Shown piece by piece: positions 1 through 51,317 of a stretch of DNA of 51,317 nt; within the stretch, counting starts at the first letter, position 1, and every line of letters starts with the position of its first letter. The stretch is from the IMG/VR virus record IMGVR_UViG_3300005617_000268, positions 1 through 51,317 of that record; one strand, written 5' to 3'. A program made the translations under genes and the position numbers. The notes under the pieces were generated by a model. It did not search any database, was not told where the DNA came from, and worked only from the letters and a program-made list of their open reading frames with translations. Source of the DNA: a virus.

Positions 1-1
1 G

Positions 2-67
2 ATTCGCAGAATTATCGCCCTCACGATTCGCGCCCTGCTGACGCCCGTGGAGGAGCGCGGGGCATGA
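2..67 (+). CDS. C-terminal end of a gene cut by the window edge
   Basis: A frame is open from the left edge and stops at TGA 65-67, giving about 21 residues rich in Ile, Leu and Ala and ending in EERGA. The stop overlaps the ATG of the next gene (ATGA at 64-67), the junction style used all over this genome, which is the main reason to believe it is coding. It is too short to assign a function. Confidence 0.4.
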   Translation: MRRIIALTIRALLTPVEERGA

Positions 68-225
68 GCGAGCACACGCGGGCCCAATGCGAAGCCGAGC
101 TAGTGCGGGTGCATCCGGTGGGCGAGGGGACCGATGGGCAACTATGGCGATGCACCTGCGGCAGCACGTGGGTCCATATCTGCGACGAGGCCGAGGGATG
201 CGCCTGGTGGCCCGCCAATGACTGA
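64..225 (+). CDS. Small Cys-rich protein, 53 aa
   Basis: Starts at an ATG that overlaps the upstream stop and ends eight bases inside the next gene. The product begins MSEHTRAQCEAE and has a compact Trp/Cys core (WRCTCGSTWVHIC, then CAWW), which suggests one small metal-binding or disulfide knuckle. There is no signal peptide or membrane segment. Same-strand overlaps on both sides place it in the early operon. I do not recognise a family. Confidence 0.6.
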   Translation: MSEHTRAQCEAELVRVHPVGEGTDGQLWRCTCGSTWVHICDEAEGCAWWPAND

Positions 226-760
226 CCGCGCGCGGATCGCCCGGGTGCTGTACGAGGCATCGGCGAGCACCGGAGAGACGCTGTGGCCGTGGGAGCGGAT
301 GCGGAACACAAGTACGGCTGGACGCTTTCTCGCCATGGCCGACGCCGTGCTCGCGGCGGGGGTGGGGGCGGACTGCCTCTGCTGGGAGACGGGTCACACT
401 CACGAGGTGCTGATGGGTGATGGCACGACAGAGACGCGACGACTGCCGAAGACGCATTGCCCCTCGTGTGTGGATGCCGCGCTCGCCACCGCCCGCGAGC
501 GGGTGCGGGAGTTGGAGGCTGATCGCGACGAGGTCAATGGCCTACACGAGCGAATGTACGGGGAGGCAGTGGCTGAGAACGACCGCATCCGTGCTGGGTG
601 GAACGCGGCCGAGGACGCGCTAGAGCAGGCCAAGGCGCGGGTTAGGGGGCTGGGCGCCACCCTGCGCACGGCTGGCTACCACGAGCCGACAACCGCGCAC
701 GATCCAACGTGCCCGTGGTGCTGCGCGGCCCTGCTCGCACCTCCGGCACCCGCGCCATGA
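218..760 (+). CDS. Hypothetical protein with central coiled coil, 180 aa
   Basis: I chose the ATG at 218 (MTDRARIARVLY) because it overlaps the end of the previous gene by eight bases; the frame is open to 134 but that would cover most of the upstream gene. The first 60 residues look globular. A CLCW and a CPSC pair (residues about 55 and 85) may bind metal. Residues about 90-145 form a charged helix (RERVRELEADRDEV) predicted to be coiled coil. The C-terminus has DPTCPWCC followed by an Ala/Pro tail. Proteins with paired CxxC and coiled coil are common among uncharacterised phage early genes; function unknown. Confidence 0.65.
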   Translation: MTDRARIARVLYEASASTGETLWPWERMRNTSTAGRFLAMADAVLAAGVGADCLCWETGHTHEVLMGDGTTETRRLPKTHCPSCVDAALATARERVRELEADRDEVNGLHERMYGEAVAENDRIRAGWNAAEDALEQAKARVRGLGATLRTAGYHEPTTAHDPTCPWCCAALLAPPAPAP

Positions 761-852
761 GTTACCCGGCCGGGGCGTGTGACTGCGGGGTGGCGGGGGT
801 GGGAGGGATGACCCAGAAGGAGGCGGAGACAAATGAATCGCGTGGCCTATAA
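757..852 (+). CDS. Very small protein, 31 aa
   Basis: A short frame whose ATG overlaps the stop of the upstream gene (ATGA at 757-760) and which ends inside the next gene. It begins MSYPAGACDCGVAG and is Gly-rich, with one CDC motif. Its 3' half carries the purine-rich ribosome-binding region (AAGGAGGCGGAG, about 813-824) for the gene at 833. It could be a coupling leader rather than a functional protein. Confidence 0.4.
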   Translation: MSYPAGACDCGVAGVGGMTQKEAETNESRGL

Positions 853-1303
853 GACATACCTGGCGAGTCGGGAATGGGCGGTTCTTAAGGAGCAGGTGCG
901 GGAGCGGAGCGGAGATATCTGCGAGAGGTGCCTCGCGGCGCCGTACCAAGAGACTCACCACCTAACTTATGAGCGTACCGGCTCTGAGCGGCTCGATGAC
1001 CTGCTCGCGGTCTGCTCGCCCTGCCATGCCTACGTGTCCGCGAAGTCGACCGTCGATCCATGCAATGTCCCCCGGGCGCCGTTGCGGACGCGAGAACTCC
1101 CTAAGCCCGTAGTCACATTCAACTGGGTGTGCCTTGCCTGTAAGGGGGTGTCGCCAAGTGCGAGTCGGTATTGCTTTGACTGCGGCGGCGATCGCCCCAC
1201 GTCTGGTGCATGGATATGTGAGTGCTGTGATCGGACAATGGAGGGGCAGTGGACCATGCTACCGAGTTGCCGTCTCTGTGGAATTGGACGCCGACCTCAT
1301 TAG
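833..1303 (+). CDS. HNH-type endonuclease-like protein with C-terminal zinc ribbons, 156 aa
   Basis: Residues 1-75 follow a degenerate HNH layout: a basic helix ending in a CERC pair, then THHLTYERTG, then a conserved-style LDDLLAVCSPCH. This is the usual Cys2-His-His-Cys2 frame of phage HNH nucleases. The C-terminal half (95-156) adds three more CxxC-type knuckles (CLAC/CFDC, CECC, CRLCG) arranged like tandem zinc ribbons. A strong AAGGAGG lies 9 bases before the ATG. Members of this family nick or cut DNA; whether this one is active or a DNA-binding adaptor cannot be told. It sits directly before the replication-initiator-like gene. Confidence 0.65.
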   Translation: MNRVAYKTYLASREWAVLKEQVRERSGDICERCLAAPYQETHHLTYERTGSERLDDLLAVCSPCHAYVSAKSTVDPCNVPRAPLRTRELPKPVVTFNWVCLACKGVSPSASRYCFDCGGDRPTSGAWICECCDRTMEGQWTMLPSCRLCGIGRRPH

Positions 1304-1313
1304 GCTGGCGATT

Positions 1314-2105
1314 GTGCCGACCCGAGAGATCAAGGAATCCTCATTGACCAGCCAGACCCTCGCCGCCCTGTCCCATGGGGCGGAGCGGTGTTTCTTCCGC
1401 CTGACCCTTGTGGCCGATGACTTCGGTCGCTTCGAGGCGGACCCGGAGCTGATCCGGTCCCGCTGCTACCCGAGAATGCTGGACAAGGTGAAGCCTGCGC
1501 ACCTCGCCGGCTGGCTCCATGAGCTGGTCGTCGCCGACCTGATTCGCCTGTACGAGGCGGAGACGACGAAGTCCCCGCGACGCGCCTACGGCTACTTCCC
1601 GACCTGGTTGAAGCATCAGCGCCAGCGTGCGAAGTGGTCCAAGTACCCGGCACCGCCGCCTGACGCCGCGCATTATCACGGAGTCAATGGAACTCGTGAG
1701 TTACCGAGTCTGACGGCAGGTGCCGGCACACGACGGCAAGTGGCGGCAGATGTCGCCGTAGTTACCGAAGAACCCGATACACCCGAAAACACCGAAACAC
1801 CCGAAGAGACGGCACGGACGGCCGATGCCGCCGTGCCCGGCGCCTCGAATGGGGGATGGCAAATACCAGACCCCGTAATACGTGCGTTAGCCCGGGCGCC
1901 ACACCTCGCTCGCATTCAAGGCAGTCAACGCCTTCGAGAAGACCCGGCGTGGTGGTACGCCCAGACGCGCGCACATCCCGCGCTGGACGTCGCGGCCTGT
2001 GTTCTGGCCGCCGAAGCCTGGCTCGTGACGAATCCTGGCAAGGCCTCGAGAAAGCGGGACGCCGTGAAGTTTCTGCACAACTGGTTTCGGAACGAGGAGA
2101 GCTAG
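1314..2105 (+). CDS. Phage replication initiator / replisome-organiser-like protein, 263 aa
   Basis: The N-terminus matches the winged-helix class of phage replication proteins: a start like MPTREIKESSLTSQTL, then FFRLTLVADDFGRFEADP and a RSRCYPRMLDK stretch, with a FPTWLKHQRQRAKWSKYP segment near residue 120. The middle is a Thr/Pro/Glu-rich linker (about 145-185). The C-terminal 75 residues form a helical domain ending KRDAVKFLHNWFRNEES, as in partners that load helicase. I placed the start at GTG 1314, ten bases after the previous stop, because the typical N-terminus begins there; the frame is open further upstream but overlaps the HNH gene. Confidence 0.7.
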   Translation: MPTREIKESSLTSQTLAALSHGAERCFFRLTLVADDFGRFEADPELIRSRCYPRMLDKVKPAHLAGWLHELVVADLIRLYEAETTKSPRRAYGYFPTWLKHQRQRAKWSKYPAPPPDAAHYHGVNGTRELPSLTAGAGTRRQVAADVAVVTEEPDTPENTETPEETARTADAAVPGASNGGWQIPDPVIRALARAPHLARIQGSQRLREDPAWWYAQTRAHPALDVAACVLAAEAWLVTNPGKASRKRDAVKFLHNWFRNEES

Positions 2106-2108
2106 ACC

Positions 2109-2501
2109 ATGCCCGACTGGACCTGCCGATGCAGCGCCAAGAACGGCGCGCGGGATCGCTACTGCGAGGGCTGCGGTGCCGAGAATCCGCGGGCACCCGC
2201 GCGCACGCTGGAGGCGCCTAAGGTGCCCGAGATGCAGCGGCCCTGGACCCCGCCCACGTATCCGGCTCCCGCCCCCGGCGACGACGCGCTGATCCGCGCC
2301 GAGATCGCCCGGGCGCGAGCGCTGCTGGCGATGCCGCCCAAGCCGGAGGCGCCACGTCACGCCGACGCGGACACATCTAACGCCCCCGCGCGCCTGGGCC
2401 TAGCGATCGACCCCGCGATCCGCGCGGAGCTGGCCCGGCGCAACGCGGCTGGCCCCGAGCCCGTGGGCGCCGTTCTGCCGAGTGTGCTGCCAGCGCGATG
2501 A
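2109..2501 (+). CDS. RanBP2-like zinc-finger protein with Pro/Ala-rich tail, 130 aa
   Basis: The first 30 residues contain W-x-C-x-C, then KNGARDRYCEGCG. This spacing resembles a RanBP2-type zinc finger (W-C-x2-4-C-x3-N-x6-C-x2-C), slightly shortened at the first cysteine pair. The remainder is low-complexity, Pro/Ala/Arg-rich, with two similar helices (DALIRAEIARARALL and DPAIRAELARRNA). It starts three bases after the replication gene and overlaps the next gene by four bases. In other systems the finger binds ssRNA or proteins; the role here is unknown. Confidence 0.65.
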   Translation: MPDWTCRCSAKNGARDRYCEGCGAENPRAPARTLEAPKVPEMQRPWTPPTYPAPAPGDDALIRAEIARARALLAMPPKPEAPRHADADTSNAPARLGLAIDPAIRAELARRNAAGPEPVGAVLPSVLPAR

Positions 2502-2617
2502 TTCGCCTCCTCGCCCTCACCCTGGCCCGCCTCCATGCCCTCGTGGTCGCCCTCGACCGCCCCCTGATGCGGCTGAGCGCACGCTGGGCGGTGAAGGCGC
2601 GACGGAGGACGCGATGA
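2498..2617 (+). CDS. Small hydrophobic/basic protein, 39 aa
   Basis: ATGA overlaps link it at both ends to its neighbours (2498-2501 and 2614-2617). It begins MIRLLALTLARLHALVVALD, a possible amphipathic or membrane helix, and ends in an Arg-rich stretch (VKARRRTR). The overlap pattern is the main evidence that it is translated. No family recognised. Confidence 0.5.
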   Translation: MIRLLALTLARLHALVVALDRPLMRLSARWAVKARRRTR

Positions 2618-2955
2618 CGGCCCAGCGCATGTTCTGGCTCGCGCTCTCAACCGGCAACCTGCTCCTGCTCATCACGGGCGAGCTCTGGTGGCACCTCGGC
2701 TGGCGCTGGGCGCTGGGCTTCCTCATCGCGGGCCCCGTGGTTATGGTCGGCCTCTGCGTGATCGCCCTCGTGCTGTTCATGCTGCTCGACGGCGCCGGCG
2801 CCACCACGGCCCCCTGTCTCACGGGCTGCGGTCGCCGCGCCCCGTTGCCCCGCCGGGGCCGCCGCCAGCCGCCCTATTGCGACGTGTGCGAGCAGGCCCT
2901 GCGGCGCGACGTGGCGATGGCGGCGGCGGGTAAAGCGGAGGAATACAAGCTATGA
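2614..2955 (+). CDS. Two-helix membrane protein with cytoplasmic CxxC tail, 113 aa
   Basis: Residues about 8-26 and 32-58 are strongly hydrophobic (NLLLLITGELWWHLGWRW, then a Val/Leu-rich helix), giving a hairpin in the inner membrane. The tail holds CLTGCGRR and CDVCEQAL, a plausible zinc knuckle. Start and stop overlap both neighbours by four bases. Function unknown; the gene lies between small early genes, so an accessory or host-takeover role is possible. Confidence 0.6.
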   Translation: MTAQRMFWLALSTGNLLLLITGELWWHLGWRWALGFLIAGPVVMVGLCVIALVLFMLLDGAGATTAPCLTGCGRRAPLPRRGRRQPPYCDVCEQALRRDVAMAAAGKAEEYKL

Positions 2956-3287
2956 ATCGCGAACGCATCGAGCGAGCCCGCGCGAGCGCCAAGACGTGGG
3001 CCGAGAAGGGGAAGGCGGAGATGGGCGACGAGTTGACCGGACCCGCGACGATCTGGGAGGCCTACATGGCGGCGACATTCTTCTCGGAATCGCGGGTGGT
3101 CGAGCTGTGCGACGCGCTCCTTGCCGAGGAGTCGTCAGCCCTGCCCGTCTGCGTCCGCTGCGGCCGGACCATCCCGAAGGGCGAGATGATGAACTACGGC
3201 ATGTACGGTCGCATGGGCGGCGACCTCGTCACCGGCCTCGCACACATGGGCGACTGCCCGATGCCGCTCGAGCCGTGGATCGCATGA
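2952..3287 (+). CDS. Hypothetical protein with CxxC motif, 111 aa
   Basis: Starts MNRERIERARASAKTW, mainly helical, followed by CVRCGRTIPKGEMMNYG near residue 66 and a Gly/Met-rich C-terminal half containing a final Cys. The pattern (helical N-terminus, single CxxCG) is common in uncharacterised phage proteins. Four-base overlaps on both sides keep it in the same operon. No function assigned. Confidence 0.6.
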   Translation: MNRERIERARASAKTWAEKGKAEMGDELTGPATIWEAYMAATFFSESRVVELCDALLAEESSALPVCVRCGRTIPKGEMMNYGMYGRMGGDLVTGLAHMGDCPMPLEPWIA

Positions 3288-3484
3288 ACCGCTCGCCCCG
3301 CGTCCTCGGCAACCGCCTCACGCCCGAGCAGAAAGCCCGGCGCCTGACCCTCCTGCGCGAGCTGTGGACCCACGGCGAGCCCCGCGCGCAGATCGCGGTA
3401 CGCCTCGGATGCGCCGAGCAGACCGTGTCCTGGCTGGCCCGACAGGCGGGCTTGCCGCCCCGGCAGCGGAGGGCGGCGCGATGA
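3284..3484 (+). CDS. Small helix-turn-helix protein, 66 aa
   Basis: After a basic start the protein has LTPEQKARRLTLLRELW, then AQIAVRLGCAEQTVSWLARQAG. The second segment reads as a classic helix-turn-helix (Ala at turn entry, Gly in the turn, Val-Ser-Trp in the recognition helix), as in transposase-type HTH domains. The basic tail RQRRAAR would add DNA contacts. It overlaps both neighbours by four bases. A small DNA-binding regulator is the best guess. Confidence 0.6.
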   Translation: MNRSPRVLGNRLTPEQKARRLTLLRELWTHGEPRAQIAVRLGCAEQTVSWLARQAGLPPRQRRAAR

Positions 3485-4548
3485 CTCTCGACGTCATGGC
3501 CTACGCCACCATGGCGGCCGTGAGCCTCGCCCCGCTGATCTCGGTGCGCTATGTCGCCGGGCGCTACCTGGACGCCGCCCGCGACGTCTGGCTCGTCGGC
3601 CTCGCCTGGCTCGCCGCGCTGGCCCTCTGCGCGCACACGCTGCCACTCGGCCTCGCCGCGATTGCCGCGCTGGTCCACTGGCGCTCCTGGGAGCAGCTCC
3701 CCGCCGTGCTCACGTGGACCGGGCTCATCGCCACGTGGTTCCTCGTTCACGCGCTGCCCGACTGGGCCCTCGCCGCGCTCCCGGCCGGCTGGCGGATCAC
3801 GGTCGGCGGCATCATGCTGCTCGGCTTCGCGCTGGCGCAGAAGCGGCGCAAGCTCGAGATCAAGGCGGGCACGGGGACGCGCATCATGCTCGCCGCCCTC
3901 CTGGTCCTCGTCTGGCCCTTCACGGCGTGGTGGGAATGGCCGCTGTACGCCTACGGCCTCTGGCTGACGTCCTCGTGGGTCGCCCTCCTGGCCCTGCTTG
4001 TCGCCGTCGCCCTCCGCTACCCGGCCTCCACACCGTACGTCGCCGCCACGCTGGGCCTCGTGGTGACGCTCTTCGCCATCCCGTGGACCCGACGCATGGT
4101 GATCGACCAGACGCCGCGTGGCGGGTCCCTGGACGGCCTCCACGAGCGCTGGCGGACCTGGATGGCGATGCTGCGCCTCCTGCGGCGCTGGCCGATCTGG
4201 CTCACGGGCGCCGGGCCCGAGTCCGCCAGCCGCCGCCGACGCTGGCTGAAGCACGATCTCGCCCGCGAATCGGTGCGGCTGAGCGCGGAACAGGGGCACG
4301 ATGTCTCCATGACGGGCAGCCCGACGCATTGCGAGCCGCTGGAGTACGCCTATACCTACGGCGTGCTCGGGATGGCGGCCATGGTGGCGCTCGCGTGGCA
4401 TCTGGTGCCCCGGATGGCGTTGGGCGACCCGTGGACGGCGAGCGCATGGGCGGGGCTGGTGATTGCAGGGGCGGCGATCCCGGCAAGGGTGGCCCCGGTG
4501 GGCTTGGTCTGGTGGGTCGTGCTCGCGGTGATTGGAGGTCGGTCGTGA
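3481..4548 (+). CDS. O-antigen polymerase/ligase-like multi-pass membrane protein, 355 aa
   Basis: About ten hydrophobic segments span the protein, interrupted by one large polar loop (about 205-290). Around that loop are the marks of the Wzy/WaaL superfamily: RGGSLDGLHERWRTW before the loop, LTGAGPESA where the family has G-x-G-x, and CEPLEYAYTYGVLGMAAM where it usually has HNxxLxxxxExGxxG. Family members polymerise or ligate lipid-linked O-antigen or other surface glycan in the inner membrane. The canonical HN pair is replaced (THCEP), so activity is uncertain. It is followed by methyltransferase genes, which suggests a glycan-modifying cassette for lysogenic conversion. Confidence 0.6.
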   Translation: MTLDVMAYATMAAVSLAPLISVRYVAGRYLDAARDVWLVGLAWLAALALCAHTLPLGLAAIAALVHWRSWEQLPAVLTWTGLIATWFLVHALPDWALAALPAGWRITVGGIMLLGFALAQKRRKLEIKAGTGTRIMLAALLVLVWPFTAWWEWPLYAYGLWLTSSWVALLALLVAVALRYPASTPYVAATLGLVVTLFAIPWTRRMVIDQTPRGGSLDGLHERWRTWMAMLRLLRRWPIWLTGAGPESASRRRRWLKHDLARESVRLSAEQGHDVSMTGSPTHCEPLEYAYTYGVLGMAAMVALAWHLVPRMALGDPWTASAWAGLVIAGAAIPARVAPVGLVWWVVLAVIGGRS

Positions 4549-5321
4549 CGCTCACCCGCCTGCTCCTAGCCACCACCGTCCTCGCCAACAACAAGGCCAA
4601 GCGCCTGGCCATCCGCCTCACGCGCTGGACGGGCAAGAGCCGCGAGCCCGTGCATCCCAAGCACCTGCTCGGCGACGATTCGGAGCAGTACTGGTATCTC
4701 GCCTACCTCACCGACGCCGATGTGCTCGACCTCGGGTGTGGCCACGGAATGCACACGCTCAAGGCGGCGCTACGGGCCCGCTCGGTGATCGGCATGGATC
4801 GCGACCCCGCCGCGCTCGACATGGCGTGGCGGCTGACGCAGGTCGCCCACAACGTGCGCTTGTATCCGGTCGATTGCGAGCAGGCATTGCCGTCAGCGGA
4901 CGCCATGTTTGATGTGGTCCTCTGCCTGGACCTGCTCGAGCATGTGGTCGCCCGCGCGCACCTGCTTGGCGAGATCCGCCGGGTGCTCAAGCCCAAGGGC
5001 CTGCTCCTCCTCGCCGTGCCCAACCGGGCCACGTCCTGGAAGCGTCGCCTGGCACGAGCCGGGCTCTTCGCCTACTCGGACCCGGATCACAAGATCGAGT
5101 ACACGCTCGACGAATTGCGCGCCGAGCTCCACGCCAGCGGCTTCGCCATCACGCGCCTACATCCAGCGGTCGTAGACACGCCGCTCATCGGCCTGATCGA
5201 CCTGGCAGGGAGCCTCTCGCTGACGCTGTACCGCGCGATCACGCGGGCGCGGCGTCGGCGGGCCGAGCGGTACCCCGAGGAGAGCGCGGGGTTTTTCGCC
5301 GTGTGCGAGGTCGTGGCGTGA
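4545..5321 (+). CDS. Class I SAM-dependent methyltransferase, 258 aa
   Basis: Motif I is clear: VLDLGCGHGMHTLKAAL (about residues 65-80), followed by an acidic VIGMDRDPAAL, then FDVVLCLDLLEHV, IRRVLKPKGLLLLAVPN and a C-terminal ELHASGFAITRL. This order is the Methyltransf_11/25 fold. The C-terminus has a hydrophobic helix and a basic RARRRRAERYP patch that could touch membrane. It starts at a GTG overlapping the polymerase-like gene by four bases, so it probably acts with it, perhaps methylating a sugar. The substrate is inferred from context only. Confidence 0.8.
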   Translation: MTLTRLLLATTVLANNKAKRLAIRLTRWTGKSREPVHPKHLLGDDSEQYWYLAYLTDADVLDLGCGHGMHTLKAALRARSVIGMDRDPAALDMAWRLTQVAHNVRLYPVDCEQALPSADAMFDVVLCLDLLEHVVARAHLLGEIRRVLKPKGLLLLAVPNRATSWKRRLARAGLFAYSDPDHKIEYTLDELRAELHASGFAITRLHPAVVDTPLIGLIDLAGSLSLTLYRAITRARRRRAERYPEESAGFFAVCEVVA

Positions 5322-5578
5322 GCCCCGAGGAACTATCGGAGCGGCTGGGCTATCTGCTCCCGATCGTGGAGGGGCAATTGGCGACACGCGCGCTTGAGCG
5401 GGAGGTGATCGAACACCACGAACATTGCCCCCGTTGCTCGCACATAATCACGGAGGAACTGTGCCCCGTAGTGGCGGCTCTTTGCGGTCAGATTGAGATG
5501 GCACAAGGGCAGTACGAGGCCGATCTAGCGAAGTGGGAAATATCTGACAACCGCGCACGTATGGAGCACGCAAGATGA
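5318..5578 (+). CDS. Hypothetical protein with CPRC motif, 86 aa
   Basis: GTG start overlapping the methyltransferase stop by four bases; its own stop overlaps the next ATG. The first half is helical (ELSERLGYLLPIVEGQL), the centre has HHEHCPRCSHII, and two further cysteines follow, so a small zinc site is plausible. The C-terminal half is a charged helix. No family recognised. Confidence 0.5.
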   Translation: MSPEELSERLGYLLPIVEGQLATRALEREVIEHHEHCPRCSHIITEELCPVVAALCGQIEMAQGQYEADLAKWEISDNRARMEHAR

Positions 5579-6141
5579 AGCGCTGGCCGCTCCAATCCCG
5601 CGCCGAGTACGAAGCCATCCAGCGCGGCCGCACGGCGGCGAAGTGGACGCTGAACGGGATCACGCGCGAGGAGGTGGAGTGGATACACGCCCGCGTCCCG
5701 CTTGCCATCGCGCAGGGGCCGATCCTCTGCCTCGGCGTGCGCAACGGGCTGGAGGTGGATCTCTTCCGCGACGTGTTTCGCTGCGAGATGCAGGGCGTGG
5801 AGCTGCACCCGCAAGGCATCCGCCCCGACGTGTGGATCGGCTCGTTCGACGCCATGCCGGTGCAGTGGGCGGGGAAGTTCGCGCTCCTGTACTCGAACGC
5901 GCTCGACCACGCCTACGACCCGGTGGAGACGGCGCGGGAGTGGCGACGGGTGGCGCAGCCGGGGGCGATGCTGGCGCTGAGCCTCGACATGGACAAAGAG
6001 CCGAGTGCTACCGATCCGATTGCGCAGATCACGCCCACCGACCTACGCGCATGGTTCGGTGGACACCTGTACGAACCGGACATCATCGGCGCGATGGCGA
6101 CCGACTTCTCACTGGTGCGCGTTCTCTGGAGGCTCCCATGA
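5575..6141 (+). CDS. Methyltransferase-fold protein, 188 aa
   Basis: After a helical N-terminus the protein has PILCLGVRNGLEVDLFRD near residue 49, a divergent form of the SAM-binding DxGxGxG loop. It is followed by MQGVELHP (acidic residue of motif II) and FALLYSNALDHAYDPVETAREW, which parallels the FDxVxxxxxLxH segment of Methyltransf_11 proteins. EWRRVAQPGAMLALSLDMD matches the LKPGG strand. The glycine loop is degenerate, so it may be a sugar-biosynthesis methyltransferase relative or a non-catalytic form. It lies in the same cassette as the polymerase-like gene. Confidence 0.55.
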   Translation: MKRWPLQSRAEYEAIQRGRTAAKWTLNGITREEVEWIHARVPLAIAQGPILCLGVRNGLEVDLFRDVFRCEMQGVELHPQGIRPDVWIGSFDAMPVQWAGKFALLYSNALDHAYDPVETAREWRRVAQPGAMLALSLDMDKEPSATDPIAQITPTDLRAWFGGHLYEPDIIGAMATDFSLVRVLWRLP

Positions 6142-6359
6142 GGGGGCTCTCGTTGCTGTTCGGATTCATCTGCGGATTCGGCGCCCCCTTCGTCGTCACG
6201 CTCGTGTACGGGATGGGCATCGTCGGTCATGCGACGTACTCCCGCTTCGGGCGGGACGTGACCGATGTGTTTTCGCGTCCCTTGTTCTGGCTCGGCGTCG
6301 GACTGGGCGCCGGGCTGATCTTCGCTATCCCGTGGCTCTCGGGTGAGCCGACGCCATGA
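6138..6359 (+). CDS. Two-helix membrane protein, 73 aa
   Basis: Two hydrophobic helices (LSLLFGFICGFGAPFVVTLVYG and LFWLGVGLGAGLIFAIPWL) flank a short polar loop (YSRFGRDVTDVFS). The ATG overlaps the upstream stop (ATGA at 6138-6141). It could be a small accessory subunit of the membrane cassette; holin-like topology is also possible but the position, far from lysis genes, argues against it. Confidence 0.55.
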   Translation: MRGLSLLFGFICGFGAPFVVTLVYGMGIVGHATYSRFGRDVTDVFSRPLFWLGVGLGAGLIFAIPWLSGEPTP

Positions 6360-6372
6360 CACGGAGGCTCCC

Positions 6373-6636
6373 ATGACCACGAACGCTGATCCGCTCTCCA
6401 CTTCGTTCCTGTCCGGATTGTCGGAGGAGCCGAGCGATTGGCGCCATCCTGAGTCGCTGGACGACTTCACCACGCGCCACGATGAGCGCCAAGCGCTGAC
6501 CAAAACCCCGACGATTTGGGCGCTGACCCGGGCCTATTTCCGAGCGCTACACGAGGTATATAGAAAAGCCTCTAGCGCCAGGAGGCGAAAAGCCGCTCCC
6601 TCGCCCGCGGCAGCGTCCCGAGGCCGTACGCGATGA
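6373..6636 (+). CDS. Hypothetical protein, 87 aa
   Basis: The ATG at 6373 is chosen because CGGAGG lies about six bases upstream, whereas the earlier in-frame GTG at 6343 falls inside the previous gene. The protein begins MTTNADPLSTSFLSG, has a helical centre (IWALTRAYFRALHEVYRK) and a basic low-complexity end. No known domain is visible. Confidence 0.5.
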   Translation: MTTNADPLSTSFLSGLSEEPSDWRHPESLDDFTTRHDERQALTKTPTIWALTRAYFRALHEVYRKASSARRRKAAPSPAAASRGRTR

Positions 6637-6854
6637 GCGTGGGCGCACGGCTGGACTTTTCTCTCCACGCGGATTCAATGCTGGCCGCGACCATCCCTGA
6701 CGTCAACGCACCAGTGACTCAGGAGTTATATCTAATACTCGTGCAGCGCATCGCTGTGCTCATGGCCGATGCGCGGGCGGGTCGATGCGACATCACCACG
6801 CATCCTCGAGACTGGAATACTCGCATCGACCCTGCCTGGCTGTTCGAGTCATGA
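6633..6854 (+). CDS. Hypothetical protein, 73 aa
   Basis: Overlaps both neighbours by four bases. The sequence (MSVGARLDFSLHADSML, then LYLILVQRIAVLMADAR, ending DPAWLFES) suggests a short globular alpha/beta protein. It has one cysteine, no transmembrane segment and no recognised motif. Confidence 0.5.
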   Translation: MSVGARLDFSLHADSMLAATIPDVNAPVTQELYLILVQRIAVLMADARAGRCDITTHPRDWNTRIDPAWLFES

Positions 6855-7288
6855 ACGCCGAACATCTACCGCTCATTGCCGTCGCCAGCGCGCTCGTCGT
6901 GACCGCGCTCGCCATCGCCCTCACCGCCACATGGCGCCACACGCTCAAGCCCTGGTGGCAGCGCTTCACGTGGACGCCGCGCCTCACGCCTGGCATCCGC
7001 GCCGAGGTCATCATGGTGATGAGCGCAGACGGCCACGTGGGGATTCAGTTCGAGAAGCTCGCGCCCGAGGAGAACGCGAGCGAGATCTTCGCACGGCTGA
7101 CGGAGCAGTGGTTCGCGGTGGGCGAAGCGATGGGCGTGAACCTCAACTGGTCCTCGAAGATTGGCGCGGTGATGCAGACGCCCGAGGGTCCGGAGTATGT
7201 GATCGCGATGGTGCGACCGAGCAAGGCGAAGGTGCGCGAGATCACCGACGTGGAGATGGCGGCGATGGGCGAGCGGGGCGAGGGATGA
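6851..7288 (+). CDS. Single-pass membrane-anchored protein, 145 aa
   Basis: The start at ATG 6851 overlaps the upstream stop. Residues about 6-27 form one hydrophobic helix (LIAVASALVVTALAIALTA), followed by a basic Trp-rich stretch and a soluble alpha/beta domain of about 95 residues (VIMVMSADGHVGIQFE, YVIAMVRPSKAKV). The soluble part would face one side of the inner membrane. Last gene of the accessory cassette; function unknown. Confidence 0.55.
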   Translation: MNAEHLPLIAVASALVVTALAIALTATWRHTLKPWWQRFTWTPRLTPGIRAEVIMVMSADGHVGIQFEKLAPEENASEIFARLTEQWFAVGEAMGVNLNWSSKIGAVMQTPEGPEYVIAMVRPSKAKVREITDVEMAAMGERGEG

Positions 7289-7374
7289 GGGCGCCGGGTG
7301 CCAAAGGTACTCCGCTCTATCCTCCTCAGCGGGGCAGATTGGGCGCAAAACGCAGGTAGATTGAGGTAAAGAAC

Positions 7375-8289
7375 TTGGGTCCGAATGCAGCAATGATGAC
7401 GCCAGTTTGTGCGACATGTGTCCGCGCGGTATCGCCTAGCCGCCGCCGGCCGCCTTTCGGCAATGCCTATTGTTCCGACAAATGCGGAGAGCGTTATTGG
7501 TCGCGTCGGCAGGCAGCGCAACACAAGGCCGCGCATCGACAGCACCTCCTAACCATCGCGTCAATCTGTCCCGGGTGCGGCTCCAGCTTCACGCCTGAGA
7601 GAGTGGGGCAAATCCGCTGCCGTAAGGGTTGCGGCCGAGACAAGCGGCTGGCGTCAGTTCGTCAATGCCGAACGTGCGGGAAAAAGTTCCGGCTGCACAA
7701 CGAGCGCTCGGCCTTCTGCTCGAAGAAGTGCAGCGCGATAGAGACCGGACAGAAACTCTCCCGTCCCACGTCCTGCGATGGCTGCGGCGCTTCTCTCCCG
7801 CGGTTCGACGGCAAGCCGGTCAAGCGCTGCGAGCCATGCGCTAAAGAGAAGCTTAGGGAGCTAAAGGCCAAAAGGGAGACTGATAAAGCCGTTCGGGCCG
7901 ATGAGCGAGCCCGTTCACTCCAACGGACATGCCTCTGGTGCCAGTCGGCATTCACCGCGAGAGCGGCGTCAGAGCGGCTACGGTGCTGCTCTAATGTCTG
8001 CCGCACCAGGCTGCAAGCCACGATCAGGAAGCAACGCCTCAAGGGCCTCGCCCCAACGGTTATCTCCGTTGTCCTGCTCTACCATCGCGACAAGGGCCGG
8101 TGTGGGCTCTGCCACAAGCGCGTCCCGCTGACCAAGAAGTACCCGCATCCTCTCGCGGCCACAGTCGATCACATCGTCCCGATCACGAAGGGCGGCACGC
8201 ATGCCTTCGAGAACGTCCAGCTCGCGCACGCACGCTGCAACCGACTCAAGGGCAATCGCGCGGGCGGACAGCTCAGGCTCTTCGGATGA
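7375..8289 (+). CDS. HNH endonuclease with a train of zinc knuckles, 304 aa
   Basis: The C-terminal 70 residues hold a full HNH domain: CGLCHKR, then VDHIVPITKGGTHAFENVQL and HARCNRLKGN. The preceding 220 residues carry at least five CxxC-type knuckles (CATC, CPGC, CRTC, CDGC, CLWC) like MYND/FCS-type zinc fingers. The start is probably TTG 7375, which has GAGGT seven bases upstream (7363-7367); ATG 7393 is the alternative. HNH nucleases beside terminase genes are known in HK97-like phages to be required for packaging, and this one abuts the small terminase by a four-base overlap. The 86-base gap before it holds only the ribosome site. Confidence 0.8.
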   Translation: MGPNAAMMTPVCATCVRAVSPSRRRPPFGNAYCSDKCGERYWSRRQAAQHKAAHRQHLLTIASICPGCGSSFTPERVGQIRCRKGCGRDKRLASVRQCRTCGKKFRLHNERSAFCSKKCSAIETGQKLSRPTSCDGCGASLPRFDGKPVKRCEPCAKEKLRELKAKRETDKAVRADERARSLQRTCLWCQSAFTARAASERLRCCSNVCRTRLQATIRKQRLKGLAPTVISVVLLYHRDKGRCGLCHKRVPLTKKYPHPLAATVDHIVPITKGGTHAFENVQLAHARCNRLKGNRAGGQLRLFG

Positions 8290-8777
8290 CCGAACCCGCT
8301 CACGTGCTCGAGACCCTGTCCGTCAACGCCTTCGCCGCCCACATCGGCGTGGACGAAAAGGCCGTCCGCAAGGGCATCCGCAACGGCCGTCTCGAGCGCA
8401 GCATCGGCCAGGACGCCAACGGGCGCTCGGTCATCGTGGACCTGGCCCTGGCCGAGCGCGAATGGCAGGAGAATCAGCAGTCGGAGATGGTCCGCGGCGG
8501 TGCCAGGAACACCACCATCGCCCGCGAGCGCCAGAAGCTCATCCAGGCGCAGCGTCGCAAGGTCAATCTCCACATCCGCGAGCGCCTACGCGACCTGATC
8601 CCGAGGAGAGCCATGGAGATCCGCTTCTCCACCCGCGTGGTCACGGCCCGCACGAAGCTCCTCGGCATCCCGAGTCGGGCCAAGCAGCGCATCCCGCATC
8701 TCACGACGGCCGATCTCGCGGAGCTGGAAGCGCTCATCCGCGAGGCGCTGGACGAATTGGCCGAGGACCGAGAATGA
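8286..8777 (+). CDS. Terminase small subunit, Nu1-like, 163 aa
   Basis: The N-terminus has a Nu1-type winged-helix layout: LSVNAFAAHIGVDEKAVRKGIRNG, then SVIVDLALAEREWQENQQ, the hallmark (D-x-x-x-A-x-x-E-W) of lambda Nu1-family small subunits. A charged helical middle (RERQKLIQAQRRKVNLHIRE) and an acidic C-terminus likely mediate assembly and large-subunit contact. The role is to recognise the packaging site on phage DNA. Its place directly before the large subunit supports the call. Confidence 0.8.
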   Translation: MTEPAHVLETLSVNAFAAHIGVDEKAVRKGIRNGRLERSIGQDANGRSVIVDLALAEREWQENQQSEMVRGGARNTTIARERQKLIQAQRRKVNLHIRERLRDLIPRRAMEIRFSTRVVTARTKLLGIPSRAKQRIPHLTTADLAELEALIREALDELAEDRE

Positions 8778-8813
8778 GCCCGAATGTGCCACCCAGAACA
8801 AGGGAGAGCAGCA

Positions 8814-9152
8814 ATGCCAAAACATAGCCCGTATCGGTCCCCGTTCTTTATCCCGCCGCAACCGCCCTCCGGCGCGGTGGTACACAAGGGGATCTCCGCT
8901 CTGTACGGAAAATACAATGGTGGTGCTGATATTCCTCAAGAGGTGGTGACGAGTAACGGAGCCGCTGCGGCGTGCTTTTCAATCGACCCCGACTCGTGGT
9001 GGACATATCCGTGGAGCCAAGTGACTTGCCAGAAATGCCTCAAACTGAGGCCGAAGAAGGACAGCGACATTCAGGAGCTAAAGAACGAGATCGCCGCGCT
9101 CAGAAAAGCCGTCGCATCGGCTGGGCGTAAGCGGACGCGTCGCAAGGCGTGA
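8814..9152 (+). CDS. Unknown protein between the terminase subunits, 112 aa
   Basis: ATG 8814 has AGGGAG seven bases upstream (8801-8806), so I prefer it over the in-frame GTG at 8784. The N-terminal half is Pro/Ser/Tyr-rich with no cysteine; CFSIDPDSWW and a CQKC pair lie in the middle; the last 40 residues are a charged coiled-coil helix (SDIQELKNEIAALRKAV) with a basic end. Its last bases overlap the large-subunit GTG. Slightly less GC-rich than its neighbours by eye. Function unknown. Confidence 0.6.
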   Translation: MPKHSPYRSPFFIPPQPPSGAVVHKGISALYGKYNGGADIPQEVVTSNGAAAACFSIDPDSWWTYPWSQVTCQKCLKLRPKKDSDIQELKNEIAALRKAVASAGRKRTRRKA

Positions 9153-11083
9153 GCACCGCCCTCGCCGATCTCGACCGCCGCATCTGGGAATACTGGCGCC
9201 CCCCGAAGCGCCTGAGCCTCGCCCAGTGGGCCGACGAGCATTACGTGCTGCCCGAGGGCGACGCCAACGCGGGCCGGTGGCGCTGCCTGCCGTATCAGCG
9301 GGGGCTCTGCGACGCCATATCAGACCCGGGCATCGAGCGCGTGTCCGTGATGAAAAGCTCCCGCGTCGGCTACACCAAGATCTTCTGCGCCGCCATCGCG
9401 TTCTACATCTGCCACGACCCCGCCACCATCCTCATCGTCCAGCCAACCAACGACGACGCCAAGCGACACTCGAAAGAGGACATCGCCCCGATGCTCCGCG
9501 ACGTGCCAGCGCTCCGCGGCCTCGTCTCCGAGGCGAAGGCCAAGGACGGCGAGAACACGCTCACGGAGAAGTTCTACCGCGGCGGATCGCTCTCCCTCGT
9601 CGGGGCGAATAGCCCGCGGGGATTCCGGCGCACATCCCGCCGCGTCGTCATCTTCGACGAGGTCGACGGCTACCCGGTCTCGGCCGGCACGGAGGGCGAT
9701 CCGGTCGAGCTGGGCATCCGCCGCAGCGAGTATTACTGGAACCGCAAGATTCTCGCGGGCTCGACGCCGACCCTGGCCGGCTTCAGTCGCATCGAGGCGC
9801 TCTTCCTGGACGGCGACCAGCGCCGCTATCACGTCCCGTGCCCGCACTGCGGTGCCTTCCAGGTCTTCCGCTTCCCGAACATGAAATGGCCGGAGGGGCG
9901 ACCGGAGGCGGCGCATTTCGTCTGCGAGGCGAACGGGTGCGTCATCGAGCATCGCTCCAAGCGCGACATGGTCGAAGCCGGCGCGTGGCACGCGGAGGCC
10001 CCGGAGCGCTTCACGGAGGAGCATCGGCACGCGAGCTTTCATATCTGGGCGGCCTACAGCTATTCCCCGAATGCCTCGTGGGGTCAGCTCGCCGCAGAGT
10101 GGGTCCGGGCCGCGCACGGCGGGCAGACGACGACGCAGACCTACATCAACACCGTCCGCGGCGAGACCTTCACGGCCCGCGGCGAGGCCCCGGAGTGGGA
10201 GCCGCTCATGCGCCGGCGGGAGGGCTACGCCATCGGGACCGTCCCCGTGGGCCCGCTGTTCCTCACGGCGGGGGTCGACGTGCAGAAAGACCGCCTCGTG
10301 TACGAAGTCGTCGGGTGGGGCCGGGGGAAGACGTCCTGGTCCATCGATCACGGCATCCTGCCGGGCGATACCGCCACCATGGCGTCCGGCGGCCCCTGGG
10401 AGCAGCTCGACGCCCTCCTCGGCCGCGCCTTCCCGCATGTCAACGGCCAGGTGACGCTCCCGGTGCGCGTGCTCGCCGTCGACAGCGGCTACAACACCAC
10501 GACCGTCTACGCCTGGGCCCGGCGGCACCCGATGAACCGCGTCATCGCGATCAAGGGGCAAGCGGCCGGCGGCGTGCTCATCAGCGCCCCGTCCCCGGTC
10601 GACGTGTCCTCCCGGGGCAAGCGCCTCAAGGCGGGCTACAAGGTCTGGCCGGTCTGCGGCCCCGTCGCCAAGGGCGAGCTCTACGGCTGGCTCCGGCTCG
10701 AGGTGCCCGTCGATGGCACGGGCCCCGCGCCGGGCTTCTGCCACTTCCCGGAGTACGGGGAAGACTTCTTCCGCGAGCTGACGGCCGAGCACCTGGTCCC
10801 GGTGCGGACGGCCAAGGGCTACGTGCGGATGGACTGGGCGCTCATCCCGGGGCGGGTGAACCATGCGCTCGACGCCCGGGTGTATGCCCGTGCCGCCGCC
10901 GCCGTGTACGGCATCGACCGGTTCACCGAATCGGACTGGCGAGCGCTCGAGCGCGCCATCGGCGACATGCCGACCACGGTGCCAACGGCCCAGACGGACG
11001 CCCATCCCGAGGGCGCCCCGCGCCCCGCGATTCCACCGCCACGCGACCCCTGGCTCAAGCCAAAGAAAGGCTGGCTGGAATGA
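9149..11083 (+). CDS. Terminase large subunit, GpA family, 644 aa
   Basis: Full-length lambda gpA relative. The ATPase half shows a Walker-A-like KSSRVGYTK (69-77) and Walker B VVIFDEVDG (166-174), with RGFRRTSRR between them. A zinc pair CPHC lies at 231-234. The nuclease half begins FLTAGVDVQKDR (Asp377) and continues with LAVDSGYNTTTVY and a final NHALDARVYA, the RNase-H-fold acidic residues. It cuts concatemers and drives DNA into the prohead. The GTG start overlaps the previous stop by four bases. GpA enzymes typically make cos ends. Confidence 0.92.
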   Translation: MSTALADLDRRIWEYWRPPKRLSLAQWADEHYVLPEGDANAGRWRCLPYQRGLCDAISDPGIERVSVMKSSRVGYTKIFCAAIAFYICHDPATILIVQPTNDDAKRHSKEDIAPMLRDVPALRGLVSEAKAKDGENTLTEKFYRGGSLSLVGANSPRGFRRTSRRVVIFDEVDGYPVSAGTEGDPVELGIRRSEYYWNRKILAGSTPTLAGFSRIEALFLDGDQRRYHVPCPHCGAFQVFRFPNMKWPEGRPEAAHFVCEANGCVIEHRSKRDMVEAGAWHAEAPERFTEEHRHASFHIWAAYSYSPNASWGQLAAEWVRAAHGGQTTTQTYINTVRGETFTARGEAPEWEPLMRRREGYAIGTVPVGPLFLTAGVDVQKDRLVYEVVGWGRGKTSWSIDHGILPGDTATMASGGPWEQLDALLGRAFPHVNGQVTLPVRVLAVDSGYNTTTVYAWARRHPMNRVIAIKGQAAGGVLISAPSPVDVSSRGKRLKAGYKVWPVCGPVAKGELYGWLRLEVPVDGTGPAPGFCHFPEYGEDFFRELTAEHLVPVRTAKGYVRMDWALIPGRVNHALDARVYARAAAAVYGIDRFTESDWRALERAIGDMPTTVPTAQTDAHPEGAPRPAIPPPRDPWLKPKKGWLE

Positions 11084-11337
11084 TGGAGACCAACTTCGAT
11101 GTGACCCACGACGCCGGTCTCCGCCAAGCGGCCGAGCGCCTGATCGCGGCGGCGGAGGCGTACTGGACGGCGTACCAGCGAGCGCTCGGACACAATGCCG
11201 TGGTCTGGCTCACGGACACGGACGGGCGGCTCGTGATCTTCACGCGGAGCGAGTATCGGCAGACTCTCCTGGCGAATATCGACCACGTGCGCGAGGAGCA
11301 CCGATTCGCCGCGACCCCTTCCGCAGGCGATGGCTAA
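11080..11337 (+). CDS. Hypothetical protein, 85 aa
   Basis: Begins at the first of two tandem ATGs overlapping the terminase stop. A helical N-terminus (AGLRQAAERLIAAAEAYWTAYQRAL) is followed by VVWLTDTDGRLVIFTRSEYRQTLL, two beta strands and a helix. Similar-sized proteins occur between terminase and connector genes in lambda-like phages. No specific function is visible. Confidence 0.6.
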   Translation: MMETNFDVTHDAGLRQAAERLIAAAEAYWTAYQRALGHNAVVWLTDTDGRLVIFTRSEYRQTLLANIDHVREEHRFAATPSAGDG

Positions 11338-11518
11338 CCGCCCGCCCATCCGCTACGTCTCCGTCACGGTCCTGATCCCCGAGGACTGCGCGGCCGAGCT
11401 GCGGGAGTTCTTCGAGCGGAAGAAGACGGGCCGGACCACTCTGCACGTGGACGCCGGGCATGTCCGGGCCGTGGAGTGTACGACACATCATCGCGTGAAA
11501 TCGGTGCCCGCGTGCTAA
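11330..11518 (+). CDS. Hypothetical protein, 62 aa
   Basis: Overlaps the previous gene by eight bases. The sequence MANRPPIRYVSVTVLIPED starts with a beta strand, then an acidic helix (CAAELREFFERKK) and a strand containing HVDAGHVRAVECTTHH. It looks like a small folded domain; no family recognised. The 92 bases that follow hold a short hairpin and the ribosome site for the gpW-like gene. Confidence 0.5.
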   Translation: MANRPPIRYVSVTVLIPEDCAAELREFFERKKTGRTTLHVDAGHVRAVECTTHHRVKSVPAC

Positions 11519-11576
11519 GATAACGCCGCATCGAAGTCGGATCACGGGCCCACCGCAACTACAGCGCGGCCCTTCC

Positions 11577-11594
11577 GACGGCCTCCGTGCCGTC
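11577..11594 (+). other. Short hairpin upstream of the gpW-like gene
   Basis: Perfect 6-bp stem GACGGC/GCCGTC (11577-11582 with 11589-11594) around a six-base loop. It ends just before the purine-rich ribosome site AGAGGGAG (11595-11602). No T-run follows, so it is not a classical terminator; it could tune translation or mRNA stability. Confidence 0.35.
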
Positions 11595-11610
11595 AGAGGG
11601 AGCCGCGTTT

Positions 11611-11820
11611 TTGGCGTATACGACCACGCAACGGGATGCCCTCCAAGCCGCAATCGCCAGCGGCGTGCTCACGGTCACGTTCAACGGCAGGTCGGTCACC
11701 TACCAAAGCCTCTCGGAGATGCGCAGCGTCCTCGCGGAGATGGAACGCAGCCTCGGCAACACGCGCTCCTACCGCCTCGGCGTCACGAACAAAATGGGCA
11801 CGGCGACCGAGAGCGACTAG
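11611..11820 (+). CDS. gpW-like head-tail connector (head completion) protein, 69 aa
   Basis: I start it at TTG 11611, eight bases after AGAGGGAG; this gives MAYTTTQRDALQAAIASGVLTVTFNGRSVTYQSL in outline, which matches the usual start and size of the gpW-like family (helix, beta hairpin, helix). The longer GTG 11587 form would add eight residues without a good ribosome site. These proteins sit at the head-tail junction after packaging. The portal GTG overlaps its stop by one base, the expected lambda order. Confidence 0.7.
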   Translation: MAYTTTQRDALQAAIASGVLTVTFNGRSVTYQSLSEMRSVLAEMERSLGNTRSYRLGVTNKMGTATESD

Positions 11821-13370
11821 TGCACTGGCTCGACCGCCTCCTCTTGCCCTTCGCCCCGCAGTGGGTCGCCAAGCGCATCGCCTGGCGCACGCGGTCGGTC
11901 CTTCTGGCCCGGCATTACGAGGCGGCCTCTACCGGCTATCGCACGCAGGGTTGGACGCGCTCCGGGACTGACCCCAACGGAGCGGTCGGCAGCGCCGGCA
12001 CCCGCCTGCGCGAGTCCGCACGCGATCTCGTACGCAATAACGCCTACGCCGAAGCCGCGCTGTCCACCATCGTCGACCATGCGGTCGGGACCGGCATCGT
12101 GGCGAAACCGTACGAGACGACGCTCACGTCCAAGCTGGCGCGCACCCGCGCGATGGATCGGTGGAAGGCGTGGGCCGAGACGACGGCGTGTGATGCCGAC
12201 GGGCGCCTCGATTTTGCCGGGATTCAAAAGCTCGTGATGCGCACCGTCGTGGAGTCGGGCGAGGTGCTGATCCGCCGACGCATCCGCCTGCCGGAGGACG
12301 GCCTCCCGATCCCGCTCCAGCTCCAGGTGCTCGAGCCGGACCACCTCGACCAGCTCAAGGACGGCGAGTCCTTCAGCGCCAACGGGGTAGTCGTCCGCCG
12401 CATCATCCAGGGTGTCGAGTTCGATGCCCTCGGACGCCGGGCCGCCTACTGGCTCCTGCAAGAGCATCCGGGCTCGTCGTTCACCGGGGGCGGCGCGCTC
12501 ATGGGGACCTCCCGCCGCATCCCGGCCGAGGAGATCCTGCACGTCTTCCGCCCGGGCCGCCCGGGACAGGTCCGCGGCGTCTCCTGGTTCGCGCCCGTGA
12601 TGTTGCGGCTGAAGGAGCTGGACGAGTTCCAGGACGCGACGCTCATGAAGCAGAAGATCGCCGCGTGCCTCGCCGTCCTGACCTCCGATCCGGAAGGCAC
12701 CGCGCTCGGCGAGACGGATGCGAGCAAGCCGACGCTTGACCTGCTCTCGCCCGGCATGATCGCCAGCGTCGCCCCGGGCCGGACCATCACCGTCGTCGAC
12801 CCGCCGGCGGTGAACGAGCACGCGGCCTACGTCGATAGCGAACTCCGCGCGATCGCCGTGGGCCTCGGCGTCACCTTCGAAGACCTCACCGGCAGCTACC
12901 AGAACATGCCGTTCTCCGCCGCCCGCATGTCCCGCCTCCGCCATTGGGCCCGCGTCGACGATTGGCGCTGGCGCATGCTCATCCCGCAATTCTGCGACCC
13001 GGTCTGGCGCTGGGCGATGCAGGCCGGGCAGATCATGGGCGTCGCCGACGTCGAGCTCGGCGCCGAGTGGACCTGCCCGCCGCCCCCGATGATCGACCCG
13101 TCCGCCGAGGGCCTCGCCTACCAGCGCAACATTCGGAGCGGCATCATGACCCTCTCCGAGGCCATCCGGGAGCGCGGATACGATCCGGACGCCCTCCTCG
13201 ACGAGATGGCGTCCGACTGGAAGAAGATCGACCGGCTGGGCCTGGTGCTCGACTGCGACCCGCGCCGGATGACCCAAGCGGGACAGGCCCAGTCGATCGC
13301 CAAGCCCGGAGCGGCCGTGGCGGAGCCCATCGCCGCGGCGGCCAACGCGAACGGCAACAACCACCACTGA
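11820..13370 (+). CDS. Portal protein, lambda gpB family, 516 aa
   Basis: Length and landmarks fit the Phage_portal_2 (lambda gpB) family: an N-terminal RESARDLVRNNAYAEAAL, then VESGEVLIRRRI, LQVLEPDHLDQL, RIPAEEILHVFRPGRPGQVRGVSWFAP, LMKQKIAACLAVL and FSAARMSRLRHW near residue 370. The protein forms the dodecameric ring through which DNA enters and the tail attaches. The C-terminal 60 residues are Ala/Asn-rich. The GTG start overlaps the upstream TAG. Confidence 0.92.
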   Translation: MHWLDRLLLPFAPQWVAKRIAWRTRSVLLARHYEAASTGYRTQGWTRSGTDPNGAVGSAGTRLRESARDLVRNNAYAEAALSTIVDHAVGTGIVAKPYETTLTSKLARTRAMDRWKAWAETTACDADGRLDFAGIQKLVMRTVVESGEVLIRRRIRLPEDGLPIPLQLQVLEPDHLDQLKDGESFSANGVVVRRIIQGVEFDALGRRAAYWLLQEHPGSSFTGGGALMGTSRRIPAEEILHVFRPGRPGQVRGVSWFAPVMLRLKELDEFQDATLMKQKIAACLAVLTSDPEGTALGETDASKPTLDLLSPGMIASVAPGRTITVVDPPAVNEHAAYVDSELRAIAVGLGVTFEDLTGSYQNMPFSAARMSRLRHWARVDDWRWRMLIPQFCDPVWRWAMQAGQIMGVADVELGAEWTCPPPPMIDPSAEGLAYQRNIRSGIMTLSEAIRERGYDPDALLDEMASDWKKIDRLGLVLDCDPRRMTQAGQAQSIAKPGAAVAEPIAAAANANGNNHH

Positions 13371-13381
13371 GGAGACGCGTG

Positions 13382-13630
13382 ATGGTGAAGAGCGGAGAAC
13401 TCGACAATCGTGAAGGGGTCCGAGGGCTCGCCGAGTCCGAGGCCGCCATCCGCAAGATGAAGGGCAAGCCCGAGGCCGACACGCCGCGACCGGCCGAGCA
13501 GGAACTGGCCGATCTCAAGGCGCGGATTGCGCAGGCGCGCGCGCTGCCCACGCCGCATTCGGCCATCGCCGACGGGCGCTCCTGGGCCATGGGGCGGGAC
13601 GCGGCCCTGGCGGTGATCGACGGCGGGTAG
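13382..13630 (+). CDS. Hypothetical small head-module protein, 82 aa
   Basis: ATG 13382 is preceded seven bases away by AGGAG, better placed than the in-frame GTG three bases earlier. The protein is hydrophilic, with a charged central helix (QELADLKARIAQARAL) and a GRSWAMGRDAALAVI end. Such short helical proteins between portal and capsid genes may be scaffold-like, but there is no direct evidence. Confidence 0.55.
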   Translation: MVKSGELDNREGVRGLAESEAAIRKMKGKPEADTPRPAEQELADLKARIAQARALPTPHSAIADGRSWAMGRDAALAVIDGG

Positions 13631-13633
13631 GCC

Positions 13634-13891
13634 GTGCTGAACGGCACGAGCGTCACCGCCGACTTCTACTTCGCCCGCCCGACCCCTGTCCAGGCGCGCG
13701 TGTTGGAATTGGTCGAACGCTATTACGGGATGCTCAAGTCGCCGTGCCCCTCGACGTATGTGGCATCGCAGCTCGGCAAGCATCACGAAACGGTGCGTGA
13801 GCACTTCGCCGCCCTGCATCGTAAGGGCTGGCTCAAGGCTGAAAACTCACCGGCAACGCCCACCCGGGAGTTCCTCGCCCGCCGGGATTAG
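13634..13891 (+). CDS. Winged-helix DNA-binding protein, 85 aa
   Basis: The protein contains TPVQARVLELVERYYGML, then STYVASQLGKHHETVREHFAALHRKGWL, a textbook winged helix-turn-helix close to the LexA N-terminal or MarR type. It lies inside the head module, which is unusual for a regulator, and starts at a GTG three bases after the previous stop with no obvious ribosome site, so it may depend on coupling. Late-gene regulator or DNA-binding structural factor are both possible. Confidence 0.6.
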   Translation: MLNGTSVTADFYFARPTPVQARVLELVERYYGMLKSPCPSTYVASQLGKHHETVREHFAALHRKGWLKAENSPATPTREFLARRD

Positions 13892-13899
13892 GGAGTATC

Positions 13900-13916
13900 C
13901 CCGCAGTCTTTGCGGG
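13900..13916 (+). other. Short hairpin before the capsid gene
   Basis: CCCGCA and TGCGGG (13900-13905 and 13911-13916) form a 6-bp stem with the loop GTCTT. Only TTCC follows, so termination is unlikely. It lies in the 62-base gap before the protease-capsid fusion gene and could protect or regulate that message. Confidence 0.35.
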
Positions 13917-13953
13917 TTCCGCTCGGCCCCTGTATCAGCGCACGCTGGCCGCC

Positions 13954-15975
13954 GTGAGCGCCGCGCCCAAGCAGATCGACCTCCCGCCGCTGGACATTCG
14001 CGCCGACGTGCGTCCCGGCAGTGTCGACGCCGAGGCGCGGACGGCCGAGGTGGTGTTCTCCACGGGCTCCTCCGTCATGCGCTCCGACTGGTTCGGCGGC
14101 ACGCGCTACGTCGAGACGCTGTCCATGAAGCCCAAGGACGTCCGCCTCGACCGCCTGAATAGCGGCGCGCCCTTCCTGAACACGCACAGCAGTGAGAGCC
14201 TCGGTGACATTCTCGGCGTGGTCGTCGCCGACAGCGCGCGCGTGGTCAGCGGCAAGGCTCTGGCGACCATCCGATTCAGCAAGCGCGCCGACGTCGAGCC
14301 CGTCTGGCAGGACATCCGCGACGGCATCATCCGCAACGTCAGCGTAGGCTACCGGGTCCACAAGTACGAAGTGACCGAAGCCAGCGAGGGCAAGCCCGAG
14401 ATCCGGCACGCCGTCGACTGGGAGCCCTACGAAATCTCCGCCGTTCCCATGCCCGCCGATGCAGGTGCGCAGGTGCGCGCCGATCGTCCCGACAGCACCG
14501 CCCACTGTAATCCGTGCGCTCTCGTGCGCGCGGCCGAGGAGACCGCCATGCCCGACGAGCCCAGTGTAGCCACCGGATCAACCCTGCTCACGCCGCCGCC
14601 GCCCGTCATCATTCCGGCTGCGGCCACCGACGATCCGGAACCCATGAGCGAGCGCGCCCTCGGCACCGAGGAGGAGCGGCAGCGGATTCAGGGCATCCTG
14701 GATGGCTGCCTGGCCGCGCGGCTCACGATGAGCTTCGCGCAGGACCTCATCAAGCGCGGCGTCCCCTTGGTCGACGCCCGCGGCATCATCCTGAACGCGC
14801 TGCGGGGGGTCGAGACCGGGCCGAGCAAGATCCCGAGCGGGGTCGGGGTGGGGGTCGATCGCGGGCCGGGCCGGGTGACGGTGGACGTGCTCGACACCGT
14901 CTGGCGCGGGATTCAGGACGCGATGCTCGCCAAGATCGCCCCGAAATACTTCAAGCTCGGCGAGATCGGCTATCCCTACCAGGCGCGGTCGTGCCTGTCC
15001 TTCGTGGAGCTGTGCCTGCATCACCGCGGCATCTCGACCACGAACATGACGAAGGACGAGCTGGCCTCGGCCGGGCTCGGGTACGGGACGCGCGGCAGCG
15101 GGTTCCACACCACGTCGGACTTTGCCAACGTCCTGATCGACGCCATCAACAAGGTGCTCCGGGCTGCCTATGCGCAGGCCCCGCAGACCTTCGAGCCGAT
15201 CACCCGCAGGATGAACCTCTCGGACTTCAAGACGATGAACGTCGTGCAGTTCGGGGAAGCGCCCGCGCTGCTCGAGGTCAAGGAGAACGGCGAGTTCACG
15301 TCCGGCACGATGACCGACGCGAAGGAAACCATCCGCCTCAAGACCTACGGGCGCAAGTTCCCCATCACGCGCCAGGCCCTCATCAACGACGACATGAACG
15401 CCTTCGGGGACGTCCCGATCGCCTTCGCCAAGTCCGCCCGCCAAAAGGAGTCGGATCTCGTGTGGGAGCAGATCACCTCGAACCCGACGATGGGCGACGG
15501 CAATGCGCTCTTCGTGGCCGCGCACGGCAACCTCGACAGCTCCGGCAATGCCATCGACGACACCGTGATCGGCGAGGGCTTCGCGGCCATGCGGATTCAG
15601 AAGGGGCTCGACGGGACGACGCCGCTGAACATCGCGCCGCGCTACCTGGTCGTGCCGGTCGCCAAGGAGTCACTCGCCCTCAAGTACACGGCGGTCATTT
15701 CGCCCGCGCTGGGCGCCAACGTCATGCCGTACGCGACCCGGCTCTCGGTCATCACCGAGCCGCGCCTGGACGCGAACAGCACGACCGCCTGGTACCTGAT
15801 GGCCGGCGCCGACGATGTCCCGATCATCGGCCTCGCGTTCCTGGATGGGCAGGACGGCCCGGCCATCGAGACCCGCACGGGCTGGGAGATCGACGGGATC
15901 GAGATTCGGTGTCGCCACGACGTGGCGGCCAAGGTGCTGGACTGGCGCGGCGTGTTCAAGAACGTCGGGGCATAG
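13954..15975 (+). CDS. Fused prohead protease and major capsid protein, 673 aa
   Basis: One frame carries two head functions. Residues about 15-175 are a U35-type prohead protease, with the catalytic-type His in FLNTHSSESLGDILG (His78) and Ser in RNVSVGYRV (Ser130). A linker with acidic and Pro/Ala stretches (175-280) may act as scaffold. Residues about 310-673 are an HK97-fold capsid protein (RRMNLSDFKTMNVVQFGE, GRKFPITRQALINDDM, a C-terminal AAKVLDWRGVFKN), as in Mu-gpT-like fusions. The protease probably releases itself by cleavage. Start is GTG 13954, with no clear ribosome site. Confidence 0.9.
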   Translation: MSAAPKQIDLPPLDIRADVRPGSVDAEARTAEVVFSTGSSVMRSDWFGGTRYVETLSMKPKDVRLDRLNSGAPFLNTHSSESLGDILGVVVADSARVVSGKALATIRFSKRADVEPVWQDIRDGIIRNVSVGYRVHKYEVTEASEGKPEIRHAVDWEPYEISAVPMPADAGAQVRADRPDSTAHCNPCALVRAAEETAMPDEPSVATGSTLLTPPPPVIIPAAATDDPEPMSERALGTEEERQRIQGILDGCLAARLTMSFAQDLIKRGVPLVDARGIILNALRGVETGPSKIPSGVGVGVDRGPGRVTVDVLDTVWRGIQDAMLAKIAPKYFKLGEIGYPYQARSCLSFVELCLHHRGISTTNMTKDELASAGLGYGTRGSGFHTTSDFANVLIDAINKVLRAAYAQAPQTFEPITRRMNLSDFKTMNVVQFGEAPALLEVKENGEFTSGTMTDAKETIRLKTYGRKFPITRQALINDDMNAFGDVPIAFAKSARQKESDLVWEQITSNPTMGDGNALFVAAHGNLDSSGNAIDDTVIGEGFAAMRIQKGLDGTTPLNIAPRYLVVPVAKESLALKYTAVISPALGANVMPYATRLSVITEPRLDANSTTAWYLMAGADDVPIIGLAFLDGQDGPAIETRTGWEIDGIEIRCRHDVAAKVLDWRGVFKNVGA

Positions 15976-15985
15976 GGAGAACGCC

Positions 15986-16330
15986 ATGAAGAACTACGTA
16001 CAGCGCGGCGATGTCCTGGACTTCGTGGCGCCCTCGGGCGGCGTGGTCAGCGGCACGCCGGTCAAGATCGGCCGCTTCTTCGTCATCCCGGCGACGACGG
16101 CGTTGGTCGGCGAGACCTTCAGCGGGGCCATCGAGGGCGTGTTCGATATCCCCAAGGTAGCCGCCGAGCCCTGGACCGCCGGCCTCCTCATCTGGTGGAA
16201 CTCGGCCGCGTCGCAGGCCACGTCCGTCTCGACGACGGCCATGCTGATCGGCCTCGCCACCCGCACGGAGGCGAATCCGACGGCCACCGGCCGCGTGAAG
16301 CTCAACTACGGATCCTGGCTCAACCAGTAA
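15986..16330 (+). CDS. DUF2190-like capsid cement/decoration protein, 114 aa
   Basis: Begins MKNYVQRGDVLDFVAPSG, then GVVSGTPVKIGRFFVIP and a Gly/Thr-rich beta-strand core, the usual opening of DUF2190 proteins. These occur next to the major capsid gene and are thought to decorate or stabilise the shell. The ATG is preceded by GGGAGA. The last strand (GRVKLNYGSWLNQ) fits the family. Confidence 0.75.
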   Translation: MKNYVQRGDVLDFVAPSGGVVSGTPVKIGRFFVIPATTALVGETFSGAIEGVFDIPKVAAEPWTAGLLIWWNSAASQATSVSTTAMLIGLATRTEANPTATGRVKLNYGSWLNQ

Positions 16331-16341
16331 CGGAGGACGCG

Positions 16342-16542
16342 ATGGCCTTCGACCGCATCAAGGTGCTAATGGCGAATCTGCGGCAGCGCTTCGACCCCCA
16401 GGAGTCCGAGGAGCTGCACCGCGAACTGGACAAGGCCAACGAGGAGCTCACGGCCCTGCAAGCGCTGAAGGCGAAGCAGGACGCCGAGAAGCCGGCCGAG
16501 GCGGACTCCTGGTCCACGCATCAGGAGCAGGAGCGGCCGTAG
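16342..16542 (+). CDS. Small coiled-coil protein, 66 aa
   Basis: Highly charged single helix: ESEELHRELDKANEELTALQALKAKQDAEK, with heptad-like Leu/Ala spacing. CGGAGG precedes the ATG by six bases. The position after the decoration protein suggests a head or connector accessory role; nothing in the sequence shows more. Confidence 0.55.
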   Translation: MAFDRIKVLMANLRQRFDPQESEELHRELDKANEELTALQALKAKQDAEKPAEADSWSTHQEQERP

Positions 16543-16549
16543 CGACGTC

Positions 16550-16867
16550 ATGGTCGCGCTCAACCTGGATGCCTTCGCCGTCCTTCCGGGCGCCAGCTCG
16601 GCGGTGGTCACACCGCTGGGCGGCTCCCCGGTGACGACGATCGTCCAGTGGGAGCAGGAGGACGCCCCACCGGCCGGGCAAGAGGTCGGCGCAGGCGTCG
16701 CCTCTGCCGTCAACCGCCGGGTCGTCGCCTGGGTTCGGCGCGATCAGGTGCCGAACCTGCCCATGGGCTCCACCATCGTCGGCGGCCCCGCGCAGAACGT
16801 GAAGACGTACCGGGTCCACGCCGTGGATACCGGCGATCCCGACTACTTCATCGCGGTCATGATCTGA
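16550..16867 (+). CDS. Head-tail joining-like protein (gpFII type), 105 aa
   Basis: The size, the position between capsid and minor tail Z genes, and the pattern (acidic N-terminus, central VVAWVRRDQVPNLPMGSTI, C-terminal KTYRVHAVDTGDPDYFIAVM) resemble the beta-barrel head-tail joining proteins of the lambda FII class. The C-terminal strand D-x-x-F-x-x-V is typical of that fold. It would seal the connector for tail docking. The call rests mainly on context and pattern. Confidence 0.55.
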   Translation: MVALNLDAFAVLPGASSAVVTPLGGSPVTTIVQWEQEDAPPAGQEVGAGVASAVNRRVVAWVRRDQVPNLPMGSTIVGGPAQNVKTYRVHAVDTGDPDYFIAVMI

Positions 16868-17442
16868 TGGCCGCCGCGCCCATCGAGATCCGCGGCATCG
16901 AAGCCCTCGGGGCGCGACTCCGGGCCCTTGGCGACGACGCCCCCAACGCCGTCCTGCGCGCCATCAAGCGCACGAGGACGACGGTGATGACCCGCCTCGC
17001 CCGCTGGGTGTCGGGTGCCTCCGGGCTCCCCGTGCGCCGCGTGCAGCGGTCCATCCACGGCTCGCAGCCGAATCGCAGCGATCCCAACGTGACCATCACG
17101 CTCTGGGGCGGCCGCGATGCGCTGATCCGCTACAACGCGGGGATTCAGCGGGGGGCCATGCCCGCCCGCGCCTTCCGCGCCAAGATGCCGCAAGGCCACG
17201 TCGGCTTCTTCGAGCGTCGGCCCGGGCAGGCAAGCCTCCACGCGATGCCGGGCCGCGCCGTCTCAAAGCGCATCCGCCCTGGTGTCTGGCACACGCTACC
17301 GATTGACGAGGTGGGCGGGCCGCCCTTCACGTCGTTCATCACCGGCGTGGGCCTCGCGGACCTGCTCCAGTACGGCGGCGACGTGTTCGTGAAGAACCTC
17401 GAGGCCGAGATCACCTTCCGCGAAGGCCGGAACGCCGCCTAG
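16867..17442 (+). CDS. Minor tail protein Z-like, 191 aa
   Basis: Starts MAAAPIEIRGIEALGARLRAL, followed by AIKRTRTTVMTRLARWVSGASGLPVRRVQ, the basic helical opening of prophage minor tail protein Z proteins, and PARAFRAKMPQGHVGFFERR, a strand also typical of them. This family helps end tail assembly and join tail to head. The ATG overlaps the previous stop by one base. Confidence 0.7.
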   Translation: MAAAPIEIRGIEALGARLRALGDDAPNAVLRAIKRTRTTVMTRLARWVSGASGLPVRRVQRSIHGSQPNRSDPNVTITLWGGRDALIRYNAGIQRGAMPARAFRAKMPQGHVGFFERRPGQASLHAMPGRAVSKRIRPGVWHTLPIDEVGGPPFTSFITGVGLADLLQYGGDVFVKNLEAEITFREGRNAA

Positions 17443-17444
17443 CC

Positions 17445-17975
17445 ATGCCCGTCGAACCCATTCGAGAACGGACCATGGCCGCCATCGCGACGCGCCTGGC
17501 CACCATCGTCGCGGGCACGGTGGCCTACTCCACGCCCTACGGCAGCAAGTCTGTCGAGTACTGGACGACGCCGAGCCTCGTCACCCGCGCGCTGCTGTGG
17601 CTGCCGCAGTACGACCAGCCGCTCGTCGCCGGCGCGCCGGGTACGCAGCTCGAGGCGGGTCCGGTCCTCGGGGTCGTGCGCGCCTCCGGGAGCGAGTTCC
17701 AGCGGGCGGTGCATGTCGACCGGGCGGGTCCCATCTCGGCGGGCTTCGAGCACCAGCAGCGCCTCACGCTCTGGGGCTACGTGAAGGCGACGGCGACCGT
17801 GCTGGCGGCGACGTTCATCGAGCGGCTCTGGCAGGACACGATGGAAGCGCTCCTGCTCGACCCGACCTTCGGCGGCCTGGCGATGGACAGCCGCCCCGAC
17901 GGCCCGCTCGACACCGACGACGGCGCCATGGAGCCGCTGGGCTTCTTCGCCCAGGACTGGCTCGTGGTGGTGTGA
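17445..17975 (+). CDS. Tail terminator-like protein, 176 aa
   Basis: The opening IRERTMAAIATRLATI is characteristic of the minor-tail-U/tail-terminator group, where a first helix packs on the tube end. The middle has strands around HVDRAGPISAGFEHQQRLTLWGYV and a helix TFIERLWQDTMEALLLD. It lies exactly where lambda has gpU, just before the major tail protein. It would cap the tail tube once it reaches tape-measure length. Confidence 0.65.
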   Translation: MPVEPIRERTMAAIATRLATIVAGTVAYSTPYGSKSVEYWTTPSLVTRALLWLPQYDQPLVAGAPGTQLEAGPVLGVVRASGSEFQRAVHVDRAGPISAGFEHQQRLTLWGYVKATATVLAATFIERLWQDTMEALLLDPTFGGLAMDSRPDGPLDTDDGAMEPLGFFAQDWLVVV

Positions 17976-17976
17976 T

Positions 17977-18198
17977 GTGGCGCTCTCCAAGCAGGCCCGC
18001 GCGGAGCACTGGCTCGAGGAAGCCCTTGAGCAGTTTCCGATCAAGGTCCTGTGCCCCAACTGCCGAAAGACCATCGGACGCTATCGGCCCGGGCGCGTGG
18101 AACGGGCCTCGCGAGTGCTTCCAACCGTGAACTTCAAATGTACGCGCGTCGGGTGTCGCACCGAGGCCGTCGTCGTTCTGAGCGAAACGATCGAGTAG
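17977..18198 (+). CDS. Zinc-ribbon protein, 73 aa
   Basis: GTG 17977 gives MALSKQARAEHWLEEALEQF, then VLCPNCRKTIGRYR and FKCTRVGCRTEAVVVL: a CPNC...CxxxxC zinc ribbon after an N-terminal helix. The overlapping ATG at 17975 opens another frame that gives only an Arg/Ser-rich sequence, so I rejected it. Function unknown. The 70 bases to the next gene contain only its ribosome site. Confidence 0.55.
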   Translation: MALSKQARAEHWLEEALEQFPIKVLCPNCRKTIGRYRPGRVERASRVLPTVNFKCTRVGCRTEAVVVLSETIE

Positions 18199-18268
18199 CG
18201 GGACACCGAGATCCCAATGAACCAGGAGAAGGCCGGATGCCAAGGCCGTCCACAGCAGGGAGGACGCC

Positions 18269-18721
18269 ATGGCAGGTCTCTTCACGAAGCGGCTCGGCGG
18301 CGGAACACTCGTCCAGTGGAACACGGGCACCCTGGGCTACGCGGGCCCGTGGGTCACGATCCCCGGCATGACGGGGACGATCACGTTGCCTGGCGGCACA
18401 CCGTCGACGATCGATGTTACCACGCACGACGACGTGGCCGCGGGTGGTCGATTCCAACAGAACGCGGCCGGCTTGGCGCAGGTGCCCGACCTCGGCGGGA
18501 CGTTCATTCTCGACACCGAGAACGATATCCATCAGGCGATCATGGCGCACGTCATCAGCGGTACGGTGCGCTACTTCCGCTTCTGCCCGCCAGGCACGCT
18601 CACGGGTCACTTCCTCGGGTGCGTCGGGCAGCTCGGCTTCACCGCCCAGGCCGATCTCAACGGCACCGTGGGCGGCACGCTGTCGATCAAAGCGCAGTCG
18701 GTCTCCTTCTCCGTCACGTAG
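18269..18721 (+). CDS. Major tail (tube) protein, 150 aa
   Basis: A strong GGGAGG lies just upstream. The sequence is Gly/Thr-rich and all-beta, with WNTGTLGYAGPWVTIPGMTGTITLPGG, STIDVTTHDDVAAGGRF and a C-terminal GGTLSIKAQSVSFSVT. The stretch around TTHDD is the usual loop of lambda gpV/HK97 tail-tube proteins. It is followed by a strong hairpin and the tail chaperones, the expected order. It polymerises as hexamer rings to make the tail tube. Confidence 0.75.
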   Translation: MAGLFTKRLGGGTLVQWNTGTLGYAGPWVTIPGMTGTITLPGGTPSTIDVTTHDDVAAGGRFQQNAAGLAQVPDLGGTFILDTENDIHQAIMAHVISGTVRYFRFCPPGTLTGHFLGCVGQLGFTAQADLNGTVGGTLSIKAQSVSFSVT

Positions 18722-18732
18722 TCGTCGCGCGC

Positions 18733-18767
18733 CGGGTGTCGGGGCGGCGGCTCAACCCCGACACCCG
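18733..18767 (+). terminator. 12-bp GC-rich hairpin after the major tail gene
   Basis: CGGGTGTCGGGG (18733-18744) pairs perfectly with CCCCGACACCCG (18756-18767) around an 11-base loop. It starts 11 bases after the tail-tube stop and ends 14 bases before the chaperone ATG. No T-run follows, so it is more likely a partial terminator, RNase block or attenuator keeping tube protein in excess over chaperone and tape measure. Confidence 0.6.
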
Positions 18768-18781
18768 ATGAGGACTGCCGC

Positions 18782-19168
18782 ATGAGCCAGACCGTCCCCC
18801 TCACGCTCGACAAGGAACGCCAGTTCCGCTTCACTATTTTCAACGCCCGCGAAGTCTGCCGCCTGCTGAGCAACTACCCCGGCAAGGGCCACGTGGACTC
18901 CTACCGGCTGCTTGTCCTGCTCGGCGGCCGCGACTGGGACGCGTGGGGCGAAGTGCTCGCCGTCGGGCTGAAGCACGAGGACGAAAACCTCAAGTCCGAC
19001 CGCGCCCTCCGCTACCTGACGAGCTACCTCGAAGCGGGCGGCGACCTCGCCGTCGTCGCGAAGGCCATCCGCAAGGCGGGCGAGCTGGGCGGCGTGTGGG
19101 ACGAGCCCGACGACACCGACGCGGCGCCAGCGGGAAACGCGCGGGGTTCGCGGGAGTCATCCCCCTAG
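18782..19168 (+). CDS. Tail assembly chaperone, lambda gpG-like, 128 aa
   Basis: The protein (MSQTVPLTLDKERQF..., then NAREVCRLLSNYP and DWDAWGEVLAVGLKHED) sits between tail-tube and tape-measure genes, as gpG does. The last eleven codons follow a slippery heptamer and are lost in the frameshifted form. The likely role is to coat the tape measure and recruit tube subunits; it is not expected in the virion. ATG 18782 is 14 bases after the big hairpin. Confidence 0.75.
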   Translation: MSQTVPLTLDKERQFRFTIFNAREVCRLLSNYPGKGHVDSYRLLVLLGGRDWDAWGEVLAVGLKHEDENLKSDRALRYLTSYLEAGGDLAVVAKAIRKAGELGGVWDEPDDTDAAPAGNARGSRESSP

Positions 19169-19578
19169 ATGTCGACGCCTGGATTCGCTGGGCCACGCCC
19201 ATTGCCGCGCGCATCGGTCTGCACCCGCGCGACTTCGAGCGGCTCGAGCACCCCGATGAGTTCTACGAGCTGGTGCGCGGCGCCCAGTTTCGGCACGACC
19301 AGCAGATGGACGTGGCGGCCATGATCGCGCTCAACGTGCTCGTGGCCGCTGGCGTGAAGCTCCAGAGCGGCGAGCCGCTCACGCTGCACACCATCCTCGG
19401 CCGCGATCCGGTCTCGCTGATCCCCCCGCGCGAGCTGACCGAGTCGGAGCAAGAGGAGCAGGAGTGGAACGAGCAGGTGCAAGCGGCCAAGAACTACAAG
19501 GCGCAGATGCTCATCTACGAGACGCAGCTCCGTCGCGCCCGGCGTGAGGGCCAGGCGGTCCCGGAGATCGAGGGCTAG
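18782..19578 (+). CDS. Frameshifted tail chaperone G-T fusion, about 265 aa
   Basis: Ribosomes slipping -1 on GGGAAAC at 19132-19138 leave the first frame after residue 119 and continue from 19138 in the -1 frame to TAG 19576-19578. The added 146 residues (GVIPLDVDAWIRWATPIAARIG..., DFERLEHPDEFYEL, DVAAMIALNVLVAAGV) have no good start of their own and end just before the tape-measure ATG. This copies the lambda G/GT arrangement. The fusion probably binds both tape measure and tube protein. The slip rate cannot be read from the sequence. Confidence 0.75.
19132..19138 (+). promoter_or_regulatory. Programmed -1 frameshift slippery site
   Basis: In the chaperone frame the bases read G GGA AAC, a canonical X-XXY-YYZ heptamer nearly identical to the lambda G-T site (GGGAAAG). 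It lies ten codons before the zero-frame stop. A GC-rich segment that could fold (CGCG pairs and GGGG/CCCC at 19139-19165) follows. Confidence 0.75.
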
Positions 19579-22500
19579 ATGCCCAGCCGCGTCGACATTG
19601 TCCTCAGCGCCCAAGGCTCGGCTGCGGTGGCCAAGGTCTTCCAGGACCTCGCCGACAAGGGCAAGCTGTTTGCGGACAACGTGGTGAATGGTGGCCGACG
19701 AGCTGAGGAGTCGCTCAACAGCCTCGGCGGAACTGCGAAGAACGTCTTCGAAATCTTCACCGGCTTCACCCTCGCCAATATCGGCCTGCAAGTCGCGGAC
19801 TTCGCCCGGCGCTCCGTCAACGAATTGACCAAGCTCGGCTTCGAGGCGCAGCGGGCCGAGGAGTCGTTCCGGCGCATGACGGATCTCATGGGCGTCAACG
19901 GCGAGGCGATGGCCGAGAACCTCAAGACGGCCTCGCGCGGCATCGTCGATCTCTCCGACACCATGATTGCCAGCTCGAAGGCGCTCGCGCAGGGGCTCAA
20001 CCCCGAGCAGATCACCAAGCTCATGGAGGTGGCGGTCGCCAAGGCCACGCTGGCGGGGACGTCGGTCTCGGAGGCGTTCAACAGCATCACGACCGCCGTC
20101 ACGAATCAGCAAGTGAAGATGCTCAAGAGCATGGGCATCGTCATCGATGTCACGCGGGTCTACAACGACTACGCTGCTGCGCTTGGGACTGTCGCTGGCG
20201 CCCTGACCGAGGAAGCGCGCTCGCAGGCCCTCGCCGACGAAGTGATCCGGAAATCGGCCAGTACGCAGGACGCGCTCACGAAGGGCGTCCTGACCAACGC
20301 CCAAGAGGTGGAGAAGGCGAAGGCGTCGTGGAAAGACCTGGGCGAAACGATCGGCAAGGTCATGGCCGACAGCGATACCGCCTTCATCAAGGGTGGCGCG
20401 CGCTTCATCGACTGGGCGACCTCAACGAAGCACTGGCTCGACGAGCTGGGCGTGAGCTGGAACAACTACCTCGCGCAGTCGTCGCTCAATTTCCAGACCA
20501 CGGGCTACGGGCCCGGCGGCACGCAAAACACCCGCGCGAGCATCCAGATGCGGACCTCGCCGCAGGAGCTGGCCGATCTCGCGGCCGTGGACGCCGGACT
20601 CGGGCGCATCGGGAAGAACGCGGCCGATGCGGCGCCGAAGATCCTCGCCGTCGAGCATGCCCTCGCCATGGCGGACCTGGCGATGAAGGGGTTTGCCGCC
20701 GGGCAAGCGCAGGGCACCACGACGGCCGCCGAGTTCTCCGCCGGGATTCAGACGCAGATCGCGAGCCTCAAGGCGCTGGAAAACCAAACGCCCGAGGTGA
20801 AGGCCAAGATTCAGGACTTGCAGACGCAGATGGTCGCCCTCAACTTCTCGACGGCGCAGCAAGGCCTCAGCGCCTCGCTGCAAGCGGCGACGGCCCACGA
20901 GGCCGCGCTCCTGAGCCTCGTGAAGGAATCCGTGGCGCAGCGCAACACGACCGTGGAAGACGGCGCCGTCGTGGAAGTGCAGATCCACGCCTCGGCCCTG
21001 GCCGAGCAGCGGATGGACCTGGCGAAGTTCCTCGCCTATGCGCAATTGACCGAGACGCAGCGGTTTCAGTACACGCAACAGCTCCGCGCGCTAGACAGCC
21101 AATTCGAGCAGGCCAAGAGCGCCGAACGCATCGCGATGTGGGCCCGCGAGGCCGCTGCGGTCGCCCAGATGCTCGCGGATCGACAAGAGGCGGCGGGCCT
21201 GACGAATGGCCCCGAGGCGAGCACGCGCCCGCTCCTGGATGCGCTGGACGCGTGGACCAAGCTCGGGATCGCGATCGACAAGGTGAACCAGGTCGCGCGG
21301 ATCGACGGCGACGAGCAGAAGCGCCTCGCCGATTCCATCGGGCTCACGCGGGCCGCGCTCGACGATCTCTCCGCGCGCTTCGGCGACAGCAGCGACGACG
21401 CCGAGATCATGCGCCTCCGCCTACACGGCCTCCTCGACGAGATGACGCGCCTCCAGACCTTCCGCGCGACGGCGGAGGACGTGGCTGAGGCATGGTCCTT
21501 CGTCGAGCAGGCCTCCAGCGGCGCGACCACCGCCCTCGGGGACTACAGCACGGCGCTTGGCCTTGCAGAGCAGGAATCCCAATTGCTCGGCAAGAGCCTC
21601 GGCGACGAGCTAAGCGTCAAGATCGCGGTGACGGAGCAGGCCATCCTCAAGGCCGCGAAGGCGTTCGGCGTCGAGAGCGATGCGGTCAAATTGCTCCAGG
21701 AGCGGCTCGCCGGTTTCAAGGTTGACCAGTTCGTTGACGACATGAGCCAGATCGCCGCAACCGCCCTCTTGATGGGCAACCGCTTCGATGGCGCCGGAGC
21801 TGAGATTTCACGGTTCCAGAAGCTCCTTGTCGACAAGCTGCGAGAGACCAACAACGTCATTACGCCCGAAGTTGCCGACATTGCGTCGAAGCTCAACGGG
21901 ATGATCGACGCCAACAGGCTCCAGCAGGCGCTCGGGACCGCTCGGTCCGTCTTCGATGATCTCGTGGACGCCGGCCGCGGCACGGCCTCCGCGCTCAACA
22001 GCGGGTTCTCGGACCTGTTCTTCGACCTCTTCACCGGCCAGGTGAAGTCACTGGCCGACGTGTTCGCCTCCTTCGGCAAGTCCATGCTGCGCGTCCTCGC
22101 CGACTTCCTGGCCTCCGCCGTGGTCAAGCAGTTCCTCGGCTTCCTGGGCGACTTGCTCGGCGCATTCGGTGACGCCGGCGGGGGCGGCTGGGTCAATGCG
22201 CTCTCGAAGGCGTTCGGGGGCACGGGCGCTGGTGGCAGCGGGAGCGGCAGCCTCATCACGGCGGCCTTCGGGGGCGCGGCGAAGATCCTCGGCTCGTTCG
22301 GCGACTCGGTGTCAGAAGTTGCCACGACCGCCGTGGACGCGCTGAACGGCGTGGCATTCGGTGCTGAGACCGCGAGCAAGGGCCTCGGCAGCCTCATCCC
22401 CGTGATCGGCAGCGTGATCGGATTGGGCGTCGGCGTCTACGGGCTCATCAACAGCATCCAGTCCGGCAGCGCGTCCGGGATCGCGCTGTCCTCCGTCAGC

Positions 22501-25500
22501 ACGGTCCTCTCGGGCTACGGCCTGGCCTCCACGCTCGGCCTGGTGCCGTCGATCGCGACCATGCTCGGCAACGCCCTCGTCGCGGTGGCGCCCCAGTTCG
22601 CCGCCTCGCTCGGGGCCGCCCTCGGGACCACGATTGGCAGCGGCGCGGCCGGCACAACCGCTGCCGTCGGCGTGGGCGCCGGGCTCAGCGCGGGCCTCTC
22701 GGCGATTGCCGCCCTCGCTCCGTTCGCGGCGTTCGCGGGCCTCCTCGTCGGCGGCGGCTTCGCGGGCATGGCGCAGGACGCGGAAGACGGCGCCATCCAG
22801 ACGAAGGAGAACGCCGACAAGCTGCGCCAGGCCGCCGGGGAAGTGGGCGTGATCGTCGGCCTGTTCCAGGACATCAAGAGTGCGCTCTCGGCCACGAACC
22901 TCCCCGCCACGCTGACGAAACTGGGCGCCGCGATGCGCGACCTGCCTAACTTGCAGCACGCGCCGAGCCTCGGGGCCGAACAGATCACGGCCATGACCAC
23001 GGAATGGCGTGCGAAGGTCGGTGCCCTCTTCCTGACGGCGCTCGACGCCGCGTCGAAGCAGGGGCTCGACACCAGCGGCATCCTCCAGTCGCCGTTCCGC
23101 GTGCGCGTGCCCAATTCCAACGCTACGGCCGCCGTCCAGCCGGGGCAGGTCTCGGCGCGCGGGTATGCCTCCATCTCCGAGCTCTACGGGCAAGGCGAAG
23201 GCGATTGGATCAATGCCCTCCTCGATCACGTGAAGCAGATCACCGACCCGCTGGTCCGCTACCTCGACACAAGCAACAACGTCGACACGCTCGACCTCGA
23301 CGCGCTGAACAAGTTCCTCGATGGCGAGTACCTGACCACGACCCTCCGGAACGCGGTGGTCGACGTAGGGACGATGTTCGGCGTCAGCGCCGACCAGTTC
23401 GCAAAGGCGGGCCTTGGCCGCGACGTGACGGCCTGGAATCCCGACACCCAGGCCTTCGAGCCGGGGCAGAACTGGCGCATGAATCCGGGCGACGCGACCG
23501 GGTTCGAGTGGTCCGGCATCATGCCCTCGGTCGCCGCCATCGCGGAAGTCAAGCAGCGACTCGACGCGGCGGGCTTCGAGCCGGGGAACTACGGCAAGGC
23601 GCTCGAGGCGTTCCTGCTGTCCGTGGACGCCAACCTCGTCAGCAACCCCGCGTGGAAGAAGTTCACCGATGCGCTTGCGGCCGGCGATGCCTCGGGCGAC
23701 CCCGACACGATCACCAACGCCGTCAACGCCGCGATCATCGCCACGATGACGCCGCAGAAGTTCTACGGCGCCGCGCGCGCACTCACTGACGCCCTTACCG
23801 AGCAGATCAAGGCACAGCTCACGACGCGCGCCACCACGGTGGACCCGGACGCACTCAAGGGTATCGACGCCGCTATCGCGGCCCTCACGGACACGATCAA
23901 GGCCTGGTCGGGCCTCGTGCAGCTCTTTACCACGCTGCCCGTCGAGATGGCCGCGATCGCCGGCGACCTCGAAGGCCAGACGCAGGCCGCCATTGACGCC
24001 TGGCAGGTCACGGTCGCCTCGCTGACGGATTCCATCGCGGACGCGCAGAAGGCGTTTGACGACGCGATCACGGGCGGCAACATCATCGCCATCCAGCAGA
24101 GCGCCCAGGCGCTCCACGACGCGGCCATGGCGCGCTACCAGGCCGAGCTGAAGATGGTCCAGCAGATCACCGACGCCATCCAGGCCATCCTCGGCCAGGC
24201 CGAAACGCTGGTGCAGATGGTCACGTCCATTGGCCAGTATGACATCAGCGCGTCCGGCAGCTTCGGGACCATCCAGGCCCTCCTCGACGCGTTGCAGAAC
24301 ACGGCCGAGCACGCCTCCACGACCGCCGCGCGCCTGTGGGCGGTGGACCAGGCCCTCAAGGCGATCATCACCACGCTGCCGACCGCGATCGCGAAGTTCG
24401 GCCCGATGCAGACGGCTGAGCAATGGCTGGCGACCGGCATGCAGACCGCCGCGCAGCTCCAGGCGGGTCCGAATGCCATCTCGCGCAAGGTCGTGGAAGG
24501 CGCCGCGCCCTTCCTCGCCGTGCAGCAAACCGCCATCGACGCGGCCTCCGGAGGCACGAAGCTCGCGCTCCTCCAGCAGCAGGCCGCCGCGTGGAACGCC
24601 CTGGCGACGGCCGCGATCAATGGCGTGAATCAGTGGGCGGATCAGGCCATTGCCGGCGCCACCGCCGCGGCCAAGGTCGTGACGGACGGCATCGACGCCC
24701 AGATCGTCGGCATCCAAGAGGCCGCGCAGGTCGCCGCCGACGCGCGCGCCGCCGAGATGGAAGGGCTCCAGGAACAGATCGCCAAGGCACGCGAGTTCGC
24801 TGCGGCCGTGAAGTCCATGGCGCAATTCATCGAGCAGCTCCGCGTCGGGTCCCTGGCGCCGAGCAATCCGATGGATCAGTTCATCCAGGCGCAGGCGACG
24901 TTCAACGCCGCGCTGGCCTCGTTCAAGGCGGCCCCGACGGCGCAGGGGCTCGGCGATCTCCAGGGCTTGGCGCAATCCGTCCTCCAGGCGGGCGGCGCCG
25001 TCTTCACGCGGCCGTCTCCCGAGTACCAGCGGCTCTTCGGCTCCATCGTCTCCGAGCTGGAGGACGCCAACGCGCTCGCCTCCGCGCAGGCCAGCGACTC
25101 CGAGGTCCTCCAGTCCCAGCTCGACGCCCTCCAGGCGCTCGACAAGACGGCGGCGAAGGCGGCGACGGATCAGATTGCCGCGCTGAACGCCCAGAAGACG
25201 GCGATCGCCGCCGCGCTGGTGACGCAGACCGAGGCGATTCGCAAGGCGGCAGCCGACGAGATCGCCGGCATCTCCGAGGGCCTCGCCACGGCCTTGCGCG
25301 ATAACGCGGCCGAGCAGGCGCCGCTCATCGCCGATGCGCTCGCCAAGCAGGACGCACTCCTCGCCGCCGTCACACGCGGCGCGGGCTCAGGCCTGATCGA
25401 CGGCGTGGCGTTCCTCGCCGAGCGGGCCAAAGATACCGTGGAACTCCTGCGCGGCATCTACGGCGCCCTCGCCCTCGCCATCCCCGGCGCCCCGGCGCTC

Positions 25501-25767
25501 CCCGGCGCCGCCACCGGCCTCCCCTACGTGCCGCGCACGATGCCGCTCATGGTCCACGAGGGCGAGGGCATCCTCACGAAGGCCGAGAATCGCGCCTACC
25601 GGAGCGGCGGTGGCGGCATCAACCTGACCATCAACGTGACGGGCGGCAGTGACCCCGCCATGACGAAGGCGATGATCCTCGAGGCCGTGCCCGCGATCAA
25701 GCGCGCCGTAGTGAACGCGATCGCCAGCGGGCCCGAGGGTAAGCGGTTGCAGGAGAGCCGGCGATGA
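19579..25767 (+). CDS. Tape measure protein, 2062 aa
   Basis: By far the longest gene, placed right after the chaperones. The N-terminal 700 residues are mostly helical with coiled-coil character. A hydrophobic Gly-rich zone with several membrane-like helices (GSLIPVIGSVIGLGVGVYG and FAAFAGLLVGGGFAG) lies at about 930-1070. Long Ala/Gln-rich helices follow (about 1360-1960), and the end has LPYVPRTMPLMVHEGEGILTK, the usual tape-measure C-terminal region cut or bound at the tip. It sets tail length and is probably ejected into the host. The ATG follows the chaperone stop directly. Confidence 0.92.
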   Translation: MPSRVDIVLSAQGSAAVAKVFQDLADKGKLFADNVVNGGRRAEESLNSLGGTAKNVFEIFTGFTLANIGLQVADFARRSVNELTKLGFEAQRAEESFRRMTDLMGVNGEAMAENLKTASRGIVDLSDTMIASSKALAQGLNPEQITKLMEVAVAKATLAGTSVSEAFNSITTAVTNQQVKMLKSMGIVIDVTRVYNDYAAALGTVAGALTEEARSQALADEVIRKSASTQDALTKGVLTNAQEVEKAKASWKDLGETIGKVMADSDTAFIKGGARFIDWATSTKHWLDELGVSWNNYLAQSSLNFQTTGYGPGGTQNTRASIQMRTSPQELADLAAVDAGLGRIGKNAADAAPKILAVEHALAMADLAMKGFAAGQAQGTTTAAEFSAGIQTQIASLKALENQTPEVKAKIQDLQTQMVALNFSTAQQGLSASLQAATAHEAALLSLVKESVAQRNTTVEDGAVVEVQIHASALAEQRMDLAKFLAYAQLTETQRFQYTQQLRALDSQFEQAKSAERIAMWAREAAAVAQMLADRQEAAGLTNGPEASTRPLLDALDAWTKLGIAIDKVNQVARIDGDEQKRLADSIGLTRAALDDLSARFGDSSDDAEIMRLRLHGLLDEMTRLQTFRATAEDVAEAWSFVEQASSGATTALGDYSTALGLAEQESQLLGKSLGDELSVKIAVTEQAILKAAKAFGVESDAVKLLQERLAGFKVDQFVDDMSQIAATALLMGNRFDGAGAEISRFQKLLVDKLRETNNVITPEVADIASKLNGMIDANRLQQALGTARSVFDDLVDAGRGTASALNSGFSDLFFDLFTGQVKSLADVFASFGKSMLRVLADFLASAVVKQFLGFLGDLLGAFGDAGGGGWVNALSKAFGGTGAGGSGSGSLITAAFGGAAKILGSFGDSVSEVATTAVDALNGVAFGAETASKGLGSLIPVIGSVIGLGVGVYGLINSIQSGSASGIALSSVSTVLSGYGLASTLGLVPSIATMLGNALVAVAPQFAASLGAALGTTIGSGAAGTTAAVGVGAGLSAGLSAIAALAPFAAFAGLLVGGGFAGMAQDAEDGAIQTKENADKLRQAAGEVGVIVGLFQDIKSALSATNLPATLTKLGAAMRDLPNLQHAPSLGAEQITAMTTEWRAKVGALFLTALDAASKQGLDTSGILQSPFRVRVPNSNATAAVQPGQVSARGYASISELYGQGEGDWINALLDHVKQITDPLVRYLDTSNNVDTLDLDALNKFLDGEYLTTTLRNAVVDVGTMFGVSADQFAKAGLGRDVTAWNPDTQAFEPGQNWRMNPGDATGFEWSGIMPSVAAIAEVKQRLDAAGFEPGNYGKALEAFLLSVDANLVSNPAWKKFTDALAAGDASGDPDTITNAVNAAIIATMTPQKFYGAARALTDALTEQIKAQLTTRATTVDPDALKGIDAAIAALTDTIKAWSGLVQLFTTLPVEMAAIAGDLEGQTQAAIDAWQVTVASLTDSIADAQKAFDDAITGGNIIAIQQSAQALHDAAMARYQAELKMVQQITDAIQAILGQAETLVQMVTSIGQYDISASGSFGTIQALLDALQNTAEHASTTAARLWAVDQALKAIITTLPTAIAKFGPMQTAEQWLATGMQTAAQLQAGPNAISRKVVEGAAPFLAVQQTAIDAASGGTKLALLQQQAAAWNALATAAINGVNQWADQAIAGATAAAKVVTDGIDAQIVGIQEAAQVAADARAAEMEGLQEQIAKAREFAAAVKSMAQFIEQLRVGSLAPSNPMDQFIQAQATFNAALASFKAAPTAQGLGDLQGLAQSVLQAGGAVFTRPSPEYQRLFGSIVSELEDANALASAQASDSEVLQSQLDALQALDKTAAKAATDQIAALNAQKTAIAAALVTQTEAIRKAAADEIAGISEGLATALRDNAAEQAPLIADALAKQDALLAAVTRGAGSGLIDGVAFLAERAKDTVELLRGIYGALALAIPGAPALPGAATGLPYVPRTMPLMVHEGEGILTKAENRAYRSGGGGINLTINVTGGSDPAMTKAMILEAVPAIKRAVVNAIASGPEGKRLQESRR

Positions 25768-26576
25768 GCCTGCGCGTCTCCCTCGTCAATCACGCGGCGA
25801 CGGCCACGCTCACGGCGGTCTCCGCAGCGTCCGGATATCCGGTCGCGAACCTTGCGAGCCCGTCGACGCCCTTCAATCCGTACCGGAGCGGCGCCGCCGG
25901 AGCCGGTCAGATCATCACCATCGACCACGGCAGCGCGAAAGCGGTCGACGTCGTCGCGCTCATCCGCACGAACTTCGTCACGGCCACGTTCGATGCCGAC
26001 GACGCGGCCACGTTCAACAGCGCCGCCGGGAGCCCGCAGTACACGGCCGCGCTCACGTGCGCGGAGGCGCTCAATAGCCGCTACATGGGCTGGCACCGCC
26101 CGGCCACGACGGTGACGCGCCGCTACAACCGGATCACGATCGCCAATCAGACGCCCGTCGCCACGGTCCCGCATCTCGCGGGCGCAGCGTACTACCTCCT
26201 GGGTGGGCTTTGGCTCGGCCCGCTGGCCACTGTCCCGCGCGACATTCTGATGGACCCCGACCTCGAGCGCCAAGAGCCCGTCGCCGACGAGATGCTGCCG
26301 TCTGGTGGTAGGTCACGCAGCCTGATGGGCTACCCGTTCATCACGCTCACCGCCAAGCGCCTCGCCGAAGACGCTGCGGCCAGCACGCTCGACACGCAGC
26401 TCCGCGCCTGGCTCGCGCTCGACCGCGCGTGGGGCGAGGCGGACGTCGCGCTCGTGCTCCCGCGCGACCTCGTGCCCTCCGACGCCTACGTGATGCGGCG
26501 GCTCAAGGGCGCGGCGTGGACGTGGGGCCGTATCTGGTCCGAGGGCGACCTGACCCTGGAGGAGGTGGCCAACTAA
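25764..26576 (+). CDS. Minor tail protein with galactose-binding-like N-terminus, 270 aa
   Basis: The first 130 residues have the discoidin/F5-8C-like pattern of phage distal-tail proteins: ATLTAVSAASGYPVANLASPS, then YRSGAAGAGQIITIDHGSAKAVDVVALIRTN and ATFDADDAATF. A second domain (about 170-270) has LMGYPFITLTAKRLAED and ends DLTLEEVAN. It overlaps the tape measure by four bases. It probably forms part of the ring below the tube, perhaps touching host sugars. Confidence 0.6.
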   Translation: MSLRVSLVNHAATATLTAVSAASGYPVANLASPSTPFNPYRSGAAGAGQIITIDHGSAKAVDVVALIRTNFVTATFDADDAATFNSAAGSPQYTAALTCAEALNSRYMGWHRPATTVTRRYNRITIANQTPVATVPHLAGAAYYLLGGLWLGPLATVPRDILMDPDLERQEPVADEMLPSGGRSRSLMGYPFITLTAKRLAEDAAASTLDTQLRAWLALDRAWGEADVALVLPRDLVPSDAYVMRRLKGAAWTWGRIWSEGDLTLEEVAN

Positions 26577-26743
26577 TGACCCCGCAAGCCGAACGAATCA
26601 TCAAATCCATGGTGGGCGACCTCATCGGTCAGCTTGCCAATGCGCTGGGCGAAGTCGAGCGGCTCAGCGCCGACAACGCCACGCTCACCGCCGAACTCGC
26701 CAAGCTGACAGCGCCCACGACACCGGAGCCGCCCGCGTCATGA
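26576..26743 (+). CDS. Short coiled-coil protein, 55 aa
   Basis: The ATG shares one base with the upstream TAA and the stop overlaps the next ATG. A single helix with heptads (MVGDLIGQLANALGEVERLSADNATL) is followed by a Thr/Pro-rich end. It is likely a small tail-module or trimerisation peptide; no family recognised. Confidence 0.5.
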   Translation: MTPQAERIIKSMVGDLIGQLANALGEVERLSADNATLTAELAKLTAPTTPEPPAS

Positions 26744-27582
26744 GCGTCACCCACGTCGCTGTACCTGGGTCTGTGCCCGAGACCGGAGAGGGAAACAAAG
26801 TCGGTGCGTCCAAGTGGGCCGCCGACCACGTCATCACCGACATCGTCGCCGCCGGGCAACTCACTGAGAGCTTCACCATCACGGCGACGGCTGGCACGGT
26901 CAACAAGAACCTGTGGCAAATCTTCTCGGCGCCGAACGCGGCCAGCGGCGAGGTGCGCGGGTTTTACCTCGACCTCTATTCGCAACCCACGGCGGCCTAT
27001 GCGTCGTTCGCCACTGCGGGCTTTATCTCGGTCACGCACGACGCGGGCGCGTTCGACCACACGAACGGTCTCCGCGGGCTCGCCGTCCAGGCGGTGCAGA
27101 ACCTCGCCGGGACGACGGTGGCCGCGGCTCGTGGTGTCGAAGCCGTCTACCGCGCGGCGGCGGGCACCATCACGGAAGGCATCGCGCTCCTCGTGGCGCG
27201 CGGCTTTGCGGGCGACGCCGGCACCATCGGCCAGGGGACGGGCATCAAGATTCTGGCGCACGCGAGCCCGGCGCCCACCACCGACGTGGCCATCCAGTCG
27301 CTCGGCGGGATGCACATCTTCGTTGGGAACGTGAAGATCGGCGCGAATGCCGTGCCCAACGCTCCGCTCGATCTGACCGGGGATGCGCTACTGAACGGCA
27401 ATATCACCGTCGGCGCCTCTGCGGGAGCGGGGAAGTATCTGCTGATGTTTGAGATGACCGCTCCAGGCGCGCCTCCGGCCGATAGCGCCGTCCTGTACCT
27501 GGAAGACACGGGCGCCGGAAAGACTCGGCTCGCCATCAAGTTCGCAACCGGCGCGGCCATCGTGCTGGCGACCCAGGCCTAG
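26740..27582 (+). CDS. Probable tail fibre/spike protein, 280 aa
   Basis: The N-terminus (VPETGEGNKVGASKWAADHVITD) resembles the attachment part of phage fibres. The middle is a repetitive beta-rich region of Ala/Gly/Thr strands, and the end has LNGNITVGASAGAGKYLLMF and a final beta sandwich. Low aromatic content and repeat-like strands suggest a trimeric beta-helix or fibre shaft. No enzymatic motif is visible. Confidence 0.55.
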   Translation: MSVTHVAVPGSVPETGEGNKVGASKWAADHVITDIVAAGQLTESFTITATAGTVNKNLWQIFSAPNAASGEVRGFYLDLYSQPTAAYASFATAGFISVTHDAGAFDHTNGLRGLAVQAVQNLAGTTVAAARGVEAVYRAAAGTITEGIALLVARGFAGDAGTIGQGTGIKILAHASPAPTTDVAIQSLGGMHIFVGNVKIGANAVPNAPLDLTGDALLNGNITVGASAGAGKYLLMFEMTAPGAPPADSAVLYLEDTGAGKTRLAIKFATGAAIVLATQA

Positions 27583-27584
27583 CC

Positions 27585-27713
27585 ATGACGCTCGACTTCG
27601 GCCAGGACGACTTCTGGCAGGACGGTTTCACGCAAACCATCGAGCTGGGCGCGCCCGATATCCAGCAGCCCTACGTCCCGCTCTGGCTCGTGGAGGTAGC
27701 GACCGATGACTAG
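27585..27713 (+). CDS. Small acidic protein, 42 aa
   Basis: Starts three bases after the fibre gene and overlaps the sulfatase-like gene by eight bases. The sequence MTLDFGQDDFWQDGFTQTIEL is acidic and aromatic, with no charge-dense helix. It could be a linker or adaptor for neighbouring tip proteins. Support comes from its tight packing and GTAGCGACCG-type spacing only. Confidence 0.5.
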   Translation: MTLDFGQDDFWQDGFTQTIELGAPDIQQPYVPLWLVEVATDD

Positions 27714-28932
27714 GCCCACGGTGACGCTGATCTTCACGTCTGACGATCACGGCTTCCCCTACTACGGCTTCATGGAGCCCTACGCGAGCTTGGCGCCAGT
27801 GGGGCATCCCAAGGTGCTGACGCCGCGCCTGGATGCGCTCGCCGCTCGGGGCGCGCTGTTTCCGTACGCGACGAGCACAGCGCCGAAGTGTGAGCACGCG
27901 TTCCAGGGCGAACTGGTCGGCAAGGAAGCGCTCGATCAGATCAAGGGCGGGACGAACAACCTCGACCTGAGCCAGGAATGGACCTGGGCGCGCATCCTCC
28001 GCGACGTGGGCGGTTACAGCGACGTGATGCAGTGCGGGAAATACTGGGAGGGCGACGTGCTCGGCGGGGGCGGCTTCACGGATGAATACGACTCCGGCGC
28101 AACGGCGGATCACTTCGGCCGCGAGACGGTCCAGCCCGCGCTCGACTTCCTGACGGCTGCCGTGACGGCGGGACGTCCCTGCGCGCTCTCGGCCGCGCCG
28201 CGCATCCCGCATCTGCCCTTCCCGACGCCAACCTTCCCCGGCTATGCGACCTATCGCGCGCTGTACGACACCATGGACTGGTCGACCGAATGGCTCGCGG
28301 GTTGGCAGAGCACGACCTGGGCGCACAACTTCTACGGGATGGTCTCCTGGGTCGATGCGATCTATGGCGCGCTCGAGGATCACCTCCTCACGCTCGGCGT
28401 GCTCGACGATACGCTGATCCTCTTCTGGTCCGACAACGGCTTCGGCTTGAAGGAAAGCAAGGACACCGATACCCATAACGGCCGCGCCACTCCGATCATT
28501 GCCGCGTACCCGGCTGCGTTCGGCCCGTGCGTGAGCGAGCGCATCGTCTCGTGCATCGACTTCCTGCCGACCATCCTGGACTACGCCGAGGTGGTCTCCC
28601 CGACCGCGCCACTGATCGACGCGCTCTCCATGCGCGCGCTGTGCGAGTCCGGCGGCACGACCCCCTGGCGCCTGTGGAAGCCAGGCCAGTGGACCATCTC
28701 GGCCGGGCGCCACGCCTACGCCTCGGACTTCGTGCGCGCCGATAGCACGGTTACGCGCGGCATTCTCTACACCGACAACCACAACGTGGCCAAGCGGGTC
28801 TATGACCTCGGGAACGACACCGAGGAGGCGCATAACCTCATCGCGACGCCAGCGGGTCAGGCGTTCGCCGCGAAGTACACTCCGCTGCTCCGGGACTGGG
28901 AAGTCTCCCGCGTGCCGCCGGCGATCGGGTAG
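27706..28932 (+). CDS. Sulfatase-family (alkaline phosphatase superfamily) protein in the tail module, 408 aa
   Basis: The N-terminus VTLIFTSDDHGFPYYG is the sulfatase metal-binding strand (Asp13, Asp14). Further landmarks follow in family order: APKCEHAF (Cys62 at the nucleophile position), MQCGKYWEG (Lys112, the GKWHLG motif), HLPFPTP (His169), ILFWSDNGFG (Asp243-Asn244), CIDFLPTILDYA and VYDLGNDTEEAHNL. Sulfatases hydrolyse sulfate esters, often on glycans. The formylglycine signature C-x-P-x-R is not kept (C-E-H-A-F), so activation or activity is uncertain; a phosphoesterase-like role is possible. No signal peptide. Flanked by tail genes, it is probably a virion tip component. Confidence 0.8.
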   Translation: MTRPTVTLIFTSDDHGFPYYGFMEPYASLAPVGHPKVLTPRLDALAARGALFPYATSTAPKCEHAFQGELVGKEALDQIKGGTNNLDLSQEWTWARILRDVGGYSDVMQCGKYWEGDVLGGGGFTDEYDSGATADHFGRETVQPALDFLTAAVTAGRPCALSAAPRIPHLPFPTPTFPGYATYRALYDTMDWSTEWLAGWQSTTWAHNFYGMVSWVDAIYGALEDHLLTLGVLDDTLILFWSDNGFGLKESKDTDTHNGRATPIIAAYPAAFGPCVSERIVSCIDFLPTILDYAEVVSPTAPLIDALSMRALCESGGTTPWRLWKPGQWTISAGRHAYASDFVRADSTVTRGILYTDNHNVAKRVYDLGNDTEEAHNLIATPAGQAFAAKYTPLLRDWEVSRVPPAIG

Positions 28933-28935
28933 CGC

Positions 28936-29709
28936 GTGGCGATCTCTCCACCCACGGTCGAAGTCTCGCTCGGCGATACCGGCGCCCGGTCCTCGTTCAA
29001 CGTCGGCGCCATCGGGCAGACGAACGGCTCACTCAGCACCACGTGGACGCCGCCGGGGAACGCGCTGCTCCTCGTGGGCGTCAACCGCTCGCGCGCCACG
29101 GCGGGGAACACGCCGACCATCAGTGATAGCGTGGCGCAGGTCTCGTGGTCCGCCGCGCTAGATCAGACGCCGTTCGACACGATCGCGAGCCCGCTGCACT
29201 TCGCGACCTGGTTCTGGGGGATCACGCCGGCCTCGCCTGCGGCCATGTTCATCACCGTCGACTTCGCCGGGGACGTGCAGACCGGCTGCTCGATCATGGT
29301 CGCCTCCCAGACCGGGACGCATCTGACCACACCCATCGTCCAGAGCAAGGCGGCGGCGGCCAATAGCGCCGCCTCCGTCAGCGTCACCCTCGACTCGGCG
29401 CTCGGGTCCGGCAGCGTCACCGTGTCCTTCGGCTCGGCCAACGTGACGAGCGCCATCACGCCGCGCACGAACTGGACGGAGCCCGCCAACGGGGAGATCA
29501 CCTATACCGCGCCCGCGACGATCCTGGAGGTGCAGGGCTGGACGACGGGGGAGACCACGGCGAGCTTCACCGTCGCGGCCGGGTCCAACGTCGCCATCGT
29601 GAATATCGAGGTGCAGCCGCCGGCATCCTCACTCACTGCAGCGCAGATCAGCCCCGCCGTCACGGCTCTCGTGGCCAGCGGCGGCTTCATCGGGAGCGCG
29701 TATGTCTGA
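28936..29709 (+). CDS. Beta-rich structural protein of the tail tip, 257 aa
   Basis: GTG start three bases after the sulfatase-like gene. The sequence is all-beta: TWTPPGNALLLVGVNRS, HFATWFWGITPASPAAMFITVDFAG, CSIMVASQTG, SVTVSFGSANVTSAI. This is the pattern of a carbohydrate-binding or Ig-like jelly roll often seen in phage accessory tail proteins. No catalytic residues stand out. Being adjacent to the sulfatase-like gene, it may help bind the same surface glycan. Confidence 0.55.
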   Translation: MAISPPTVEVSLGDTGARSSFNVGAIGQTNGSLSTTWTPPGNALLLVGVNRSRATAGNTPTISDSVAQVSWSAALDQTPFDTIASPLHFATWFWGITPASPAAMFITVDFAGDVQTGCSIMVASQTGTHLTTPIVQSKAAAANSAASVSVTLDSALGSGSVTVSFGSANVTSAITPRTNWTEPANGEITYTAPATILEVQGWTTGETTASFTVAAGSNVAIVNIEVQPPASSLTAAQISPAVTALVASGGFIGSAYV

Positions 29710-29980
29710 CCGTCGTCCATGGCATCACGTCGGCCACCGCGTCCTCGGCAACCCGTTCACGACGCTGGGCCTGGAATGGTGCCCGCGCTGCCGGAGCGAA
29801 GTGGATACCAATACGGCGGCGCATCACCGCGGCACGGTCTACGTGTTCAAGCGGACCTGCGCAGTCTGCGGAACGGTCATCAAGTGCGGCGTGTGGCAGA
29901 ACGTGCCGCTGCTCAGCAACATTCCGTTGCCTGCGGCGGCCCTCGAATGGGTCACGACCCCTGACAGAGATCGGAGGTAG
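29702..29980 (+). CDS. Zinc-ribbon protein, 92 aa
   Basis: Overlaps the previous gene by eight bases. It contains EWCPRCRSEVDTN and KRTCAVCGTVIKCGVW, a CPRC/CAVCG ribbon of about 35 residues, preceded by a His/Arg start. Metal binding is likely. Small ribbons of this kind are rare in tail modules; it could be a folding or assembly factor. Confidence 0.55.
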   Translation: MSDRRPWHHVGHRVLGNPFTTLGLEWCPRCRSEVDTNTAAHHRGTVYVFKRTCAVCGTVIKCGVWQNVPLLSNIPLPAAALEWVTTPDRDRR

Positions 29981-29983
29981 CAC

Positions 29984-30451
29984 ATGGCTAAGTTCTTCAT
30001 CGGCTATTCCGCCTTCGCCACGACCACCGGCAACAAGACGGCCGCCAAGGTCATCGGCGCATCCGCCGTGGGCTTTGAGGTCGTGGAGGTGGGCATGGAA
30101 GGCGCGGGGACGGTGGCGCCGGCCGACGTGCAGCATCAGTGCAACGTCGGGTTCCTGTCGAATGCGGGCGCCGGTACGGCGGGCGCCTCCCCGACCCCCG
30201 AGCGGATGGGGCAAAACGCCGGACGGGCGTCCGGGCTCACGGCCGGCACGGCGTTCTCGGCCGAGCCGACCACCTACGCCACCAACGTGTTCCCGCTCTT
30301 CGCCTTCAACCAGCGCGGCGGGATGCGCTGGGCGGTGCCACAGGGGGAAGGCTTCAAGTCTGACGGCGCCCAAACGAATCTCAGCTTCGGGGCGCGCGTC
30401 ATCTCGAGCGTGGCCGGCTCCGTGGACGGCAACATGATGTGGTGGGAATAG
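29984..30451 (+). CDS. Tail-module structural protein, 155 aa
   Basis: GGAGG lies eight bases upstream of the ATG. The protein is Gly/Ala/Thr-rich with no charged helices (KVIGASAVGFEVVEVGMEGAG, MGQNAGRASGLTAGTAF, RGGMRWAVPQGEGF), consistent with a beta-structured virion protein such as a decoration or fibre subunit. No enzymatic motif. It directly precedes the large hub gene. Confidence 0.5.
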   Translation: MAKFFIGYSAFATTTGNKTAAKVIGASAVGFEVVEVGMEGAGTVAPADVQHQCNVGFLSNAGAGTAGASPTPERMGQNAGRASGLTAGTAFSAEPTTYATNVFPLFAFNQRGGMRWAVPQGEGFKSDGAQTNLSFGARVISSVAGSVDGNMMWWE

Positions 30452-30475
30452 GCCCCGCCCTGACGTAGGCAGCCG

Positions 30476-33400
30476 ATGCACTACGTCCGGAAGGTTGCGG
30501 TTGACCGGCCGGCCGGGGATTCCACTCCCGGCTGGCTGAGCCAGGCGCTTGCCTTCCGGACGGAGTTCTCGGGGGCCTTCTCTCAGATCCGCAGCTCGTT
30601 CGCCACGCTGTCCTCTCGGCGCTGGCACGAGCCGACGCCGCCGAGCTTCGCGTGGATCTTCACCGTCGTCGCGGCCGCCTCGGCGTTCACGGTGGCGTGG
30701 TCGCCCGCGATCACCGATCCGGCCCGGTCAGCGTACCGACCTCCGAGCAGCATCCGCTGGTATGAGCCGACACAGCCGAGTCAGGCGTGGCTCACCACGG
30801 CGATCCCGGCGCCGACCTTCCAGGCGGCCTGGACACCCGCCTTTGCTGAAGCCGCCCAGTCCTTCGTCACGCCCCCCGGGAAGCGCTGGTTTGAGCCCGC
30901 CCAGCCGGCCGGAGGAGACGCGTGGCGCACGGTGGCCGTCACCCCGGGCATCCGCACCTTCCTGGCCGCCCAGCCGCCGCGCCAGGCCTTCCGAACACCG
31001 CCAGGCAAGCTCTGGTTCACGCCCTCGCCCCACCTTCCAGGCTGGCTGGTCACGGGCACCCCGGCACCCCTCAGCCAGCCCGACCGGTACGCCACCTACA
31101 ACCTCGACGCCCTGCCCGACTTCTACGCCGGGCGCCTGCTGAATAGCAGCGACCTGAGCATCGTGCGCGAGCTCGCCGACCCGCTCTGGAACGCCACGCC
31201 TGACCAGACGGTGACGCTGGAGCTCGACAACACGGACGGTGCCCTGACCGCCTGGTATCTCGCCGACCCGACCGGCCGCTCGGTGGCGCTGAAGCGCTAC
31301 GACGCCCGCAGCGGCTTCCTCGCCACGAAGTTCCAGGGGCTCATCACGTGGGTCCGCCTGCTCGAGCATCGCGTGCAGGTCGACGTCGCCGTCCTCGATC
31401 GCGCGCTCTTTACCGAGCAGGTCCCCGCGCCCGTGGTCACGACGGCCACCTTCCCGAACGCGGTCGACGTGGGCAAGACGATCCCCGTGGTGCTCGGCCA
31501 CGAAGTCACGATGCCGTGCCCGAACGTGTCCGACGACAAGGTCAACAGCCTCTTCGACTACCTGGTCGGCCACGGGACGCTCGCGGTCACGGCTCTGGCG
31601 CGGAACAATACGGCGTCGGATTCGCTCTACTCCATCCAGTTCTCCGAGTGCCTCCGGTCGGATGGCCTGGCGGCGACCTCGTGGGCCGAAGTGGCGCGCA
31701 CCGACCTGTACCCCGGCTACACCGCGATCCGCTTCATCCTCCGCCAGCAGGACTTCAACAACGGCCTGCACACGATCTACGCCAACGTGACCGGACCCGC
31801 GGCCACGCGGAACTTCGCCCGCGCCATCGGGACGTTCCTCTCGGACACGACGTGGGGCCTGCGCCAGACGGTCAATCAGGCGAGCATCGATACCGCGGCG
31901 GCCGTGCTCGATGCCCTGCCAGTCCCACTTTATTGCGACGGCGCCATGCTTGCCCCGAAGGCCGCGCAGGATTGGCTCAGCGATTTGCTCCTGCCACGGG
32001 GCATGTGGCTCGACCGGAACAGCTCGGGCGAGCTGACGCTGCACGTCGATCAGCCGCGGACCACGGTGGCGATGGCGATCAGCGCGGACCCCGGCGATGG
32101 CCCCCGCAACCTCGTGGCCTTCCGCGAGCGGAGTGGCCCGGCGCCGGAGGAGCGCGTGCGGACGCTCTATCTCAAGTACCGGCTCGACCACGTGCGCGAC
32201 GAGTTCATCGGCCAGGCGGCACGGTCGGTGAACGCGGAGGGCAAGGCGCGCACGATCGAGCACGCGTTCCTGCGCGACGCCGGGAGCGCCGATCTCGTCG
32301 TCGACTACCTGGGCAAGCGCATTGCCGTGGGTCAGGAGACGGCCGAGGGCGTGGTGATCACTCAGGAAGGGCGCGCGCTCGGCATCGGCGACCTGGTCTA
32401 TCTGACCAAGGCGTCGGCGGGCTACACCGGGAACATCCTCGAGGTGTGGAAGATCGCCGAGTCGCTGACCTCGCTGGAGCTGACGCTGCGCGGCTGGTCC
32501 TACGCCACGTTCGCCTACACGCCGGGCACCCTGCCGGGGGATCCGATTGCCGGTACGGAATCGGATTTCAGCAGGACGGACCCGAGCGCGGCGACGGGGC
32601 TGTCCATCAGCAGCAGCGGGACGACGATCGACCCGCAGGGCAAGGTCTCAGCGTGGGTCATCCTCGCCCACACGAATCCCACGACCAACTTCGCGTTCTC
32701 GGACGTGCTCTACCGGCTGAACGGGGCGACGCAGTACAGCTTGGCGGCCAAGAGCATCACGGCGGGGGCGACGACGGCGCGGATCGAAGGCCTGCCGCCA
32801 GGCACGAGCGTCGACTACGCGATCCGAGTGAGTAACGCCTTCGCGCGGACCTCGGGGCTCGTCACCCTCACCGCGCAGACGACGCCGACCGATGCGACGG
32901 TGCCGAGCGCGATCACGGCGACCACCGTCACGCAATCCGGCGCGAAGGTGGCCGAGATCACGTTCACCTACACGCCCCCGGCCGACTGGGCATTTGTCCG
33001 ACTCTACCGCGCCACGTCGAATAGCTTCGCCGCCGCGACGGAGATCGCCAAGGGCAAACAACTCACGTTCCACGACGAGACAGTCAGCTACGCGGCGACC
33101 TACTATTACTGGGGGAAGGTCGAAGATCTCAGCGGCAACCTCTCGGGCGTGTCGCCGTCGTCGGGGCATTCGCTCACCATCGCGCAGATCGTCACCGCGG
33201 ACGTTGGCACTGGCCAGATCACGACGCCGACCATCGCGGCGAACGCAATCACGAACGCGCAATACGTTGTGGACGTGGCGGGCGGCGCCACACGCGATGC
33301 TACCCAGGCCATGGTGGACTTGGCCAACGGGTCGGTCTCCATCACCACGACGGGCGGCCCCGTCTTGGTGCTCTTCGCTGGGCACTGGGAGACGCTCAAT

Positions 33401-33679
33401 ACGTCGGTCAACGTGGTCTCGGCAGGCGTCTATCTGGAACTGCAACGCGACGGGAGCACGATTCAGTACGCCTACGACTTGCGCACCCATGCTCCCGACA
33501 CGGCCTTGAACCAAGGGAACATCGGTCGCATCACGTTGCCGATCACCGTGGTCGATCTTCCCAGTGCGGCCGCCCACACGTACAAGGTGCGATGGCGGAC
33601 GGTATCCGACGAAGGCACGACGGACCAGACGGCCACGACGACGGGACACTCCCTCGAATGCGTGGAGATGAAACGGTGA
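30476..33679 (+). CDS. Tail hub/central fibre protein with N-terminal W/P repeats and Fn3 domains, 1067 aa
   Basis: Residues about 40-190 hold four copies of a 42-45 residue repeat with RW-x-EP and a Trp-rich follow-up (RRWHEPTPPSFAW, IRWYEPTQPSQAW, KRWFEPAQP, KLWFTPSP). Residues about 205-690 look like a hub domain (VTLELDNTDGALTAWYL, FQGLITWVRLLEHRVQVDVAVLDRALF). Two fibronectin-III-like domains follow (about 700-805 and 805-910), and the last 150 residues form a C1q/TNF-like beta sandwich, a probable receptor-binding tip. The position at the end of the tail operon matches lambda gpJ. Confidence 0.7.
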   Translation: MHYVRKVAVDRPAGDSTPGWLSQALAFRTEFSGAFSQIRSSFATLSSRRWHEPTPPSFAWIFTVVAAASAFTVAWSPAITDPARSAYRPPSSIRWYEPTQPSQAWLTTAIPAPTFQAAWTPAFAEAAQSFVTPPGKRWFEPAQPAGGDAWRTVAVTPGIRTFLAAQPPRQAFRTPPGKLWFTPSPHLPGWLVTGTPAPLSQPDRYATYNLDALPDFYAGRLLNSSDLSIVRELADPLWNATPDQTVTLELDNTDGALTAWYLADPTGRSVALKRYDARSGFLATKFQGLITWVRLLEHRVQVDVAVLDRALFTEQVPAPVVTTATFPNAVDVGKTIPVVLGHEVTMPCPNVSDDKVNSLFDYLVGHGTLAVTALARNNTASDSLYSIQFSECLRSDGLAATSWAEVARTDLYPGYTAIRFILRQQDFNNGLHTIYANVTGPAATRNFARAIGTFLSDTTWGLRQTVNQASIDTAAAVLDALPVPLYCDGAMLAPKAAQDWLSDLLLPRGMWLDRNSSGELTLHVDQPRTTVAMAISADPGDGPRNLVAFRERSGPAPEERVRTLYLKYRLDHVRDEFIGQAARSVNAEGKARTIEHAFLRDAGSADLVVDYLGKRIAVGQETAEGVVITQEGRALGIGDLVYLTKASAGYTGNILEVWKIAESLTSLELTLRGWSYATFAYTPGTLPGDPIAGTESDFSRTDPSAATGLSISSSGTTIDPQGKVSAWVILAHTNPTTNFAFSDVLYRLNGATQYSLAAKSITAGATTARIEGLPPGTSVDYAIRVSNAFARTSGLVTLTAQTTPTDATVPSAITATTVTQSGAKVAEITFTYTPPADWAFVRLYRATSNSFAAATEIAKGKQLTFHDETVSYAATYYYWGKVEDLSGNLSGVSPSSGHSLTIAQIVTADVGTGQITTPTIAANAITNAQYVVDVAGGATRDATQAMVDLANGSVSITTTGGPVLVLFAGHWETLNTSVNVVSAGVYLELQRDGSTIQYAYDLRTHAPDTALNQGNIGRITLPITVVDLPSAAAHTYKVRWRTVSDEGTTDQTATTTGHSLECVEMKR

Positions 33680-33690
33680 GGGCCGCGCGC

Positions 33691-34023
33691 CTACCTCAGC
33701 GCCCGACGCGTCGGGACACAGGCCACGCCCTCCACGAAGTCGATCCCGTGCGCCTCCAGTGCCGCGACGATCTGCTCCATGGCGACGATCTGCCCTTCAC
33801 ACCCGAACGCATCGTCGGAGCGCTGCTCAAGCCTGACGGACTGCGACCACGTGCCAGCGCCAGAGGTGGGCGTTGCCGGATAGAAGCCGTAGACGATGAC
33901 CGTGACGGACGTGATGTATTCCACGTGGGGCCTGGCGAGCCGCGCTTGCTGCGCGTCCTCATCCGCGAACGCGGGCGAGCACAGCGCGAGGGTGAGCACG
34001 AAGGGGAGAATGCTCTTCAGCAT
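33691..34023 (-). CDS. Secreted protein with signal peptide, 110 aa
   Basis: The start MLKSILPFVLTLALCSPAFA is a clear Sec signal peptide with an AFA cleavage site before DE. The mature part is about 90 residues with two Cys (FGCEGQIV and GVACVP) that could form one disulfide. AGGAGG precedes the ATG. Leftward against the late operon and paired with the gene at 34033, it looks like a lysogeny-expressed cargo gene acting in the periplasm or outside. Family unknown. Confidence 0.65.
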   Translation of the reverse strand: MLKSILPFVLTLALCSPAFADEDAQQARLARPHVEYITSVTVIVYGFYPATPTSGAGTWSQSVRLEQRSDDAFGCEGQIVAMEQIVAALEAHGIDFVEGVACVPTRRALR

Positions 34024-34032
34024 GTGAGCCTC

Positions 34033-34191
34033 CTAGTTCTTGCTGGACCGTTTATCAGGGTGCTGTTTCCACATCGCCACCGCAGCTTTACGTGCAATCG
34101 CGCTGCGCTGTGCGGGAGTCAGGCGCTTCGATCGCGCCTCGCCTCCCTTCCTGCCCAATTCCACCGCTGCGGGATTCTTTCGCTTGGCCAT
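34033..34191 (-). CDS. Small basic KGG-type protein, 52 aa
   Basis: Leftward ATG at 34191; the product begins MAKRKNPAAVELGRKGGEARS, followed by LTPAQRSAIARKAAVAMWK. The GRKGGEARSKRLT/AQR-x-x-IARKAA pattern is a common small stress- or plasmid-associated motif (KGG type) in soil bacteria and their phages. It is probably nucleic-acid-binding. It precedes the secreted-protein gene by nine bases, so both form one leftward unit. Confidence 0.65.
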   Translation of the reverse strand: MAKRKNPAAVELGRKGGEARSKRLTPAQRSAIARKAAVAMWKQHPDKRSSKN

Positions 34192-34248
34192 GTCCGGAGC
34201 GTACAGCTAAGCGCTAAGCATCCGCAAGCCTTATTTTACGGAGGCCGC
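34192..34248. promoter_or_regulatory. Divergent intergenic region with tandem 7-mer
   Basis: 57 bases separate the leftward cassette from the rightward gene at 34249. It holds a tandem GCTAAGC-GCTAAGC (34206-34219), and on the minus strand TAAAAT (about 34233-34238), a good -10 for the leftward unit, with no strong -35. CGGAGG near 34239-34244 is the ribosome site of the rightward gene. Confidence 0.4.
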
Positions 34249-34518
34249 ATGATGGACGACAGGCTCAGCCAACTTCTTTTGGCCACCGGCTGGGCGATGC
34301 GCACCGCCACCGGCTGGACCATCTTCGCGGCCGACGGGACGGCGGGCGCCTGGGCCGACGCCACGGCAGACGAGACCGAGGCCCTTGAGGCCGCGCTCGC
34401 CGTCTATCCGACCATCGCCCGCATCCACGCTGCGCACGTCGACCAGGCCGAGGGGCACCGCGCCTCGTGCGCGAGTCTCAGACCGAACCCGTGCGATTGC
34501 AAAGGAGTGACGCCATGA
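34249..34518 (+). CDS. Hypothetical protein, 89 aa
   Basis: CGGAGG lies about five bases before the first of two ATGs. The product (MMDDRLSQLLLATGWAMRTATGWTIFAADG, then ADETEALEAALAVYPTI, ending RPNPCDCKGV) looks like a small alpha/beta domain with a late CDC motif. No family recognised. It begins the rightward unit that leads into the lysis region. Confidence 0.5.
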   Translation: MMDDRLSQLLLATGWAMRTATGWTIFAADGTAGAWADATADETEALEAALAVYPTIARIHAAHVDQAEGHRASCASLRPNPCDCKGVTP

Positions 34519-34563
34519 ATGACGCTAGCCGGGCAACCGAGGGACGCTCAACGGAGCCGAGAT

Positions 34564-34836
34564 ATGGTCCGAGCCAAGTTCAAGCTGACGCAGGTCACCG
34601 AGCGCATCCAATCTCGCGCGCAGTACGACGATCCGGAGAACCCGAAGAAGGTCACGGGCTACAAGGATGGGCCTCTCTGGGACGCAGAATTCAATGTCGT
34701 AATGGGCGGCACGTCCGACGAGAATCAAACGTTCTGGGAATACACGCCGTCCGGAAAACTGTCCCTGGCGACCATCAAGGTCATGCCGTGGACGATCGGG
34801 AAGGAGTATTACCTGGACATCAGCGAAGCTATTTAA
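34564..34836 (+). CDS. Hypothetical protein, 90 aa
   Basis: ATG 34564 has GGAG seven bases upstream, which decides it over the frame opening 45 bases earlier. The sequence MVRAKFKLTQVTERIQSRAQYD, YKDGPLWDAEFNVVMGG and GKLSLATIKVMPWTIGKEYYLDI reads as a compact beta-rich domain of a kind common in phage proteins of unknown function. GC is slightly lower than its neighbours by eye. Confidence 0.6.
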   Translation: MVRAKFKLTQVTERIQSRAQYDDPENPKKVTGYKDGPLWDAEFNVVMGGTSDENQTFWEYTPSGKLSLATIKVMPWTIGKEYYLDISEAI

Positions 34837-34853
34837 GCGCCTTATATATTGCC

Positions 34854-35312
34854 GTGCTCATGCTCGTCTGGGTGGGCACGGCGCCCGCGCAGACGTGGAC
34901 GCTGGAGGGCACCGGCCCGCTCCCGACGCTCAAGGCGATCACGCCTCCGGTGGTCCCGCCTGTGGTTCCCCCGGTCGTGCCTCCGGTGGTCCCGCCGACG
35001 CGCGACCCGACGCCCTTCGCGTTCCCGACCGATTGCGTCACCCGGCCGATCAACTATGACGAGCGCTATCGGTGGGCCTGGGCGCTGCCCGGCAAGGCGG
35101 ACGACGCGCCGGATCGCAACGTCTACGCCTACGAAGACGGGACGGGGCGACCCTCGTCCGCGCATACGTGCCTGGGGATCTTCGCGCCCGGCGTCACCGC
35201 GCCGAACGGCAGCCCGCTCGGCAACCTCCGCGCGTGGGGGCCGATCAGCGCGGGCAAGGAGCAGCCGTGGCAGCTTCGGTGCATTCTAGCCACCGGCCGC
35301 CTGTGCCCGTGA
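34854..35312 (+). CDS. Exported protein with PPVV repeats, about 152 aa
   Basis: From GTG 34854 (or ATG 34860) the product opens with a short hydrophobic stretch ending GTAPAQ, a plausible signal-peptide end, then a run of PPVV repeats (34945-34998) acting as a rigid spacer. A C-terminal domain has DCVTRPINYDERYRWAW and two further cysteines. The frame is also open upstream to ATG 34515 but that would bury the gene at 34564. It may span the periplasm. Start uncertain. Confidence 0.5.
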   Translation: MLMLVWVGTAPAQTWTLEGTGPLPTLKAITPPVVPPVVPPVVPPVVPPTRDPTPFAFPTDCVTRPINYDERYRWAWALPGKADDAPDRNVYAYEDGTGRPSSAHTCLGIFAPGVTAPNGSPLGNLRAWGPISAGKEQPWQLRCILATGRLCP

Positions 35313-35836
35313 TCCGTCTCGCCGCCCTCGTCCTCGCCGCCTGGCTCCTCGTCGGCTGCACCACCGGCACCGATGCCCTCAAGGCCGAGGTCGACAAGGT
35401 CAAGGCGGACCTGGACGCGCTCCACGGACGCAACGCCGAGGCCGTGGCGGATCTGCGCGCCTTCACGGTGGCGGATCTCCAGGCGGCCACGGCGCGGGCC
35501 ACGCGGGCGGGCGATCTCGCGGCGATGACGTGCTACCCGGCGATCACGGCGCTGCTCCTGAAAGCCGGGGCCGCCCAGCAGGGCCAGCCGGTCGGCGTGA
35601 TCGACACGTTCGAGATGCTGCGCCTGATCGTGCGGCCCATCGGCGGCAAGGACGACACGCTGGATGTCGCGTGCGCCGCGCTGCGGACTCAGATAGAGAA
35701 GGACATCATCAAGTTCGACCTGGCCGTGAGTGGGATCGTCGCCTCGGGCGGCATCGCTGGCGGGCCCGCGGCGCTCAAGGCGGCGCCCAAGGTGTTACAC
35801 CTCTTACGCTCGCTCGGGGCGGGCGGCGGGCCGTGA
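35309..35836 (+). CDS. Lipoprotein, 175 aa
   Basis: GTG start overlapping the upstream stop by four bases. The N-terminus MIRLAALVLAAWLLVGC is a lipoprotein signal with LVGC lipobox (Cys17). A coiled-coil stretch follows (DALKAEVDKVKADLDALHGRN), then helices ending in a Gly-rich AVSGIVASGGIAGGPAAL segment. It is probably anchored in the inner or outer membrane facing the periplasm. Its place among spanin-like genes suggests envelope disruption or exclusion; not certain. Confidence 0.65.
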   Translation: MIRLAALVLAAWLLVGCTTGTDALKAEVDKVKADLDALHGRNAEAVADLRAFTVADLQAATARATRAGDLAAMTCYPAITALLLKAGAAQQGQPVGVIDTFEMLRLIVRPIGGKDDTLDVACAALRTQIEKDIIKFDLAVSGIVASGGIAGGPAALKAAPKVLHLLRSLGAGGGP

Positions 35837-36306
35837 CAGCACGCTTCGAGACTCCCCTCCGCGTCCAGGTCATCGACGGGACGTTTGTCTCGTTGGACAC
35901 GCCGCTGGCCTATGCGTCGCCGATCCTCGGCGGGCTACTCACGGTGCCTGTCGGATTTGTCACCGACTTCGATTCCACGCCACGCTGGTTGCCCATCGCC
36001 TACGCGGTCATCAAGGGCACCGGCTCGCCGGCGGCCGTCGTCCACGACTGGCTCTACCAGACGCATCGCGCGGACCTGTATGCCGAACTCGGGCCCGGGT
36101 TCGGCTGGGCGGGCCCGGAGCAGGCGGTGGATCGCGCCACCGCGGACGACGTGCTGGCCGAAGCGCTGGGCGCGCTCGAGGTGGCCGCGTGGAAGATTCG
36201 CGCGATGGTCGACGCGGTGCGCGCCTTTGGCGGCAGCTCGTATGCCTCCGGGCCGACCCGGTTTCGGGTCAATAACCGCGCGCTGCTCGGGGTGGAGGGC
36301 CCGTGA
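35833..36306 (+). CDS. DUF1353 family protein, 157 aa
   Basis: Contains GFVTDFDSTPRWLPIAYAVIKG and AAVVHDWLYQTHRADL, the two signature segments (TDFxSxPRxL and A-x-x-HDWLY) of DUF1353, a phage/prophage family found near tail and lysis genes. The Asp and His residues suggest a metallo-hydrolase-like site, but no activity is established. GTG start with a four-base overlap. Confidence 0.8.
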   Translation: MTARFETPLRVQVIDGTFVSLDTPLAYASPILGGLLTVPVGFVTDFDSTPRWLPIAYAVIKGTGSPAAVVHDWLYQTHRADLYAELGPGFGWAGPEQAVDRATADDVLAEALGALEVAAWKIRAMVDAVRAFGGSSYASGPTRFRVNNRALLGVEGP

Positions 36307-36512
36307 GGCTCGTCCTGATCCTCGTGGCGCTCAGTCTCTCCGGGTGCGCGTGGTTCCGGTGCCCGGTGTGTTCACCCGCCGCATGCCCGAGCGCTCCGGC
36401 CTGCGTCCCCGCGCCAGTGGTCATCCAGCCGCCCGCGCCGGTGATCAAGATCGTGCCGCCCCCGCCCGTCTCCATCCCGCCGCCCCCGCTGGCCCCGAAG
36501 GCCGAGCCATGA
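36303..36512 (+). CDS. Rz1-like outer-membrane spanin lipoprotein, 69 aa
   Basis: Very short, with a lipobox (MRLVLILVALSLSGC, Cys15) followed by a Cys- and Pro-rich tail (CPVCSPAACP, then APVIKIVPPPPVSIPPPP). Small proline-rich lipoproteins are the hallmark of o-spanins such as Rz1. It would reach from the outer membrane to an inner-membrane partner, likely the next gene. Assignment by features, since spanins share little sequence. Confidence 0.6.
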   Translation: MRLVLILVALSLSGCAWFRCPVCSPAACPSAPACVPAPVVIQPPAPVIKIVPPPPVSIPPPPLAPKAEP

Positions 36513-36781
36513 TCCTCGAGCGATGTATCAAGGGCTTCGGCCTGCTCCTCGCCCTGGTAATCGTGGGGCTCTTGATCTCGGCGACGTTCCAGCAGGCGGC
36601 GATCCAGCGCGAGCATCACGCGCAGATGGAGGGGCTGGCCCGCCAGAACCTGGAGCTCGACGTCCTGCGCGCTCGGGTGGATCGGAACCAGACCGAGAAC
36701 GCCCTCATCCGCGCGTATCTCGAAAACCCCTATCGAACCCAGCCGGGTGCGGGGGCGCTGCCCGCCCCCAAGAAGCCGTGA
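36509..36781 (+). CDS. Rz-like inner-membrane spanin candidate, 90 aa
   Basis: One N-terminal transmembrane helix (FGLLLALVIVGLLISATF) then a periplasmic coiled coil (QREHHAQMEGLARQNLELDVLRARVDRN) and a short Pro-rich end. This is the i-spanin plan and it overlaps the lipoprotein gene by four bases. The order (o-spanin before i-spanin) is the reverse of lambda. Could also be a plain membrane-anchored coiled-coil protein. Confidence 0.5.
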   Translation: MILERCIKGFGLLLALVIVGLLISATFQQAAIQREHHAQMEGLARQNLELDVLRARVDRNQTENALIRAYLENPYRTQPGAGALPAPKKP

Positions 36782-37287
36782 GCCCGCTCCCCTCAGAGGC
36801 GCACGACGTGTCCAACGTCTACCTCACGGTCGGCCTCGCCATCTTTACGGCGCTGTTCGGGTTCCTCTCGGCGGCCTTCTGGTGGCAGGTGAGCGAGCGC
36901 CGCCGGCTGGTCGCGCGCGTCTCCGAACTGGAGGTTAAGGTCGGGCTCGTGACGCAGGCCGTTGTGCCGATCAGCACGGCCTTCCAGGCGGTCCTCATCA
37001 AAACCCTCACGCATTTTCATACGCCCGTCGTCGACGCGCTGCTCGCCAAGCTCGGGCCGCCGTATGCGCTGACCGACGAAGAGGCCGAGCAACTGCGGCT
37101 CGCGCTCTTGGACCGCGAGCGGGACATGGGCGACCGGATCACCGACGAAGAGCGCGACGCGGCGCACATTCTCCCGGCGGTCATCAAGCGCGCCAAGGCG
37201 GATGCGGCGCGGGCCATGATGCAGCCGCCGCTCCCAGTCGCGTTCAGGCTTGTCGCCATTCCCATCAGCGCAGAGGAGGGCAAGTGA
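36778..37287 (+). CDS. Membrane-anchored helical protein, 169 aa
   Basis: GTG 36778 overlaps the previous stop by four bases. A hydrophobic helix (YLTVGLAIFTALFGFLSAAFWW) is followed by SERRRLVARVSELEVKVGLV, a coiled coil, and a helical C-terminal half with DEEAEQLRLALLDRERDM. Phage proteins of this layout accompany holins. It could be an antiholin- or spanin-like partner. Confidence 0.55.
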   Translation: MSPLPSEAHDVSNVYLTVGLAIFTALFGFLSAAFWWQVSERRRLVARVSELEVKVGLVTQAVVPISTAFQAVLIKTLTHFHTPVVDALLAKLGPPYALTDEEAEQLRLALLDRERDMGDRITDEERDAAHILPAVIKRAKADAARAMMQPPLPVAFRLVAIPISAEEGK

Positions 37288-37628
37288 TGGCCGAATCGAG
37301 CAGCTTTTCCACCCGCGCGACGCTCGTCGTGAGCTTCGCCACCGACTTCATTCTCACGGCCGGAGGGACTATCTCGGGAGGGATGCTGGGCGCGGAAACG
37401 GTGGCGATGCCTCCGCTGCCGGTCTGGGTGCTCGCGGCCGTGCTCGGGATCATGGCGGGCGCGCGGCGGATTCAGGCGCTCATGTCGGCGCCGCCCGGCC
37501 CCCAGGTCCCCGTGACCGTCACGACGACGACGACGCCGACCCCCGGCCTGCCGTCGGCGCCCACGACCGTCACGAAAACCGAGCGCACGCCGGGGGAGCC
37601 GATCCCACGCGGGACGATCACGCCGTGA
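37287..37628 (+). CDS. Holin-like membrane protein, 113 aa
   Basis: GAGGAGGG stands six bases before ATG 37287. Two hydrophobic helices (LVVSFATDFILTAGGTISGGML and PVWVLAAVLGIMAGARRIQAL) are joined by a short loop, then a Thr/Pro-rich tail. Two-helix proteins of this size in a phage lysis region are usually holins, which open the inner membrane. There is no recognisable endolysin nearby to confirm it. Confidence 0.5.
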   Translation: MAESSSFSTRATLVVSFATDFILTAGGTISGGMLGAETVAMPPLPVWVLAAVLGIMAGARRIQALMSAPPGPQVPVTVTTTTTPTPGLPSAPTTVTKTERTPGEPIPRGTITP

Positions 37629-37720
37629 CCCTGCTCCGCCTCGGGCTGATCCTGCTCGCGTGCGTCGTCGTGGCCCGCCTGACGCTGGAGCGCGGGGCCG
37701 CGGGTCGACCGCCGAAATGA
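37625..37720 (+). CDS. Small single-helix membrane protein, 31 aa
   Basis: GTG start with a four-base overlap. The product MTLLRLGLILLACVVVARLTL is one transmembrane helix with a basic end. It may be a small lysis or signal-anchor peptide; coding status rests on overlap and composition. Confidence 0.4.
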   Translation: MTLLRLGLILLACVVVARLTLERGAAGRPPK

Positions 37721-37737
37721 GAGGGGCAGTCATTGAT

Positions 37738-37811
37738 TGGCGCAGGCGTCGCGAATCGAACGCGCCCCGGCGGCTTACGAAGCCGCTGCTCCGCCTTGGA
37801 GCTACACCTGC
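37738..37811 (-). tRNA. tRNA-Thr(CGU)
   Basis: A 74-base cloverleaf on the minus strand. Acceptor GCAGGTG pairs with CGCCTGC, then discriminator G and an encoded CCA. The D stem is GCTC/GAGC; the anticodon stem GCGGC/GCCGC encloses loop TTCGTAA with anticodon CGU; the T arm has TTCGATT and one mismatch at the stem base (49-65). It would read ACG, a frequent codon in this GC-rich genome. It runs against the surrounding genes. Confidence 0.8.
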
Positions 37812-37842
37812 GCACCGTGGAAAGGTGCTCGCTGGGGATTGC

Positions 37843-37914
37843 CGCGAACGGCGGGACTCGAACCCGCAGCCTCCCGAGAATGACCAGGGCTCTGACCAAT
37901 TGAGCTACGCAAGC
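37843..37914 (-). pseudogene. Degenerate tRNA-like element, possible CAU anticodon
   Basis: Minus-strand T arm (GCGGG-TTCGAGT-CCCGC) and D arm (GCTC-AATTGGTCA-GAGC) are perfect. The anticodon stem CCTGG/TCGGG pairs with two wobbles but has only a six-base loop (TCATTC), and base 26 is missing. The acceptor GCTTGCG/CGTTCGC has two mismatches and no CCA is encoded. Best read as a decayed Met/Ile-type tRNA or a tRNA mimic. Confidence 0.45.
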
Positions 37915-37946
37915 GCTCGGTCCCCAGCGGGCGAGGCCATCCTAGC

Positions 37947-38115
37947 ATGAGGCGCATCACGATGACCGCGTTCGTCACCGTGCGGAGGCCGAAGCCGACG
38001 CCGGGCCGAGGCGCAGGCCGATCGGGACGTCGCGGAGAGCGTCAGGCGAACGCTGCAAATTGATCTCGACGAGCGCGCCAAGAAGATCGAGGCGCTGCTG
38101 AACAAGGAGGTATGA
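37947..38115 (+). pseudogene. Apparently frameshifted small coding remnant
   Basis: ATG 37947 opens MRRITMTAFVTV, then turns into Arg/Gly/Pro-rich sequence and stops at TGA 38047-38049-type position. The adjacent frame, open to TGA 38113-38115, encodes a sensible charged helix (DVAESVRRTLQIDLDERAKKIEALLNKEV) but has no start. Together they look like one short coiled-coil gene broken by indels, real or from assembly. AAGGAGG at its end serves the next gene. Confidence 0.35.
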
Positions 38116-38117
38116 CC

Positions 38118-38270
38118 ATGAGCCCAATCATTCTCGTCCTCATCGTCGTTCTGATCCTCGTCGCCCTCGGTGGCCCCTACGCTGGGTACTACCACTACGG
38201 CTACGGGGGCGGCGCCGGTCTCGTGCTGCTCCTCATCATCCTCTTCCTCGTGTTCGGCGGGCGGCTCTGA
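38118..38270 (+). CDS. DUF3309-like small membrane protein, 50 aa
   Basis: Begins MSPIILVLIVVLILVALGG, then PYAGYYHYGYGGGAGL and a second Leu/Ile-rich helix ending FLVFGGRL. Two hydrophobic helices around an aromatic Tyr/Gly centre match DUF3309, small proteins common in Proteobacteria and their phages. AAGGAGG lies six bases upstream. Function unknown. Confidence 0.65.
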   Translation: MSPIILVLIVVLILVALGGPYAGYYHYGYGGGAGLVLLLIILFLVFGGRL

Positions 38271-38274
38271 CGCG

Positions 38275-38628
38275 ATGTACGAATACCGCGCTCGGGTCCT
38301 CGCCGTCCACGACGGCGATACCTGCACCTGCGACATCGATCTCGGGTTCAGCGTCTGGGTCCGCAAGTGCGTCATCCGCCTCGACGGGCTGGACGCGCCC
38401 GAGCTGCCGACGGTGGAGGGCGTCGCCGCACTCAGGGCGCTTGTGGCGCTGGTCCTGAGCAAGGACGTGATCCTCCGCACGCGAAAAGACAAGGAGGAGA
38501 AATACGGGCGGATGCTCGGGACCATCATCCTCCCGGACTACGGCGTGACGCCGCTCAACGTGAACGAGCACCTCATCGCCCACGGCTTCGCCGTCCCCTA
38601 TAGCGGCGGCAAGCGCACGGCAACGTGA
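38275..38628 (+). CDS. Thermonuclease (SNase-like) family protein, 117 aa
   Basis: RVLAVHDGDTCTCDIDLGF, then VIRLDGLDAPEL and KYGRMLGTIIL give the staphylococcal-nuclease fold with active-site-like Asp (DGDT), Arg35, Asp40/Glu43 and Arg79. It cuts DNA or RNA with calcium in known members. There is no signal peptide, so it would act in the cytoplasm, perhaps on host nucleic acid. Starts four bases after the DUF3309-like gene. Confidence 0.75.
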   Translation: MYEYRARVLAVHDGDTCTCDIDLGFSVWVRKCVIRLDGLDAPELPTVEGVAALRALVALVLSKDVILRTRKDKEEKYGRMLGTIILPDYGVTPLNVNEHLIAHGFAVPYSGGKRTAT

Positions 38629-39719
38629 TGCCGAGCATGATCCTGCCAGAGCGCGGACCCTTCGCGTTCCCAGCACCGTACTCGACCACAGGGATTCGCG
38701 TGACGAACGGGGACGACGGCGAGCTCCTCCCGCGCACGTATGCCTATTGGCCGAACGTGAACGCGGGTCGGCGCACCCTCCGCATCTTTCTGGGCACGGA
38801 TCGTGGGCCGCAGTGGTGGGAGGTGGATACCTCATCCCATGAGGTGATTCCTCGGGGGCCGATCTTCCCGGCGGGCCATCCGCTGGCCGTGTCCACCGCT
38901 GAGGGGTGGCACTGGGACTGGAAGGACCAGGATCTGCTCTACTGCGCGGACGACAAGCACCTCTATCGCTATGACTTCAGCACCGCGGAGCTGGAGACGG
39001 TCGTGGATATTACGCCCCTCGACTGGTCGGGGCGCCACGCCGTGCGTCAGTGGCACACGAGCGGGAAGCGGCATTCCGCCACCGCGTTCGTGAGGGTGGA
39101 TGAGGGGGCGTGGCCCGCGATTGGCACGGTGGTGTTTGAGGAAGGGACGTGCCAGCCCCCGCGGTGGTGGCCCAAGATCGGGGACAACGCGCTCGATGAA
39201 TCTCAGGTGGACCGCTCGGGGAAGTGGCTCCAAATCAAGGAGACGCCGGCGGGGCATCCCGGGGAAGACGACCGGATCATCAATCTCTCGACGGGCGAGG
39301 AGCGCATCATCACGGACCCGGAGGGGGCCCCTGGCCACTCGGATTGCGGCTACGGCTACGTCGTGGGGGCGGACAATCAGCGGGACCTCGCGACGTGGCG
39401 GCTGTGGCCGTTCGACAGTCTCCAGAGCCGTGTCATCCTGACGACGCCGTGGGAGGCGCAGGTGATCCACGTGTCGCACTGTAATGCGCGGCCCGGCGCT
39501 GCGGATCGCCAGTGGGTGCTCGGCAGCGGCACCATCCCGGATCTCATCACCATTCCGCTCGACGGCTCCATGCGCACCCGGGCCATCGCTCCGTCGATGT
39601 GTACCGGTGCGGATTACGATACTTTGCCGCGGGCCTCGCTGGACCCGGAGGGCCAGTATGGGTTCTGGCTCGCCACTCCCGAGGGGCGCCGGGATGCCTT
39701 CTTAGTCCTGATCCCATGA
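38628..39719 (+). CDS. Probable beta-propeller protein, 363 aa
   Basis: Recurrent strand-turn blocks about 45 residues apart (QWWEVDTSSHEVIPRG, HLYRYDFSTAELETVVD, DRIINLSTGEERIITD, DLITIPLDGSMRTRAI) with closing segments such as ASLDPEGQYGFWLATPEG suggest a TolB/WD40-like propeller. His residues in WHTSGKRHS, GHSDCGY and VIHVSHCN could mark a central site, as in oligosaccharide-lyase propellers. No signal peptide. The ATG shares one base with the nuclease stop. Substrate unknown. Confidence 0.5.
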   Translation: MPSMILPERGPFAFPAPYSTTGIRVTNGDDGELLPRTYAYWPNVNAGRRTLRIFLGTDRGPQWWEVDTSSHEVIPRGPIFPAGHPLAVSTAEGWHWDWKDQDLLYCADDKHLYRYDFSTAELETVVDITPLDWSGRHAVRQWHTSGKRHSATAFVRVDEGAWPAIGTVVFEEGTCQPPRWWPKIGDNALDESQVDRSGKWLQIKETPAGHPGEDDRIINLSTGEERIITDPEGAPGHSDCGYGYVVGADNQRDLATWRLWPFDSLQSRVILTTPWEAQVIHVSHCNARPGAADRQWVLGSGTIPDLITIPLDGSMRTRAIAPSMCTGADYDTLPRASLDPEGQYGFWLATPEGRRDAFLVLIP

Positions 39720-39776
39720 ACGCGGTACCCTGCTACCCTCTACCCATGCCATCCACGAGCCTTTCCAGGGGGGCCG

Positions 39777-40211
39777 ATGCCCGATGACGCGCACCTGGCG
39801 AGGATCGAGGAGCGCGTGGAAGAGTTCCGCAAGCACATTGTCCAGCGGCTCGACCAGCACGAGGACCTCGATGACCGCCGGTTCGGGGACCTCGCCGACA
39901 CCATCCGGGCCGAGTTTGCCTCGTTCGAGAAGCTGATGCGCACCGGCATGGACGCCGCGGTGGTCACGCTGGATGCCAAGACGACGGTGCTCCAGGCGAA
40001 GCTCGAGGCGCAGGTGGCCGCCGCGGAGGCCAAGCTCGCCGTCGAGCAGGCCATCAACCGACCCTACCGGATCGCGCTGGGCATCCTTGGCGCCGTCCTG
40101 CTCACGACCTTCGCGGGCCTGGTGATCTCAGCGATCCTCGCCACCCAGGGCGTCAAGCTCACGCCGCAACTCCCCCCGGTTCACTCCACCCAAGAACGGA
40201 AAGAGAGGTAG
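39777..40211 (+). CDS. Coiled-coil membrane protein, 144 aa
   Basis: AGGGGGG lies just upstream. The first 90 residues are charged heptads (HLARIEERVEEFRKHIVQRLDQHEDL, TTVLQAKLEAQVAAAEAKLAVEQ), followed by one transmembrane helix (IALGILGAVLLTTFAGLVISAIL) and a polar tail. A similar layout occurs in i-spanins of inverted topology and in host-exclusion proteins. The 57 bases before it show a short run of TACCCT-like repeats. Confidence 0.55.
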   Translation: MPDDAHLARIEERVEEFRKHIVQRLDQHEDLDDRRFGDLADTIRAEFASFEKLMRTGMDAAVVTLDAKTTVLQAKLEAQVAAAEAKLAVEQAINRPYRIALGILGAVLLTTFAGLVISAILATQGVKLTPQLPPVHSTQERKER

Positions 40212-40213
40212 CC

Positions 40214-40828
40214 ATGCTCACCCAGGTCCTCGATCGGTTCCGACAGTTCCCCTTCACGATCACCCTCATCGTCGCCAGCGCGGTCGGCATCCTCGGCATC
40301 GGCGTGTGGGGCGTCTGGGCGCTCAAGATTCAGGCGGACCCCCAGGTGATTCGCAAGGCCGAGCCCTTGACCAATACCGGCGTCGATGCGGCCGGGCTCA
40401 CGCTGGACGAATGGATCGCGCGCGGCAACCCGGCGGAGAAGTATGCGCCCGTGCCCAAGTCGATCTTCCTGCCCGGCGAGACGCTCTGGGTACTCCGGCA
40501 GGACTGCTTCGTCAACAAGCTCGCCTCCGGCTTCGTCTTCCGCGTGTTCTACGGCGGCGACCGGCGTGACACGCACGGCGACCTGGACATCACCAAGCAG
40601 AGCGGCACGCAGTACATTCTCGACCCGCTGCCGATCCCGAGCCGCTCCGACGGGTGCCCGGTGAAGAACCACCGCGTCTTGCTCGGGCTGGACATGCAGC
40701 CCCAGGTGTGGACCTACGCGCCCGGGGTCGACTTCTACAAGAACCCGATGCAGACCTCGATCCGCATCCACTTCCGTCCCGTGGTGTTCCGCATTGTCGC
40801 GGCGGCTGGACAGCCCGTGTCGCGCTGA
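40214..40828 (+). CDS. Membrane-anchored beta-rich protein, 204 aa
   Basis: A single N-terminal helix (TITLIVASAVGILGIGVWGVWAL) anchors a soluble domain with FLPGETLWVLRQDCFVNKLASGFVFRVFYGG and a second Cys in RSDGCPVKNH. The C-terminal 60 residues are beta-rich (RVLLGLDMQPQVWTYAPG, RIHFRPVVFRIV). Starts two bases after the coiled-coil gene, so the two may form one envelope complex. Function unknown. Confidence 0.55.
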   Translation: MLTQVLDRFRQFPFTITLIVASAVGILGIGVWGVWALKIQADPQVIRKAEPLTNTGVDAAGLTLDEWIARGNPAEKYAPVPKSIFLPGETLWVLRQDCFVNKLASGFVFRVFYGGDRRDTHGDLDITKQSGTQYILDPLPIPSRSDGCPVKNHRVLLGLDMQPQVWTYAPGVDFYKNPMQTSIRIHFRPVVFRIVAAAGQPVSR

Positions 40829-40841
40829 GGGGGACCGCGCC

Positions 40842-41108
40842 TCATCTCGCGACGAGGTAGCCGAGCACCACGATCCCGACGACGAGCGCGAGCACGATGA
40901 GCAGGGCCGTGCCGCCGCTCGTCATTCGGGCTTCCGTTCTGCGCGCTGGCTCCGCGAGCATCCCGCAGATGACGCAGCGCGGTTTGTAGCACCACAGCGC
41001 CGCGAGCCAGAGCCCGCCCGTGACCACCACCAGGAAGAAGGTGGCCCAGCCGAGGGCGCGGCGGTGGCCCGTGATGCGCTGGCAGCTCGGGCAGTAGGCG
41101 GAGATCAC
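40842..41108 (-). CDS. Zinc-ribbon membrane protein, 88 aa
   Basis: GTG at 41108 gives MISAYCPSCQRITGHRRALG, then a transmembrane helix (TFFLVVVTGGLWLAALWC), CVICG, and a second helix (LLIVLALVVGIVVLGYL). The split CPSC/CVICG ribbon across a membrane hairpin is seen in small phage and prophage membrane proteins, sometimes linked to superinfection exclusion. GAGGGA stands about nine bases upstream. Leftward, last in the immunity-side operon. Confidence 0.6.
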   Translation of the reverse strand: MISAYCPSCQRITGHRRALGWATFFLVVVTGGLWLAALWCYKPRCVICGMLAEPARRTEARMTSGGTALLIVLALVVGIVVLGYLVAR

Positions 41109-41329
41109 GGCGGTTTCCCTCGGCGGCGTTCGCCTCGGCGGCGCTCCAAATAGTCGGACATCAGGATCACGTTGGACCGGCGTTCGCCACGGCGGCGCTC
41201 GGCCTTCTGCGGAGCAAGGACTTCGATCAGGGCGCGCTCCATGGTCGCCCAGCGCCCGTCGTTGCGGGACTGCCACAGATCGTCAAGGCACTGCCGCACG
41301 AGAATCAATCGCGTCGAGACGGATGGCAT
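41105..41329 (-). CDS. Arginine-rich small protein, 74 aa
   Basis: GGAGGG precedes the ATG by six bases. A helical start (RLILVRQCLDDLWQSRN, WATMERALIEVL) is followed by two arginine-rich copies, AERRRGERRS and LERRRGERRRG. Such motifs bind RNA, as in lambda N (TRRRERRAEK). The position, leftward beside the repressor region, is where lambda keeps N. No boxB was found, so antitermination is only a hypothesis. Confidence 0.55.
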   Translation of the reverse strand: MPSVSTRLILVRQCLDDLWQSRNDGRWATMERALIEVLAPQKAERRRGERRSNVILMSDYLERRRGERRRGKPP

Positions 41330-41396
41330 TGACCCTCCGATATCGTAAAGAATAGTTCCTTATGCTGAGACCATCCGTGCAAACAGCGCGCCGCAG

Positions 41397-41663
41397 TTAG
41401 CCAGAGGCGTTCGGCTCGCCCGTTGCCGCGATCTCGCGCGCGGCCGGGGCTGGCTCAAGCTGCCGGAGCCAGGTGAGATAAAGCCGGATCACCACCTCGG
41501 GCAACGGCAGCGTCCCGTTCGACCATTTCGTCCAGCGGTCCGATCCTGGCCGGATGGTCTTCATCACGAAGACCTCCAGTTCCGGCTCCGGGATGCCGAG
41601 CACGCGCGCCGCCTCCGCGAACGTGAGCGGCGCAAGTCCGTATTTCTTCTCACTTCGTGACAC
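41397..41663 (-). CDS. Putative HTH regulator, 88 aa
   Basis: Leftward GTG at 41663. TFAEAARVLGIPEPELEVFVMKTI has the shape of a helix-turn-helix (Ala, Gly, Pro-Glu at the right steps) and RWTKWSNGTLPLPEVVIRLYLTWL that of a following helix pair. It faces the small HTH gene at 41740 across the operator region, as CI and Cro do. It may be the lysogeny regulator. The 67 bases after its stop are AT-richer than average and hold no gene. Confidence 0.5.
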   Translation of the reverse strand: MSRSEKKYGLAPLTFAEAARVLGIPEPELEVFVMKTIRPGSDRWTKWSNGTLPLPEVVIRLYLTWLRQLEPAPAAREIAATGEPNASG

Positions 41664-41700
41664 CGTTGCCCCGTCTCCTGAAAAAAGATCAGCGCGCTAC

Positions 41701-41730
41701 TTGACAAGCTGACGACTCGTCAGGTAGAGT
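41701..41730 (+). promoter_or_regulatory. Promoter with operator between -35 and -10
   Basis: TTGACA (41701-41706, perfect -35), 18-base spacer and TAGAGT (41725-41730, four of six -10 bases). The spacer contains CTGACGA-C-TCGTCAG (41709-41723), a perfect inverted repeat of seven bases around one centre base. Transcription would start near 41737-41738, two or three bases before the ATG at 41740, so the message is nearly leaderless. Confidence 0.65.
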
Positions 41731-41739
41731 GCTCGCATC

Positions 41740-41979
41740 ATGGTCAAGTCAAGTCAGGTCTCCCCTCGGACGCTAGCACGCCTCAAGCGGTCTCTGCAAA
41801 CGGCTGGAGTGACCCAGAAGTCCATCGCTGAGCGCGCCGCCGTGACCGACACCATGGTGAGCCACGTGCTCGCCGGCCGCACGATCAGCGCCCCGGTCCT
41901 TCGGGTCGCAAAGGCATTGCTCGCCGAGGCAAAGGTCGAGCGCACGAACGGCCTGCTGGATGCTGCGGGCGCGCGATGA
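41740..41979 (+). CDS. Small Cro/CI-like HTH protein, 79 aa
   Basis: Residues about 10-60 read TLARLKRSLQTAGVTQKSIAERAAVTDTMVSHVLAGRTISAPVL: an XRE-type helix-turn-helix (TQKSIAERAAVTDTMVSHVL). There is no ribosome site; the promoter starts transcription at the ATG, as for lambda cI from PRM. It likely binds the inverted repeat in its own promoter. The stop overlaps the next gene. Confidence 0.7.
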   Translation: MVKSSQVSPRTLARLKRSLQTAGVTQKSIAERAAVTDTMVSHVLAGRTISAPVLRVAKALLAEAKVERTNGLLDAAGAR

Positions 41980-42119
41980 GCCCCTGCTTCTGCGCATGGT
42001 GCGGCGCGCTCATCGGCCACGTCGACACGCCGGGCCCGAGCCACGGCATCTGCCCGGCCTGCAGCGCGCGGGTCCGCCGTGAGGCGGGATTGCCCGCCGC
42101 GTTGACCGGAGGGCGCTGA
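41976..42119 (+). CDS. Small zinc-ribbon protein, 47 aa
   Basis: MSPCFCAWCGALIGHVDTPG followed by GICPACSARV gives a CxxCG...CPAC zinc ribbon. ATGA overlap with the HTH gene and one-base TGATG overlap with the next support translation. First of a long run of tiny genes on the rightward early transcript. Function unknown. Confidence 0.55.
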   Translation: MSPCFCAWCGALIGHVDTPGPSHGICPACSARVRREAGLPAALTGGR

Positions 42120-42247
42120 TGTTCCGCCACCAGCCCGGCCACCTCCTCGACGTGGCGATCGCCGGCGCGATCATCCTCGGCGCGTGCCTGCTGGTCGCGA
42201 TGCTGGCGCGCGGACGCTGGGCGCGCGTCCTGTGGCTGTGGGGATAG
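42119..42247 (+). CDS. Small membrane protein, 42 aa
   Basis: One hydrophobic helix (LLDVAIAGAIILGACLLVAML) with a basic Trp-rich end (RGRWARVLWLWG). Start shares one base with the upstream TGA. Small membrane peptides near the repressor often act in exclusion or lysis control; not shown here. Confidence 0.45.
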   Translation: MFRHQPGHLLDVAIAGAIILGACLLVAMLARGRWARVLWLWG

Positions 42248-42249
42248 CG

Positions 42250-42363
42250 ATGGCCACGTTGTCACCCGACCAGCAACAGCGCGCGAATGCCGGATGTCTG
42301 GTCGTGCTTGGCGTGCTGATCCTCGGCCTGATCGCGGGCTACTTCTTCGGGGTGTGTCGGTGA
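42250..42363 (+). CDS. Small membrane protein, 37 aa
   Basis: Starts two bases after the previous stop. MATLSPDQQQRANAGC is followed by a single membrane helix (LVVLGVLILGLIAGYFFG). It shares one base with the next ATG. Paired with the previous gene as two consecutive one-helix peptides. Confidence 0.45.
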   Translation: MATLSPDQQQRANAGCLVVLGVLILGLIAGYFFGVCR

Positions 42364-42617
42364 TGGCCGACCCCCGCAAACCGGGCGCGAAGATGCCGCC
42401 ACCGCCGGAGACGCGCGAGCCGAAGAGCATCCGCTTCGAGCCGTCGCTCTGGGTCCGCATCACTGGCGTGGCGCTGTCGCGTGGCACTGAGCCGTCCGCG
42501 CTGGCGAGGGAACTGGCTGTCATAGGCCTCACGGTAATGGAAGAGCCGCTGGTCGCGGAAGCTTACATGCGTGCGCTCGCGGCACTACGCGTGCTGCCCG
42601 TCGCCGCGTCGGCGTAG
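42363..42617 (+). CDS. Possible ribbon-helix-helix-like protein, 84 aa
   Basis: After a Pro-rich start the sequence KSIRFEPSLWVRITGVALSRGTEPSALARELAVIGLTVME has a strand, then two helices separated by a short turn, as in the MetJ/Arc fold. The strand residues I-R-F are typical DNA contacts. It likely binds DNA; regulator of early genes is possible. Confidence 0.5.
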   Translation: MADPRKPGAKMPPPPETREPKSIRFEPSLWVRITGVALSRGTEPSALARELAVIGLTVMEEPLVAEAYMRALAALRVLPVAASA

Positions 42618-42645
42618 CGGTTGAACACTACGGAGAGCAGACGCG

Positions 42646-42849
42646 ATGCCTAAGCCCATGGTTGTGAAAACGTTTCGCTTCCCTGAGCGGGACTGGGATG
42701 AGGTCGAGCGCATTGCGAGGTCCGTGAACATCGACCCGTCGACACTCGTCCGGTTCATCCTGAAAAAGGTCATTCGCGATAGCGCTACTGGCGCACTCAA
42801 GGAAGACATTGAGCGACTCCAGCGGGCGCAGGAGGCGCTCTTCGGATGA
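42646..42849 (+). CDS. Ribbon-helix-helix DNA-binding protein, 67 aa
   Basis: GGAGAG precedes the ATG. MVVKTFRFPERDWDEVERIARSVNIDPSTLVRFILKKVI shows the RHH pattern (strand KTFRF, helix DEVERIARS, turn, helix STLVRFILKKV). The end has a charged coiled coil. Four-base overlap with the next gene. Probably a transcription regulator. Confidence 0.6.
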   Translation: MPKPMVVKTFRFPERDWDEVERIARSVNIDPSTLVRFILKKVIRDSATGALKEDIERLQRAQEALFG

Positions 42850-43079
42850 CTGCCGACCGCACCTACACGAGGGTCCGCTTCGCCCCCGCCGACGAGTGCG
42901 CGCTCGGCCCGGTAACCATCTATGCCGCCGATGGTGTCACGAAACTGGGGATCATCCCCGTGTCGGCGCTGCGGAAACGCAAGAGCGCGGTCCCACTCCA
43001 GCACAGTGGCGTGATCGCGCCGCGTGAAGAGCGGCCGAACCTTCGGGCGCCGCGGTCGAAGCGGTGGGCGCAGTCGTGA
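42846..43079 (+). CDS. Hypothetical protein, 77 aa
   Basis: MTADRTYTRVRFAPADECALG, then VTIYAADGVTKLGIIPVSALRK: a small beta-rich domain with a basic C-terminal tail (REERPNLRAPRSKRW). Overlaps both neighbours by four bases. No family recognised. Confidence 0.5.
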   Translation: MTADRTYTRVRFAPADECALGPVTIYAADGVTKLGIIPVSALRKRKSAVPLQHSGVIAPREERPNLRAPRSKRWAQS

Positions 43080-43273
43080 CGCGCATCGCGTGCCCCGTGT
43101 GTCACGCCGAGGTGTCCCTCGTCTCCCACGGCTCCGGGCGACCCCGAAAGGACCGCCAAGTCGTCGAGCGGTACATCCGCGTGCATCGCAGTTCGGTCGG
43201 GAGTATGAGCGAGGACTCGCTGTGTCCTGGCTCCGGCCGTTGGGTGCCCCATGTCGAGCGGGTAGCGTCGTGA
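43076..43273 (+). CDS. Zinc-binding-like protein, 65 aa
   Basis: GTG 43076 overlaps the previous stop. ACPVCHAEVSLVSHGSGRPRKDRQV, with a later LCPGSGRWV, gives a CPVC knuckle and a third Cys. The sequence between them is polar and flexible. Function unknown; one of several tiny zinc-knuckle genes in this operon. Confidence 0.5.
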   Translation: MTRIACPVCHAEVSLVSHGSGRPRKDRQVVERYIRVHRSSVGSMSEDSLCPGSGRWVPHVERVAS

Positions 43274-43377
43274 GCACGGCCAGCAAGGTCGCCATCGCGC
43301 TCGCGCTCTCGCTCTGGCTCTCGCTGTCCTTCATCGCGGCCACGCTCTATGCCGCGTGGCGGACACGGAGGAATTGA
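43270..43377 (+). CDS. Small membrane protein, 35 aa
   Basis: GTG start with four-base overlap. One transmembrane helix (VAIALALSLWLSLSFIAATLY) and a basic end (RTRRN). GGAGGA near its 3' end serves the next gene. Coding status rests on overlap and composition. Confidence 0.45.
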   Translation: MSTASKVAIALALSLWLSLSFIAATLYAAWRTRRN

Positions 43378-43379
43378 CC

Positions 43380-43556
43380 ATGACCACTATCGTCCTCTCC
43401 CCGCTCTCCGTCGCGCTCGCCGCGCGCGTGCTGGGCGACGAACATGCCATCGTGCGCATCACCGAGCACGGCGCGTGGTGTGCCCGCTGCGAGCGGTTAT
43501 TGGACGTGATCGCGTGGGCCGGGCCCTGTGCGGGCAAGGAGACCGCGCGTGCTTAG
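43380..43556 (+). CDS. Small CxxC protein, 58 aa
   Basis: GGAGGA lies about six bases upstream of ATG 43380. The product MTTIVLSPLSVALAARVLGDE has a hydrophobic helix, then WCARCERLLDVI and one further Cys. A single zinc knuckle with helices is likely. It overlaps the next gene by eight bases. Confidence 0.5.
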   Translation: MTTIVLSPLSVALAARVLGDEHAIVRITEHGAWCARCERLLDVIAWAGPCAGKETARA

Positions 43557-43650
43557 CGAAGAGGAGCGCGCCCTCGCCAAGCGCGGCAATCCCCGCATCC
43601 TGCGCGCGGATACCGAGATGCTCGCGTGGGGCCACCGAGAGGAGTTGTGA
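43549..43650 (+). CDS. Short protein ending at an in-frame TGA, 33 aa
   Basis: GTG 43549 gives MLSEEERALAKRGNPRILRA and stops at TGA 43648-43650. The same frame continues open for 68 more sense codons to 43857 and encodes sensible protein. Thus this may be the front half of one gene split by a nonsense codon, or a short gene of its own. Confidence 0.4.
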   Translation: MLSEEERALAKRGNPRILRADTEMLAWGHREEL

Positions 43651-43683
43651 CCCGCGGCCGAAGTCGCGCGGGCGCGCGGCGCG

Positions 43684-43857
43684 GTGCTGGCGTTTGATGA
43701 CCTAGGCTATGTCGACTGGCCGGAGCAGTCGGTGAAGATTGCGGGCAGGGCGATTGACGATGTGGCCTATGCGCTGGGGTACAAAGGCGCCACGGCTTAC
43801 AACGGCGCCTGTCACGATCGCCCCGACGAAGTGCTGGCGCGCTTGGCGGCGCTATGA
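43684..43857 (+). CDS. Hypothetical protein, 57 aa, in frame with the previous gene
   Basis: From GTG 43684 the product is MLAFDDLGYVDWPEQSVKIAG..., ending YNGACHDRPDEVLARLAAL. The sequence is well composed for a real protein, yet no ribosome site precedes the GTG and the frame is shared with the gene at 43549 across one TGA. Its stop overlaps the next ATG. Likely the back half of a nonsense-split gene. Confidence 0.45.
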   Translation: MLAFDDLGYVDWPEQSVKIAGRAIDDVAYALGYKGATAYNGACHDRPDEVLARLAAL

Positions 43858-43946
43858 CCCGCCTCCTCGCCGATGCGGGCGGCTTGGTGGTGGTGCTTGC
43901 GAGCGCCGCGACGCTGTGGCTGCTCTTCGCGCTGGTGGCGCCATGA
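43854..43946 (+). CDS. Small membrane protein, 30 aa
   Basis: ATGA overlaps at both ends. The product MTRLLADAGGLVVVLASAAT continues into a Leu/Ala-rich helix, a single membrane span. It fits the pattern of tiny one-helix proteins in this operon; function unknown. Confidence 0.4.
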   Translation: MTRLLADAGGLVVVLASAATLWLLFALVAP

Positions 43947-44143
43947 CCGCCTACGAAACCGAGCTGGCGGCCGAGCTTCAGCGCGTGAGCGACGCCCAGC
44001 ATGCGCTCGCCGTGAGGCGCGCCCACGTTGAGACCGCGCTGCGGCTGGCCCGACAGGGCGTGGGAGAAGGCATCATCCGGGCCACGCTGGAGAGCAAGAA
44101 CGTCATCATCCTCGTGCGGCCAGTGGCGGGGAGCGTGGCGTGA
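43943..44143 (+). CDS. Helical hypothetical protein, 66 aa
   Basis: MTAYETELAAELQRVSDAQHALAVRRAHVETAL is a long charged helix, followed by RQGVGEGIIRATLESKNVIILV, a helix and strand. Both ends overlap neighbouring genes by four bases. Possibly a small dimeric coiled-coil protein. Confidence 0.5.
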   Translation: MTAYETELAAELQRVSDAQHALAVRRAHVETALRLARQGVGEGIIRATLESKNVIILVRPVAGSVA

Positions 44144-44352
44144 GCACGACCGGCGGCTACTTCGACGCGAAGGTGACGGTCGAGATCGAGGCGACCGCGC
44201 TCCAGGATGCCGCATGGATGGCGCGCGTAGAGCGGTCCAATCGCAAGGGCGGCGCGCCACGACTGTCCTCGATCTCCGACCGCTCGCTTGAGGAGATCAT
44301 CGCGGTGTGCGAGCGCGCATTCCCAGTGCAAAGAAAGGACAGGGACACATGA
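44140..44352 (+). CDS. Hypothetical protein, 70 aa
   Basis: GTG start with four-base overlap. MSTTGGYFDAKVTVEIEATAL begins with beta strands; a helix (DRSLEEIIAVCERAFPV) follows. AAAGGA near the end provides the ribosome site of the next gene. No family recognised. Confidence 0.5.
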   Translation: MSTTGGYFDAKVTVEIEATALQDAAWMARVERSNRKGGAPRLSSISDRSLEEIIAVCERAFPVQRKDRDT

Positions 44353-45122
44353 GCCTCACGGCTGAGGAGATCGCAACGAAACTCACCCGCATTACCACCC
44401 TGTACGCCGGGTCGCACTCGCCCAACGGCCAACACTGCATCATGGAAGCCGTCGCCTTCGTGGCTGGCGAGCCGTGGAGCGATGCGCCGGCCTGCGTGTC
44501 CCCGGTCATCGCCGCCTTCATGCGGCGATGGAACGATGACCTGCCAGACGATGCGACGCGGACGCGCCTGCTCAAGCCGCTGATTCTCCCCCTTGTCGGC
44601 ACGAAGGGTGACGATGCTAGCGAGATCAGGCGCGCGTGGATGGCGACGGATTGGCTGGTGCGCTCGCTCGCGCCGACGTTCTTGCGGACCGTGCCGACGC
44701 TGGCTCAGCATGCGGACGCCCTGGAGGCCATTGGCGAGATCGTCGACGCTGTCTCTGCTTCTGGTGCTCAGCCGACTATCGCCGCCGCGGGGGCCGCCGC
44801 GGGGGCCGCCGCATGGGCCGCGGGGGCCGCCGCGTGGGCCGCCGCGGGGGCCGCCGCGAGGGCCGCCGCGGAGGACGCCGCGAGGGCCGCCGCGGAGGCC
44901 GCCGCGAGGGACGCCGCGAGGGCCGCCGCGGGGGCCGCCGCGAGGGCCGCGGAGGCCGCCGCGGGGGCCGCCGCGGGGGCCGCCGCGTGGGCCGCCGCGG
45001 AGGACGCCGCATGGGCCGCGGGGGCCGCCGCGTGGGCCGCATTGAAGGGGCCGACTACGAAGGCGCAGGCCTCAGCGGTCGCGCTCGTGCTCCGTATGTG
45101 CGCTGTGGGGAAGGCCCCATGA
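44349..45122 (+). CDS. Alanine-repeat protein, 257 aa
   Basis: The first 140 residues form a helical domain (LTAEEIATKLTRITTLYAGSHS, then EAVAFVAGEPWSD, a style met in phage proteins of unknown role). Residues about 145-232 are a run of four-residue units AAA-x, where x is Gly, Trp, Arg, Glu or Asp. It would form a long Ala helix with polar and Trp residues on one face. The last 25 residues return to normal composition. Repeat-bearing relatives occur in actinobacterial and soil phages. Function unknown. Confidence 0.65.
   Translation: MSLTAEEIATKLTRITTLYAGSHSPNGQHCIMEAVAFVAGEPWSDAPACVSPVIAAFMRRWNDDLPDDATRTRLLKPLILPLVGTKGDDASEIRRAWMATDWLVRSLAPTFLRTVPTLAQHADALEAIGEIVDAVSASGAQPTIAAAGAAAGAAAWAAGAAAWAAAGAAARAAAEDAARAAAEAAARDAARAAAGAAARAAEAAAGAAAGAAAWAAAEDAAWAAGAAAWAALKGPTTKAQASAVALVLRMCAVGKAP
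44781..45042 (+). repeat. Imperfect 12-bp tandem repeat array
   Basis: About 20 copies of GCCGCCGCG-x-GG, with the tenth base varying (g, a, t) and occasional shortened 9-bp copies. All lie in frame in the Ala-repeat gene, and the other frames are also open here. Copy number could vary by slippage. Confidence 0.85.
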
Positions 45123-45319
45123 GCGAGCCCACCGGCAAGCTCACGCCCAAAGGCTGGGCGCTCGCAGCGCTTGCGGAGGCCATGGAGGAGGCGCAGCGCC
45201 AGGGCGGACCTCGCCCGCTCGTGATGGCTGCCCTGCTCCATGGCGCGCAGATTCACCTCACCGAGGTGCAGGAACTGGCGCGTCCGCGACGGGCGAAGAA
45301 AGACAAGGAGAGCGCATGA
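45119..45319 (+). CDS. Hypothetical protein, 66 aa
   Basis: Starts in a four-base overlap. MSEPTGKLTPKGWALAALAEAMEEAQRQ is mostly helical, then PLVMAALLHGAQIHLTEVQEL and a basic Lys/Arg end. The length and layout fit small phage accessory proteins; no family recognised. AAGGAG near its end serves the next gene. Confidence 0.5.
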   Translation: MSEPTGKLTPKGWALAALAEAMEEAQRQGGPRPLVMAALLHGAQIHLTEVQELARPRRAKKDKESA

Positions 45320-46275
45320 GCACCGACATCTCGAGATATGAGCCGGGGCCTATCGTCGCCATTTCGCACGAGCGCTCGATTGAAGAACTGATGGCGCAGG
45401 CCAACAAGATCAAGCAGGCGATGGAGCAGGCGATGGAGGTGGATCAGCACTACGGCATCGTCCCGGGCGCGCGCAAGCCGAGCCTGTGGAAGCCGGGCGC
45501 GGAGAAGCTCTGCCTGCTCTTCCGCCTCGACCCGCAGTATCACTCGGAGCCGGTGGCGCCGGATAGCGGCGGCGGCGGGCACCTCACCGTGAAGAGTGTC
45601 TGCACGCTCTGGCATATCCCCACGGGTCAGCGCTTCGGCAGCGGTGAGGCCTCGTGCTCCACGCGCGAGAGCAAGTACGCCTATCGCCAGGCGAGCCGCA
45701 AATGCCCGGCCTGCGGCAAGGAAGCGATCATCAAGGGCAAGGCCGAGTATGGCGGCGGGTGGCTCTGCTTCAAGAAGAAGGACGGCTGTGGCGCCAAGTT
45801 CAAGGAGGGCGACGCGGCCATCGAGAGCCAGGAGACCGGGCGTGTCGCCAACGATGACCTCGCGGATAGCTATAACACCGTCCTCAAGATGGCCAACAAG
45901 CGCGCTCTCGTCGCGGGCATCCTGAACGTAACGGCGGCGAGCGATGTGTTCACGCAGGATCTTGAGGACTTCGCTCGGGAGGAGGCCGACGAGCCGCCCG
46001 CGCCGCGCAAGGCGTCGGCCCCCGTCACACGGCCTGCGCCGATCGCGTCCGATGAGGAGGCCGAAGCCGAGATGGATGCGGCGATGCCCGAGCTGAATGA
46101 GACGCTCGAGCGCTCGCTCTTGCTCACCCGCTGCAAGGCGGCAGCGGACAAGGCCAAGCTCTCGGCGGCCAAGCGTGCCGACATCCTCGTCCAGTTCAAT
46201 ATCCGCGACCCCCGCGAAGCCAGCCTCGACCAGCTCACGGCCATGCTGGAGCACCTGCGGGGGCTCGTGCCATGA
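45316..46275 (+). CDS. Phage DNA-metabolism protein, possible ssDNA-annealing type, 319 aa
   Basis: Conserved-looking core: QHYGIVPGARKPSLWKPGAEKLCLLF (about 43-70), TLWHIPTGQRFGSGEASC, a zinc pair in RKCPACGKEAI with a later WLCFKKKDGCG, and DSYNTVLKMANKRALVAGILNVT (about 185-210). The last segment resembles the region near the end of phage single-strand-annealing (Rad52/Sak-like) proteins. A Pro/Ala linker and a helical C-terminal domain follow. The position among recombination genes (integrase, RusA) supports this, but the family call is tentative. Confidence 0.45.
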   Translation: MSTDISRYEPGPIVAISHERSIEELMAQANKIKQAMEQAMEVDQHYGIVPGARKPSLWKPGAEKLCLLFRLDPQYHSEPVAPDSGGGGHLTVKSVCTLWHIPTGQRFGSGEASCSTRESKYAYRQASRKCPACGKEAIIKGKAEYGGGWLCFKKKDGCGAKFKEGDAAIESQETGRVANDDLADSYNTVLKMANKRALVAGILNVTAASDVFTQDLEDFAREEADEPPAPRKASAPVTRPAPIASDEEAEAEMDAAMPELNETLERSLLLTRCKAAADKAKLSAAKRADILVQFNIRDPREASLDQLTAMLEHLRGLVP

Positions 46276-46403
46276 CCTGCGCGGCGTGCCGGCGGCCCAC
46301 ACTCCAGTGCGCGTGCGCGGTCTTCTGCCACGTGTGCGGGTGCCGCACCAACCACGCCACGGCGCAGCATCTCGCCGCGGAGGCCGAGCATGGCGACGAG
46401 TAA
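46272..46403 (+). CDS. Cys-rich zinc protein, 43 aa
   Basis: Eight cysteines in the first 25 residues (MTCAACRRP, CACAVFCHVCGC) suggest a double zinc knuckle. Overlaps the previous gene by four bases and the next by fourteen. Very small but strongly patterned. Confidence 0.5.
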   Translation: MTCAACRRPTLQCACAVFCHVCGCRTNHATAQHLAAEAEHGDE

Positions 46404-46770
46404 GCCGCCCGGCAAGGGCCTCATCGAGAAGCGCGGGCGCCTGCTGCGTTGCCTGGACGCGCACGTGCGCTACCTTGCCACGCTGGAGACGATGACGCCG
46501 TGGGAGCCGCGTGCATTCGGGCATGAGCCACGCCCGCGCCAGACGCCCGAGGAGTGGGCTGCTCGGTGGGAGGCGTATGCGCCGCCCCAGTACGTCTCGC
46601 CACGGGAACGCCCCGCGCTCGCGCATCCCTGCGACGGGCTGGAGGCGATCACCGAGGAGCAGGTCAAGACGTGGGTGGCGGGCAATCCCTTCGTGCGCGA
46701 CGGGCTCAGCCCACAGACCCAGCGCGCGATGGCATTCATCGAAACGTTCGCACCGAAAGAAAAGGCCTAG
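46390..46770 (+). CDS. Hypothetical protein, 126 aa
   Basis: MATSKPPGKGLIEKRGRLLRC starts basic, then an RPRQTPEEWAARWEAYAPPQY segment with several Trp/Tyr/Pro. The C-terminus (EEQVKTWVAGNPFVRDGLSPQTQ) is helical. A regulator or a small DNA-binding protein is possible. Overlaps the zinc-protein gene by fourteen bases. Confidence 0.5.
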   Translation: MATSKPPGKGLIEKRGRLLRCLDAHVRYLATLETMTPWEPRAFGHEPRPRQTPEEWAARWEAYAPPQYVSPRERPALAHPCDGLEAITEEQVKTWVAGNPFVRDGLSPQTQRAMAFIETFAPKEKA

Positions 46771-46772
46771 CC

Positions 46773-46961
46773 ATGCCCGACCCCAGGGAGCGCGTCCAGG
46801 TGCTCCGCGCCGCGCTGGAGCTGCCGCTGCTCTTCCACTCCGGCGGCGTGTGGGACGACACCAAGCGGCGGCGCTGGCGCGAGATCACGGGGACGGAGGA
46901 GGCGACGACGCGCGTGATGTGCGACGCGATCCGGCGGGCGCTGGGTGGGACGGAGGGGTAG
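46773..46961 (+). CDS. Hypothetical helical protein, 62 aa
   Basis: ATG 46773 lies two bases after the previous stop. The product MPDPRERVQVLRAALELPLLFHSGG continues with TKRRRWREITGTEEATTRVMCDAIRRAL: two helices with a basic linker. Possibly DNA-binding; no known family. Confidence 0.5.
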   Translation: MPDPRERVQVLRAALELPLLFHSGGVWDDTKRRRWREITGTEEATTRVMCDAIRRALGGTEG

Positions 46962-46963
46962 GC

Positions 46964-47311
46964 GTGCCGACCTGTGGTCATGGACACATCAAATTCCGGC
47001 GCGACGGCAGCGACACGCGCGCGTTCTGCGCGGACTGTGGGGCGGACGTGACAGCGCGCGAGCAGCGGGCTGATTATTGGCGGGGCGTCTTCGACCGCTC
47101 GCATCCCTACGAAGTGATCGGGCCCCATGGCCTCGTCGCTCAGTTCTCGGAGGCCGAGTGGAATGGGGACCGCATCTGCCGGTGCGCCGAGATCGCCATG
47201 GCCTGCACCACCTGCCAAGACGGCGAGCGGGCTGAGCATAGCGACCTCACGCTGAGCGCCTGGCATCGCGCCGGGCATCCGGCCGAGATCCCGTCCGCAA
47301 AGGTCGGTTGA
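46964..47311 (+). CDS. Zinc-ribbon protein, 115 aa
   Basis: GTG 46964, two bases after the previous stop. MPTCGHGHIKFRR with FCADCGADVTARE makes one ribbon; CRCAEIAMACTTCQDG suggests a second. The region between has WRGVFDRSHPYEVIGPHG. Last gene before the integrase, three bases away. Confidence 0.55.
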   Translation: MPTCGHGHIKFRRDGSDTRAFCADCGADVTAREQRADYWRGVFDRSHPYEVIGPHGLVAQFSEAEWNGDRICRCAEIAMACTTCQDGERAEHSDLTLSAWHRAGHPAEIPSAKVG

Positions 47312-47314
47312 CCC

Positions 47315-48334
47315 ATGCCCCTCGCCGCGTCCACGATGCCCCCGCGCCAGGTCGCCCCGGAGCGGCCTACTCTGCGCGCCGGGGTGCGGCATATGCGTCT
47401 GAGCCGAGCGGTGGAGGAGTTTCTGCAGGAGCGCCAGCTTGAGGGGAGCCTGCTCACGTACAAGGCGTACAAGAGCGATCTCCAACTGCTGGTCTCGCTG
47501 GCCACGATCGAGCAGGGGGACAACGTGTCGTCCTTCACGCCCGAGGTGATTCGCCTGTTCTTCCGCAAGAAGGACGAGCGCGGCCTGGCGGCCGAGACGA
47601 AGCTGCGGGCGCGCTCGGCCCTGAGCGAGTTTGGCAAGTGGGCGCTGCGGCGGCGCCTGATCCTGGTGAACCCGATGGCCGAGGCCGCGCCCCGGATTCG
47701 CCGTCCCAAGCGGGCGCCGCGCCCCTTCACGCTCGAGGAGCGGGCGCGTCTGCTCGCGCTGGCGCTGTCACCCGAGGAGACCATGCTGCGGAGCCTGCTC
47801 TACTACGCGGGCGTGCGCGTGAGCGAGGTGACGGGGCTCCGGTGGCGCCACGTGCGGCTGTCAAACGCCGAGCAGCGGGGGGCGCTCCGGATCATCGGCA
47901 AGGGGGACAAGGAGCGGGTGGTCCCCATGCTGCGCGAGCTGGACGCGAGCCTCCGGGCATGGCTGGCGGCGCCGGGCGTCCAGCCGCGGATGCTCGTGGG
48001 CGGGCTCGTGCTGGAGCGCAAGGGGGCGCCGCTGCGCGTGCGCCGGATCGAGTACATGGTGGCCAAGTGGGGCGTGCGCGCCGAGGTGGCCGACTGCACA
48101 CCTCATAGATGGCGCCACAGCACGGCCACGCTGCTGTTCGAGCAGGGCGTGGACGTGCGGCTGGTGCAGCGCATCCTCGGGCACGAGTCGATCGCCACGA
48201 CCATGCAATACACCCAGGTCTCGGACGCAGCGATGGACCGCGCGATGGACAGCCTGGAGGCGAAGATGGCCCCCGGTGTCTTGCCAACATGTATTCTCCA
48301 CACGCCGCCAACTCCGGAGCAGGCCGAGTTATGA
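47315..48334 (+). CDS. Tyrosine-type site-specific integrase, 339 aa
   Basis: The catalytic residues are present in order: Arg168 (YYAGVRVSEVTGLRW), Lys196 (IIGKGDKERVVPM), His264-x-x-Arg267 (PHRWRHSTATLL), His290 (RILGHESIATTMQYT) and Tyr299. The N-terminal domain (about 25-125) has the SAM-like core-binding helices (SRAVEEFLQERQLEGSLLTYKAYKSDL). It cuts and rejoins phage and host attachment sites for lysogeny. XerC/D-like in length. The short upstream spacing (three bases) implies shared transcription with the early genes. Confidence 0.92.
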   Translation: MPLAASTMPPRQVAPERPTLRAGVRHMRLSRAVEEFLQERQLEGSLLTYKAYKSDLQLLVSLATIEQGDNVSSFTPEVIRLFFRKKDERGLAAETKLRARSALSEFGKWALRRRLILVNPMAEAAPRIRRPKRAPRPFTLEERARLLALALSPEETMLRSLLYYAGVRVSEVTGLRWRHVRLSNAEQRGALRIIGKGDKERVVPMLRELDASLRAWLAAPGVQPRMLVGGLVLERKGAPLRVRRIEYMVAKWGVRAEVADCTPHRWRHSTATLLFEQGVDVRLVQRILGHESIATTMQYTQVSDAAMDRAMDSLEAKMAPGVLPTCILHTPPTPEQAEL

Positions 48335-48487
48335 GCCGTAAACGGCCTTCGAGGGCGCGATGCGGCTAGTTGTAACGAAGCACGTGTCTGCACCCGCACG
48401 GCGATGCTCCCGCGATTCCGCGGGGTTACGGGACCGGAGTTATCAGCCTGAGGGTGTTGTAAAGACACCCGACGGTCGAGCGCAGGC
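48335..48487 (+). other. Intergenic region after the integrase with two hairpins; candidate attP or terminator
   Basis: The 153 bases hold no convincing gene. Two perfect stems are present: CCCGCG-ATTC-CGCGGG (48409-48424) and GGGTGT-TGTAAAG-ACACCC (48452-48470). Between 48371 and 48398 is a mixed-composition stretch. No T-run follows either stem. The gap is among the longest in this part of the genome and lies beside the integrase, so attP, terminator or integrase arm sites are all possible. Confidence 0.45.
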
Positions 48488-49045
48488 GTGAAGTACCGCA
48501 CCATCGTGGCCGACCCGCCATGGGACGTGGCGCGGCTTGAGAGCCCTGGTGCCAAAGGCTTTGGCACCAATGTCGCCCCGCTGAGATCGGTGACGTTGCC
48601 GTATCCCACGCTGAGCACCGAGGAGATCGCTGCGCTCCCGGTGCGCGACCTCGCGGATGAGATCGCCCACTTATACCTCTGGGCCGTCAACCGCTACGTC
48701 CAGGACACCTACCGAATCGCGCGAGCTTGGGGCTTCAGGCCCTCAACCCTCCTCGTGTGGGCGAAGTCGCCGATGGGGCTCGGGCCTGGCGGCGCATTCA
48801 GCATCACAACCGAGTACGTGCTCTTTGCGCGGCGCGGGGCCTGTCCAGCCAGCGAACGTGTCGACTCGACGTGGTGGCAGTGGAAGCGCGGGCGGCATAG
48901 CGAGAAACCGGGAGCGTTCCTTGACATGGTGGAGCGCGTCTCGCCCGGCCCCCGCCTGGAACTCTTCGCCCGCACGCAACGCCTCGGGTGGGACACGTGG
49001 GGCAACGAGGCGCTGTGTCATGTCGACCTGGAGACCCCGCGATGA
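48488..49045 (+). CDS. MT-A70 family adenine-N6 DNA methyltransferase, 185 aa
   Basis: DPPW at residues 9-12 (TIVADPPWDVARLES) is the MT-A70 catalytic motif. ALPVRDLADEIAHLYLWAV and AWGFRPSTLLVWAKS follow in the normal order, and RRGACPA/WQWKRGRHSEKP fits the C-terminal part. It likely methylates adenine in phage DNA to escape host restriction or mark replication. GTG start at 48488. Confidence 0.85.
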   Translation: MKYRTIVADPPWDVARLESPGAKGFGTNVAPLRSVTLPYPTLSTEEIAALPVRDLADEIAHLYLWAVNRYVQDTYRIARAWGFRPSTLLVWAKSPMGLGPGGAFSITTEYVLFARRGACPASERVDSTWWQWKRGRHSEKPGAFLDMVERVSPGPRLELFARTQRLGWDTWGNEALCHVDLETPR

Positions 49046-49461
49046 CCGCCAGCGCCCCGCAGCGCCGCGACGTGATCGAGGTGTTCGTCCCCGGCAAGCT
49101 CCAGCAGGTGGCCAACGGCTCGCTCTCGCGGGCGCACTGGAGCCGGAAGAGTGCGTGGTCGAATGCGTGGAAGGCGAAGACGCGGGGCGTGGTGCTCATG
49201 GCGTCGCCCCGCGGCCGAACCCCTGATCTCCTGTCCGGCCCGCTCGAGGCTCCGAAGCGCATCACGTTCACGGCCCACGTCGGCGCGCGCTGGGATGACG
49301 ATAATGTGCCCGGAGCCATCAAGCCGATTCGGGACGCATTGATCGGCCTCGTCATTCACTCGGATGCGCCTGACTCCGGCCACGAGTTCATCTATGCGCC
49401 CGCCATCATCGACCGCGCACATCGCGGCGTGCGCATCACGATCACTCCGGTGGCCCCATGA
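49042..49461 (+). CDS. RusA-like Holliday-junction resolvase, 139 aa
   Basis: ARWDDDNVPGAIKPIRDALIG (Asp85-87, Asn88, Lys94, Asp98) matches the RusA D-x-DN-x-x-K-x-x-x-D-x-L motif, followed by a further Asp (HSDAPD) near residue 108. RusA dimers cut four-way junctions formed in recombination or replication before packaging. The N-terminal part has a PGKLQQVANGSLSRAHWSRK opening with a basic patch. The ATG overlaps the methyltransferase stop. Family size fits. Confidence 0.8.
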   Translation: MTASAPQRRDVIEVFVPGKLQQVANGSLSRAHWSRKSAWSNAWKAKTRGVVLMASPRGRTPDLLSGPLEAPKRITFTAHVGARWDDDNVPGAIKPIRDALIGLVIHSDAPDSGHEFIYAPAIIDRAHRGVRITITPVAP

Positions 49462-49498
49462 CCGCCCTCGGCGTCGGGCGCCGGCTGGAGGCGCGGTG

Positions 49499-50248
49499 AT
49501 GCTCGTGCTGAGCCTCTTCCCCGGCATCGGACTGCTGGACATGGCCTTTGAGCAGGAGGGGTTCTGCGTCGTGCGCGGGCCGGATCTGCTCTGGGGCGGG
49601 GACATTCGCGCGTTCCATCCGCCCGCCGGCAAGTTCGACGGCGTGATCGGCGGGCCGCCGTGCCAGGCGTTCTCGCGGCTGCGCTACCTCGTGGAGTACA
49701 ACGGGCACGCGATCGCCGAGAACATGATCCCCGAGTTTGAGCGCGTCGTGGCTGAGGCCGAGCCCGGGTGGTTCCTCATGGAGAATGTCCCGCAGGCGCC
49801 CGAGCCCTGCGTGCCCGGCTTCACGGTGAAGTCCGTCATGGTCAATAACCGCTGGTTCCAAGGCGAGCAGCACCGGACGCGACGCTTCTGCTTCGGCACG
49901 TCAACCGGGACGCCGCTCCATCCGCAACTGGCCGCGCTCGAGGCCGTCGAGTGGTTCCCGGCGGTGCTCGCGCACGGCGGCCAGCGACTCGTCCCTGTGG
50001 CCGTGGGCGGCTCCGGGAAGATCAAGGCGACGAAGGCCGCCGCGATTGGCTATCAGTCCACGGCCTACTTCGAGCTCGCCGTGAAGCTCCAAGGATTGCC
50101 CGCCGACTTTGACCTACCAGGCTTCACGGTCAGCGGCAAGATTCGCGCGCTCGGCAACGGCGTCCCGCTCCCCATGGGCCGCGCCATCGCGAAGGCGGTG
50201 CGGAAGGCCCTCGCCCAGGACCGGCTGGAGGCGCGGCGTGGGACGTGA
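49499..50248 (+). CDS. C5-cytosine DNA methyltransferase, 249 aa
   Basis: SLFPGIGLLDMAFEQEGF is motif I, PPCQAFS (Cys55) the catalytic loop, MENVPQAP motif VI, and LGNGVPLPMG motif X. It is short for the family (usual 300-400 residues), with a small target-recognition segment between motifs VIII and X, so specificity may be simple. It would protect phage DNA from restriction. The 37 bases before it can encode only 13 residues. Confidence 0.85.
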   Translation: MLVLSLFPGIGLLDMAFEQEGFCVVRGPDLLWGGDIRAFHPPAGKFDGVIGGPPCQAFSRLRYLVEYNGHAIAENMIPEFERVVAEAEPGWFLMENVPQAPEPCVPGFTVKSVMVNNRWFQGEQHRTRRFCFGTSTGTPLHPQLAALEAVEWFPAVLAHGGQRLVPVAVGGSGKIKATKAAAIGYQSTAYFELAVKLQGLPADFDLPGFTVSGKIRALGNGVPLPMGRAIAKAVRKALAQDRLEARRGT

Positions 50249-50263
50249 GGAAAGGAGACGGTG

Positions 50264-50662
50264 ATGGCGGCAAGCATGAGTGAGAAACGATATTCCGATT
50301 GGATTGCCGAACACGTGCCTGCCGATCCGACCGGCATCTGTCGCGAGGTGACGGCGACCATGGCCCTCGCGTTCCCAGAACTGAAGCGAGTACGAGGCTA
50401 CTACCTCGGCGCTGGCATGGAGCGGCGATGGCCGCATTGGTGGCTCCTCGACGCACACGGCGCGATCGTCGACCCCACGGCCGCGCAATGGCCGGACCAA
50501 GGGCGGGGGTTCTATGCGGAACGTGACGAGACCGAGCCGGAGCCGACCGGCAAATGCTCCAACTGTGGCGAGTACTGCTACGAGGGGCGTTCGCCATGCT
50601 GCTCGGATAGGTGCGATCGCGAATATCACGCCTACATCATGGGCTCGATCAAGCCGCGATGA
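50264..50662 (+). CDS. Possible transglutaminase-like Cys-His-Asp protein with zinc tail, 132 aa
   Basis: AAAGGAG lies seven bases before ATG 50264. GICREVTATMALAFP (Cys26), WPHWWLLD (His58) and GAIVDPTAAQW (Asp70) have the order and spacing of a papain/transglutaminase-type triad, with HWWL-x-D-x-G-x-x-VDPTA recurrent in small phage proteins. The end has CSNCGEYCYEGRSPCCSDRC, a zinc knuckle set. Activity is inferred. Confidence 0.5.
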   Translation: MAASMSEKRYSDWIAEHVPADPTGICREVTATMALAFPELKRVRGYYLGAGMERRWPHWWLLDAHGAIVDPTAAQWPDQGRGFYAERDETEPEPTGKCSNCGEYCYEGRSPCCSDRCDREYHAYIMGSIKPR

Positions 50663-51000
50663 GCGCCCCCACGCCCGTCCGCGCCGCCTGGACCCGCCTG
50701 AGCACGTGGATGGCCGCCTATGAGCGCCCCGTGGGTGCCCCGATGCCGGGCGTGATCCCGAGCACGCTGGCGGCGGATCGGGCGGTGGTGGAGGCGTGGG
50801 TGATGGGGGAGCCGATGAGTGAGAAGCCCAGATACTTCGCGTGGGTGCGTCAGTTCACTGGCGTCATGCAATACCGCGCGTACGTGCGGGATCGCCAAAC
50901 GGGTCGCGCGGTGCATGGTTGCAGCCATCGGCATCGTCGTGCGCGTCCAGCCGAGAAGTGCAGTCTATCCCTACTCGCGCAATTCGTAAGGGGCGTGTGA
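50659..51000 (+). CDS. Hypothetical protein, 113 aa
   Basis: Starts in a four-base overlap. The first half has PVRAAWTRLSTWMAAYERP and DRAVVEAWVMGEPM; the second half begins MSEKPRYFAWVRQ, which could be a separate start at 50815. The C-terminus is basic with His/Arg/Cys. No family recognised. Its stop shares one base with the last gene. Confidence 0.5.
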   Translation: MSAPTPVRAAWTRLSTWMAAYERPVGAPMPGVIPSTLAADRAVVEAWVMGEPMSEKPRYFAWVRQFTGVMQYRAYVRDRQTGRAVHGCSHRHRRARPAEKCSLSLLAQFVRGV

Positions 51001-51317
51001 TGGCTGAGGCGGGGGACGTGGCGGCGGCTATTGAGCGGCTGCGGAGCGAGATGCTTCACGCTCCCTTGTGCCCGATCACGCCGTGTACGTGCCAGCGCTT
51101 CGCCGACCTCGCCCTGCTCGCCCAGGCCGCGCAGGCGGGCGGGGGAGATTGCGTGGAATGCGTCGCCAAGCAGTTTCGGATTGACGCCCTACAGGAGAGC
51201 ATCGACGGCTGCGCCAAACGAGTCGCGGCGCTGAGTGGAGACCGGGCGCGGGTGATCGAGGAGTGCGTCAAGGTTGTGGAGGACTCACAGGTGAATTTCT
51301 TCTTCCAGCGCTCCCCG
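51000..51317 (+). CDS. Hypothetical Cys-containing protein, truncated by the window end, at least 106 aa
   Basis: ATG 51000 shares one base with the previous stop and the frame is open to the last base. MAEAGDVAAAIERLRSEMLH leads to a CPITPCTC and a CVECVAK pair, then a helix (LQESIDGCAKRVAALSGDR) ending FFFQRSP at the edge. Joined to base 1 the frame would stay open to 225, but no clear homology shows that the two ends belong together. Confidence 0.55.
   Translation, partial: MAEAGDVAAAIERLRSEMLHAPLCPITPCTCQRFADLALLAQAAQAGGGDCVECVAKQFRIDALQESIDGCAKRVAALSGDRARVIEECVKVVEDSQVNFFFQRSP

Follow-up and report, generated by a model that had tools for sequence, protein, structure and literature searches.

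A sulfatase-fold protein encoded in the tail module of a temperate phage and of two other metagenomic phages

Introduction

What would a sulfatase-like protein do for a temperate phage that encodes it among the genes of its tail tip? The question is raised by IMG/VR record IMGVR_UViG_3300005617_000268, which is taken here in its entirety, as a stretch of 51,317 bases (the window). A preliminary description of this DNA had recognised most of a sulfatase site in the product of one gene, and had supposed that the protein is probably carried in the virion and, if active, may strip sulfate, or another ester, from a host surface glycan before infection. Glycosidases, lyases and acyl esterases make up the phage depolymerases known to us. 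Bacterial genomes abound in sulfatases, and phages are known to place cargo genes near their tail genes. In the open-access literature, to which the survey of phage, viral and virion sulfatases was confined, no tail sulfatase was found, and no paper searched joins a sulfatase with a tail fiber and a depolymerase. The phage proteins named 'FGE-sulfatase' in one paper were considered and set aside, as they are DGR target domains and not sulfatases. Sulfatases are known and so are phage depolymerases; what appears to be new, as judged from the open-access literature, is a putative sulfatase in a tail module.

Genomic context in the window and in two other phages

The open reading frame of the preliminary description was recovered exactly, as was its location among tail-tip genes (Table 1). 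It forms part of a run of co-oriented genes between the tape measure gene (TMP) and the J-like tip gene, with the fibre-like gene on its upstream side and the beta-rich protein on its downstream side. The 8-nt overlap with the preceding short ORF suggests that the two are translationally coupled. The phage had been taken to be temperate, and the presence of a tyrosine integrase gene bears this out. Genes for MT-A70-type (48488-49045) and C5-cytosine (49364-50248) DNA methyltransferases lie near the integrase gene. Elsewhere, the window encodes an Ala-rich protein (44307-45122) with a tandem repeat of 12-nt period (22 overlapping register copies), as well as a tRNA-Thr (cgt) along with an unusual tRNA-like gene on the minus strand (37738-37915).

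Table 1. Features of the sulfatase locus and the integrase gene in the window
Feature	Coordinates	Strand	Basis or remark
Tail tape measure protein (TMP), 2062 aa	19579-25767	+	phrog_3779, E 1.3e-8
Tail-tip protein after TMP	25764-26576	+	L009 counterpart at the equivalent position (29% identity, E 6e-9)
Fibre-like protein, 280 aa	26740-27582	+	Composition and position only (by eye); no family match
42-aa ORF	27585-27713	+	3' end overlaps the sulfatase start
Sulfatase-like protein, 408 aa	27706-28932	+	ORF translation, PF00884, AlphaFold2 model
Beta-rich protein	28936-29709	+	Begins 4 nt past the sulfatase stop; 44% identity to a stretch located elsewhere in G001
155-aa protein, widely exchanged cassette	29984-30451	+	63% identical counterpart in L009
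Tail tip protein, 1067 aa, J-like (central tip)	30476-33679	+	Position; 27% identity to the tip-like protein of L009 (6962-9499)
Tyrosine integrase	47315-48334	+	PF00589, E 1.2e-28

Two other metagenomic phages carry a relative of the sulfatase-like protein, at 69% (G001) and 31% (L009) identity. In L009, the genes upstream of the sulfatase gene include one for a tape-measure-like protein and one for a tip protein, and the counterpart of the 155-aa neighbour follows about 950 nt downstream. In G001, the gene is closely followed by one for tail assembly (phrog_9600, E 6e-32), and then come a gene for 1209 aa and one for a cell-wall hydrolase. A comparison of gene order in related phages had been named as a check in the preliminary description; the protein is encoded in the tail module in the window, G001 and L009, as expected of a phage tail enzyme. 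The three phages differ in most of their other genes. At the DNA level, the window matches L002, a 17-kb stretch of G001, in the sulfatase gene alone (72% over 1228 nt), and at the protein level only two local matches besides the sulfatase were obtained with the pieces of G001 examined. This pattern apparently fits the exchange of a single tail gene between different phages. Comparison of the window and L002 genes gives a dN/dS of 0.24, indicative of purifying selection.

Only these three members were found, all on metagenomic contigs; no close relative was found in named phages, and exact-peptide searches with each member alone returned no further ones. The sulfatase matches inspected in named phages look cellular or unverified (gut 'Bacteriophage sp.' scaffolds and an Acinetobacter contig with fepA). 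Together with the abundance of sulfatases in bacteria, these matches would be in line with a chance-acquired host chromosomal gene or a metagenome assembly error, an explanation that we regard as highly improbable and, given the conserved tail-module context, largely refuted. The gene occurs in the tail modules of three different phage contigs, it is under purifying selection, and its GC and GC3 (0.667 and 0.878) are like those of the neighbouring phage genes (about 0.68 and 0.90). Host contamination was rejected on the strength of the three phage contexts, and the homologues are not all chromosomal strays, as two of them stand in tail modules of phage contigs. The tail modules, the purifying selection and the invariance of the site residues described below speak for a phage tail-module gene and against a host stray.

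The 155-aa neighbour has a wider distribution. Phages that otherwise differ carry it at 25 loci, where a short W-C-x-x-C protein often precedes it, and a search of named phages did not recover it. Genes near these loci encode right-handed beta-helix, polysaccharide-lyase-like, lectin-like and glycosyltransferase proteins, and also capsid and adaptor proteins, a composition that suggests no more than a region open to exchange in which genes related to glycans are frequent. The 155-aa protein was rejected as a marker of sulfatase-carrying phages, since L009's is the only contig among those of the 25 loci that carries a sulfatase. That the slot beside the 155-aa gene is in every case occupied by a glycan enzyme is no more than a suggestion, in view of the varied genes nearby, capsid and adaptor included. 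A membrane protein of the window (3364-4548) is related (29%, E 4e-6) to a gene that precedes the 155-aa gene in L032; it is possibly O-antigen-ligase-like and has no Pfam match of its own. Beta-rich proteins of about 230 aa with a similar C-terminal ending (..A..SGG.IG..YV) are encoded in the window (28936-29709), L009 (11188-11859), L013 (4034-4753) and L037 (4859-5554); the window and L009 proteins match over their last 42 residues only (E 0.02).

Other viral sulfatases

Viral contigs were scanned for the canonical motif C-x-P-S-R-A-x-L-L-T-G, which matched 20 stretches, roughly half of them real sulfatases as judged by other motifs. A viral contig (L054, 807-4010) encodes a 1067-aa protein in which a canonical sulfatase (CSPTRAALLTG, GKWHLAF, SDNG) follows an N-terminal domain with 31% identity (E 2e-22) to a separate, adjacent 192-aa protein, and the fusion gene adjoins the gene for a 1216-aa fibre-like protein. 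It is a virion-type fusion by inference only, because no functionally characterised family was matched by its N-terminal domain. Another canonical sulfatase, with a signal-like N-terminus (L052, 9160-10623), lies between a tail-fibre gene and a tail/virion-like gene, after the Dit and tape-measure genes. The sulfatases of L051/L066, L063/L067, L068 and L071 are not among recognisable tail genes; the tail location of viral sulfatases is thus recurrent and not universal. In a 150-kb viral contig (L048, 1128-8584), a sulfatase was seen by eye within a cluster of glycan genes that also includes two sulfotransferase-like genes and a glycosyltransferase-like gene.

These arrangements bear on whether the window gene could be an auxiliary or moron gene, expressed from a tail operon and acting inside the cell or during lysogeny, where it would free sulfate from small molecules or modify a host glycan. 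Such a metabolic role would agree with the lack of an anchoring domain in the window protein, with the occurrence of phage cargo genes near tail genes, and with sulfatases placed inside glycan clusters beside sulfotransferase-like genes in some large viral contigs such as L048. It is nonetheless unlikely, as the window gene is tightly packed between tail genes on both sides (an overlap at its start and a 4-nt gap after its stop), the three phages share a like location, and other sulfatases are found in a tail context.

Fold and family

The window protein matches the Pfam Sulfatase family (PF00884) with E 6.5e-17 and 62 bits (cut-off 25), and in a direct comparison with solved structures it matches sulfatases, the match being stronger when a profile built from the three phage proteins is used (5G2V, E 1e-24). 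An AlphaFold2 model calculated from 16 sequences of viral and bacterial loci, canonical sulfatases included, reached a pLDDT of 77.3 and a pTM of 0.86, and the three phage sequences alone gave a poor model (pLDDT 31). The best Foldseek match of the former in the PDB is the S1 sulfatase 7STT (E 1.3e-20, TM 0.73), and among the 50 PDB matches listed all are sulfatases or close kin. This fold match is partly inherited from the canonical sulfatases present in the alignment; the PF00884 match does not depend on that alignment. Against the predicted viral structures of BFVD, only giant-virus sulfatases and phosphoesterases were recovered at E <= 0.001, and no tailed-phage protein with a matching fold was found at that threshold. 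The protein is thus, by its profile matches and its predicted structure, of the sulfatase fold of the alkaline phosphatase superfamily. Structure prediction and comparison with sulfatases, named as a check in the preliminary description, therefore support its reading, and the metal and sulfate site residues are intact. No tail-anchoring domain of its own was found in the window protein.

The alkaline phosphatase superfamily is promiscuous. This promiscuity, a weak NCBIfam match of the window protein to the PehA phosphoric/sulfuric ester hydrolase, and the loss of the formylglycine motif described below would all be compatible with a hydrolase of another ester, a phosphodiester or phosphonate, directed at a teichoic-acid- or LPS-like polymer. 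We consider this very unlikely. Phosphonate monoester hydrolases (PMHs) have a D-H metal pair, unlike the D-N pair of classical sulfatases (PMC12421950); the pair of the window protein, D243-N244, is of the classical sulfatase type, and carbohydrate sulfatases predominate among the top matches by profile and by fold.

Active site and maturation motif

Alignment with canonical sulfatases confirmed every site residue listed in the preliminary description, namely D13, D14, C62, K112 (in GKYWEG), H169, D243 and N244, and added K252, the counterpart in the alignment of the C-terminal lysine conserved in sulfatases. The site for Ca and sulfate, made up of two Asp near the N-terminus, an Asp-Asn pair, a His and two Lys, is accordingly complete in the window protein. 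All eight residues are invariant across the three phage proteins, in which 113 of the 408 positions (27.7%) are invariant, a coincidence with a hypergeometric P of 3e-5 if positions are independent. The N-terminus shows no visible signal peptide, as had been described, and begins directly at strand beta-1 (residues 6-12 of the AlphaFold2 model).

The maturation motif C/S-x-P/A-x-R, on the other hand, is absent: the window protein reads CEHAF at C62 and its relatives CMDAL (L002/G001) and CEQSI (L009). The Pro two residues after the Cys is replaced by H64 in the window protein and by D and Q in the relatives, and the His of the GKxH motif is also replaced (GKYWEG). The recognition motif of FGE is CXPXR (PMC4505483). 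Since both the Pro and the Arg are missing, formylglycine maturation through the known motif is unlikely, which leaves catalysis by a bare Cys or binding of sulfated glycans as options, and the window protein is not called a strict member of the S1 formylglycine sulfatases. At the same time, the intact site and the low dN/dS argue against a plain decay of the motif.

The loss of the motif is not wholly a phage event. The closest bacterial proteins first found, from Alteromonas sp. 76-1 and Catenovulum adriaticum plasmids (27% identity), read C-R-P-S-L and GKWWEG. In a profile search of 297 Bacteroidota genomes at a threshold of E <= 1e-60, 11 proteins in 10 genomes were retrieved, all of them with C-[RS]-P-[SA]-L and GKWW. 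The other site residues are kept in this bacterial group (L085-L095, L073, L074), of which we know no characterised member. In a tree that carries a long-branch warning, the three phage proteins form one clade (100/98) that joins the bacterial C-x-P-[SA]-L/GKWW group (joint branch 100/99, nested branch 96/93). The simplest reading of these sequences is that the Arg was lost before, and the Pro after, the phage lineage split off. The change to CEHAF pointed out in the preliminary description is therefore real, and of its two losses that of the Arg is common to the bacterial kin. The closest of these adjoin GH88/GH78 polysaccharide genes, and the bacterial N-termini inspected (L073, L074, L085) look lipoprotein-like by eye; those of the phage proteins begin with the first strand. 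That these bacterial relatives look exported and the window protein does not is a further point against the metabolic role considered above.

It has been reported in SulfAtlas that among 4,058 sequences Ile or Leu takes the place of the motif Arg in only nine bacterial ones, from Lentisphaerae and Planctomycetes, and its authors suggested that such sulfatases may be inactive (PMC5066984). The phage protein might then be a catalytically dead derivative that keeps its pocket, lacks formylglycine and serves as a tail adhesin for sulfated glycans, a real if minor possibility. The loss of the P64 and R66 equivalents and of the GKxH His, the perhaps inactive Leu/Ile forms of SulfAtlas, and the lectin-like and beta-helix proteins encoded nearby in other contigs would all suit an adhesin. 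The invariance of Cys62, K112, H169 and K252 fits catalysis more than binding alone, and the same residues are also kept in the bacterial C-x-P-x-L relatives.

Proposed role

The reading that we favour, to which we give about an even chance, is that of a tail-associated enzyme that acts, with some catalysis, on a sulfated (anionic) polysaccharide of the host surface. It would be produced together with the tail and most likely be incorporated into it or attached to its surface, because it is encoded with tail proteins and has no export signal. Canonical sulfatases in a tail context (L052, L054), the polysaccharide genes beside the closest bacterial kin and the glycan-related genes near the 155-aa loci are further points in favour of such a role. 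The Ca-type site (D13, D14, D243, N244) would hold sulfate esters, Cys62 would be the nucleophile that removes the sulfate, and K112, H169 and K252 would act as acid/base and sulfate-holding residues, the sulfated glycan being attacked before or during adsorption. We infer the virion location, the substrate and the activity from the sequence and its context, and the interpretation given in the preliminary description is, overall, partly supported. Because the motif lacks its Pro and Arg, Cys62 is probably not turned into formylglycine; either turnover would then be slow, or the protein may partly serve to bind sulfated glycans. In agreement with the former, a choline sulfatase with an unmodified Cys shows slow turnover (PMC6189696).

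A more specific proposal, that tailed phages possess a distinct lineage of tail-borne, formylglycine-free sulfatases in which a bare Cys strips sulfate from host glycans at adsorption, is tentative and rather unlikely to hold in full. If it were true, these proteins would constitute both a new class of depolymerase-like phage enzyme and a natural formylglycine-free sulfatase. The loss of the motif in the phages, and in part in their bacterial sister group, with the site intact, makes natural formylglycine-free catalysis by a sulfatase fold directly testable. More generally, these sequences suggest that some phages may trim sulfate from the surface sugars of their hosts. A sulfatase in the tail module would extend the means by which phages pass or recognise anionic coats to the removal of sulfate, and would suggest that sulfated glycans on bacterial surfaces serve as phage receptors.

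Comparison with known systems

Among the closest known counterparts are the S1 (formylglycine) carbohydrate sulfatases, such as 7STT from Pedobacter, the GlcNAc-6-sulfatase BT4656 (5G2V) and the S1_19 carrageenan sulfatases. The window protein shares with them the alpha/beta/alpha fold, the D-D and D-N ligands, the Cys at the catalytic position, the GK lysine, the PH histidine and the C-terminal Lys. It differs from them in lacking C/S-x-P/A-x-R and a visible signal peptide, in its identity of about 20%, in its length (408 aa against 440-530) and in being encoded in a phage tail operon. The bacterial C-x-P-[SA]-L/GKWW group is its closest kin, with Leu for Arg, GKWWE and a DDHGYP-like start in common, and differs by the lipoprotein-like N-termini of the members inspected and by the retained Pro. 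The giant-virus sulfatases (Satyrvirus, Tetraselmis virus 1) match in fold (BFVD, E <= 0.001), but belong to eukaryotic viruses, are 11-14% identical and have no tail context. With the depolymerase tailspikes and the tail-borne esterases and lyases of phages, the window protein has in common that it is encoded in the tail module, and the role on polysaccharide proposed for it is of their kind; it is distinguished from the tailspikes by a predicted sulfatase fold and chemistry, and by being the product of a separate gene with no trimeric beta-helix.
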